Source: Candidatus Merdibacter merdigallinarum
GTDB taxonomy: Bacteria > Bacillota_I > Bacilli_A > Erysipelotrichales > Erysipelotrichaceae
NCBI GenBank assembly: GCA_019118705.1
Contig: DWYK01000004.1
Location: 1 to 40,843 of the forward strand
DNA length: 40,843 nt
Direction of reading: 5' to 3'
Part shown: one piece after another, positions 1 through 40,843 of the stretch
Numbering within the stretch: position 1 is the first letter of the stretch
Layout of the letters: each line of letters begins with the position of its first letter
The notes under the pieces: generated by a model
What the model was told of the DNA's origin: nothing
What the model saw: only the letters and a program-made list of their open reading frames with translations
The model's database searches: none
Translations under genes and position numbers: made by a program

Positions 1-31
1 AGCGGTCAGTCTTTATGATTGGCCGCTTTTC
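1..31 (+). terminator. Rho-independent terminator of an off-window gene
   Basis: An 8-bp stem (AGCGGTCA with TGGCCGCT, one G-U pair) is followed by TTTT. It reads as the end of a plus-strand transcript that starts left of the window. Confidence 0.6.
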
Positions 32-185
32 AATATCTGGAAAGTACTGTTTTCCTCCAATATAGCGTAAAGTTGAATTATGTCAGAGTCAACAATATGT
101 ACCTCTATCTCCCTTTATTTTCAGTATAGAAACGTCACATCCGTCCTCATTGTGTCTGTAAGAAGCGATCTTCCATTCAAAGCAC

Positions 186-211
186 AGAAAAAGAGATGCG
201 ATTTGCATCCC
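186..211 (-). terminator. Terminator-like hairpin
   Basis: GCATCCC/GAGATGC arms (one mismatch) enclose a 5-nt loop, followed on the minus strand by TCTTTTTC. It would end a minus-strand transcript from the 219-540 region. Confidence 0.4.
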
Positions 212-218
212 TTTTCCT

Positions 219-530
219 CTATAACCCGGGAAAGAGTACCTTTCTTTGGACTTCCTGACCTCCTGTATCTTTCACCAACGGATCAGTCTCATCCATTTCC
301 TCTCCTCCCGCATCCATGCCGGCCTTCCCTTTTCGATAGGAGGAAATTTCCTTCATCATCCTGCAATTATGATCCCAGATGAACTCTTTTCCTCTCCTAT
401 CAAATACCGCCGCCATCGATGTTTGAACAGCTTCTCTCCTGCTTCCTTTCTGTCTTCCCGACAGACCTCTTATTTTCTTCCCGCTAAGCACTCCTCGAGA
501 AGCTGTGTTATAAGCGTCTTCCTTTGACAC
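219..530 (-). other. Doubtful small ORF or non-coding transcript, 103 codons
   Basis: A minus-strand reading frame of 103 codons starts at a GTG at 530 and stops directly before a terminator-like hairpin (186-211). That placement and the purine-rich strand are what one expects of a transcribed unit. Against a protein: no ribosome binding site is visible, a TATAGT -10-like box (535-540) lies only a few bases upstream of the GTG, and I recognise no family. The predicted product is highly charged (Lys, Arg, Glu, Gly) without membrane segments. It could equally be a non-coding RNA of roughly 330 nt or decayed sequence. The rest of 32-645 holds no gene I can support. Confidence 0.25.
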
Positions 531-546
531 CTACACTATAACACAG
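503..546. repeat. Perfect 10-bp inverted repeat with 24-nt spacer
   Basis: CTGTGTTATA at 503-512 is exactly inverted as TATAACACAG at 537-546. The right arm contains the TATAGT box of the minus strand. This could be an operator, a stem in an RNA, or a relic of an insertion. No T-run follows, so it is not a terminator. Confidence 0.6.
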
Positions 547-600
547 ATCGGCGCAGATGCACGCAAGCTGGCAAAACCTGCATGTCTGCCGGTAAAATCA

Positions 601-626
601 GAAAACAGTCCGATCGGACTGTTTTC
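601..626 (-). terminator. Terminator of pfp (bidirectional shape)
   Basis: GAAAACAGTCC-gatc-GGACTGTTTTC is a perfect palindrome ending in TTTT on both strands. It lies 20 bases past the pfp stop codon. Confidence 0.85.
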
Positions 627-645
627 ATCAATGACTCGATTTGAA

Positions 646-2304
646 TTATTCTTTCTCCAGCGCCAACGTCTTCGTCGTGATATCGCAGACTTCGGCCGGT
701 CCATAATACTGGATTGCACCCGGATAGACGAAGCAGGTTTCCTTGGACCACTCTTCACGATGCGCCTCAAAGAACTTGAACGGCTTGCCATCCAGTTCGA
801 CCAGCGCCTTCTTGATGACCGGCTTGTCCTCACCGTGACGACGCTCGATGTTCATCATCTTCGTGATCGGCATACCGCCGGCAACCCACTCTGCGGCCGG
901 CTTCGACAGGTTGGAGATCTTAGAGAGATATCCGTTGTAGCCATACTGGATGAGCATGAAGGCATTATAACCCAGGGAATAGCAGTAATCGGAATCAAAG
1001 TTGGACGGGAATGCACATCTTCCTTCATAACCCAGGAAATGATGCAGCGGGCTGAACTTGCCGTTGTAGGTACCGGCCTTCTTTCTTTCGGCCAGCTTGT
1101 CCTTGACGAGAGCGGAGAACAGCTTTTCTGATTCGATCAGCGATACCTGTACATTGCCGTGCGGATCGCGCTCTAAGAACAGCTGCTGCTGGATGCTCTG
1201 CGGCAGGATGGCGAACACTTCCATGGAAGCCTCGCTCAGGCCTTCTTTGATGAACGCATACTTCTCTTCCCAGGTTGCCAGTGCGTTGAACGCATCTGCT
1301 TTGCTGCCGGCGAGCAGTTCGTTGATCTCAGAGATCAGCACGGAGAATTCCGGAACGAACTCAACAACGCCTTCCGGAATGATTGCTACACCGAAGTTCA
1401 TTCCCTTGGCAGCTCGCGCCTCTACAGAATCCGCGATGTAATCCGCGATCTGAGACAGAGACATCTTCTTTGCGGCAACCTCTTCCGAGATCAGGCAGAT
1501 GTTCGGCTGTGTTTCCAGCGCGCACTCCAGCGCAACGTGCGAAGCACTGCGTCCCATGACCTTGATGAAATGCCAGTATTTTTTTGCAGAGTTTGCATCG
1601 CGCTCGATGTTGCCGATGATCTCACTGTAAGTCTTCGTTGCAGTATCGAAGCCGAAGGAGCATTCGATGTCTTCGTTCTTCAGGTCGCCGTCGATCGTCT
1701 TCGGGCAGCCGATGACCTGAACACCGGTGTCATGTGCCGCGAAATACTCTGCCAGCACTGCCGCGTTGGTATTGGAATCGTCACCGCCGATGATGACAAT
1801 TGCCGTAATGCCATGCTTCTTGCAGACTTCTGCTACGATGGCAAACTGCTCATTCGTCTCCAGCTTCGTACGGCCGGAACCGATGATGTCAAATCCGCCG
1901 GTATTGCGGTACTGATCGATGTATGCATCATCAAAGATCACATAGTCGTCTTCGATGAGACCGATCGGTCCGTTCTTGAATCCATAGAGGACGTTTTCCT
2001 TGTTCGTTGCCTTTAACGCATCATACAGTCCGCAGATGACGTTGTGTCCGCCCGGTGCCTGACCGCCGGAGAGGATCACACCGACGACCTGCTTCTTTGC
2101 TTCAGAGGTGTTCTGCCCTTTCTGAAACGTGATTTCCTTCTTACCGTAAGTGTTTGGGAAAAGCGCTTTGATCTTTTCCTGATCCGCTACGCTCTGCGTC
2201 TCTTCTCCCTCTTTGACACAGATGTCCGCGATGCCGTTTCGCAGCATGCCCGGAAGTTTCGGAGAATACGCATATCTCGCTTCTTGTAGTGATGAAATTT
2301 TCAT
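646..2304 (-). CDS. pfp: Pyrophosphate-dependent 6-phosphofructokinase
   Basis: This 552-residue enzyme phosphorylates fructose 6-phosphate to fructose 1,6-bisphosphate with pyrophosphate as donor. The step is reversible and serves cytosolic glycolysis and gluconeogenesis. The N-terminal donor loop [12 protein letters not shown], the GGDDSNTN segment (Asp where ATP enzymes have Gly) and [10 protein letters not shown] (Lys before TIDxD) are the known marks of PPi rather than ATP use. The length fits the long PPi-PFK clade. A GAGGAGG ribosome binding site stands 8 bases before the ATG. The gene has its own promoter (2340-2368) and terminator (601-626). PTS enzyme I lies upstream on the same strand, so sugar uptake and the committing step of glycolysis sit side by side. 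Substrate class is confident; the donor is inferred from motifs. Confidence 0.95.
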
Positions 2305-2339
2305 AATTGGCCTCCTCGTAGTAATTTACGTACTCTTAA

Positions 2340-2368
2340 ATTTTATGATATTTTTGCCCAAAAGTAAA
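2340..2368 (-). promoter_or_regulatory. Sigma-A-type promoter of pfp
   Basis: On the minus strand TTTACT (2363-2368) and TAAAAT (2340-2345) are separated by exactly 17 bases. The start codon follows about 35 bases downstream of the -10 box. Confidence 0.7.
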
Positions 2369-2417
2369 CTGTTAGCGTCCTTTCTTGCACATTTTTGTGC
2401 CAACTGTACAACAAAGA

Positions 2418-2450
2418 GAAAACGGCATGCCCGCCCAGGACATACCGTCT
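2418..2450 (-). terminator. Terminator of ptsI
   Basis: On the minus strand ACGGTATGTCC pairs over 11 bp with GGGCATGCCGT (two G-U pairs), followed by TTTTCTCTTT. It lies just past the ptsI stop and separates it from the pfp promoter. Confidence 0.8.
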
Positions 2451-2462
2451 GTTTGCTCGTTG

Positions 2463-4166
2463 TTATTTTGCCAGCTTTTCCTTGACGAATGCCAGTACCT
2501 CATCCGCCGTCTGCTTGTTCAGCGCTTCGGCCGCAACCTCTTCCATCTCCTTCTTGCTCAGAGAGTTGATGATCTTGCGTGCCTTCAGGATCTGTGTCGC
2601 AGACATGGAGAACTCATCCAGGCCCAGTCCCAACAGGATCGGCGCTGCATATTCCTCACCGGCCATCGCACCGCACATACCGGCCCACTTGCCTTCCTTG
2701 TGCGCGCCGTCGATCGTCATCTTGACCAGACGCAGGACCGCCGGGTTGTATGGCTGATACAGGTAAGAGACGTTCTCGCTCATACGGTCAGCCGCCATGG
2801 AATACTGGATCAGATCGTTGGTACCGATGGAGAAGAAATCTGCGTATTTTGCAAACTGATCGGCCAGCACGGCTGCTGCCGGGATCTCGACCATCATACC
2901 AACTTCGATGTTGTCTGCTACCGCAACGCCTTCCTTGATCAGGTTAGCCTTTTCTTCTTCATAGATGGCCTTCGCATCACGGAACTCCTGTACGGTGGCG
3001 ATCATCGGGAACATGATGCACAGCTTACCGTAAACGGAAGCACGGATCAGCGCACGCAGCTGTGTACGGAAGATGTCCGTGCGGTCCAGGCAGAGACGGA
3101 TGGCACGATAGCCCAGGAACGGGTTCATCTCTTCCGGGAACGTGAAATACTTCAGCTTCTTATCACCGCCGATATCCAGCGTACGAACGACGACCTTCTT
3201 GCCGCCCATGCCTTCCAGCACCGCCTTGTATGCTTCAAACTGCTCATCCTCGGTCGGGAAGTGATCGCTGTCCATGTACAGGAACTCCGTACGGAACAGG
3301 CCGACACCTTCGCCGCCGTTCTTCAGCACGCCTTCGACATCCTTGATGCCGCCGATGTTGCCGGCCAGTTCGACCTCATGTCCGTCCGTAGAGATGGATT
3401 TTGCGTTGACCAGGACCTTGAGCGCTTCTTTTTCTTCCGCAAACGCCTTCGCCTTTGCCTCATATTCCTTCACGGTCGCTTCATCCGGATTGACGATGAC
3501 GACACCGTCGACCGCATCCAGAACGAGCGTATCCCCATGGCTGACCTGCGAGAGGATATCGCCGCAGCCGACGACTGCCGGGATCTCCAGCGAGTTGGCC
3601 ATGATCGCGGAATGACTGGTCTTGCCGCCGATCGAAGTCGCAAAACCTTTGACATACTCATTGAGCTGTGCCGTGTCGGACGGTGTGAGGTCATAAGCGA
3701 CGATGATGGAATCTTCATCGATCGCGGTCAGATCCGGAATCGTCAGACCCAGCAGGTTGCACTTCAGACGGAAGGTCACATCCTTGATATCCGCTGCTCT
3801 TTCACGGAAATAGTCATTATCCATCGACTCAAACATCGTGATCATCTGTGTTGCGACGGTATCTGCCGCATACTCCGCGTTTACCTTGTCATTTTCGATC
3901 ATCGAAGTGATCTGTCCGGCAAACTCCGGGTCGCCGGCCATCATCAGATGGGCATCAAATACGGCCAGTTCCTCTTCGGACAGACGCTTTGCCGCACGTT
4001 CCTTTACCCCTTCGATATCCTTTTTCGTCTTTTCAAGCGCCGCATTGAACTTTTCGACCTCGACGGCAGGATCGCCTTCCTTCTTTACGATCTCTACCTT
4101 CGGAGACTCGAGCTTATAAGCCTTAGCGATCGAAATACCGGCCGATGCCGCAATACCTTTTAACAT
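2463..4166 (-). CDS. ptsI: Phosphoenolpyruvate-protein phosphotransferase (PTS enzyme I)
   Basis: Enzyme I takes phosphate from phosphoenolpyruvate and passes it to HPr, the first step of all PTS sugar uptake. The 567-residue length is normal for the family. The active-site histidine segment GGKTSHSAIMANSLEIPAVVG lies near residue 190. The C-terminal PEP-binding barrel shows LFRTEFLYMD, FPMIATVQE, EIPAAA and SIGTNDLIQYSMAADR, ending with the catalytic-Cys region AGMCGAMAGE. A CCTCCT complement (AGGAGGA) precedes the ATG. No ptsH lies next to it, so HPr must be encoded elsewhere. The gene ends in its own terminator. Confidence 0.97.
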   Translation of the reverse strand: MLKGIAASAGISIAKAYKLESPKVEIVKKEGDPAVEVEKFNAALEKTKKDIEGVKERAAKRLSEEELAVFDAHLMMAGDPEFAGQITSMIENDKVNAEYAADTVATQMITMFESMDNDYFRERAADIKDVTFRLKCNLLGLTIPDLTAIDEDSIIVAYDLTPSDTAQLNEYVKGFATSIGGKTSHSAIMANSLEIPAVVGCGDILSQVSHGDTLVLDAVDGVVIVNPDEATVKEYEAKAKAFAEEKEALKVLVNAKSISTDGHEVELAGNIGGIKDVEGVLKNGGEGVGLFRTEFLYMDSDHFPTEDEQFEAYKAVLEGMGGKKVVVRTLDIGGDKKLKYFTFPEEMNPFLGYRAIRLCLDRTDIFRTQLRALIRASVYGKLCIMFPMIATVQEFRDAKAIYEEEKANLIKEGVAVADNIEVGMMVEIPAAAVLADQFAKYADFFSIGTNDLIQYSMAADRMSENVSYLYQPYNPAVLRLVKMTIDGAHKEGKWAGMCGAMAGEEYAAPILLGLGLDEFSMSATQILKARKIINSLSKKEMEEVAAEALNKQTADEVLAFVKEKLAK

Positions 4167-4264
4167 ACAAAATCCTCCTCTACTGAACTATCTTTATATG
4201 CTAAGCAAACAGATAAAAGCAGTAAATCGCTTACATACTTCTCCAAGCATTATGATACCATTTT

Positions 4265-4540
4265 TCACAGACAGAAGCAATCAAAGAATTGTCTCAGTCC
4301 GGCTTTTTTCCTTTTTCTCTGCTCTTTTCTGCTCAGTCCGACCAGCGGCCGCCCTTCCAGGTAGACCTTTCGCACCAGCACCTCGTTTTCCAGCGAACAG
4401 CGAAACAGCGCCTCTTCGATCCGATTGTGCAGCTGTTCATCCCGGATCTGCTGCACAAAGCCTCCGGACACAGCAGATCGCTCATAACACTGTTTCCGAT
4501 AACCGTCCATCTGTCGTTCCATCGCACGCAGCGTCTGCAT
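4265..4540 (-). CDS. Small basic protein of unknown function (91 aa)
   Basis: I do not recognise this protein. It is 91 residues, charged and predicted mostly helical, with a very basic stretch (SRKEQRKRKKAGLR) near the C-terminus and three or four cysteines. No signal peptide or membrane segment is visible. The ATG lies 3 bases after the stop codon of the 65-aa gene upstream, and GGAGAGAAAGGGG inside the end of that gene can serve as its ribosome binding site, so the two look translationally coupled. The segment around VYLEGRPLVGLSR vaguely resembles a helix-turn-helix, but this is too short to rely on. It is the last gene of the spoVAF run. Confidence 0.55.
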   Translation of the reverse strand: MQTLRAMERQMDGYRKQCYERSAVSGGFVQQIRDEQLHNRIEEALFRCSLENEVLVRKVYLEGRPLVGLSRKEQRKRKKAGLRQFFDCFCL

Positions 4541-4543
4541 GTC

Positions 4544-4741
4544 TCATCGCCCCTTTCTCTCCTCCTGTCCGCCCTGTCGCTGAAGCGTGCACAGCACATC
4601 TTCCATACAGAGCAGATAACAGCGCAGCATCCCCTGCACCTCCAGCGTCGTAACGCTGAGCGCATCGGCCCCATTGGCCATCAGCGCATGTATCTTCAAC
4701 ATATGATACAGGTCCGTCAGCTTCATCTCGATCTCCTCCAT
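4544..4741 (-). CDS. Small helical protein of unknown function (65 aa)
   Basis: A 65-residue reading frame is preceded by an ideal AAAGGAGG ribosome binding site 6 bases before the ATG, which is the main evidence that it is real. The product is predicted to be helical and cytosolic, with two or three cysteines in the middle and a charged C-terminus (GGQEERKGR). It lies 81 bases downstream of spoVAF and is coupled to the 91-aa gene that follows. No known family is recognised. Position suggests co-expression with spoVAF, but no function can be assigned. Confidence 0.6.
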   Translation of the reverse strand: MEEIEMKLTDLYHMLKIHALMANGADALSVTTLEVQGMLRCYLLCMEDVLCTLQRQGGQEERKGR

Positions 4742-4822
4742 CGTTTTCCTCCTTTGACAGCACCATCATGAACCGCTGTTTTTGCCTTCATCTGATTCAT
4801 ACGAAAAAATACAGGGAATGCC

Positions 4823-6217
4823 CTAAAAGTTCCGGTGATGGCCGCTCTTTGGTGAATGACGTATTGAAAAGCGAAACAACAGACGGATCAACCGTTTGGG
4901 CCGAAAGGGGATCAGCGGTGCGAGATAGCCCTTGCCCTGTCCCTTCAGTACCAACGCCAGCAGCACCAGAGAAACGAGCAGTCCCCAGCGGGGAAACAGA
5001 GCGATCAGCACCAGCATGCACATGCGAAAGAGCTTGATCGCATAACTCATCTCGTAGCTTGGCTGGGTGAAGTTGGCCAGTGCGACAAAGGCCATATACA
5101 GCAGGATCTCCGCGTCAAACCACCCGGCCTTGATCGCAAAGTCGCCCAGGATCAGCGCACCGATGATGCTGAAAGAACCGCTCAGCGAACTGGGCGTGTT
5201 CAGGCTTGCCAGCTTGATCGCATCGATGCCGATCTCCAGCAACAACAGCTGCCAGAAGACATCCAGGTAGGCGCTGCCCTCGATCAGCGTAAAGGAGAGC
5301 GCCTGCGGCATCCACTGCGGGTTCTGGTTGAGCCAGTACCACACAGGGGTCAGAAACTGCGCAAGGAAAAAGACGAGGATGCGCACAAAGCGCAGATAGG
5401 AACCGATGAGCGGAGGAAAATAGTAATCTTGGGCCTCCTGGACAAAATCCAGCAGCGCCGCCGGCAACAGCATCACAGAAGGAGAATTGTCCACGATGAG
5501 GGCGATACCGCCCTCCTGGACATGCGCGCTGGCCACATCCGGACGTTCGGTGTAGCGGACGAGCGGAAAGATCTGCCAGAGCTTCCGGGGAATGAGCGCT
5601 TCCGCCAGGCTCTCCTGTCCCATCGTCAGCGATTCGACCTGCAGCTGTTTCAGACGATCGGCCAGCTGATCGTGCAGCTGCGGATCACAGACGCCGTGAA
5701 TGCTGCAGAGCACGACGTCATCCTTTGTCTTTCCGACGCTGAAGTATTCCATGCGCAGACGGGGATCGCGCAGCCGGCGGCGGATGAGCGCCGTGTTGAA
5801 CACCAGCGTTTCCACGAAACTGTCCCGGGCACCGCGCAGCACCCGATCATCCTCCGGCTCGCTCATCGAACGGGTCGGATACGTACGGGCATCGATGAGC
5901 ACGAATGTGTCATCCCCCTGCCGCCACAACGCCAGCACACCGCTGAGCACCGCATGCACACAGGCATCCACATCGGCGCACAGCTCCACTTCGACATACG
6001 GAAACAGCCGCTTCTCCAGCTGCCGCATGGAAGGATCGTCCGCATCACTGCGCTCCAGCAAAAACTCCATCATCTTCTCCATGATCTCATCCTTGACGAA
6101 CCCATCGATAAAGTAAAAGAAATACGCCCTGTCCTGCGCCTGCAGCACCCGGCGTACCAGATCAAAGCTCGCATCGACGGCCAGCGCTTCCTCCAGCCTC
6201 TCCCTCAATTCCTTCAT
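4823..6217 (-). CDS. spoVAF: SpoVAF/GerA-family spore membrane protein
   Basis: This 464-residue protein belongs to the GerA/SpoVAF family found in the inner spore membrane. In Bacillus, SpoVAF helps amplify the germination response. The soluble N-terminal half carries the family signature TYPTRSMSEPEDDRVLRGARDSFVETLVFNTALIRRR..RDPRLRME; the C-terminal half has about five membrane segments, starting near FVRILVFFLAQFLTPVWYW. The start at 6217 is preferred to an ATG at 6262 because GGTGATGAG lies just before it and the extra 15 residues look unlike the family. No spoVAA-AE genes and no gerB/gerC partners are adjacent. Two small genes follow on the same strand. SpoVAF is a better fit than a germinant receptor A subunit because of the motif wording and isolation, but the two families are close. 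Confidence 0.85.
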   Translation of the reverse strand: MKELRERLEEALAVDASFDLVRRVLQAQDRAYFFYFIDGFVKDEIMEKMMEFLLERSDADDPSMRQLEKRLFPYVEVELCADVDACVHAVLSGVLALWRQGDDTFVLIDARTYPTRSMSEPEDDRVLRGARDSFVETLVFNTALIRRRLRDPRLRMEYFSVGKTKDDVVLCSIHGVCDPQLHDQLADRLKQLQVESLTMGQESLAEALIPRKLWQIFPLVRYTERPDVASAHVQEGGIALIVDNSPSVMLLPAALLDFVQEAQDYYFPPLIGSYLRFVRILVFFLAQFLTPVWYWLNQNPQWMPQALSFTLIEGSAYLDVFWQLLLLEIGIDAIKLASLNTPSSLSGSFSIIGALILGDFAIKAGWFDAEILLYMAFVALANFTQPSYEMSYAIKLFRMCMLVLIALFPRWGLLVSLVLLALVLKGQGKGYLAPLIPFRPKRLIRLLFRFSIRHSPKSGHHRNF

Positions 6218-6258
6218 CTCATCACCGTTTACAGTATGTACACATCCGCATACGACAA

Positions 6259-6290
6259 ACAAAAAACTCAGCAGTTTCGTCCTGCTGAGT
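6259..6290 (-). terminator. Terminator of the ABC-F gene
   Basis: ACTCAGCAG and CTGCTGAGT form a 9-bp stem followed on the minus strand by TTTTTTG. It separates the ABC-F gene from spoVAF. Confidence 0.85.
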
Positions 6291-6296
6291 CAGATG

Positions 6297-8147
6297 CTAC
6301 TCCAGATGTTCACTGTACGATTCCCATGTTTCCATCAAATGATCGATCTCCACATGGAGCGCATCGATGCGTTCATCCAGTTCATTCATCTTCTTGAAAT
6401 CATGATAATACTCCGGCTCAAAGCGCAGCGACCGCAGCTCTTCCAGCTCCTGCTCCTTCAAAGCGATCTTCTCTTCCAGCTGGCGGACCGCCTTGCCATA
6501 GTTGAAATTGCGCACATACCCTTTCTTCTCGCTTTGTGCCGGTGTGTCTGCCGCTTCTTCCCCATGGCTGCTGCGCTGCAGATACTCCTCATAGTTCAGC
6601 GCATGATAGGTCGCCTTTCCATCCTTGATCTCCAGGATCGCGGTGGCCAGCTTCGAGATGAAGTAACGGTCATGCGAAACAAACAGCATCGTCCCTTCAT
6701 ACTCCGACAGCGTTTCTTCCAGCGCTTCCTTCCCCAGCAGATCGAGATGATTGGTCGGCTCATCCAGCAGCAGGAAGTTGGGCTGCGACAACATCAGCTT
6801 CACAAAGCTCAGCCGCACCTTCTCCCCGCCGGAGAGACAGTCCACCGTCTTGAACACCTCATCCTGTGTAAACAGAAAGCATCCCAGTGCGGTGCGGACC
6901 TGGGTGCGGTCCAGCTGCGGAAAGCTGTCCCACACCTCCTCCAATACGGTCTTGGCAGAATCAAACTGGGCAAGATCCTGATCAAAATAACCGATATCGA
7001 TCTGATGTCCCAGCAGAAAGGAACCGCCCAGGGGCGGGACCTGTCCCATCAGCGTCTTCATGAGCGTGGATTTTCCATGCCCGTTGGGACCGATGACGGC
7101 CACCCGCTGTCCCTGCAGCAGCTGCAGGTTCACCGTACACAGCGGACGGTCATATCCGATCTGCAGATCGGCGATCTCCAATACCCGGCTGCCGCCGCGG
7201 CGGGCAGCGTGGAATTTCGCATGGAACGTCGCATCGTCCACGCTTGGATCCTCGATCTTCTCCATGCGTTCCAGATACTTGATCTTCGATTGCGCAAAGG
7301 CCGCCTTATTCTTCTTGTAGCGAAACTTCTCGATGAGCTCCTCCATGCGGGCGATCTCTTTCTGCTGGCGAGCATAGGCGCTCTTCTGAAGCTCGATATC
7401 CTGTTTTTTCGTCTCTACGTAGTGCGTGTAATTGCCCGGATAGCGGCGCATGACGCCATATTCGATCTCATAGACGACGTCACAGACATGATCGAGAAAG
7501 GTACGGTCATGCGAGACGAGCACGACCGCCTTCGGATAACGGGCCACATAGCCCTCCAGCCATTCGATCGTCTCGATATCCAGATGGTTGGTCGGTTCAT
7601 CCAGCAACAGGATGTCCGGCTTGGACAGCAGCAGCTTCACAAAAGCGAGCCGTGTACGCTGACCGCCGCTGAATTCACCGACCCGCCGCCGCAGGTCATC
7701 CTTACCAAAGCCAAAGCGTGTGACGATGTTCATCATCTCGCTCTCCCACTGATAGCCCCCGGCCTCTTCAAACGCTTCCTGAATGCGGGCATAGAGCGCC
7801 ATGCTTTTTTCATCCGCATGCTCTGCCATCGCCATCGCCGCCTGATCCAGCTCCTCCTCCAGCTGCCGCACACGGGCAAATACGGATTCCAGCTCCTCTT
7901 GGACGGTGGCGTTCTCATCCCGAAAGGTCGTCTGTGCCAGATAGCCGATCCGCACATCGTTCTCTTTATGGATCGAACCACTGTCAAGCTCTTCCTGCTG
8001 TGCGATGACCTTCAGCAGCGTCGTCTTGCCGCAGCCGTTGCGTCCGACCACGGCGATCTTTTCATTGTTTCTGATTTCAAACTGAATGTCCTGGAAGACG
8101 ATGGATGCACCAAATGCCTTGGATCCTTTGTTGATCTGATAGCGCAT
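6297..8147 (-). CDS. ABC-F family ATPase (YdiF/Uup type)
   Basis: ABC-F proteins are soluble twin-ATPase factors that act on the ribosome rather than in transport. This 616-residue protein has two nucleotide-binding domains: Walker A GRNGCGKTT and GPNGHGKST, signatures FSGGQRTRL and LSGGEKVRL, and Walker B LLLDEPTNHLD twice. A charged linker of about 80 residues lies between the domains, and a coiled-coil C-terminal domain (LEEKIALKEQELEEL) resembles Uup and YdiF. No membrane segments are present. An AAAGGAGG site 7 bases before the ATG at 8147 decides the start over an in-frame codon at 8192. The amidase-fold gene ends 34 bases upstream, so the two are probably co-transcribed. A housekeeping translation factor is more likely than an antibiotic-resistance ABC-F, but the sequence alone does not settle this. 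Confidence 0.9.
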   Translation of the reverse strand: MRYQINKGSKAFGASIVFQDIQFEIRNNEKIAVVGRNGCGKTTLLKVIAQQEELDSGSIHKENDVRIGYLAQTTFRDENATVQEELESVFARVRQLEEELDQAAMAMAEHADEKSMALYARIQEAFEEAGGYQWESEMMNIVTRFGFGKDDLRRRVGEFSGGQRTRLAFVKLLLSKPDILLLDEPTNHLDIETIEWLEGYVARYPKAVVLVSHDRTFLDHVCDVVYEIEYGVMRRYPGNYTHYVETKKQDIELQKSAYARQQKEIARMEELIEKFRYKKNKAAFAQSKIKYLERMEKIEDPSVDDATFHAKFHAARRGGSRVLEIADLQIGYDRPLCTVNLQLLQGQRVAVIGPNGHGKSTLMKTLMGQVPPLGGSFLLGHQIDIGYFDQDLAQFDSAKTVLEEVWDSFPQLDRTQVRTALGCFLFTQDEVFKTVDCLSGGEKVRLSFVKLMLSQPNFLLLDEPTNHLDLLGKEALEETLSEYEGTMLFVSHDRYFISKLATAILEIKDGKATYHALNYEEYLQRSSHGEEAADTPAQSEKKGYVRNFNYGKAVRQLEEKIALKEQELEELRSLRFEPEYYHDFKKMNELDERIDALHVEIDHLMETWESYSEHLE

Positions 8148-8181
8148 GTCTCTTCCTCCTTTATCTTTTCCGCCCTCTGAG

Positions 8182-9462
8182 CTATTCCACATCCAGGGCG
8201 TTGATGAAGCCCTCGCTCAGGCCGCGAATGATCGTTTCCTTGTTGTCCTTGTAAAACTGTGTATCTTCTTCATCGCTGAGGCAGGCGAGATCGAGCTCGA
8301 TGCCCTGCATGCCGTTTTCCTCCGCATAGATCTGATTGGCCGCGCTGCGCTCGTTGTACTGGCCGGTCAGCGTCGCCTTCCCGCCGCTCTCGCGAAAGAC
8401 CGGCATGCCATCATAGACGGTTCGGCCGTCATCGCCTTCCACGGCCGAGGAAGAGAAGACCCCGTGGACGCTCGTCTGTGAGGTGTACGTCTGCGATCCC
8501 TCGATGCCATAGTTCTGCAGCAAATCATACAGGATGTCATTGGTCAGATGCGTGGAAGACTGGATGCCGTGATAGGTTTCGATCCCCGCATGGCCGCTGC
8601 CGTAGGTAAAGCCGATGCCGATGAGGTAGTTGGCATCCGCCTCATATCCTTTGGATGCGCGGGAATTCTCCCCATAGTACTCGACGACCTCCTCTTTGTC
8701 ACGGGAGATCAGCACTTTAAGGCCATAGCTCTCCAGCTGTTCCTTCATGGCCACAGCTACTTCATATGCCTCCTCATACTCAACGATGCCATTGCCTTTG
8801 AACCCGACATCGGTCCAGCCCCACACCGTCGTATACAGTCCGAAGGGATCGATGAGCACATCGGCCTTGTCCGCATCCGGCGTCACGGTCTCCACATTGA
8901 GGAACGCATAGTTGGCCGAGAGCGACCCACCATACGCATCCAGCGCCGAGCGGTCGGCGATCAGGGTCGCTTCCTTCACCTTTCCGTTTCGGCGCATCGT
9001 CTGAAAGGCATCGCTGTAAACGGTATCCGCAAAGATGACCCGCTTGCGCTGAAAGCTGTCGATCAGATAGATCTCATAGGTCCCATCCGAAAGATCCGGC
9101 AGAAAGATCTGACGGTCAGCCGTATTTCCGACCGTAAAATTATACTGTTCCCCGCTGCAGATGTTGACCAGCTCCATCGTCTTTCCATAGATCTCATCTT
9201 CTTCGCCATCATAGGGATCCATGTAAAGCGACAGCGTCTCCCCATAAAACAGATAATCCTCCAGTTCGATGGTCTGCGTGGACTGCTGCTCCAGATCACG
9301 CATCTGGGAGTTGGTGAACTCACAGGCGTGGAATTCCCCCTGCACCTCACTGTGATCCATCCGCCAGAATATCAGCGCGGCGATCCCCACGGCGATACAG
9401 ACGAAAACGATTCCCATCTTCCATGTCAGATGAAAACGCCTTTTTTTCGGTACATACGGCAT
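8182..9462 (-). CDS. Membrane-anchored amidase_3-fold protein with degenerate active site
   Basis: A single N-terminal membrane helix (about residues 17-33) is followed by a beta-rich extracellular region and, from about residue 200, a domain with the layout of zinc-dependent N-acetylmuramoyl-L-alanine amidases (Amidase_3). Matching elements are VLIDPFG, NGIVEYEEAYEVAVAMKEQLESYGLKVLISRD, NSRASKGYEADANYLIGIG and, near 388-400, IELDLACLSDEED. In active members the first is DPGHGG and the third is SIHxN. Here both zinc-binding histidines are absent (Gly208 and Phe285 regions), while the Glu ligand (near 228) and the C-terminal Glu (389) remain. It is therefore likely a non-catalytic wall-binding or regulatory protein. 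The ribosome binding site GAGGAGAGGGGG supports this start. The family call rests on motif order only. Confidence 0.6.
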   Translation of the reverse strand: MPYVPKKRRFHLTWKMGIVFVCIAVGIAALIFWRMDHSEVQGEFHACEFTNSQMRDLEQQSTQTIELEDYLFYGETLSLYMDPYDGEEDEIYGKTMELVNICSGEQYNFTVGNTADRQIFLPDLSDGTYEIYLIDSFQRKRVIFADTVYSDAFQTMRRNGKVKEATLIADRSALDAYGGSLSANYAFLNVETVTPDADKADVLIDPFGLYTTVWGWTDVGFKGNGIVEYEEAYEVAVAMKEQLESYGLKVLISRDKEEVVEYYGENSRASKGYEADANYLIGIGFTYGSGHAGIETYHGIQSSTHLTNDILYDLLQNYGIEGSQTYTSQTSVHGVFSSSAVEGDDGRTVYDGMPVFRESGGKATLTGQYNERSAANQIYAEENGMQGIELDLACLSDEEDTQFYKDNKETIIRGLSEGFINALDVE

Positions 9463-9600
9463 GCAGATCCCCCTCTCCTCAGCGGATGGATGCCGCCCGT
9501 CAAACCCCGTGCGGCAATCGCATAATTAGTATAGCAGAAACCATAAAAAATACAATGTATCAGCGGTAAAACCGTTGTCCGTTTCCCACAGCGTACGACA

Positions 9601-9627
9601 AAAGAAAACAGCGGCGGACCGCTGTTG
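9601..9627 (-). terminator. Terminator of asnS
   Basis: AACAGCGG and CCGCTGTT (9607-9626) form an 8-bp stem followed on the minus strand by TTCTTTTG. It begins directly after the asnS stop codon. Confidence 0.8.
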
Positions 9628-9628
9628 T

Positions 9629-11014
9629 TTAAAAGACCAGATTTTTCGGCGTGCGGGCAAACGGCTCCACGTCACGGATGTTCTGCATGCCGCTGAGATA
9701 CATCAGCATCCGGTCAAAGCCCAGACCGAAGCCCGCATGCTTGCAGCCGCCATAACGGCGCAGATCCATGTACCACTGCAGGCTCTCGCTCTCCATGCCC
9801 ATCTCCTGCATGCGCGCGGCCAGCACTTCATAGCGCTCCTCGCGCTGGCTGCCGCCGACCAGCTCGCCGACGCCCGGCACCAGCAGGTCACAGGCAGCGA
9901 CGGTCTTTCCGTCATCGTTGAGACGCATGTAGAACGCTTTGATGTCCTTTGGATAATCCGTCAGGAAGACCGGTCCGTTGACGACCTTCTCACACAGATA
10001 GCGCTCATGCTCGCTCTGCAGGTCCATGCCCCATTCGATCTGATCGTTCTCGAACTTCACATCGGCCTGCTTCAGCAGCTCGATCGCCTCGGAATACGTC
10101 ATGCGCTTGAACTCGCTGTCACGCACTTTCGTGATGCGCGCGATGCACTCCTTGTCGATCATCCGCTCAAAGAACTTCATCTCTTCCGGTGCATTTTCCA
10201 GACAGTAGTTGATGCAGTACTTCACCATGTCCTCGATCAGGTCCATGTCATCCTCCAGATCCGCAAAGGCGATCTCCGGCTCGATCATCCAGAACTCCGA
10301 TGCATGGCGGGTCGTGTTGGAATTTTCCGCCCGGAAGGTCGGTCCAAACGTATACACATCGCGGAACGCCATCGCAAACGCCTCTACGTGCAGCTGTCCG
10401 GATACCGTCAGCGACGCATGCTTGCCAAAGAAGTCCTCTTCATAGTTGGCATCCTCTCTGGTCGTCACGGTAAAGGTCTCGCCGGCACCCTCAGCATCAT
10501 TGCCGGTGATGATCGGCGTATGCACATAGACAAAGCCCTGATTCTGGAAAAACTCATGGATGGCCATCGAAAGCACCGAGCGCAGACGGAAGATCGCATA
10601 GAAGCTGTTGGCACGCGGGCGCAGATGCGGGATCTCCCGCAAAAACTCAAAGCTGTGACGCTTTTTCTGCAGCGGGTAATCATGATCGCAGGCACCCTCC
10701 AGCTCGATCTCCTTCACCTGGATCTCAAATGGCTGCTTTCCCTGCGGCGTATAGACGAATTTTCCCATCACCGTCAGCGCCGAACCGGTCGTGTATTTCT
10801 CCACCTCGTTAAAATCCTTGAGATCCGAGCTGTACACCAGCTGCGCATTGCGGAAATACGTTCCGTCGTTGAGCTCGATAAAGCCGATCTTTCCGCTGGA
10901 GCGATTCGTGCGCACCCAGCCCTGCAGCTGTACATACTCGATGGAATCGATCTCCACATGAGATCCCCCCAATACGATCTCATACAGCTCGCGAATCGTC
11001 ATAAATTCAAACAT
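9629..11014 (-). CDS. asnS: Asparaginyl-tRNA synthetase
   Basis: This class II aminoacyl-tRNA synthetase charges tRNA-Asn with asparagine. Its 461 residues match bacterial AsnRS. An N-terminal OB-fold ([25 protein letters not shown]) is followed by the class II core: motif 2 [21 protein letters not shown] and motif 3 [13 protein letters not shown] near the C-terminus. AsnRS is preferred over AspRS by the FRAENSNT wording and the lack of the bacterial AspRS insertion. The ribosome binding site GGGAGGA is 7 bases before the ATG. Expression is almost certainly governed by the T-box leader immediately upstream. A tRNA-Asn gene is present in the same window at 36178. Confidence 0.97.
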
Positions 11015-11033
11015 AGTGTATCCTCCCTTTATA

Positions 11034-11060
11034 TAAAAAAAGTTCCTGTAAACAGGAACG
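11034..11060 (-). terminator. Regulated terminator of the asnS T-box
   Basis: GTTCCTG-TTTA-CAGGAAC followed by TTTTTTT on the minus strand. Its 5' arm lies just past the T-box core, as expected for mutually exclusive antiterminator pairing. Confidence 0.85.
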
Positions 11061-11252
11061 TAAAAACCTTACGCGGTGCCATCCTGATTCACATGTGCCC
11101 ATGTGCATCTCTGTATGATTAACGCTCATCCACGAAGCCGTCTACTGTCGTTCTCCGGCTTGACTCCGCAGGCGTTCCTGCAACAGCACGTATCCTTTCT
11201 GTCTTCCACCATCACAGAATCGCTTCTCTGACCGCCGCTGTCCGGTTCTGCT
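11034..11252 (-). promoter_or_regulatory. T-box riboswitch leader of asnS
   Basis: The 238-nt gap between rex and asnS carries, on the minus strand, the T-box core TGGCACCGCG (11072-11081) followed by a terminator hairpin. Upstream are an AGAGA motif typical of the stem I loop-E side and a stem III-like hairpin (AGCCG...CGGCT). A T-box binds uncharged tRNA, which favours the antiterminator and allows asnS transcription. AAC triplets are available as an asparagine specifier (for example in GGAACGCC around 11175), but I could not fold stem I reliably enough to fix it. The leader may begin inside the end of rex. Confidence 0.85.
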
Positions 11253-11888
11253 TCAACGTCTTGCATTCAGCGAGTTTGTTTCAAAAACAAGCTCTTGAAT
11301 AGATGATACCACATCTACGGTCTTTAAGACAACCCCTTTCGGCACCTGAATGTGCTCATGGGTAAAATCGATCAGCCCGATGATCCCGCACGCGATCAAC
11401 CGGTCCACCGTCGCCTGGATGTTCATCGAGATCGCCAGGATCGCGATGCGGCACCCCTCCGGGATCTTGTCTTCCAGCTCATCCATGGAATAGACCGGAA
11501 TGCCGAAGGTCTCCCCTCTGCGGGATGGATCGATATCAAAAGCGCAGGTGATCTCTCCGACAACATAGTCCCAGCGATTGTATTTCATCAATGCCCGACC
11601 CATGTTACCGGCACCGACCAGGATGATCTTTTCATCAAAATCCATGCCCAGCTCCTGATTGAAGATATCGATCAGCAGATTGACATCATAGCCATACCCC
11701 TGCTTGCCCAGGTTGCCCAGGAAGGAAAAGTCTCTGCGAATGGTCGTCGGTTCGATATTGACGACACTGGCCAGCTCCTTTGACATGATCCGTTCGATCC
11801 CGTTTCGCTTCAGCTTGCGAAGCGCCTTCAGATAGACGGGATACCGCTGCAGGGTTGCTTTTGGAACACTTTTATGCACCATCTTCAT
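11253..11888 (-). CDS. rex: Redox-sensing transcriptional repressor Rex
   Basis: Rex represses fermentation and respiration genes and is released from DNA when the NADH/NAD ratio rises. The winged-helix N-terminus shows VPKATLQRYPVYLKAL and the recognition region IEPTTIRRDFSFLGNLGKQGYGYDV. The Rossmann fold begins IILVGAGNMGRALMKY, and AFDIDPSRRGE, IQATVDRLIACGIIGLIDFTHEHIQVP and VDVVSSIQEL follow. The 211-residue length is normal. The ATG at 11888 is chosen; a second ATG at 11882 is possible and the ribosome binding site (GGTTGGTG) is weak. A well-formed promoter with a Rex half-site in its -35 box (11899-11927) suggests autoregulation. Confidence 0.95.
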   Translation of the reverse strand: MKMVHKSVPKATLQRYPVYLKALRKLKRNGIERIMSKELASVVNIEPTTIRRDFSFLGNLGKQGYGYDVNLLIDIFNQELGMDFDEKIILVGAGNMGRALMKYNRWDYVVGEITCAFDIDPSRRGETFGIPVYSMDELEDKIPEGCRIAILAISMNIQATVDRLIACGIIGLIDFTHEHIQVPKGVVLKTVDVVSSIQELVFETNSLNARR

Positions 11889-11898
11889 CACCAACCAA

Positions 11899-11927
11899 AG
11901 TATAACACAGTTCCTTTTGTTTGTGAA
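11899..11927 (-). promoter_or_regulatory. Promoter of rex with Rex-like half-site
   Basis: TTCACA (11922-11927) and TATACT (11899-11904) are 17 bases apart on the minus strand. The -35 box is part of TTCACAAA, one half of the Rex consensus TTGTGAA-n4-TTCACAA; the other half is poorly kept. Confidence 0.6.
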
Positions 11928-11963
11928 CTTTTTCTGTTATTTAACTTATGCATTTCCCCCACA

Positions 11964-11989
11964 GAAAAAACGGGAGCGCAGCTCCCGTC
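11964..11989 (-). terminator. Terminator of the LRR gene
   Basis: ACGGGAGC-tgc-GCTCCCGT followed by TTTTT on the minus strand, 9 bases past the stop codon at 11998. Confidence 0.9.
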
Positions 11990-11997
11990 CACATTCG

Positions 11998-13443
11998 TTA
12001 TTTCATGGAGAAACGATCATAAAACTCCATTTCTTCCAGCACGCTGGTATCTTCGATCGGATTGTCATCCAGACGAAGTTCCTGTAACAGCGTCAGATTC
12101 TTCAGCGGCGTCACATCTGTGATATAGTTGGCCTTCAGCGTCAGTGAACGCAGATACTTCAGAGAAGCGAGCGGCGTCAGATCGACGATCGCATTGTGAT
12201 CCAATCGCAGATAGGAGAGATACTCCAGATTGGCTAACGGCGTCAGATCGGTGATGATGTTATTGTAGAGGTCGATCTTGCACAGATCCTTCAGTTCGGA
12301 GAGCGGTGTGATGTCCGCCACGTTATTGTTCTCCAGCCCCAGGATCTCCAGCTGCTTCATATCCCTGAGGCAGGTGATGTCCTTGACGGCGTTGTTGCCC
12401 ACATTCAGAACGGTCATCTTCTTACAGGCCTTTAACATATCGATGTTTTCGATCAGGTTGGTGTAGAGATTGAGCTCCACCAAGCTGGAAGAATGCTTCA
12501 GGAAATCGATGCTGCGCAACTGGCAGTGGCTCGCCTTGAAATAGATCAGGTTGTCCAGATGCTTCAGGGAATCGCAGTTCGTCAGTTTGTTCTCGGAAAG
12601 ATCCAGCTTGCGCAGTTCCTTCAGTGAAGCCAGCACGCTGACATCATGGATGCCGGTCTGCACCATGCGCAGTTCCTTCAGTGAAGGCAGGCTCTTAAGA
12701 AAGTCAAAGCTCTCCGGCTGGTTGTAGGAGAGGTTGAGCACCTCCAGATGCTTCATATCACACAGGATGGAGTAATCCTTGAGGTACGGACAGTTGGAAA
12801 CATCCAGCGACCGCAGGTTCTCCATCGAGGTCAGCGGCGACAGATCGGAAAACAGATTCGTAGACAGGTCCAGCACCTCCACGCTCTTGAGGTAGGTCAG
12901 ATCGTCGATGCTGTACAGCCACATCTTGTTCATGTGCAGTTCCTTCAGATGTTTCAGCGTTCCCAGGATGCTGACCGGGAATGGTCCGTTCTCGATGCCG
13001 ATGTAGAGCACACGCAGCTTTTTGGTATTCTCCAGATAGATGATATTGTCGATCTTGCTGCGCTCCAGATTGAGCTCTTCCAGATCGATCATGCCGGCGA
13101 CCGCCGATATGTCCATCGTATACAGATTGTTGCGTGAGATATCCAGCTTCTTCAGCTGTCGGAATCCATGCAGCGCCTGCAGATCGCGCAGACGGTTCTT
13201 GGAAACGTTCAGACGTTCGATGTTGCGCAGATTGCGGATCGGATCCAGGATCTCGATGTCATTGCCGCAAAGATCCAGCGTTTCCAGGTTCTCCGCATAT
13301 TCCAGTCCCTCCAGAGAGGAAACACCTGCATAGCGCACCGACAGATTGTGCAGCTCCAGCAGTTTTTCTTCCGTGATCTCTTCTTCCGTTATGCGCAGGG
13401 TACGGGCGATGACCTCGCGCAGCATATCATCTTTTATGAGCAT
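11998..13443 (-). CDS. Leucine-rich-repeat protein without export signal
   Basis: After a short N-terminal region the 481-residue protein is almost entirely leucine-rich repeats, about 20 copies of 22 residues, with consensus LxxLxxLxLxxNxIxDLTPLAx. This is the SDS22/internalin-like type, which forms a curved solenoid for protein binding. There is no signal peptide, no LPXTG or GW anchor and no membrane segment, so the protein appears cytosolic. The start at 13443 is chosen because GGGAGG stands 9 bases ahead; an ATG at 13464 lacks one. A TATAAT box lies at 13480-13485. The gene stands alone between rex and csp and has its own terminator. Its partner is unknown. Confidence 0.85.
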   Translation of the reverse strand: MLIKDDMLREVIARTLRITEEEITEEKLLELHNLSVRYAGVSSLEGLEYAENLETLDLCGNDIEILDPIRNLRNIERLNVSKNRLRDLQALHGFRQLKKLDISRNNLYTMDISAVAGMIDLEELNLERSKIDNIIYLENTKKLRVLYIGIENGPFPVSILGTLKHLKELHMNKMWLYSIDDLTYLKSVEVLDLSTNLFSDLSPLTSMENLRSLDVSNCPYLKDYSILCDMKHLEVLNLSYNQPESFDFLKSLPSLKELRMVQTGIHDVSVLASLKELRKLDLSENKLTNCDSLKHLDNLIYFKASHCQLRSIDFLKHSSSLVELNLYTNLIENIDMLKACKKMTVLNVGNNAVKDITCLRDMKQLEILGLENNNVADITPLSELKDLCKIDLYNNIITDLTPLANLEYLSYLRLDHNAIVDLTPLASLKYLRSLTLKANYITDVTPLKNLTLLQELRLDDNPIEDTSVLEEMEFYDRFSMK

Positions 13444-13589
13444 AAAACAGTACCTCCCAGCCATCAGTTTTCTATTCTTATTATACTCTAAATCCGGGAA
13501 ATCGAAAATGAAAACTTCCGGTCTTTCACAAATCGCCGCTGTCCTTGGTGTATTTTATTTGCGGACGCATCGGTTTTACAAAGATTTGA

Positions 13590-13618
13590 TTGACATTTGC
13601 ACAGGCATCCGCTATGAT
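13590..13618 (+). promoter_or_regulatory. Promoter of the cold-shock gene
   Basis: TTGACA (13590-13595), a 17-base spacer and TATGAT (13613-13618) make a near-consensus sigma-A promoter. Transcription would start near 13625, giving a leader of about 148 nt before the csp start codon. Confidence 0.85.
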
Positions 13619-13772
13619 AAAGGTGAACATAAGCAACTTTAAGTATAATTTCATGTGTGTTATTCCAGAAATCAGTATAGCGAGTTGGATGTTTGATTGC
13701 TGGTATCGATGCACATGAATTTTTTATTTATTATTACTTATTTCACCAGAAAACAGGAGGTATGATCAATTT

Positions 13773-13976
13773 ATGAACACTGGTAAGGTAAAATGGTTCA
13801 ACGCAGAAAAGGGCTATGGCTTCATCACGACCGATGAGGGAAAGGACGTATTCGTTCATTATTCTTCCATTCAGGCAGACGGTTTCCGCTCTCTGGAAGA
13901 AGGGCAGACCGTAACGTTTGACATCGTAGAAGGCGACCGCGGACAGCAGGCTGCCAACGTAACGGTCGTTGCATAA
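13773..13976 (+). CDS. csp: Cold-shock protein (CspA family)
   Basis: This 67-residue single-domain protein binds single-stranded RNA and DNA and melts RNA structure, mostly as an RNA chaperone. The OB fold carries RNP1 KGYGFI and RNP2 VFVHY, after the usual start [15 protein letters not shown]. Length and motifs match the family fully. AGGAGG lies 12 bases before the ATG. The gene has a near-consensus promoter, an AT-rich leader of about 148 nt, and its own terminator. The long leader resembles those of other csp genes, where it acts in temperature-dependent translation; that role here is inferred. Confidence 0.97.
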
Positions 13977-14000
13977 AACACGCAGACGCGTGTTTTTTTC
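13975..14000 (+). terminator. Terminator of csp
   Basis: ACACGC-agac-GCGTGT followed by TTTTTTT directly after the stop codon. Some read-through into the HD gene 18 bases on is possible. Confidence 0.85.
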
Positions 14001-14017
14001 TTACGGAGGTGAACCAG

Positions 14018-14482
14018 ATGGAACGCTGTCAGCGCTTATCAAAACGGATCCTGGATGACTTTCATGCGATCGCTTTGCCGACGCTTCGCCACGAGGCGAT
14101 CGTCCACACGGTATCGACTGCAAATGCCGCGGCGATGCTGGCCATGCACCGACACCTGGACCGTGCGCTGTGTGCGGCCGCTGCCTGGCTGCACGACATC
14201 GCACTGTACACCAAAAACTGCCGTCATGGCATCCATGGCGAACAAAGTGCCGAACTGGCAGTTCCCTATCTGGAAGATGCCGGTTTTTCCACACCGGAGA
14301 TCGAGCAGATCACCACGGCCATCCGTCACCATTCCCACAAGGAGCGAACGGATGACCTGCTCAGCGAGCTGCTGAAGGACGCAGATATCCTGGGGCGTTA
14401 TCTGCAGGATGGTCAGGTCCCGGCCGATCCGCACCGGCATCAACGCCTGATCCATGTCATGAAGACGCTCGATCTGCTGTAA
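14018..14482 (+). CDS. HD-domain hydrolase
   Basis: A 154-residue protein formed by a single HD domain, a metal-dependent phosphohydrolase fold acting on nucleotides or phosphoesters. The metal ligands are visible in order: His30 (HTVSTA), the HD pair at 59-60 (AAWLHDIA), the AIRHHS histidines near 104-105 and Asp121 (KDADIL). The start is set at the ATG at 14018 because GGAGGTG lies 6 bases before it; a GTG at 14009 overlaps that site. It is the second gene after csp and may rely on read-through. The substrate cannot be told from sequence. Confidence 0.85.
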   Translation: MERCQRLSKRILDDFHAIALPTLRHEAIVHTVSTANAAAMLAMHRHLDRALCAAAAWLHDIALYTKNCRHGIHGEQSAELAVPYLEDAGFSTPEIEQITTAIRHHSHKERTDDLLSELLKDADILGRYLQDGQVPADPHRHQRLIHVMKTLDLL

Positions 14483-14492
14483 TGCACCAATG

Positions 14493-14537
14493 AAAAAGCT
14501 CTGTACGACGGAGATTTCCGCACACAGAGCTTTTTTC
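14493..14537. terminator. Bidirectional terminator between the HD gene and the OrfA remnant
   Basis: AAAAGCTCTGT and ACAGAGCTTTT arms with A/T runs on both sides serve the two convergent genes. Confidence 0.8.
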
Positions 14538-14898
14538 ATACCTTCTCCTTGATCGGCCGTCCGCGCTTGCGTTCGATGATCTGATTGCCGTTTGCCTGAT
14601 AGTCCTTGATCCATTTCGTCAGGGCCGTCTTGCTGGATAGCCCATATTTGATTGCCGTCTCTCCGATGCTCTTCTCCCCTTTCAGCACCTCCAGCACCGC
14701 CTGCTCTTTCACCGCCGCGCTGTACTTGCGGCAATGTCCGTCCCGCAGGATCCCATATCCGTGTTCATCGATCAGTCGGATCAGATACTTCACGCCTTCC
14801 TTGCGCAGTGCATAGGCTTTCGACAGCTCACCGATCGTCGCTCCTGTCTGTCGCTTCTGATACAGCTCGATCTTCTGTTCTTTTGTCAGTTTTCGCAT
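14536..14898 (-). pseudogene. IS3-family (IS150-type) OrfA without OrfB
   Basis: The 120-residue product is the DNA-binding half of an IS150/IS3-type transposase. It has two helix-turn-helix units, KLTKEQKIELYQKRQTGATIGELSKAYALRKEGVKYLIRLI and a second near YSAAVKEQAVLEVLKGEKSIGETAIKYGLSSKTALTKWIKDY, then a basic RKRGRP tail. Typical OrfA proteins continue into a leucine-zipper region and are followed by OrfB with the DDE domain by frameshifting. Neither is present: a terminator and the HD gene lie directly downstream. No terminal inverted repeats were seen. GGGGAGGG precedes the ATG, so it could still be expressed as a DNA-binding protein. Relic is the simplest reading; co-option is possible. 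Confidence 0.7.
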
Positions 14899-14927
14899 GG
14901 ACCCTCCCCTTCCTTCTCTCATCCATC

Positions 14928-14975
14928 GAAGAAAGGGCAGTATGAAAGCATGTATCCTGCTGCCCCACTGCCCTG
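14928..14975 (-). terminator. Terminator of the surface-protein gene
   Basis: GGGCAGT and ACTGCCC arms (14935-14941 and 14967-14973) enclose a 25-nt loop and are followed on the minus strand by TTTCTTC. Confidence 0.55.
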
Positions 14976-15004
14976 TTTCATCATGTCATGTCTGTTTTTT
15001 CAGC

Positions 15005-16570
15005 TTATCGGCTGATCTTGCGTTTCACGCCGAACGCAGCTGCCAAAGCGGCAGAAGCTCCCAGCAGAATGCCCCACAGCGCCAGCGTGTCCCCGATGCC
15101 CGTTTCCGGATCATCCGGTGCGGTCGGCGTTTGCGAATCCTGCGGTTCATTTGGATCGACCGGATCCGTCGGATCCGTCGTCTTCACATCCCGACGGTAT
15201 TCCAGCACGATGTGATTATCTTCCGCACGGATCGTCAGCGTGATCGCATCTTCCGATGATACCCACGTGTACGCATTGCCGTTGTACTCGCTGACCTTTT
15301 CGATATCGGCGACAGCGATCACATCACCGACGTTGCCGCTGATCGGATCGCTCAGGACCGTGCCATCCAGCACGTACGCTCCACCATCCGTGCTCGTATA
15401 ATAACGATGTTCTACGGTATACGTCGTATCGATTCGCGACAGCGTGATGACATTGCTGTAGCCAAAAGCATAGTTCATGTAGGAGTTCCCCATGCCCGGG
15501 CCATCCAGCGCGATCGCCGTACGGAATCCATTCTCCCCCAGGGTCTCTCCCTTGTCCAGCGCATCGGCATTGGCCAGTGACAGGAAATACGCATCTGCTT
15601 CCGCATACAGCGCACTGTCCGTATCCATGTAATCACCGACACCGTGGACTCTGGTGAAGTCGGTTCCGCTATTCGGGTTCATCTGCTCACAGATCTCCTC
15701 GGAGAAGCCAAGGCTCATCAGATCCTTGTAGAAATACTCATAATGGATCGTTGCCAGCTCTGCTTCCGGATAGAGCACCTGTACCCGCAGATCCCCGTCG
15801 CTCGTCGTAGCGGATGTGCGGACAAAAGGTTCCATGTCCGGATACTGGCTCAGCAGCGTTTCCAGGACATCGGCAGGCACTTCATAGATGGAATTGTGTA
15901 CGGTACCGAAGTCATTGCCGTAGCTTGGGCCGCTCTGTTCGATAAAGTCGGCCCAGTCCGCATAATCGACACCGTCTTTCGTCCGATAATAGTCCAGGGT
16001 GTAGGCCGTCAGTGCATCTTCGCCCTCATAGCCTTCCTCTGCCAGCCTGTCATAAATGCCCAGCAAATCATTGAGCTGCAGACGGGTGCTGCCGCCAAAC
16101 AGCGAACTGATCACCTCATCGTCCGTGCTCATGGCGGCGATGGACGCATACGGGATCTGCTTGCCGTCAAAGCCGACAAACGGGCTCAGCTCTTCCTCGC
16201 TGCCAAATCCAGGTGTGCTCACAGAGAGCCCGCCGCTTTGGTAAGCGTAGGTATGTCCGGACGCATTTTCGATGTACACGTCCGCCTGGAACTTATCGCC
16301 CGGCACCAGGTAAGCTTCATGCGCATCGATCATCTGTATAAAATAGTCACTGACTTCTACATCGACCTCTGCTGCATCCGTGTTCTCATTGATGACAAAA
16401 TACAATTCATAGCGCTGTGTCTCATTGTTGAATCCGGATCGTTCCGCATCAAAGGCGACATCCGGCTGTTCATCCGCTGTCGTATCCTGGGCGAACACGG
16501 TCGTCGATATCGTACCGACCGCCAACAGGAACGACATGGCCAAAGCCGCTGCTCGTTTTACATAGTTCAT
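15005..16570 (-). CDS. Sortase-type cell-wall surface protein
   Basis: This 521-residue protein has a Sec signal peptide (cleavage likely after VFA, residue 27), a large extracellular region, and a C-terminal sorting signal: PETG, a hydrophobic stretch, then KRKISR. The sorting motif reads DPETG instead of LPXTG. A Pro/Asp/Thr-rich wall spacer (TTDPTDPVDPNEPQDS) precedes it. The segment from about residue 385 (TVEHRYYTSTDG ... ITLTIRAEDNHIVLEYRRD) resembles the MucBP/SHIRT-type beta repeat of surface adhesins. The central 300 residues match no family I recognise. GGGAGG lies 9 bases before the ATG. No sortase gene is nearby. It is probably an adhesin or wall-linked binding protein of unknown ligand. 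Confidence 0.8.
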   Translation of the reverse strand: MNYVKRAAALAMSFLLAVGTISTTVFAQDTTADEQPDVAFDAERSGFNNETQRYELYFVINENTDAAEVDVEVSDYFIQMIDAHEAYLVPGDKFQADVYIENASGHTYAYQSGGLSVSTPGFGSEEELSPFVGFDGKQIPYASIAAMSTDDEVISSLFGGSTRLQLNDLLGIYDRLAEEGYEGEDALTAYTLDYYRTKDGVDYADWADFIEQSGPSYGNDFGTVHNSIYEVPADVLETLLSQYPDMEPFVRTSATTSDGDLRVQVLYPEAELATIHYEYFYKDLMSLGFSEEICEQMNPNSGTDFTRVHGVGDYMDTDSALYAEADAYFLSLANADALDKGETLGENGFRTAIALDGPGMGNSYMNYAFGYSNVITLSRIDTTYTVEHRYYTSTDGGAYVLDGTVLSDPISGNVGDVIAVADIEKVSEYNGNAYTWVSSEDAITLTIRAEDNHIVLEYRRDVKTTDPTDPVDPNEPQDSQTPTAPDDPETGIGDTLALWGILLGASAALAAAFGVKRKISR

Positions 16571-16774
16571 GTTTTTCTCCTCCCATTCCTGATGTAACGA
16601 GTTCGATCTGCGATTTTCGCAACGTCGGCTCTCTCCAAATTTCTGTCAAAAAGTAAACCTTTTGATAGAATTCTACAAATCCCGTATGTTCATGGACATG
16701 CACAAAAAGTGTCGGATTTCCGATAAGAATACAGTGATTCTCTCTTAAAAAACGGAGGAATCGCTCGCAGGTGA

Positions 16775-16803
16775 TTGTTTTCCTGTCGTCTGGGAGGTAT
16801 AAT
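16775..16803 (+). promoter_or_regulatory. Promoter of the candidate small RNA
   Basis: TTGTTT (16775-16780), a 17-base spacer and TATAAT (16798-16803). No gene lies downstream on this strand before a strong terminator at 16894. Confidence 0.65.
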
Positions 16804-16809
16804 ATTTTA

Positions 16810-16918
16810 TAGAGATGTGGTTATCAATACGTTTACCTTTTGAAACTGCCATGCGCAGTTTCTTTCATACCTATGCGCGAATCTGTGGAAAGTTGCCGGG
16901 CGGCAACCTTTTTTTTCG
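16810..16918 (+). ncRNA. Candidate small RNA of about 110 nt
   Basis: Between two minus-strand genes lies a complete plus-strand transcription unit: promoter 16775-16803, an internal hairpin with arms GAAACTG and CAGTTTC (about 16840-16861), and a strong terminator GTTGCC-GGGC-GGCAAC with eight T. The reading frames that cross it run through the terminator and have no ribosome binding site, so a protein is unlikely. It does not show the conserved parts of SRP RNA, RNase P RNA, 6S RNA or any riboswitch I can recall. Function is unknown. Confidence 0.55.
16894..16918 (+). terminator. Terminator of the candidate small RNA
   Basis: GTTGCC-GGGC-GGCAAC-C followed by eight T. The T-run is on the plus strand only, so it does not serve copA. 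Confidence 0.85.
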
Positions 16919-16967
16919 CAAAAAAAACAGCCGTTTCCTGTACGAGGACAGATGGATCGGCTGTTTT
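16919..16967 (-). terminator. Terminator of copA
   Basis: AACAGCCG and CGGCTGTT arms with a 24-nt loop, followed on the minus strand by an uninterrupted T-run. Confidence 0.75.
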
Positions 16968-16976
16968 CATTTCTGT

Positions 16977-19610
16977 TTATGCTTTGAAACGGCGAAGACG
17001 CAGGGCGTTGGTCACCACGCAAACGCTGGAGAAGGCCATCGCCGCACCGGCAAATACCGGTGAGAGCAGTGGTCCGCCAAATGCATAAAGCACACCGGCG
17101 GCGATCGGAATACCGATCGAATTGTAGAAGAAGGCCCAGAAGAGGTTTTGATGAATGTTGCGGATGACTGCCTTTGACAGTCGGATCGCCGTTGCGACAT
17201 CCGCGATGCCCTCTTTCATCAGGATGATATCGGCACTTTCCACTGCGACATCACTACCGCTGCCGATGGCGATGCCGACATCGGCCTGTGTCAGCGCGAC
17301 GGCATCGTTGATCCCATCGCCGACCATGGCCACTTTATGTTCATTCTGGAAGCGTTTGACGACTTCCCCTTTTTCCTGTGGCAGCACTTTGGCGATCACT
17401 TCATCGATCCCTGCCTGTCTGGCGATCGCATGGGCGCTCAGCGGATGATCTCCGGTCACCATGACCGGCGTGATCCCCATATCCTTCAGCTGTGCGATCG
17501 CCTGTGCCGTATCGCTCTTGAGCTGGTCAGCGATGACGAAGAAGCCGCAGAACTGCTGATCGACCCCTAAGGCGATCACACTGTATCCCTGTCTGGCAGC
17601 CGCTTCCATCTCTGGCAGCGCAGAGCGAATGTCGCAGCCGCTCTGTTTCATCAGCTCCTGATTGCCCAGTACGATCGAATGACCTTCACTGTCCGCACGC
17701 AGGCCCAGACCGCTGAGCGTTTCCACATGTTCGATGGCAGGCAGCTGAAGCCCTTCCTGCCGGCATTTTTCCAGGATCGCATGAGCCAGCGGGTGTTTGC
17801 TGCCCTGTTCCAGCGTACCTGCATGATACAGTGCCTTTTTTGGATCGTCGCTGACGATCGAGAGGACGACCGGCTTTCCTACGGTCAGCGTACCGGTCTT
17901 ATCCAGCAGGATCGTATCGATCTCACCGGCGTTTTCCAGCGCTTCTCCGCTCTTCATGAAGATGCCGAGCTGGGCGGCCTTGCCGCTTCCGACCATGATG
18001 GCCGTCGGGGTGGCTAATCCCAGCGCACACGGACAGGCGATGACCAGCACGCTCACGAAGATCTGTATGGACAAAGCGATGTCACCGCGGGCAATGTACC
18101 ACAGGATGCCTGCCACAACGGCGATCGCCATGACCGTTGGCACGAATACCAGTGAGATGCGATCGGCGATGCGGGCGATCGGCGCCTTCTTTCCCTGCGC
18201 CTCCTCCACCAGCGATATGATGTGTGAGAGGGTCGTATCCGCCATCTCCTTCGTACAGCGGATGAGCAGGCGGCCGTCCAGGTCGATCGTTCCGCCGATG
18301 ACCTCTTCTCCCGCACGCTTTTTGACCGGCATGCTCTCTCCGCTCAGCATGCTCTCATCCACGTTGGCGCTTCCTTCCACGACGACCGCATCGATCGGGA
18401 TATGATCGCCGGGACGCACCACCAGCAGATCTCCGACGGTCACTTCCTCCACACGGATCGTCATTTCCCGGCCATCCTTATACAGGACGGCCGTATCCGG
18501 TCGCAGCTGCAGCAGCGCGGAGATCGCTCCCATCGACTTTTTCTTGGAAACCGCCTCCAGGTGCTTGCCGAAGCGAACCAGTGCGACGACGACACCGGCT
18601 CCCTCAAAATACAGCGCGTGCACCGCATGCAGATTGCCGGCGGCGATCTGGGTCAGCGAATAGATCGAATACAGATACGCGCTCAGCGTACCGATGGAGA
18701 CCAGCGTATCCATGTTGGGCACCCGATGCAACAGCGCCGGTATACCGCGAATATAGAAATCACGGCCCATGAACAGGATGACCGTCGTCAGGATCAGCTG
18801 GATGAGCGCAAAGTTCAGCGGATGTGTCGCATAGTGGATGATGTCCGGAAGCGGCAGCGGGACCGGCAGCATATGCGACATGCCGATGTAGAGAAGCAGT
18901 GCGCCCAGCATCAGCATGAGGATCATGCCCCGGTTGCTTTCCTTTTCTTCCTTCGCTGCCTGCTGTTCGCGGATCACCTCGGCCTGAAAGCCGCCTTTGG
19001 CGATCGCCGCAAACATCTCGCTCTGCTTGACCCTGCGCGGATCATAGACGACATGCGCCTGTTCGTTCACCAGATTGACGCTGGCCTCTTTGACGCCGTC
19101 CAGCTTTGACAGCATTCGCTCACAGGCAGACGAACAGCTTGCACAATGCATGCCGGAAATATGAAAGTTCGTCTCTTTCCACTGTTCCTGTTCCTTCTCT
19201 TTCAGATGATATCCGCCTTTGCTGACGGCCGCTTCCCAATGAGCGACATCCTTCTCTCCGACATAGCGCACATAGACCTGCTCATTCACCAGGTTGACCT
19301 GGGCATCGATCACATCCGGCTGTTTCTTCAGGATGCGTTCGACCGCTGCACTGCAAGCAGCACAGTGCATCCCTTCGACTGCCAGATTCACTTCATTTGG
19401 CGCCTCGATGCGCTCCAGCTCATACCCGGCCTTTCCCAGCGCCTGCACGAGCGGTTCGAGCGTCAGATAGCGATCCGAGGTCACCGTCACCTGTTCACTG
19501 ACCAGATTCACCTGCGCATCCTGGATGCCCTCCTGCTTTTTCAAGATCCGTTCCACTGCACTGGCGCAGGCGGCACAGTGCATGCCTTTCACACGAAATG
19601 TTTCGACCAT
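16977..19610 (-). CDS. copA: Copper-exporting P1B-type ATPase with three metal-binding domains
   Basis: CopA pumps Cu(I) out of the cytosol using ATP. The 877-residue protein starts with three heavy-metal-associated domains (about 1-65, 70-135, 145-210) carrying GMHCAAC, GMHCAAC and GMHCASC. The membrane core follows: TGES loop LSGESMPV, the transmembrane Cu motif CPCALGLATPT, the phosphorylation site DKTGTLT, the SKHPLAHAI motif of P1B pumps and GDGINDAVAL. CPC and the HP motif give monovalent copper (or silver) as substrate. Three N-terminal domains is more than the usual one or two in Bacillota. A GAGGAGG ribosome binding site precedes the ATG. csoR ends 10 bases upstream, so the two are one copper-inducible operon. 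No separate copZ chaperone gene is adjacent. Confidence 0.96.
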   Translation of the reverse strand: MVETFRVKGMHCAACASAVERILKKQEGIQDAQVNLVSEQVTVTSDRYLTLEPLVQALGKAGYELERIEAPNEVNLAVEGMHCAACSAAVERILKKQPDVIDAQVNLVNEQVYVRYVGEKDVAHWEAAVSKGGYHLKEKEQEQWKETNFHISGMHCASCSSACERMLSKLDGVKEASVNLVNEQAHVVYDPRRVKQSEMFAAIAKGGFQAEVIREQQAAKEEKESNRGMILMLMLGALLLYIGMSHMLPVPLPLPDIIHYATHPLNFALIQLILTTVILFMGRDFYIRGIPALLHRVPNMDTLVSIGTLSAYLYSIYSLTQIAAGNLHAVHALYFEGAGVVVALVRFGKHLEAVSKKKSMGAISALLQLRPDTAVLYKDGREMTIRVEEVTVGDLLVVRPGDHIPIDAVVVEGSANVDESMLSGESMPVKKRAGEEVIGGTIDLDGRLLIRCTKEMADTTLSHIISLVEEAQGKKAPIARIADRISLVFVPTVMAIAVVAGILWYIARGDIALSIQIFVSVLVIACPCALGLATPTAIMVGSGKAAQLGIFMKSGEALENAGEIDTILLDKTGTLTVGKPVVLSIVSDDPKKALYHAGTLEQGSKHPLAHAILEKCRQEGLQLPAIEHVETLSGLGLRADSEGHSIVLGNQELMKQSGCDIRSALPEMEAAARQGYSVIALGVDQQFCGFFVIADQLKSDTAQAIAQLKDMGITPVMVTGDHPLSAHAIARQAGIDEVIAKVLPQEKGEVVKRFQNEHKVAMVGDGINDAVALTQADVGIAIGSGSDVAVESADIILMKEGIADVATAIRLSKAVIRNIHQNLFWAFFYNSIGIPIAAGVLYAFGGPLLSPVFAGAAMAFSSVCVVTNALRLRRFKA

Positions 19611-19620
19611 AACATCCTCC

Positions 19621-19890
19621 TCACCGTACCAGCTTATGGATCAGCTGTTCGATCTCTTCCAGCTTCTGTTCATAATCACCCTGATTCTCGATGCTCTCTT
19701 TGACACAAGTATCCAGGTGGTTGACCAGCACCAGCGCATTTGCCTTTTTCAGCAGTGCCTCCGTTGCCAGGATCTGATTGGATATATCGATGCAGTAACG
19801 CCCTTCTTCCAGCATGCGGATGATGCCATCCACCTGCCCGCTTGCGGTCCGTAACAGCCGCAACGTATTGTTTCTTCCTGTCTCGTTCAT
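19621..19890 (-). CDS. csoR: Copper-sensing repressor CsoR
   Basis: This 89-residue all-helical repressor leaves its operator when it binds Cu(I). The metal ligands Cys33 (RYCIDIS), His58 and Cys62 (NHLDTC) keep the exact spacing of the CsoR Cys-His-Cys set, so copper sensing is more likely than nickel or formaldehyde sensing by related family members. GGGGAGG stands before the ATG. It is the first gene of the csoR-copA operon, and a G/C-tract palindrome over its transcription start (19907-19921) is the evident operator. Confidence 0.95.
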   Translation of the reverse strand: MNETGRNNTLRLLRTASGQVDGIIRMLEEGRYCIDISNQILATEALLKKANALVLVNHLDTCVKESIENQGDYEQKLEEIEQLIHKLVR

Positions 19891-19906
19891 CTTTCCTACC
19901 TCCCCG

Positions 19907-19921
19907 CCCCCTCGGTGGGGG
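19907..19921. promoter_or_regulatory. CsoR operator
   Basis: CCCCC-TCGGT-GGGGG is a G/C-tract palindrome of the type bound by CsoR. It sits 10 bases downstream of the -10 box, over or just past the transcription start, where a bound repressor would block initiation. Confidence 0.8.
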
Positions 19922-19931
19922 TGTCAGCCTC

Positions 19932-19960
19932 ATTATAGACCGTATTGCATCATTTGTCAA
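19932..19960 (-). promoter_or_regulatory. Promoter of csoR-copA
   Basis: Perfect consensus TTGACA (19955-19960) and TATAAT (19932-19937) with a 17-base spacer on the minus strand. Such strength fits a promoter normally held off by a repressor. Confidence 0.9.
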
Positions 19961-20013
19961 AGCGGATGCATCCAAACATGCAAGCGTGGTCCCAAAGACC
20001 GTTCTTTCCTCTC

Positions 20014-20048
20014 ATAAAAAAGACAGCCGTATCCGACAGCTGTCTTTG
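20014..20048 (-). terminator. Terminator after the 120-aa membrane protein gene
   Basis: AAAGACAGC and GCTGTCTTT (20019-20047) form a 9-bp stem, followed on the minus strand by more T. Confidence 0.8.
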
Positions 20049-20064
20049 CAAAATTGTATTCTGT

Positions 20065-20427
20065 TCACAGATGGAGCTCGTCCCAGCACTGTGGGTATCC
20101 CTTTTTCAGCGCACGGTTGTACTGTTCTCTCAGCCGTCCGATCGCGGCATACCAGGTAAACAGCAGCGTTATGACGATGATCCCGCCGATCGCCAGGCCC
20201 GCAACGGCGATCGCAGGGGTCGTTCCCGCCTGCAAGACACTGGTGACCAATAGCACGATCGCAATGAGCATCGTGATCAGCACCGCTCTGGAAAAGCCTT
20301 TCTTCTTCTGATCCAGCGAGCGCTCCAGCAGCACTTTGATCTGGTGAAGTTCCTCTGTTGAATAGACCTGCCGACCGATCTTTTCTCTGACCTCCCGGTT
20401 CAGGCTCGCAATATAGATCCTGGTCAT
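20065..20427 (-). CDS. Small two-helix membrane protein of unknown function
   Basis: A 120-residue protein with a charged N-terminal half (about 45 residues, ending QKKKGFSR), two hydrophobic segments (AVLITMLIAIVLLVTSVLQAG and AIAVAGLAIGGIIVITLLFTWYAA) and a short polar tail with a Cys-Trp pair. The family is not recognised. GGAGGATG precedes the ATG. It follows the HdeD-like gene by 43 bases on the same strand and shares its promoter and a common terminator, so the two are probably one membrane-protein operon. Confidence 0.75.
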   Translation of the reverse strand: MTRIYIASLNREVREKIGRQVYSTEELHQIKVLLERSLDQKKKGFSRAVLITMLIAIVLLVTSVLQAGTTPAIAVAGLAIGGIIVITLLFTWYAAIGRLREQYNRALKKGYPQCWDELHL

Positions 20428-20470
20428 CGCCGTTCATCCTCCATTTCGATCTTCTCTCTGTCCACTGCAC

Positions 20471-21070
20471 TCATTTGCGGTGCTCGATGCGTTCGCCGTC
20501 GACCACTTCCACCTCTACTTTGGCACCGCGATAATAGTTCTTTAATGCGATGCGCTCATAAAACAGCGTGGCGAGGTTGCTGATGCCGTCAAAACAAAGC
20601 AGGACCGTCAGCAGGATCCGCTGCAGATCATGTCCCAGGTCCGCCAGCAGGATGACAGCGGCCAGTGCGATCGCCGCCAGTGCGCTCACGAACACCCACA
20701 GCCATCCCTGATCTTTCATGCGGAAGAGGTTCATGGAGTACTGCAGGCGAATGGCACTGTCGATGACGACACAGCCGGCAAAGACCAGCGGATAGTTGGA
20801 AACGATCAGCTCCGGCTTCAGCCAGACGATCATCCCGGCCATGATGTACAGCGCACCGAAGGCAACCTGAAAATTATGTTCCTCCAGATAATCTTTGCGA
20901 AGAAAGTAGATGAAGATGGAAAAGGCGCCGATCACCATGATGATCAGGCCGAGGATATTGAAAAACGTCAGAAACTGTTCTCTTGGTACGGCAGCGGAAA
21001 TGATGCCGAACACGATATAAAACACCGACAGCACGATCAGCTGCCACTTTTCAAACCGCATCTTTTTCAT
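20471..21070 (-). CDS. HdeD-like (DUF308) membrane protein
   Basis: This 199-residue protein has about six membrane segments in the paired pattern of the DUF308/HdeD family (WQLIVLSVFYIVFGIISAAVP, FFNILGLIIMVIGAFSIFIYFL, AFGALYIMAGMIVWLKPE and so on), then a charged tail. HdeD of Escherichia coli is linked to acid resistance, but the molecular function of the family is unknown. The ATG at 21070 is chosen because AAAGGAG lies 8 bases before it; a GTG at 21079 would overlap that site. It has its own promoter (21097-21125) and is followed by another small membrane protein. Confidence 0.8.
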   Translation of the reverse strand: MKKMRFEKWQLIVLSVFYIVFGIISAAVPREQFLTFFNILGLIIMVIGAFSIFIYFLRKDYLEEHNFQVAFGALYIMAGMIVWLKPELIVSNYPLVFAGCVVIDSAIRLQYSMNLFRMKDQGWLWVFVSALAAIALAAVILLADLGHDLQRILLTVLLCFDGISNLATLFYERIALKNYYRGAKVEVEVVDGERIEHRK

Positions 21071-21096
21071 ATACGTCACTCCTTTGGATCATTATC

Positions 21097-21125
21097 ATCG
21101 TATCATAAAAGCATATCGCTGACAA
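21097..21125 (-). promoter_or_regulatory. Promoter of the HdeD-like gene
   Basis: TTGTCA (21120-21125) and TACGAT (21097-21102) on the minus strand with a 17-base spacer. Confidence 0.6.
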
Positions 21126-21133
21126 CCAAGCAC

Positions 21134-22021
21134 CTATGCCTGTGAACGGCTGCGCGCCTGCCGGCGGTTCATGACGATCATGAAGGTCACCGCCCCTAAG
21201 ATCAGCACGCTGCCCAGCACCTTGAGCAGGCTGACTTCCTCATGCAGAAAGAGGGTGCCACTGACAAAGGAGGTCAGCGGTTCAAACATACACAGGATCG
21301 CCGCATCGCCGGCTCCCAGCGAACGGATCCCCAACTGCAGCAGTCCCATGGCCGCCACCGAGGTCAGCAGGGAAAACAGCAGCATCTTCCCATAGGTCAT
21401 CCATTCGCCCGGCATCGTAAACAGATCAAAGACACCGTTGTAGATCCACAGTGAGGCCGACACCAGGATAGCAAAATAGAAGGTGATCACAAAGGGATGC
21501 AGGCGGTTGAGACCGCTCTTCTCCACGGTCACCATGTAGTAGGCAAACGTCAGAGCGGAAGCGAGCGCCAGGCTGAAGCCGGTCATGCTGCTCTTTCCTC
21601 CGCCATCCACAAAACAAGCCACGCCCAGCGTCGCCGCGATCAGTGCGACCAGCTTCACCGATGTCAGACGTTCCCGAAAGAGGATCACACAGATCAGCGT
21701 GATGAAGACCGGATAGAAGAAATGCAGCGTCGTTGCCGTCGCGATCGGTATGTACTGATAGCTGGTATACAGCATGACGGCCGTTACGCTTTGACCGATC
21801 ACCGCCGCCAGGACCAGATGGATCCCCTGCCGCACGTTGATGCGAAAGCTGCAGCGCTGCCATCGACACAGCACATACAGCGGCACGATCGCAAACAGAT
21901 TGCGGAAAAAGACAAGCGTCGATGCGTTGACACCATCCATATAGATCCATTTGGCAAACGCCGGCGTGATTCCAAACAGGATCGCTGACAGCACCGTAAA
22001 AAGCGCTCCTCTGGTGCGCAT
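21134..22021 (-). CDS. DMT-superfamily exporter (EamA family)
   Basis: A 295-residue integral membrane protein with about ten helices in two EamA repeats. The first begins GALFTVLSAILFGITPAFAKWIYMDGVNASTLVFFRNLFAIVPL; the second starts near GFSLALASALTFAYYMVTVEKS. EamA proteins export amino acids or other small metabolites, and the substrate here cannot be told. The ATG at 22021 is preferred because GGGGG stands 6 bases before it. The 55 extra residues of the longest frame are Arg/Ser/Cys-rich and unlike a membrane protein start. It is divergent from the thioesterase gene. Confidence 0.88.
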   Translation of the reverse strand: MRTRGALFTVLSAILFGITPAFAKWIYMDGVNASTLVFFRNLFAIVPLYVLCRWQRCSFRINVRQGIHLVLAAVIGQSVTAVMLYTSYQYIPIATATTLHFFYPVFITLICVILFRERLTSVKLVALIAATLGVACFVDGGGKSSMTGFSLALASALTFAYYMVTVEKSGLNRLHPFVITFYFAILVSASLWIYNGVFDLFTMPGEWMTYGKMLLFSLLTSVAAMGLLQLGIRSLGAGDAAILCMFEPLTSFVSGTLFLHEEVSLLKVLGSVLILGAVTFMIVMNRRQARSRSQA

Positions 22022-22202
22022 GTACATCCCCCTTTTCCCTGATGAAGCCGATGATCCTATCTGTGTGCAGGCAGAGCGCCGCAGTGAGATCATCGATCTG
22101 GTAACATTATAGCACAATGCACACCGCCGCGCCTGTGCATTTCCGTTGAAACGTCCATCGCTCCTCCCGGTCCATTCGCTGTTCAAACAGAAAAAAATCA
22201 GC

Positions 22203-22208
22203 TATAAT
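22203..22208 (+). promoter_or_regulatory. -10 box of the thioesterase gene
   Basis: TATAAT 22 bases before the start codon; the matching -35 (TGTTCA at 22180-22185, 17-base spacer) is weak. Confidence 0.5.
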
Positions 22209-22229
22209 AGAGCTGAAATGAGGGATCAC

Positions 22230-22661
22230 ATGGAAAAAGAAACGATGGAACAGCTGCGCACCCGGCTGAACAGCTCTTCGCAGTTCTTACAAAGCAACGA
22301 CATGCAGGTCATCGAGGTCCGCGAGGGCTATGCCAAGGTGGAGATGACCATCGATGAACAGATCTTGAACGTTCATGGCTTTGTCCATGGCGGCGCATTG
22401 TTCTCCCTGGCCGATACCGCTGCCGGAGCTGCCAGCTTTGCGACCGGACGCGACAGTGTCACATTGTCCGCTTCCATCAATTACATCAAACCGGGCACCG
22501 GCGGAAAACTGATCGGCATCGCTCAGGAAATCTCTCGCGGTCGCACGACCGGCGTATACGAAGTATTCATCTTCAACGACAGCGAGACCCTGCTTTCGCG
22601 GGCAACCTTTACGATGTTCTTTCTGGATGCAGACCGCCACAGACACAAGACGGCAGGATAA
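22230..22661 (+). CDS. PaaI-type hotdog thioesterase
   Basis: A 143-residue single hotdog-fold protein that would hydrolyse an acyl-CoA thioester. The family signature is clear: NVHGFVHGGALFSLADTAAGAAS, with the HGG loop and the acidic residue on the long helix (LADTA), then the strand VTLSASINYIKPGTGGKL. The ATG at 22230 has GAGGG 7 bases ahead, and a TATAAT box lies 22 bases upstream; the longer frame is mostly untranscribed. It is a single-gene unit ending in a terminator. The natural substrate is unknown. Confidence 0.88.
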   Translation: MEKETMEQLRTRLNSSSQFLQSNDMQVIEVREGYAKVEMTIDEQILNVHGFVHGGALFSLADTAAGAASFATGRDSVTLSASINYIKPGTGGKLIGIAQEISRGRTTGVYEVFIFNDSETLLSRATFTMFFLDADRHRHKTAG

Positions 22662-22692
22662 ACGCAGCGTCTTTTCGATCGCTGCGTTTTTC
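22661..22692 (+). terminator. Terminator of the thioesterase gene
   Basis: AACGCAGC and GCTGCGTT arms followed by TTTTC, starting at the stop codon. Confidence 0.85.
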
Positions 22693-22710
22693 TTTGCCTG
22701 TTTCGCCCAG

Positions 22711-22740
22711 AGAAAAAGGCGCATGCCATTCACATGCGCC
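22711..22740 (-). terminator. Terminator of the heat-shock operon
   Basis: GGCGCATG and CATGCGCC arms followed on the minus strand by TTTTTC, 9 bases past the dnaJ stop. Confidence 0.85.
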
Positions 22741-22748
22741 AGGATCAT

Positions 22749-23870
22749 TTAAGATCGGAATGCCCGTTTAAAACGGTCAAACGGTGATTCATATCCCTTC
22801 TTGTTGCGGATGCGTTCATAAAGCTCCTTTTCCTCATGGCTGAGCTTGGTCGGGATCTCTACGCGCACTTCCACGTATTCGTCGCCCTGCGTACCGCGCG
22901 GGGACTTCACGCCCTTGCCTTTCAGACGGAACTTGGTTCCATGCTGGGTTCCGGCCGGGATCGTCAGGGATACATCTCCATAGACGGTCGGCACATCCAC
23001 CTTGCAGCCGAGGGTCGCATCGATCGCGCTGACCGGCACGCTGATGGAAATATCATAACCTTCCCGCTGGAACACCTTATGCGGCGTTACCAGGATCTCA
23101 ATGTACAGGTCTCCGTTCGGCCCGCCGTTGATGCCACGTTCGCCTTTGCCGGCCACCCGTACCTGCTGTCCGCTCTGGATACCGGCAGGGATCTTGATAT
23201 CCAGCTTGACGCGCTTGTGCTCGTAACCGCGTCCGCCGCACTTCGAGCACTTACGGCTGATCTTTTTACCGGTACCGTTACATTCCGGACATACGGTCTG
23301 CTGTTGCATGACACCGAACATCGTTCGCGACTGGGTCGTCACATAGCCGCTGCCATTGCATCGGGAACAGGTATGGATGTCACTGGCGCTGTAAGCACCG
23401 GTCCCGTTGCACTCCTTACACTGTTCGTCCACATCGATGTTGATCGTCTCTGTCTTTCCGAAGATCGCATCCATGAAATTGATGCGCATCTGCATGAAGC
23501 GGTCGTTTCCCTTACGCGGTCCGGTATTGGCCCGCCGATTGCTGCTTCCGCCAAAACCGCCGCCAAAGAAGGAGCCGAATATATCCTCGAAGCCTCCAAA
23601 ACCGGAGAAGTCGCCGCCCTGACTGAAACCGCCAAACCCGGCACCATCCATGCCGGCATGCCCGAACTGGTCATAGGTCGCTTTCTTCTGCGGATCGCTG
23701 AGGACCTCATACGCCTCGTTGATCTCCTTGAATTTTTCCTCTGCCCCCGGTTCCTTGTTGATGTCCGGGTGATATTTTTTGGCCATTTTGCGGTATGCTT
23801 TTTTGATTTCTTCCTCGCTGGCACCCTTGCTCAGCCCGAGGACCTCATAGTAATCTCGTTTTTCGCTCAT
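22749..23870 (-). CDS. dnaJ: Chaperone protein DnaJ (Hsp40)
   Basis: DnaJ hands unfolded proteins to DnaK and stimulates its ATPase. The 373-residue protein has the J domain with HPD (KKYHPDIN), a Gly/Phe-rich linker with GGF repeats, and four zinc-finger repeats ([32 protein letters not shown]). The substrate-binding C-terminal domains follow. This is a full type I DnaJ. Two adjacent ATG codons (23873 and 23870) are possible; AGAGGTG fits the second slightly better. It is the last gene of hrcA-grpE-dnaK-dnaJ. A 159-base gap from dnaK contains a partial terminator and a 10-bp hairpin, which may lower dnaJ levels relative to dnaK. Confidence 0.97.
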
Positions 23871-23893
23871 CATGGCTCACCTCTCTTTATCTC

Positions 23894-23919
23894 AGGACCT
23901 CCCATATGCGGGAGATCCT
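23894..23919 (-). promoter_or_regulatory. Perfect 10-bp hairpin upstream of dnaJ
   Basis: On the minus strand AGGATCTCCC pairs with GGGAGGTCCT around GCATAT, 20 bases before the dnaJ ribosome binding site. There is no T-run, so it is more likely an RNA processing or stability element than a terminator. Confidence 0.55.
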
Positions 23920-23993
23920 GCATGCTCCTAAGGATACCAGCTTGCTCATCGTTTTGCAAGTCCTGTCGATCCTCTTTGGATTCCATACAGCAC

Positions 23994-24019
23994 AAAACCT
24001 AGCGCAAGCACTAGGATTT
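23994..24019 (-). terminator. Weak terminator-like hairpin between dnaK and dnaJ
   Basis: CCTAG and CTAGG arms (extended by AAA/TTT) followed by TTTTG on the minus strand, just after the dnaK stop. Partial termination here would separate dnaJ from dnaK expression. Confidence 0.4.
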
Positions 24020-24032
24020 GTACGACCATTGT

Positions 24033-25853
<1,821 letters not shown>

Positions 25854-26477
25854 TTACTCACTTACCTTGACCAGCGCTGCCCGCAGCACACGGTCTTTCA
25901 ACATATATCCCTTTTGAAGCACCTCAACGACGATACCGCTTTCCACACCTTCCACCGGTTCCTGCATCAGTGCCTGATGCACATTGTGGTCAAACGGTTG
26001 ATTGAGGGCATCAATCTCTTTCACGCCTTCTTTTTCCAGTACGGCGACCAGCTGATCGTGGATCATCTCAAACCCCTTTACATAGTTTTTGATGTTCTCG
26101 TCATCGCTTTGCACCGCCAAGGCGCGTTCCATGGAATCCAACACCGGCAGCACCTCCAGCGCAAAACTCTGGATGCGATACTTGCGTGTCGTCTCCGCCT
26201 CGCTCTGCAGCCGCTTGCGCAGATTCTCCGTATCGGCATACGCCTTGAAATACGCGTTCTTCTGCTTGGCTACTTCTTCTTCCAGCTCGCTGATCTTCTT
26301 TTCCAGCTCAGCGACCTTATCCTTCTTAAAGAGCTTTTTTTCTTTTTTGCTCTCCTGGACAGGCTCCTGTTCTGTTTCCTGTGTCTGTGTATCCGTCGTC
26401 TGTTCTGTATCCTTCTCAGCTGCGGCCGTATCCGTTTCTGCCTCAGCTTCCTTTTTCATGTTCATTTCTTCCTGCAC
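25854..26477 (-). CDS. grpE: Nucleotide exchange factor GrpE
   Basis: GrpE releases ADP from DnaK. The 207-residue protein begins with a disordered acidic region rich in Glu and Thr (about 1-50). A long dimerising coiled coil follows (KVAELEKKISELEEEVAKQKN, YADTENLRKRLQSE), and the C-terminal beta domain ends VLQKGYMLKDRVLRAALVKVSE, the GrpE signature. Translation probably starts at GTG (26477) because AGGAGG stands 7 bases ahead. The ATG codons a few residues later have no comparable site. It lies 11 bases after hrcA. Confidence 0.96.
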   Translation of the reverse strand: MQEEMNMKKEAEAETDTAAAEKDTEQTTDTQTQETEQEPVQESKKEKKLFKKDKVAELEKKISELEEEVAKQKNAYFKAYADTENLRKRLQSEAETTRKYRIQSFALEVLPVLDSMERALAVQSDDENIKNYVKGFEMIHDQLVAVLEKEGVKEIDALNQPFDHNVHQALMQEPVEGVESGIVVEVLQKGYMLKDRVLRAALVKVSE

Positions 26478-26488
26478 GCAAATCCCTC

Positions 26489-27502
26489 CTATTCTTCCTG
26501 CTTGTAAAGATCTTCGATCGCCTTGCTCATGTATTCCATCAGGGCGACCACGCGGTTGTACTGCATCCGCGTCGGGCCGATGATCATCAGCTGCCCTTCC
26601 TCGTTGCCCGGCAAGTGGAACTTGCTGGAAACGACCGCCATGTCATCCACCTGGATCAGCTCATTGTCACCGCCGATCTCGATCGCGACATTGCCCTCGT
26701 GATTGGCCAGCTGTCGAAACAGCGAACTGTCTTCCAGCACCTTCATGACCTCGCGCAGCTTGTTGATATCGGAGAACTCCGGCTGATAGAGCATGTTGCT
26801 CTGTCCGCTGCAGTAGACCTTGTCGCTGGCAAACTTCATGAAAGCCGATACGAAGGCTTCAAAGAGCACCTCATGACGGGCGACCTGCGCCGCCAGCAGC
26901 GGCTCGATCTCCTGCATCTTTTCGACGACATCCTTGATCGGTGTTCCGCACAGCTTGTCGTTGAGCAGATCCGTACACGTCTTGAGATCCTTGACGCTCA
27001 CATCCGTATCGAAGTGAAACGTCTTGTTCTCCGTATGTCCGTGGTCCGTGATGAAGATCGCGACCGCGCTGCGGCTGGAGATCGGCACCAGCTGTATGTG
27101 CTGCAGCGTCTGATACTTGCTTTCAGGACCCAAGACGACCGATGTCAGATGTGTCATCTGTGAAAGGATGTCACAGCTTTTCCTGACGATCTCGTCCATG
27201 GAATAATGACGTTCGTTGAATACCTGCTGCAGTGAATGCTTGACCTCGTTGTCCAGCTCCTTCTCCATCAGATGTTCAACATAGAACCGATAGCCTTTGC
27301 GGCTGGGAATTCGTCCGCTGGAAGTATGGGTCTTTTCCAGCAGACCGACGTCCTCCAGTACGGCCATCTCATTGCGGATGGTTGCGCTGGAACAGTGGAA
27401 GTCCAGGAGGCTCATCAGCGTCTTGGAGCCGACCGGCTCAGCAGTTCGTGTAAACTCATCTACGATTGCCTTGAAGATGTCAATCTGCCGTTGTGTCAGC
27501 AT
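26489..27502 (-). CDS. hrcA: Heat-inducible repressor HrcA
   Basis: HrcA binds CIRCE operators and represses class I heat-shock genes, needing chaperonin help to fold. The 337-residue protein has the N-terminal winged helix (LTQRQIDIFKAIVDEF ... LDFHCSSATIRNEMAVLEDVGLLEKTHTSSGRIPS), then the GAF-like dimer domain. The ATG at 27502 is chosen with GGGAGTG ahead of it; the upstream GTG (27526) lies inside the CIRCE element. It is the first gene of the operon and thus autoregulated. No groESL lies in this window. Confidence 0.97.
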   Translation of the reverse strand: MLTQRQIDIFKAIVDEFTRTAEPVGSKTLMSLLDFHCSSATIRNEMAVLEDVGLLEKTHTSSGRIPSRKGYRFYVEHLMEKELDNEVKHSLQQVFNERHYSMDEIVRKSCDILSQMTHLTSVVLGPESKYQTLQHIQLVPISSRSAVAIFITDHGHTENKTFHFDTDVSVKDLKTCTDLLNDKLCGTPIKDVVEKMQEIEPLLAAQVARHEVLFEAFVSAFMKFASDKVYCSGQSNMLYQPEFSDINKLREVMKVLEDSSLFRQLANHEGNVAIEIGGDNELIQVDDMAVVSSKFHLPGNEEGQLMIIGPTRMQYNRVVALMEYMSKAIEDLYKQEE

Positions 27503-27519
27503 CACCGTCACTCCCTTCT

Positions 27520-27546
27520 CTAGCACTCATCCCTTACGTCTGCTAA
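27520..27546. promoter_or_regulatory. CIRCE element 1 (imperfect)
   Basis: CTAGCACTC-n9-GTCTGCTAA matches the CIRCE consensus TTAGCACTC-n9-GAGTGCTAA at 8 and 7 of 9 positions in the two arms. It begins just downstream of the -10 box and covers the transcription start. Confidence 0.8.
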
Positions 27547-27547
27547 C

Positions 27548-27576
27548 AGTATAGTCCGAATTTTTAGCACTGTCAA
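27548..27576 (-). promoter_or_regulatory. Promoter of hrcA-grpE-dnaK-dnaJ
   Basis: TTGACA (27571-27576) and TATACT (27548-27553) with a 17-base spacer on the minus strand, between and overlapping the two CIRCE operators. Confidence 0.9.
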
Positions 27577-27590
27577 CCCCTCAGTGCTAA
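27564..27590. promoter_or_regulatory. CIRCE element 2
   Basis: TTAGCACTG-n9-CAGTGCTAA is a perfect 9-bp inverted repeat and differs from the CIRCE consensus at one symmetric position per arm. It overlaps the -35 box. Confidence 0.9.
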
Positions 27591-27747
27591 AAAAATCATT
27601 TTCTCCGTTCTTTCTGCGACAGACCGGCCATCCGCTTCCGTTCTGCCCTCTTTTTTTCCTCAGACAGACAAAATAACGGAAAATTTTCAGCTGGGCCGCA
27701 GGAAATCCGTGCTCATCTTCGTGTATAGGGTGAAGGAGGGAAAACGT

Positions 27748-28422
27748 ATGAAAAAACAAATCGGTATCTGTCTGAGCACCATCATTCTTCTGCTGTGTGG
27801 ATGTGCGGGAAACAGCGAGGAGAACACCCTCACTGCCGCCACACTGTCCTGTGAACAGGACTGGGTCGATACCGGGGAACCGCTCGAGATCCGCTATGCG
27901 ACCGAACCGGCGGATGCCCCGCTGACAAAAGACTCTTTTTCGCTGAGCGGCGGTGCGATCACGCTGCAGGAAGGCAGTGCATGGTTCTCCAGTGAGGAAC
28001 CGGGCACTTATGCGATCACTCTAAGCGAAGGCGATGTCCGAAGCAACACGCTGACGATCTCGGTGCGCGCACCAGAGGAACAAAGCGAGGGGACCGCAAC
28101 GGAAGGCGCTTTGCCGGCAACAGACGAGGAGACAACGCCGCACAACGCTCCTATGCGGGTCGACGACCTGCTGAAACAGGCCTCCGCTTACGCCGGCAGC
28201 GGCGTACAGGTATGGGTCCAGGGCGATCTGCCACAGTCCCCCATCACTGATGAGAACGGCGAACTGCAGATGGTCCTCTGGAATGACGATCACTCCCGCT
28301 ATCTCATTCTGAAAGGAGAGATCAAGACGGGCGGCTGCCGTGCCGCGATCATTGGTACGATGGAGAGCGATGCACAGGGACGCTACGTCATCTACGTTGA
28401 CAATATCAAAGCGATGGATTAA
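27748..28422 (+). CDS. Putative lipoprotein with C-terminal OB-like domain
   Basis: The 224-residue product has a lipoprotein signal peptide (KKQIGICLSTIILLLCGCAG, lipid Cys near residue 19). A beta-rich domain of about 90 residues follows, then a low-complexity acidic linker (EEQSEGTATEGALPATDEE), then a C-terminal beta domain (VQVWVQGDLPQSPI ... YVIYVDNIKAMD) that looks like an OB fold. No specific family is recognised. AAGGAGGG lies 7 bases before the ATG at 27748. An ECF sigma factor gene starts 29 bases downstream on the same strand, which suggests joint expression and perhaps an envelope-stress role. Confidence 0.75.
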   Translation: MKKQIGICLSTIILLLCGCAGNSEENTLTAATLSCEQDWVDTGEPLEIRYATEPADAPLTKDSFSLSGGAITLQEGSAWFSSEEPGTYAITLSEGDVRSNTLTISVRAPEEQSEGTATEGALPATDEETTPHNAPMRVDDLLKQASAYAGSGVQVWVQGDLPQSPITDENGELQMVLWNDDHSRYLILKGEIKTGGCRAAIIGTMESDAQGRYVIYVDNIKAMD

Positions 28423-28451
28423 ATTTACCTTGAAAGAAGGGAATCCATTTG

Positions 28452-28925
28452 ATGTCACAACAGGAAATCGAAAGAGTCGTGGAGCGATACAGCGACTCTT
28501 TGTTGCGTCTGGCCATGCATCATGTACAGGAGCAGGCACAGGCACAGGATATCGTGCAGGACGTGTTTCTCAAATACATGAAGCACACGACCGCATTTAC
28601 TGATGAGGCGCACGAAAAGGCATGGCTGTATCGCGTCACGATCAATGCGTGCAACAGCTATCACCGGCACTGGTGGCAAAAGATGCGCAGCGCCATGCCA
28701 TTGTCGCTGCCACAGCCCCCAGAGCAGGAAAACAGCCTGCTGGCGGAGATCCGCACACTGCCGAAGGGACAGCGAAACGCGATCTATCTCTTTTATTATG
28801 AAGAGATGAGCATCCGCGAGATCGCGCAGCTGCTTCATGCGAAGGAAGGAACCGTTTCCTCCTGGCTGTCCAGAGGCCGCGCTGCGCTCAGAGCACAGCT
28901 TGAGAAAGGAGAAGATACAAGATGA
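28452..28925 (+). CDS. ECF-type RNA polymerase sigma factor
   Basis: A 157-residue sigma-70 family protein with only regions 2 and 4. Region 2 runs from about residue 10 to 75 (RYSDSLLRLAMHHVQEQAQAQDIVQDVFLKYMKH, AWLYRVTINACNSYHR). Region 4 is near 95-150 (LPKGQRNAIYLFYYEEMSIREIAQLLHAKEGTVSSWLSRGRAALRAQL) with a clear helix-turn-helix. ECF factors direct RNA polymerase to a small regulon and are usually held by a membrane anti-sigma factor. Its stop codon overlaps the next gene by 4 bases (ATGA). The ATG at 28452 is chosen over a TTG just upstream, with AAGGGA ahead. Target promoters are unknown. Confidence 0.92.
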   Translation: MSQQEIERVVERYSDSLLRLAMHHVQEQAQAQDIVQDVFLKYMKHTTAFTDEAHEKAWLYRVTINACNSYHRHWWQKMRSAMPLSLPQPPEQENSLLAEIRTLPKGQRNAIYLFYYEEMSIREIAQLLHAKEGTVSSWLSRGRAALRAQLEKGEDTR

Positions 28926-30031
28926 ACGAACGCTACCGACAGGAAGTCGGCCGGATCCAGGCATCCGACACGTTCAAGCAGCAGCTGAAAGATGCGATGT
29001 CACGACAGAAGCGCGGATCCTTTCGCTTTCCTTATCTGAAGGCAGCCCTTTGTACGGCACTGGGCCTGCTGCTCCTGTGTGCGATCACGTTGTCCGTGCC
29101 CGGCTTCTTCGAGGCACCGTTGCCGATGCTGAAGATCGACCGACAGGAAACCGACCGTTCCCACAACCTGGGAACGGTCGGCACCCTTGGAAACAACGCA
29201 GAAGAGCTGGCACACAATGTGCCCTATATGCCTCAGGAAGGGGATGTCCTGCCGGTCTATGAAAACCCCTGGAGCGAAGAGAGCCCTTATCTGAGCGAAT
29301 CCGATGATGCGGAACTGCTCCCGCTGCTGGAAACGTTTGCGAAACGGTTTCTGTTAGACGAGTACCAGATCGCGCATCTTCATGAACAGCTCTCCACCGG
29401 CATGCTCAACTCCAATATTTATCTGCAGGCGGACATCGGAAGGCTCATCCTCTCTTCCAGGGACAGCGCCTATCTGCTCCTGTCCGATCCGCAGGCTTAC
29501 GATCTCAACGGCGACAGCCAGGCGGAAGTCATCGCCAAGACCGAACAGTTTCTGAAAGAATATCCGCTGGTCGACCCCGATGAAGCATACATCGATGTCT
29601 CGCTGACCGCGCACACGCCAAACGCCAACCGCTGGCAGATCCGCATCAGCCGACAGCAGGATGACCCGAAAGAAACGCTCATCGAGCAGCAGCTGAACGC
29701 CTTTCAGCTGACGCTCGATCCACAGGGGCATCTGGCAAGCATTTCCTGCATCGCTGTCGATACCGCTCAGCCCCTGGGCGAGTATCCGCTCAAGAGCCGA
29801 CAGGAAGCGCTGCAGGAACTCTATGATGGAACATGCTCCCCTTCCAGTCCTGCCATCGCAAAGGATGCGCAGATCGCTTACACGGAGGTCGTCTATGGCC
29901 GCTACCTCAGCGATGCCTACGACATGCCTTACTATAAGTTCTATGTGCTGCAAAAGATGGGAGAAAGCTCAAGCTATGTTCCCTATTATGTCATCGCTGT
30001 CGATGAGGAGTGGATCCAGATGGAGGAATGA
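28922..30031 (+). CDS. Single-pass membrane protein, probable anti-sigma factor
   Basis: The 369-residue protein has a cytosolic N-terminus of about 38 residues, one membrane helix (about 40-60) and a large extracellular domain of about 300 residues with no family I recognise. Overlap with the ECF sigma gene (ATGA) and this topology match an anti-sigma factor. The cytosolic part is short and lacks the HxxxCxxC zinc motif of common anti-sigma domains, so that call is inferred from context. The extracellular domain could sense a wall or envelope signal, perhaps with the lipoprotein encoded upstream. A bidirectional terminator follows. Confidence 0.7.
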   Translation: MNERYRQEVGRIQASDTFKQQLKDAMSRQKRGSFRFPYLKAALCTALGLLLLCAITLSVPGFFEAPLPMLKIDRQETDRSHNLGTVGTLGNNAEELAHNVPYMPQEGDVLPVYENPWSEESPYLSESDDAELLPLLETFAKRFLLDEYQIAHLHEQLSTGMLNSNIYLQADIGRLILSSRDSAYLLLSDPQAYDLNGDSQAEVIAKTEQFLKEYPLVDPDEAYIDVSLTAHTPNANRWQIRISRQQDDPKETLIEQQLNAFQLTLDPQGHLASISCIAVDTAQPLGEYPLKSRQEALQELYDGTCSPSSPAIAKDAQIAYTEVVYGRYLSDAYDMPYYKFYVLQKMGESSSYVPYYVIAVDEEWIQMEE

Positions 30032-30079
30032 AGACAGCGTCTTTTTACAGTGATCCGATTCTGGCATCCACGCCAAAAC

Positions 30080-30128
30080 AAAAAACATTCGTTTTCTTCG
30101 TCAAGTGCGAAAAGAACGAATGTTTTTT
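30080..30128. terminator. Bidirectional terminator between convergent genes
   Basis: ACATTCGTT...AACGAATGT arms with an A-run before and a T-run after. It serves the sigma/anti-sigma transcript and the minus-strand P-type ATPase. Confidence 0.85.
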
Positions 30129-30144
30129 TATCGGTTCGATCCGA

Positions 30145-32430
30145 TCAGCGCTGCTTTGGCTTTCGTCCGTTTGCGAACAGCACATACAGGATGATGCTGA
30201 CGAGCAGGGCGATCACAAAGGTGAGCGGAAACAGCGAAGGTACCGCCTCCAGCTGTGTCAGGTGCAGCAGTCTTGGAAAGAGTGCGACCGCCGCCGCAAA
30301 ACCGACGACCATGCACACACAGACGATGACCCGCAGAAGATTCAGCGGGATCAGCGAACGGATCACGGCCAGCATCGAGAGGATGGCAACGACGAAATAC
30401 AGCGTATTCTGCCAGTCTCCCTTTGGGCTGTACGCCATCAGAACGAACATGCTGACGACGACCGCCGCCGCAAAAGGGAAGGCACGGCGCATGACCGTCG
30501 GCAGGAAGCGGCCGCTGACCTTTGCCGGGTCCGGCTCCAGCATCGTCGCAAACGATGGCCAGGCCTCGATCATAAAGTCGATGAGCGTCACCTGGATCGG
30601 GATGAACGGGAACGGCATGTTCATCAGCACGCAGATGAGCGACACCGCGACCGAGTACAGCGTCTTGATGAAGAAGATGCCGGCAACACGGGTCACATTG
30701 TTGACGACCCGTCTGCCCTCCAGCAGCACCGAAGGCAGTGAGGAGAAGTCCGACTCCAGCAGGACGACCTGCGACATCTGCTTGACCGCATCGCTGCCGG
30801 CCGCAACGGCAATGCTGCAGTCCGCCTGCTGCAGCGCCAGCAGGTCATTGACACCGTCTCCCGTCATCGCAACGGTATGCCCGCTCTTCTGCAGCATCGT
30901 CACGATCTGTTTCTTCTGCTTTGGCGTCACCCGGCCAAAGACCGCATGTGTGTTGACGAATTCCTCATCGAGGTCTTCCTCGCGGACATCGCTCATGTCC
31001 ACACAGCTCTGATAGTCCTGAAAACCGGCCTTGCGGGCGATCGCGGAGACCGCCTTGACATGATCGCCGGAGATGATCTTGATGTCCACGCCTTCTTTTC
31101 GGAAATAGTCCAACGTCTGATCGACGTCCTTGCGCAGGACGTCGCTGAGCACGATCGCAAACAGCCCCTGTGCTTCCAGTCGGCCTTCCTTGTCCGGCAG
31201 TTCGTCGCACTTGGCCAGGATCAGGATCCGGCTCCCTTTCTCCATCTCCTCTTCCAGCTGCCGTGGCAGCGTCGTCAGCAGACGGTCCGGCGCCCCCAGC
31301 ACCAGACAGCCATAACCGTCAAAGCGCATGGCGCCCCACTTGCGCGCAGAGGAGAACGCGATCTTTGCGTCTGGTCCATGTGTATCCTTCGGCGTAAAAT
31401 GACGGCAGAGCGCCTGATACGTCTCATTATTATCATCGCTGTAATGCAGATAGGAGGCCCAGTATTCCATATCCGTCTCTGTATGCGGAGCCAGGTCGAT
31501 CACCTGTTCCACCGTCATCTTTCCGGTCGTGATCGTACCGGTCTTATCCAGACAGAGCGTATCGACATAGGCCAGCGATTCCAGCGAATACAGATTCTGC
31601 ACCAACACCTTCTTCTTTGCCAGCTTTGCCGTACCGGCGGCCAGGCTCACGCTGATGAGCAGCACCAGCCCTTTTGGCAGCATGCCCAGCAGTCCGGCCG
31701 CACTGCCGACGATCGCATCGTAAAGCGTGTTGTGACGAAGCAGGATCGCTTCCAGAAACAGTGCGATGCCCAGCGGGATGATCAGCACCGTCGTCACACG
31801 GGTCACCTTGCGCATCGCGTCCAGCAGCTGTGAATGCAGGCCGCTGCCGCTGCGCACCTCCGCAGTCACCTTGGAAACATAATTCGCCGCTCCGACATGC
31901 TCGACACGCACGAAGCATTTACCTGAGATGATGCTGCTGCCGGAGAGCAGATGATCGCCGACGCTCTTGTTGATCGGATCGGATTCTCCGGTCAGCAGTG
32001 ACTCATTGACCTCGCTTTCTCCTTCGATGATCACGCTGTCACAGCAGATCTGCTGTCCGCTGTCCAGGATCATGACATCATCCTGTACGACCTGTTCCAC
32101 CGGGATCTGCACCTCCTGCCCGTCCCGGATCACCGTTGCTTTGGGAACGATCAGCAAAGACAGTTCATCCACCAGCTTCTTCGCATGCAGCTCCTGTGCG
32201 ATCCCGATGACGAGATTGAGCAGGATGATCGCGATGAACAGCAGATTCGACCATGCACCGACCAGCGCCAGTGCGATGGCGATCAGAAAGTTCAGCAGGT
32301 TGAACAGCGTGCAGATGTTCTCCTTGAAGATCTGCCCGTTCGTCTTGGAAGCAGAAGGCGGCAGTGTGTTCTGCAGCCCTTTGGCAATGCGTTCCTCTAT
32401 CTGCTTTTGACTTAATCCATGCGGACTCAT
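30145..32430 (-). CDS. Cation-transporting P-type ATPase (CtpE-like)
   Basis: A 761-residue P-type ATPase with no heavy-metal domain or CPC motif. TGES loop: SLLTGESDPINK. Phosphorylation site DKTGTIT has its Asp at residue 295, and the hinge is AMTGDGVNDLLAL. Ten or so membrane helices are expected. It resembles the CtpE group, where calcium uptake has been reported for the mycobacterial member. The helix-4 motif reads LPKGL (residues 251-255) instead of the PEGL of calcium pumps. The start at 32430 has AAAGGAGAGAGG ahead; the 27 upstream codons are not needed. It stands alone. The transported ion is uncertain. Confidence 0.88.
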   Translation of the reverse strand: MSPHGLSQKQIEERIAKGLQNTLPPSASKTNGQIFKENICTLFNLLNFLIAIALALVGAWSNLLFIAIILLNLVIGIAQELHAKKLVDELSLLIVPKATVIRDGQEVQIPVEQVVQDDVMILDSGQQICCDSVIIEGESEVNESLLTGESDPINKSVGDHLLSGSSIISGKCFVRVEHVGAANYVSKVTAEVRSGSGLHSQLLDAMRKVTRVTTVLIIPLGIALFLEAILLRHNTLYDAIVGSAAGLLGMLPKGLVLLISVSLAAGTAKLAKKKVLVQNLYSLESLAYVDTLCLDKTGTITTGKMTVEQVIDLAPHTETDMEYWASYLHYSDDNNETYQALCRHFTPKDTHGPDAKIAFSSARKWGAMRFDGYGCLVLGAPDRLLTTLPRQLEEEMEKGSRILILAKCDELPDKEGRLEAQGLFAIVLSDVLRKDVDQTLDYFRKEGVDIKIISGDHVKAVSAIARKAGFQDYQSCVDMSDVREEDLDEEFVNTHAVFGRVTPKQKKQIVTMLQKSGHTVAMTGDGVNDLLALQQADCSIAVAAGSDAVKQMSQVVLLESDFSSLPSVLLEGRRVVNNVTRVAGIFFIKTLYSVAVSLICVLMNMPFPFIPIQVTLIDFMIEAWPSFATMLEPDPAKVSGRFLPTVMRRAFPFAAAVVVSMFVLMAYSPKGDWQNTLYFVVAILSMLAVIRSLIPLNLLRVIVCVCMVVGFAAAVALFPRLLHLTQLEAVPSLFPLTFVIALLVSIILYVLFANGRKPKQR

Positions 32431-32599
32431 GTACCTCTCTCCTTTTTCGCGCTCTGTTCTTCCGGTTGAAGAAAGCGCCCTGTAACGTTCCCACCTTATC
32501 ACATCCGCCATATGCCGTCAACAAACCGCGAAAATTTCCGTTCACTTTTTTACCTGTACCTCACATTGAAAATGCCCCCACAGACCAGACAGGATGCGC

Positions 32600-32605
32600 T
32601 ATAAT
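32600..32605 (+). promoter_or_regulatory. -10 box of pgeF
   Basis: TATAAT 20 bases before the start codon. No convincing -35 box at 16-18 bases. Confidence 0.4.
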
Positions 32606-32625
32606 AAGGGCTGAGGTGACGACAA

Positions 32626-33384
32626 ATGAAACTTCTGACGCTCTGTGATGACGCACAGCTGTTCGCGGCGTGTACGCTTCGCGACCCGTCCGATCCGCTG
32701 GAAGGATCCACTGCGCTCCACACCACGCATGATCAAACGGCGGTCATGCAAAACCGCCAGGCACTGAGCCATCACCTGGGCATTCCTTTGACGGACTGGT
32801 GCCTGAGCGCTCAGACGCACAGCGCACATGCATATCACGTAAGACCTGCGGACCGCGGCCGCGGCGCCTGTTCCATGCACGATGCCATCGCAGACTGCGA
32901 TGCGCTCTACACCGAGGAACGCCGACTGCTCATCGGCGTCTTTACCGCCGACTGTGTGCCTTTGCTCTGCCATGATCCCCACAGCGGCATCATCGCCGCC
33001 ATTCACAGCGGATGGCCCGGCACCGTCAAACAGATCACGCACCATACGCTGCGCACGCTCCTTGCCCAGGGCTTACAGCCGGCAAGCACCCGGGTGTGGA
33101 TCGGTCCCTGCATCCATACGGCATCGTTTCAGATCCGTCAGGATGTGATCGATCAGATCCGCGCGCTCCCGTTCGATACAGCGCCCTACCTGCACGTTCA
33201 GGCAGACGGCAGCGCCCTCTGTGACAACGTCGGTCTCAATGTGCACATGTTACAGGAACAGGGCATCCCACGGGACAACATCCACATCTGCGCACTGGAC
33301 ACTTGCGCCGAGCGTACCCGATGCTTCTCTTACCGCAGAGATCACACCACCCAGCGCCATCTGACCTTTCTCTATCGCAAATAG
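32626..33384 (+). CDS. pgeF: Peptidoglycan-editing factor PgeF / YfiH family (laccase-domain) protein
   Basis: A 252-residue protein of the YfiH family, a zinc- or copper-binding fold long annotated as polyphenol oxidase or laccase. Members have been shown to act on purine nucleosides (phosphorylase/deaminase activity), and E. coli PgeF edits peptidoglycan precursors. The metal-site elements are present: QTHSAHA, GVFTADCVPLLCHD, AAIHSGWPGTVKQI and WIGPCI. GAGGTGAC lies 6 bases before the ATG. It is a single-gene unit. The family is certain; which reaction matters here is not. Confidence 0.92.
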   Translation: MKLLTLCDDAQLFAACTLRDPSDPLEGSTALHTTHDQTAVMQNRQALSHHLGIPLTDWCLSAQTHSAHAYHVRPADRGRGACSMHDAIADCDALYTEERRLLIGVFTADCVPLLCHDPHSGIIAAIHSGWPGTVKQITHHTLRTLLAQGLQPASTRVWIGPCIHTASFQIRQDVIDQIRALPFDTAPYLHVQADGSALCDNVGLNVHMLQEQGIPRDNIHICALDTCAERTRCFSYRRDHTTQRHLTFLYRK

Positions 33385-33417
33385 AGGGCATCGCCGACGA
33401 TGCCCTCTATTATTTGT
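33379..33417. terminator. Bidirectional terminator between pgeF and proA
   Basis: A 14-bp perfect stem (AATAGAGGGCATCG) around CCGA, overlapping the pgeF stop and ending just before the proA stop. The T-run is short on both sides. Confidence 0.8.
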
Positions 33418-33420
33418 CCG

Positions 33421-34668
33421 TTATTCTCGAATCGTTCCGTTTCCATAGACCTGATATTTGTACGTGGTCAGCTCCCGCAGCCCCATCGGTCCGCGGGCGT
33501 GCAGCTTCTGTGTGGAGATGCCGATCTCCGCACCAAAGCCAAACTCCTCGCCATCCGAAAACCGGGTGGACGCATTGGCGTAGACCACCGCCGCATCAAC
33601 ACCGTTCATAAAGGCTTCGATCGCCTGCGGATCATTGCTCAGGATCGCATCGGAGTGCATCGTATGATGCGCATTGATGTGTGTGATGGCCTCCTCCAGG
33701 CTCTCCACACACTTGATGGAGATCTCCAGATCCAGATACTCCCTGGCATAATCCTGCTCGCTCGCCAAAAGCACATCCGCATCATAGCTGCAGATGACGG
33801 CGTCCCCGTGCACCTTCACGCCATGTGCCTTCAGCGCCGCAAGGATGCCCGGTACAAGATCCAGCCGGTCCCGGTGGATCAGCAGGCTCTCTGCCGCATT
33901 GCAGACACTGACCCGCTGACATTTCGCATTGATCAGGATCGGCAGCACCTCATCCGCGTCGACGTTTCGGTCGATGTAAAGGATGCAGTTGCCACTGCCG
34001 GTCTCGATGATCGGAACGCTGGCGTTTTCCACGCAGTGGGCGATCAGTTTTGCACTTCCCCGCGGGATCAGCAGATCGAGACAGTCGTTCATCCGCATGA
34101 ACGCATCCGCCGCCGCATGACTGCCGTCCTGCACCAGAGCAATGCAGTTTTCATCGATCCCGCACTGCCGCAGCGCCTCTCGCATCCAGTGACACAGCAT
34201 CCGATTGGTCGCCAGCGTTTCCCGGCTGCCGCGCAGATAGCAGACATTGCCGCTCTTCAGGCAAAGCGCAGCCGCATCCACGCTGACGTTGGGACGCGCT
34301 TCATAAATGATGCCGATCACGCCGATCGGGACGCTGCGCTTGATAAAATGCAGCTCTCCGCGATCCCACTCCTCCAGGATCCGCCCGCAGGGATCTTCCA
34401 GCGCCGCCACCTGGCGCACGCCTGCGCAGATGTTGTTCAGCCGTTGTTCATCCAGGGCGAGCCGGTCGATGAACGAATCGCTTCGACCCGCTGCGCGCGC
34501 CTGTTCCACATCCTGCCGGTTTGCCTCCAGGATCGCTTCCCGCGCATCCCACAGCACCGCTGCCATCCGTTCCAGCGCCGCATCCTTCTTCTCTGTGCAC
34601 AGCTGGGCCAGCGCATAGCTCGCCTGTTTACAGCGAAGCCCCTGTGCTCTCATCTCATGAACATCCAT
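33421..34668 (-). CDS. proA: Glutamate-5-semialdehyde dehydrogenase (gamma-glutamyl phosphate reductase)
   Basis: ProA reduces glutamyl 5-phosphate with NADPH to the semialdehyde that cyclises toward proline. The 415-residue length is normal. The aldehyde-dehydrogenase fold shows PIGVIGIIYEARPNVSVDAAALCLKSGN, IPRGSAKLI, IETGSGNCILYIDR and the catalytic cysteine in KCQRVSVCNAAESLLIH. Near the end is ARGPMGLRELTTYKYQVYGNG, a ProA mark. The start at 34668 is fixed by GGAGGTG, which includes the proB stop codon, so translation is coupled to proB with a 4-base gap. proC is not in the window. Confidence 0.97.
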   Translation of the reverse strand: MDVHEMRAQGLRCKQASYALAQLCTEKKDAALERMAAVLWDAREAILEANRQDVEQARAAGRSDSFIDRLALDEQRLNNICAGVRQVAALEDPCGRILEEWDRGELHFIKRSVPIGVIGIIYEARPNVSVDAAALCLKSGNVCYLRGSRETLATNRMLCHWMREALRQCGIDENCIALVQDGSHAAADAFMRMNDCLDLLIPRGSAKLIAHCVENASVPIIETGSGNCILYIDRNVDADEVLPILINAKCQRVSVCNAAESLLIHRDRLDLVPGILAALKAHGVKVHGDAVICSYDADVLLASEQDYAREYLDLEISIKCVESLEEAITHINAHHTMHSDAILSNDPQAIEAFMNGVDAAVVYANASTRFSDGEEFGFGAEIGISTQKLHARGPMGLRELTTYKYQVYGNGTIRE

Positions 34669-34672
34669 CCGA

Positions 34673-35449
34673 TCACCTCCGTGCCCGAAACAGCGTACCA
34701 CAGTTCTTTCCTTCGATCAGATCGTACAAGATGCAGGGATCTGCACCGCTGGCGATCACCATGTCACAGCCGGCCTCGGTCGCGATCTGTGCGGCCTGCA
34801 GCTTGGTGATCATACCGCCGGTACCGAGAGAAGAACTGCTCTCTCCGGCCATCGCCAGGATGTGCGCATCGATCGTTTCTACGACATCGATCTTCTGCGC
34901 CTTGGGATCTCGTGAAGGATCCGCATCATACAGTCCCTCGATATCGCTGAGCAGTACGAGCAGATCGGCCCCCACCAGACGGGCGGTGATCGCGCTCAGG
35001 GTATCGTTGTCCCCGTAGACGATCTCATCCGTCGCAATGCTGTCATTCTCATTGATGATCGGGATCGCCTGATACTTCAGTAGCACGCGCAGCGTATCCA
35101 GCGCATTCTGCCGCAGCACTTCATCCTCCAGATCCCGTTTTGTCAGCAGCAGCTGTGCGACCTTCCGCGAATACTGTGCAAACAGCTTGTCATAAATATA
35201 CATCAGCTCACACTGACCGATCGCCGCCATCGCCTGTTTTTCTTCCAGCGTCTGCGGCTTTCCGACAAAATGCAGCTTGCCGCAGCCCGCAGCGATCGCT
35301 CCGCTGCTGACCAGCAGCACCTCATGTCCGGCATTGCCCAGATCACTGAGCACCCGGGCAAGCATGTCCAGCTTGCGCAGATGCAGCCGACCGCTCTCAT
35401 GTGTGATCGTCGAAGAGCCGACCTTGACGACCAATCGTTTCTTTTCCAT
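34673..35449 (-). CDS. proB: Glutamate 5-kinase
   Basis: ProB phosphorylates glutamate at the gamma-carboxyl group, the first and usually proline-inhibited step of proline synthesis. The 258-residue protein is the short form without the C-terminal PUA domain. Kinase motifs: VVKVGSSTITH, LLVSSGAIAAG, IPIINENDSIATDEIVYGDNDTLSA, LLSDIEGLYDADP and the ATP-site GTGGMITKLQAAQIA. The ATG at 35449 has GGGTGAAC ahead. A TATAGT extended -10 box (TGATATAGT) lies about 28 bases upstream. It forms an operon with proA. Confidence 0.96.
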   Translation of the reverse strand: MEKKRLVVKVGSSTITHESGRLHLRKLDMLARVLSDLGNAGHEVLLVSSGAIAAGCGKLHFVGKPQTLEEKQAMAAIGQCELMYIYDKLFAQYSRKVAQLLLTKRDLEDEVLRQNALDTLRVLLKYQAIPIINENDSIATDEIVYGDNDTLSAITARLVGADLLVLLSDIEGLYDADPSRDPKAQKIDVVETIDAHILAMAGESSSSLGTGGMITKLQAAQIATEAGCDMVIASGADPCILYDLIEGKNCGTLFRARR

Positions 35450-35528
35450 ACCGTTCACCCGATCTTTTTTTTTACACTATATCACAGCCACCGCACAAAC
35501 ACAAACAAAAGCGGGTCTCTGTACCGAT

Positions 35529-35552
35529 CAAAAAAAAACCGGCCATGCCGGT
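35529..35552 (-). terminator. Terminator of mntR
   Basis: ACCGGC-ATG-GCCGGT followed by eight T on the minus strand, about 20 bases past the mntR stop. Confidence 0.85.
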
Positions 35553-35571
35553 CATTGGAATGTTCCTGAAG

Positions 35572-35943
35572 TCATTTTCCGCGGTGGCGGTCGATGAACT
35601 GCTTCAGCCGCTGATAACTGTCTTCGCTGAGGACATGTTCCATTCGACAGGCATCGTTCTCCGCCGTCTGTGGATCGACGCCCAGCTCCTGCAAGAATCC
35701 CTGCAGATAGCGATGCCGGCTGTAAATATTGGAAGCGATCGCCATTCCTTCCGCGGTCAGCGTGATCTCGCGCTCTTCCACCTCGATCAGACCGCGCTCC
35801 TTCAGGATGCTCATCGCCCTGGATACGCTCGGCTTGGAATAGTTCAGTTCCTTTGCGATGTCGATCGAACGTACGCGCCCATGTTCCTGCTGCAGCTTGA
35901 GGATCGTTTCTAAATAATCTTCACCGGATTCATGAATATTCAT
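35572..35943 (-). CDS. mntR: DtxR/MntR-family metal-dependent repressor
   Basis: This 123-residue regulator has the winged-helix DNA-binding domain (SGEDYLETILKLQQEHGRVRSIDIAKELNYSKPSVSRAMSILKERGLIEVEE) and the metal-binding dimer domain, with no SH3-like third domain. That two-domain length is the MntR type. Metal-ligand positions: Asp9 and Glu12 (as in MntR), His77 region (SRHRYL), and DACRMEH, where a Cys stands at the position that is Glu in Bacillus subtilis MntR but Cys in DtxR/IdeR. Mn or Fe sensing is therefore open. AGGAG lies 10 bases before the ATG. It has its own terminator. No metal transporter is adjacent. Confidence 0.88.
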   Translation of the reverse strand: MNIHESGEDYLETILKLQQEHGRVRSIDIAKELNYSKPSVSRAMSILKERGLIEVEEREITLTAEGMAIASNIYSRHRYLQGFLQELGVDPQTAENDACRMEHVLSEDSYQRLKQFIDRHRGK

Positions 35944-36129
35944 TATTGCTCACTCCTATATATACGATCAGATATTTGACTGTCGCTATTAGTATACCAC
36001 AGCCCAAACAAAGAAGCGAACAGAATGCGCCAGAAACCGTTTCATCCCTTCGCGCCGGGCATGCCCGCGAATCAGACGGTCATTCCATCTGCATCGGATC
36101 ATTTCTGTATAATTTTTTCAAAAAAACTG

Positions 36130-36158
36130 TTGCCAAGCATTTCATCTTATGATATTAT
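36130..36158 (+). promoter_or_regulatory. Promoter of tRNA-Asn
   Basis: TTGCCA (36130-36135), 17-base spacer, TATTAT (36153-36158). The mature tRNA begins 20 bases after the -10 box. Confidence 0.75.
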
Positions 36159-36177
36159 ATACGAGCAATAACGAGAT

Positions 36178-36253
36178 GCCTGAATAGCTCAGTAGGTAGA
36201 GCATCCGGCTGTTAACCGGCAGGTCACAGGTTCGAGTCCTGTTTCAGGCGCCA
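36178..36253 (+). tRNA. tRNA-Asn (anticodon GTT)
   Basis: A 76-nt cloverleaf including an encoded CCA. The acceptor stem GCCTGAA/TTCAGGC is perfect, the D stem is GCTC/GAGC, the anticodon loop CTGTTAA carries GTT (36211-36213), and the T arm is ACAGG-TTCGAGT-CCTGT. The outermost anticodon-stem pair (27-43) is a T-C mismatch. It is a single-gene transcript with its own promoter and terminator. Confidence 0.97.
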
Positions 36254-36263
36254 TGTAAAAAGG

Positions 36264-36292
36264 AAACACCGATCTTCATCGGTGTTTTTTTA
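36264..36292 (+). terminator. Terminator of tRNA-Asn
   Basis: AACACCGAT-cttc-ATCGGTGTT followed by TTTTT. Confidence 0.9.
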
Positions 36293-36304
36293 TATTCTTG
36301 CACA

Positions 36305-36354
36305 GCAAAAAAAGAACAGGATCGATGTCTTCAAAGTTCCGCATCGATCCTGTC
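36305..36354 (-). terminator. Terminator of deoC
   Basis: ACAGGATCGATG and CATCGATCCTGT (12-bp stem, 14-nt loop) followed on the minus strand by TCTTTTTTT. Confidence 0.85.
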
Positions 36355-36406
36355 TTCCTGTCATCGTTTCGCTTCTGCGCGTGTTTTCACTGCATGGGGG
36401 GGGCGA

Positions 36407-37051
36407 TCAGTGTTCGCCCAGCAGCGCCATCCCTGCACTGGTTCCGATCCGGTCCGCGCCCGCTTCCAGCATCGCATCCATATCTTCTGCGCTGCGGATG
36501 CCGCCGGCTGCTTTCACCAGACACTTTCCTGCCACCGCTTCCTTCATCCGGCGTACATCTTCCACTGTTGCCCCGCTCGTTGAGAAACCGGTAGAGGTCT
36601 TGACGAAATCCGCACCGGCCTGTACACACAGATGACAGGCACGCACGATCTCCTCTTCGCTCAGCAGACAGTTTTCCAGGATGACCTTGACCACGGCGCC
36701 ATCCGCAGCCTCAACGACGGCGCGGATGTCCGCAAGCACCGCCGCATCCTGCTTCGCTTTCAGCTCCCCGATGTTGAGGACCATATCGATCTCCTGCGCG
36801 CCGTTGGCACGGGCATCGGCCGTTTCAAACGCCTTGGCCTTCGTGCTCATCGCACCTAACGGAAATCCGACGACACAGCAGACCTTGACGTCGCTTTCCG
36901 CCAGCAGTTTGGCGCAGAGCGGCACCCAGTACGTATTGACACAGACACTGGCAAAATCGCCGTCCTTCGCTTCCCTGCACAGCCGTTCGATGTCTGCCTG
37001 CGTCGCATCCGCCTTCAACAATGTATGATCGATGTATTTACTGCGTTTCAT
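36407..37051 (-). CDS. deoC: Deoxyribose-phosphate aldolase
   Basis: DeoC cleaves 2-deoxyribose 5-phosphate to acetaldehyde and glyceraldehyde 3-phosphate, feeding DNA sugar into glycolysis. In the 214-residue protein the Schiff-base lysine is Lys151 (DFVKTSTGF), helped by Lys180 (VKAAGGIR) and Asp89 (EIDMVLNIG). The start at 37051 is preferred, with GAGGTC 6 bases ahead; an ATG at 37057 and a longer frame to 37159 are less likely. A run of eight G lies just past the stop (36396-36403). No other deo genes are adjacent. A small membrane-protein gene ends 55 bases upstream. Confidence 0.95.
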
Positions 37052-37106
37052 ATTCATGACCTCACTCTCCATGGAGAAGCATACCACAGTTTTCGTTGGC
37101 CCGCAA

Positions 37107-37472
37107 TCATCGATGCAGCGATACGCACGCTTCTTCGGAATGCAGCAGCGAGCGCGCAAGCAGCAGGATCATCGATGTGCGAAGCACACCGTCAAGCAGC
37201 AGGGCGAACATCCGCCAGACGCTCATCCGATTCCAGAACAGCTGTACCAGCACATCGACCGGGATCATGACCGTGCAGAGCACCTCCAGCACACAGCCGC
37301 CGGCCAGCGCCCGCAGCCGGTGTACGGGCCTTGCGACGATCAGCAGCGGTACGATCCACAGGATACAGGTCGTCATCATCTGCGCAAACATCTCCTGCTG
37401 CACGATCATACGACCACACATCCGCTCACTTGACACACCGGACGCTGCGCACGGAGGTATCGTTTCATCCAT
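37107..37472 (-). CDS. Small membrane protein of unknown function
   Basis: A 121-residue frame with three hydrophobic segments ([62 protein letters not shown]) and a short polar tail. No family is recognised. The start is uncertain: the ATG at 37472 lies about 20 bases after a TAAAAT box but has no clear ribosome binding site; ATGs at 37421 and 37409 are alternatives. It precedes deoC on the same strand with a 55-base gap. Confidence 0.5.
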
Positions 37473-37550
37473 TCTGTCCGCTCGTTCATACCGCTATTTT
37501 AACAGACTCTTCCCCTTTCCGGCACACCTCACCAAACCAAGGGACATACA

Positions 37551-37579
37551 AAAAAAGAGCCCCTGTACAAAAGGAGCTC
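37551..37579 (-). terminator. Terminator of the 224-aa helical protein gene
   Basis: GAGCTCCT and AGGGGCTC arms (one T-G pair) followed by TTTTTTT on the minus strand. Confidence 0.75.
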
Positions 37580-37629
37580 CACCTATGGCCGCAAAAGAGT
37601 CGATCTTCATCCAGATCCGCTTTGTTCGA

Positions 37630-38304
37630 TCATCTCTGGGTACGGCCGGAATCGACCGGTCCGCCCTTGTCTTCATCGATCATGCGTGCGGAAAAGAAGT
37701 GCGGATTGGGCTTGTCAAAGTAATTGGACGCATGGAGATCAAATGCGCTCTCTGTGCCCAGATGAAAATCGGCACACGCATGTGGATCGGCCGCTTCCAG
37801 CAGCCGTCCGATCTCCTTGCGGATATTGTCCTCTCGTTCCTGCAGCTGCTCCAGTATCGCCTGATTCTCCCGATGTTTCGTGCGGTGGGCGCCCTCTTTC
37901 AGCAGCGAAACGATCGCCTCCAGCGACTGCCGGCTCATGCACAGCAGTGCGCAGTAATCAAAGGGACACTGCCGTTTCGGCTGATCCTCTGCCTCACTCT
38001 TCGCATCGATCCACGCCATCTGCGGGATATCGTCCTCTTCCACATCCAGGTGATGCACATCTTCACCGCGCAGCTCATGCAGCAGCGTGGCGAACTGCTC
38101 ACTGACGCTCAGCTGTTCCATCGCCATCGCATAAAGGGCAATGCGCGCCGTTCGCTGCTGGATGCGAAAGCCGGCACGCACCAGCTGTATGGACAGATCC
38201 AGCTGTGCATCCAGTCCTGCCGCATGGGCATCCAGCCACTGTGCCAGCTGTTCCTCCGGATGTGCGCGCAGATGAGAGAGATGCGCTTCTTTGTAGCAAA
38301 ACAT
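37630..38304 (-). CDS. Helical soluble protein of unknown function (224 aa)
   Basis: A 224-residue, mainly helical, soluble protein with no signal peptide. Histidine and glutamate are frequent in the first 100 residues (YKEAHLSHLRAHPEEQ, HELRGEDVHHLDVEEDD), and a Cys-rich patch follows (RQCPFDYCALLCMS). A charged helix (QAILEQLQEREDNIRKEIGRLLEAADPH) comes next. The pattern could suit a metal-binding four-helix protein, but I cannot name a family. The ATG at 38304 has GGAGTG 7 bases ahead, which decides it over upstream codons. It is divergent from the FlK-like gene and has its own terminator. Confidence 0.75.
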   Translation of the reverse strand: MFCYKEAHLSHLRAHPEEQLAQWLDAHAAGLDAQLDLSIQLVRAGFRIQQRTARIALYAMAMEQLSVSEQFATLLHELRGEDVHHLDVEEDDIPQMAWIDAKSEAEDQPKRQCPFDYCALLCMSRQSLEAIVSLLKEGAHRTKHRENQAILEQLQEREDNIRKEIGRLLEAADPHACADFHLGTESAFDLHASNYFDKPNPHFFSARMIDEDKGGPVDSGRTQR

Positions 38305-38350
38305 TTTTATCACTCCATTCATCATTAGTGTGGTTGTAAAAAACAATTCT

Positions 38351-38359
38351 ATGCTATAA
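38351..38359 (+). promoter_or_regulatory. Extended -10 promoter of the FlK-like gene
   Basis: TGCTATAAT: a consensus -10 with an upstream TGn, which compensates for a weak -35. The start codon is 35 bases further on. Confidence 0.6.
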
Positions 38360-38394
38360 TGAACACAGGTTTAAAAGGAATGTGAGGACACGAT

Positions 38395-38790
38395 ATGAAG
38401 GAAATCAAATTGCAGGCATCGCTCACCAAAGAGTGCCTGGTCACCAGTGAACTGCTGGCAAGCAGCGTAGGCAGCGGCATCGTCGATGTATATGCCACAC
38501 CGATGATGATCGCCCTGATGGAAAACACCGCAGCAGAGCTGCTCTCTCAGTTTCTGGATGAGGGAGAGACCAGCGTCGGTATCCGCATCGATACCAGCCA
38601 CGACGCAGCGACTCCGGCCAAGATGAAGGTGTGGGCAACCGCCCAGATCACAGCGGTCGACCGCAAGAAGGTCACCTTCCACATCGTCGCAAAAGACGAG
38701 AAGGACGTGATCGGCACCGCGCAACACGAGCGCTTTATCGTAAACAAGGAAAAATTCGAGGCAAAGGCCCAGAGCAAATTAGATAAATAA
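38395..38790 (+). CDS. FlK-like thioesterase
   Basis: A 131-residue hotdog protein close in layout to fluoroacetyl-CoA thioesterase FlK. The expected triad positions can be read as Thr in DVYATPMMIALMEN, Glu in MEN, and His in RIDTSHDAATP. Most members of the family act on ordinary short acyl-CoA or unknown substrates, and fluoroacetate detoxification is not implied. GTGAGGAC lies 6 bases before the ATG. The GNAT acetyltransferase follows after 17 bases, so the two form a small operon ended by a terminator at 39253. Confidence 0.85.
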   Translation: MKEIKLQASLTKECLVTSELLASSVGSGIVDVYATPMMIALMENTAAELLSQFLDEGETSVGIRIDTSHDAATPAKMKVWATAQITAVDRKKVTFHIVAKDEKDVIGTAQHERFIVNKEKFEAKAQSKLDK

Positions 38791-38807
38791 GGAAAGAAGT
38801 GATTCTT

Positions 38808-39245
38808 ATGATGATTCGGGAAGCAAAAAAAGAAGAAAACAGCATCATTGCCGACATCTGGCTGATGAGCATGCGCAGCGCGCATTATGGTTTCAAGGAA
38901 ACCTACTGGACAAAGCAGTACAAGAGCATCCGTATCAAATATTCACAGGTGCGCTCGGACGTCTATGTGTACGAGGACGGCGGTGTGCTGCTGGGCTTTG
39001 GCGCCTATGTGCGGGATTCCGATATGGTGCGCATCTTTGTCGCTCCTGGCTATCAGCACAAGGGCATCGGTTCCGCTCTGTTAAAATTCTTTGAAGAGCG
39101 TTATGGCTCCTTCTCCTGCCGCTGCTACCGCCACAATGCACCGGCGGTCAACTTTCTGAAAAATCGCGGCTATGCGATCATTGAAAAACGCCAAAATGTC
39201 GACTCTGCCGCAGAGGAGTATGTATTCCGCAAAGAAAAGGAATGA
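38808..39245 (+). CDS. GNAT-family N-acetyltransferase
   Basis: A 145-residue acetyltransferase that moves an acetyl group from acetyl-CoA to an amine. The acetyl-CoA loop is VRIFVAPGYQHKGIGSALLKFFEE, followed by the beta-5 region SCRCYRHNAPAVNFLKNRGYAIIEKRQ. The ATG at 38808 (or 38811) is chosen over a GTG at 38799 that overlaps the ribosome binding site. It is second in an operon with the FlK-like thioesterase. The acceptor substrate is unknown. Confidence 0.9.
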   Translation: MMIREAKKEENSIIADIWLMSMRSAHYGFKETYWTKQYKSIRIKYSQVRSDVYVYEDGGVLLGFGAYVRDSDMVRIFVAPGYQHKGIGSALLKFFEERYGSFSCRCYRHNAPAVNFLKNRGYAIIEKRQNVDSAAEEYVFRKEKE

Positions 39246-39252
39246 TAAAATG

Positions 39253-39280
39253 AGCTGCCTGATCCAAGGCAGCTTTTTTG
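39253..39280 (+). terminator. Terminator of the FlK-like/GNAT operon
   Basis: AGCTGCCT-gatcca-AGGCAGCT followed by TTTTTT. Confidence 0.9.
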
Positions 39281-39282
39281 TT

Positions 39283-39309
39283 GAAAAAAGGCCGTGCCCG
39301 TCACGACCT
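39283..39309 (-). terminator. Terminator of lgt
   Basis: AGGTCGTG and CACGGCCT arms followed by TTTTTTC on the minus strand. Confidence 0.8.
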
Positions 39310-39316
39310 TCTCTTT

Positions 39317-40129
39317 TTACTCCTGTTCTTCTTTTCTGTTACGCAGCCGATCCATCCACTGAAGGAAGAAACGGCTGTCCTTCATCATCCAAAGGCCCAC
39401 TGGAACAAGCAGCAGGGAGATCCACTGAGAGGTGGACAGCACCCATACTCCCCGTATCGCATCCCCACGCAGCCATTCGATCAGAAAGCGAAAGATCCCA
39501 TACATGCTCAGATAAAAGCCCAGCTGCACAAAACCGTTGCGGCGCCTCCTTGCCAGCAGCACCAGACTGACAAACAGCAGCAGGTTGAATCCCGCCTCAA
39601 ACAGCTGCACCGGATAGCGGGAGACCAGCACCTGCGGGTTTGCCTGCGTATAGATCGGCAACGCAAGCAGGGAATTGCTGGCGGCACCATAACAGCAGCC
39701 GGCGAGGAAGCAGCCGATCCTGCCAAAGCAGTGAAAGAGCGGGAATGCCGGCATGCAGGCTTCCAGATACTCCTCCAGGATCAGCGAAGGATGCCGGTAA
39801 AAATAGAAGAAGACGGCAACGAGCAGACCGATCAGTCCGCCATAAAACACGAAGCCGCTGCTGAGATAACGCAGCAGTGACAGCGGATCCTGCAGCATTC
39901 CGCCCAGATGATCCATCAGCCATGGCAGATCGACCAGCAGATACAGCAGCTTCCCGCCGATCAGCGCGCCAAGTGCCGCATAGATGAGGATATCGATCAG
40001 CGCCTCCGGATCCAGTCCGCGCCGGCGCACGCTGACCGTGCAGTAAAGGATCGCCGCCACTGCCCCAAGCAGCGTCATCACCCCATAGGTCTGAATGGAG
40101 ATTCCCATGATCTCAATTTCCGGAAGCAT
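39317..40129 (-). CDS. lgt: Prolipoprotein diacylglyceryl transferase
   Basis: Lgt moves a diacylglyceryl group from phosphatidylglycerol onto the lipobox cysteine of prolipoproteins. The 270-residue protein has about seven membrane helices. Family motifs: GFVFYGGLIGLL, HCFGRIGCFLAGCCYG and YGIFRFLIEWLRGD. The Lgt signature in E. coli is GRIGNFINGE; the GRIGCFLAGCCYG wording is a variant seen in many anaerobic Bacillota. AAGGAGGG lies before the ATG. DUF4190 is upstream on the same strand, separated by a weak terminator. It would process the lipoprotein at 27748. Confidence 0.92.
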   Translation of the reverse strand: MLPEIEIMGISIQTYGVMTLLGAVAAILYCTVSVRRRGLDPEALIDILIYAALGALIGGKLLYLLVDLPWLMDHLGGMLQDPLSLLRYLSSGFVFYGGLIGLLVAVFFYFYRHPSLILEEYLEACMPAFPLFHCFGRIGCFLAGCCYGAASNSLLALPIYTQANPQVLVSRYPVQLFEAGFNLLLFVSLVLLARRRRNGFVQLGFYLSMYGIFRFLIEWLRGDAIRGVWVLSTSQWISLLLVPVGLWMMKDSRFFLQWMDRLRNRKEEQE

Positions 40130-40142
40130 AGTCTTCCCTCCT

Positions 40143-40175
40143 TAAAAAATGAGGAGAACCTGCGATGGTCTCCCC
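40143..40175 (-). terminator. Terminator-like hairpin after the DUF4190 gene
   Basis: GGAGACC-atcgca-GGTTCTCC (one bulged base) followed by TCATTTTTT on the minus strand. Confidence 0.5.
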
Positions 40176-40202
40176 GAATGATGATTTTTATCGTTCAAAG
40201 GC

Positions 40203-40487
40203 CTACCAATAATAATAGCTGATTCCCCGGTTGACATAGATCATATAACAGCTGCAGCTGACAAATAACAGCGCACACATGGACAGGCCGACGATGCCGC
40301 ACACGAAGCCGGCGGTCGCGATCCCGCTCTTCGCTTCCCGGCGTGCCTTGTTTCCGAATATGATCGCCAGTATCCCGGTCACGACCCCGATCAGGCTCGT
40401 GTAAAAAAAGCCGGTCACACATACGATCGAAATGATCCCGAGCACCAGAGAAGCGACTGCCTTTCCATTTCCGTTTGTCTGTTCCAT
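40203..40487 (-). CDS. DUF4190-type small membrane protein
   Basis: A 94-residue protein with a short polar N-terminus (EQTNGNGKAVAS) and two long membrane segments. The first hairpin, LVLGIISIVCVTGFFYTSLIGVVTGILAIIFGNKARRE, has the layout of DUF4190 proteins; the second is IATAGFVCGIVGLSMCALLFVSCS. Function is unknown. The ATG at 40487 and a GTG directly before it are both possible; AGGAG is 6 to 9 bases ahead. Confidence 0.8.
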   Translation of the reverse strand: MEQTNGNGKAVASLVLGIISIVCVTGFFYTSLIGVVTGILAIIFGNKARREAKSGIATAGFVCGIVGLSMCALLFVSCSCYMIYVNRGISYYYW

Positions 40488-40572
40488 CACACATCACTCC
40501 TCCCGATCATAGACTCTGCTCCTATCTTATGAAAAAAGCCTCTCTTTGTCAAGATGACCCATGCGCCATCTA

Positions 40573-40601
40573 TTGTCTAAATGCGAGAGATGTGATAAAC
40601 T
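40573..40601 (+). promoter_or_regulatory. Promoter of ssrA
   Basis: TTGTCT (40573-40578), a 17-base spacer and TAAACT (40596-40601), about 20 bases before the mature tmRNA 5' end. Confidence 0.65.
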
Positions 40602-40621
40602 GGATATGCCGATCGAAAACA

Positions 40622-40843
40622 GGGGGTGTTCTGGTTTCGACAGGGATATGTCTGATACGGACTGCAGCCGAGTGATTACGTAATAATCAACTTAAATTAA
40701 ACGCAAAAACTAAACTTGCTAACGTGTTCGGTGGAAACCGTGCCGTTGCTTTCGCTGCTTAATAACCGACGATAGGTTCGCAGCCTCCCGTCAACAGAGT
40801 GTTCTGCGCTGTTGCGGTGAGCAGAATTCAGTGGAACTCAAGG
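40622..40843 (+). ncRNA. ssrA: tmRNA (transfer-messenger RNA), 3' end cut by the window
   Basis: tmRNA frees stalled ribosomes and tags the unfinished protein for proteolysis. The 5' end GGGGGTGTTCTGGTTTCGAC is the conserved first half of the tRNA-like domain. The tag frame runs from GCA at 40703 to TAA at 40760 and codes for AKTKLANVFGGNRAVAFAA, then two stop codons. The hydrophobic AFAA end suits ClpXP-type recognition. Pseudoknot regions follow; the 3' half of the acceptor domain lies beyond the window. Confidence 0.96.

Follow-up and report, generated by a model that had tools for sequence, protein, structure and literature searches.

The intergenic region between copA and a surface-protein gene in the window, the whole stretch of 40,843 nucleotides analysed here, very probably carries an inverton: an invertible promoter that acts as a phase-variation switch for the surface gene and that was assembled in its OFF orientation. 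The small RNA that a first-pass annotation had proposed at this place would be the run-off transcript of the OFF state. The region holds paired inverted sites with inverted centres and a promoter between them, the layout is conserved in relatives, and the genome encodes a matching recombinase. From these features we infer that inversion occurs, that the recombinase encoded on contig C72 performs it, and that the surface gene is thereby phase variable. In the proposed mechanism, a small serine recombinase would bind both 26-bp sites, cut each at its central dinucleotide, and religate them so that the 180-bp segment is turned round. With the segment one way round, its promoter would drive the surface gene through a leader of about 109 nt. 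In the assembled orientation, the promoter would point away from the gene, and a terminator would end its transcript before it could run antisense into copA. The surface protein would thus be switched on and off between cells. Coordinates are given in Table 1.

Table 1. Features of the predicted switch and its neighbours (positions in the window)
Feature	Position	Strand	Details
Surface gene under predicted control, 521-aa protein	15005-16570	-	Ribosome-binding site GGGAGGAG before ATG at 16570
Site A, 26-bp predicted crossover site	16643-16668		CTGTCAAAAAGT.AA.ACCTTTTGATAG; centre AA 16655-16656; palindromic arms
Predicted invertible segment, 180 bp including both central dinucleotides	16655-16834		Same layout in relatives
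Promoter TTGTTT-17-TATAAT, predicted invertible	-35 16775-16780, -10 16798-16803	+	18 bp inside site B; reads outwards
Predicted OFF-state transcript, about 108 nt (small RNA of the first-pass annotation)	16810-16917	+	Sequence prediction
Site B, 26-bp predicted crossover site	16821-16846		TTATCAATACGT.TT.ACCTTTTGAAAC; centre TT 16833-16834; inverted relative to A
Intrinsic terminator of the OFF-state transcript, before copA	16889-16917	+	GTTGCC-GGGC-GGCAAC then CTTTTTTTT (16892-16916)
Terminator hairpin of copA, opposite direction	16919-16968	-	Sequence
copA, copper P-type ATPase, neighbour outside the switch	16977-19610	-	Sequence

The elements from which the small RNA had been assembled are all present. 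The promoter has a TATAAT and a 17-base spacer, although its -35 matches at only three of six positions and is weak; a comparably good promoter appeared at the same place in 1.5% of shuffles of the segment. Downstream lie an internal hairpin with a perfect 8-bp stem (GAAACTGC-CATGC-GCAGTTTC, about 16842-16862) and a strong terminator whose G+C-rich stem is followed by eight T. The unit is on the strand opposite both neighbours, and it encloses no closed reading frame with a ribosome-binding site, the ATG at 16815 running open past the terminator. As promoter and terminator are both real, the short transcript is a fair prediction, and this part of the first-pass annotation stands.

Its description of the transcript as a free-standing regulatory RNA is not supported. 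No known family had been recognised, and Rfam likewise gave nothing at gathering or loose thresholds, the best loose match being SurA at 19.6 bits against a threshold of 100. The window aside, the RNA sequence has no homologs beyond chance-length matches in 60 relatives and 245 genomes of the family. It is also absent from 84,980 species genomes and from viral contigs in exact-match scans, and from phages and plasmids by BLAST, in collections from which records of the species itself may be left out. Neither sequence nor structure is kept in relatives, there being no homolog to align for covariation; in G002, of the same genus, a methyltransferase-like gene directly follows an 80% identical copA in place of the unit. 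The promoter, hairpin and terminator do form a unit, as a trans-acting regulatory RNA with merely incidental flanking sites would have it, but the RNA lacks conservation and a family, its 108-nt fold is no better than that of shuffles (z = -0.95), and site B itself makes up much of its 5' third. We consider that explanation exceedingly improbable. Nor is the unit free-standing: the promoter is flanked by a palindromic site and its inverted second copy, an arrangement that had been overlooked. It is very unlikely that the OFF-state transcript is itself functional, as a phase-variable small RNA made only in cells with the surface gene OFF; if it were, a single inversion would switch the cell from surface protein to regulatory RNA or back.

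The clue to the site pair was the single significant match in the search of the 60 relatives, 34 bp on both strands of G045, a genome of another family. The match is a palindrome, and it occurs a second time within the window. The first-pass annotation had held that hairpins and promoter not conserved in close relatives would count against its small RNA; the RNA and its hairpins are indeed not conserved, but the promoter arrangement recurs. What is conserved, as judged from these comparisons, is the putative recombination-site pair with its promoter, which recurs before other surface genes.

Sites A and B are inverted repeats flanking a short intergenic segment that contains the promoter, and their arms are 86% complementary over 22 bp. 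With up to three mismatches allowed, the site pattern matches the 2.2-Mb assembly of the own genome at A and B only, and it has no match in 100 shuffles of the window. Each site consists of palindromic arms around a 2-bp core. Because the arms are palindromic, orientation is carried by the central dinucleotide; with AA in A and TT in B, the two sites are inverted. These centres have the geometry of a 2-bp serine-recombinase crossover, which would invert the 180 bp between them. Site B is the poorer copy, with three mismatches to the consensus and arms that are palindromic at only 8 of 12 positions, as might be expected of a decayed switch locked in the assembled orientation by the divergence of this site. 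However, partner sites with four to seven mismatches are common at other loci, and the centres in the window are still exactly complementary, which leaves decay a very unlikely explanation.

The same pattern occurs in 9 of the 60 relatives, with twelve copies in G045 alone, compared with one match in one genome for the reversed control, and for almost all matches a second one lies at a distance of 114-180 bp. All asymmetric centres among these pairs are inverted (AA/TT in the window, TT/AA in G002, GT/AC in G022), with the flanking bases in register; the inverted stretch is only 2 bp in G022 and only 4 bp in G002. Inverted centres between neighbouring bases that stay in register imply an exchanged region as short as 2 bp, and this is the mark of serine recombinases, such as Hin, which makes a 2-bp staggered cut at the centre of its 26-bp sites and for which one core-nucleotide change blocks joining in the inverted orientation (PMC4817059). 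All sites in G045 and G026 (L094-L099, L104-L108) share the centre AT (GTATAC); as this is self-complementary, it does not by itself define an orientation.

In 13 of 15 pairs, including those of the window, G002, G045 and G026, an outward-facing promoter is found 15-19 bp to the inside of one site, through which it reads, in a scan that allowed about 6 to 26 bp from the site and took the best promoter per pair (the gap in the window is 18 bp). Eleven of the 15, the window among them, were assembled with the promoter pointing away from the neighbouring gene (OFF), two are undecided, and the promoter points towards the gene (ON) in G002 and in one G045 pair; there is partial paralogy among the pairs of G045 and among those of G026, and the 15 are not independent events. 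A terminator follows within 260 bp behind the OFF promoter at 4 of the 11 loci, which makes it a local safeguard, in the window for copA, rather than a fixed part. Among the genes downstream of the pairs are those for surface proteins, choline-binding-repeat proteins and tyrosine recombinases, a sugar transferase gene and a signal-peptidase operon.

Two palindromes spaced about 180 bp apart in front of a gene could also be operators, through which an ordinary transcription factor regulates the surface gene with no inversion. Operators leave unexplained the inverted central dinucleotides, the constant spacing between one site and an outward promoter that mostly points away from the gene, the serine-recombinase genes beside pairs, and the contig breaks inside segments described below, and we assign them a very low probability. 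It is also very unlikely that a tyrosine, not a serine, recombinase inverts the segment. Tyrosine recombinase genes do adjoin several pairs in G045 and G040, the own genome has eight matches to that family, and the 6-bp centres in the window (GTAAAC/GTTTAC) are perfect reverse complements of each other. Yet centres inverted over 2 bp in G022 and 4 bp in G002 fit a 2-bp and not a 6-8-bp crossover, serine recombinases stand beside pairs in several genera, and there are pairs in G026, G002 and the window that no tyrosine recombinase gene adjoins. The operator had been our first thought on seeing the palindromes, and the tyrosine recombinase had been suggested by the gene beside a G045 pair; both were dropped on the 2-bp logic and the serine recombinase gene of G022.

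That gene adjoins the G022 pair and encodes a serine recombinase of 203 aa. When the family was searched with this protein and the flanks of 32 serine-recombinase genes were scanned without regard to centres, site pairs were found beside 8 of the 32 (0.5 expected from shuffles), with inverted centres in seven of the eight. The enzymes from site-bearing genomes do not form one clade in a recombinase tree, and co-occurrence alone was therefore not taken as proof. The own genome (G000) encodes a single recombinase of this size, a 201-aa protein with a resolvase domain (PF00239, 100.7 bits) that lies on C72, another contig than the window, and is 86% identical to the enzyme of G002 and 65% to that of G022. 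Directly behind its stop codon is a further site, with centre GT (L141, 5157-5223). From its family and this adjacent site, we infer that the C72 recombinase is cognate to the sites in the window. Among solved structures it matches Sin and gamma-delta resolvase best, with the DNA-invertase entries 4m6f and 3uj3 lower; its closest sequence relatives are not Hin and Gin. One small serine recombinase family appears, on sequence evidence, to run promoter-switch sets across two families of one order.

A third locus in the own genome has a site with centre CT behind a purB-like gene on contig C133 (L195, 1498-1587). At the C72 and C133 loci, the contig breaks off within the would-be segment, 41 and 64 bp past the site; for a site placed at random, the chance of being within 100 bp of a contig end is about 2%. 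Such breaks would be expected if both orientations coexist in the reads, and they are indirect evidence for coexistence at these two loci. The own assembly contains no flipped duplicate of either contig-end segment, and the comparison for a flipped copy of a G045 locus in G058 runs into a contig end. With three loci having three centres (AA/TT, GT, CT), recombination between loci would be prevented.

Flipping the segment in silico places the promoter, a terminator-free leader of about 109 nt, and the strong ribosome-binding site in line before the ATG of the 521-aa protein. This protein matches no Pfam family, and a search for it among named species genomes gave no match; judged by eye, it combines a signal peptide with a proline-rich stalk and ends in a membrane anchor with a basic tail. 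The promoter of the segment faces the gene in one orientation only, with a weaker match left on the opposite strand. This second promoter-like sequence (TTGATA-17-TATTAT, 16827-16799, minus strand, 10 of 12 positions) faces the surface gene as assembled, and its -35 is simply the TTGATA contained in site B. It could allow leaky expression of the surface gene, or an ON state in the assembled orientation.

Switches of this type are already known as invertons. The Hin/hix flagellar switch of Salmonella resembles the window in its 26-bp sites and in carrying the promoter on the invertible segment. The Hin/hix segment is about 1 kb, whereas that of the window is about 180 bp, with the recombinase gene off the segment and an enzyme whose sequence resembles Sin and gamma-delta resolvase more than Gin. 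The Hin/Gin subclass of invertases requires a Fis-bound enhancer. The recombinase of the cwpV and flg switches of Clostridioides difficile, RecV, is of the tyrosine class. Like the predicted switch in the window, these switches give phase variation of a Gram-positive surface component through a short invertible segment (PMC2784873, PMC7446863); unlike that of the window, the flg segment has no promoter and acts after initiation (PMC7446863). The Mpi-controlled invertible promoters of Bacteroides fragilis (Coyne 2003, as cited in a passage of PMC4747536) are functionally alike, but Bacteroides belongs to another phylum, and the own genome and G002 have locus-specific central dinucleotides; the likeness is one of function, site sequences aside.

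Gut invertons have been catalogued with PhaseFinder (Jiang 2019, as cited in a passage of PMC11892184), and, like the window, they have inverted repeats of 10-40 nt and are often near surface genes (PMC11892184). In the defined community of that study, the median number of invertons per genome is 0 among the Bacillus-like Firmicutes; where the study names recombinases beside invertons, they are of the tyrosine type or unspecified, and the word 'serine' is absent from its main text. In the part of the literature searched, there are good accounts of promoter-inversion phase variation for Bacteroides and C. difficile and hardly any for Bacilli-like Firmicutes, and none was found of such a set of serine invertases in Erysipelotrichia. 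OFF-state transcripts of invertons with a terminator will resemble orphan small RNAs in scans of sequence or RNA-seq data.

Several further arrangements were seen in the relatives. In G002, one pair lies behind the recombinase gene and is followed by a gene for a signal-peptide protein. The promoter of its second pair faces a cluster of surface-protein genes, in which a von Willebrand-domain gene comes first and, further on, a homolog of the surface protein of the window (55% identical). The von Willebrand-domain gene is split into two frames (L012, 6223-8454), and it is separated from the homolog by a short IS-like helix-turn-helix ORF. Several pairs in G045 and G040 (L096-L100) directly precede small tyrosine recombinase genes (PF00589); these pairs are possibly invertible promoters that switch other recombinases, in a two-tier arrangement. 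In G059, a pair beside a serine recombinase (L155, 711-861) has changed outer arms (TTACAA...) and the same inner core, which suggests that site arms and recombinase evolve together.
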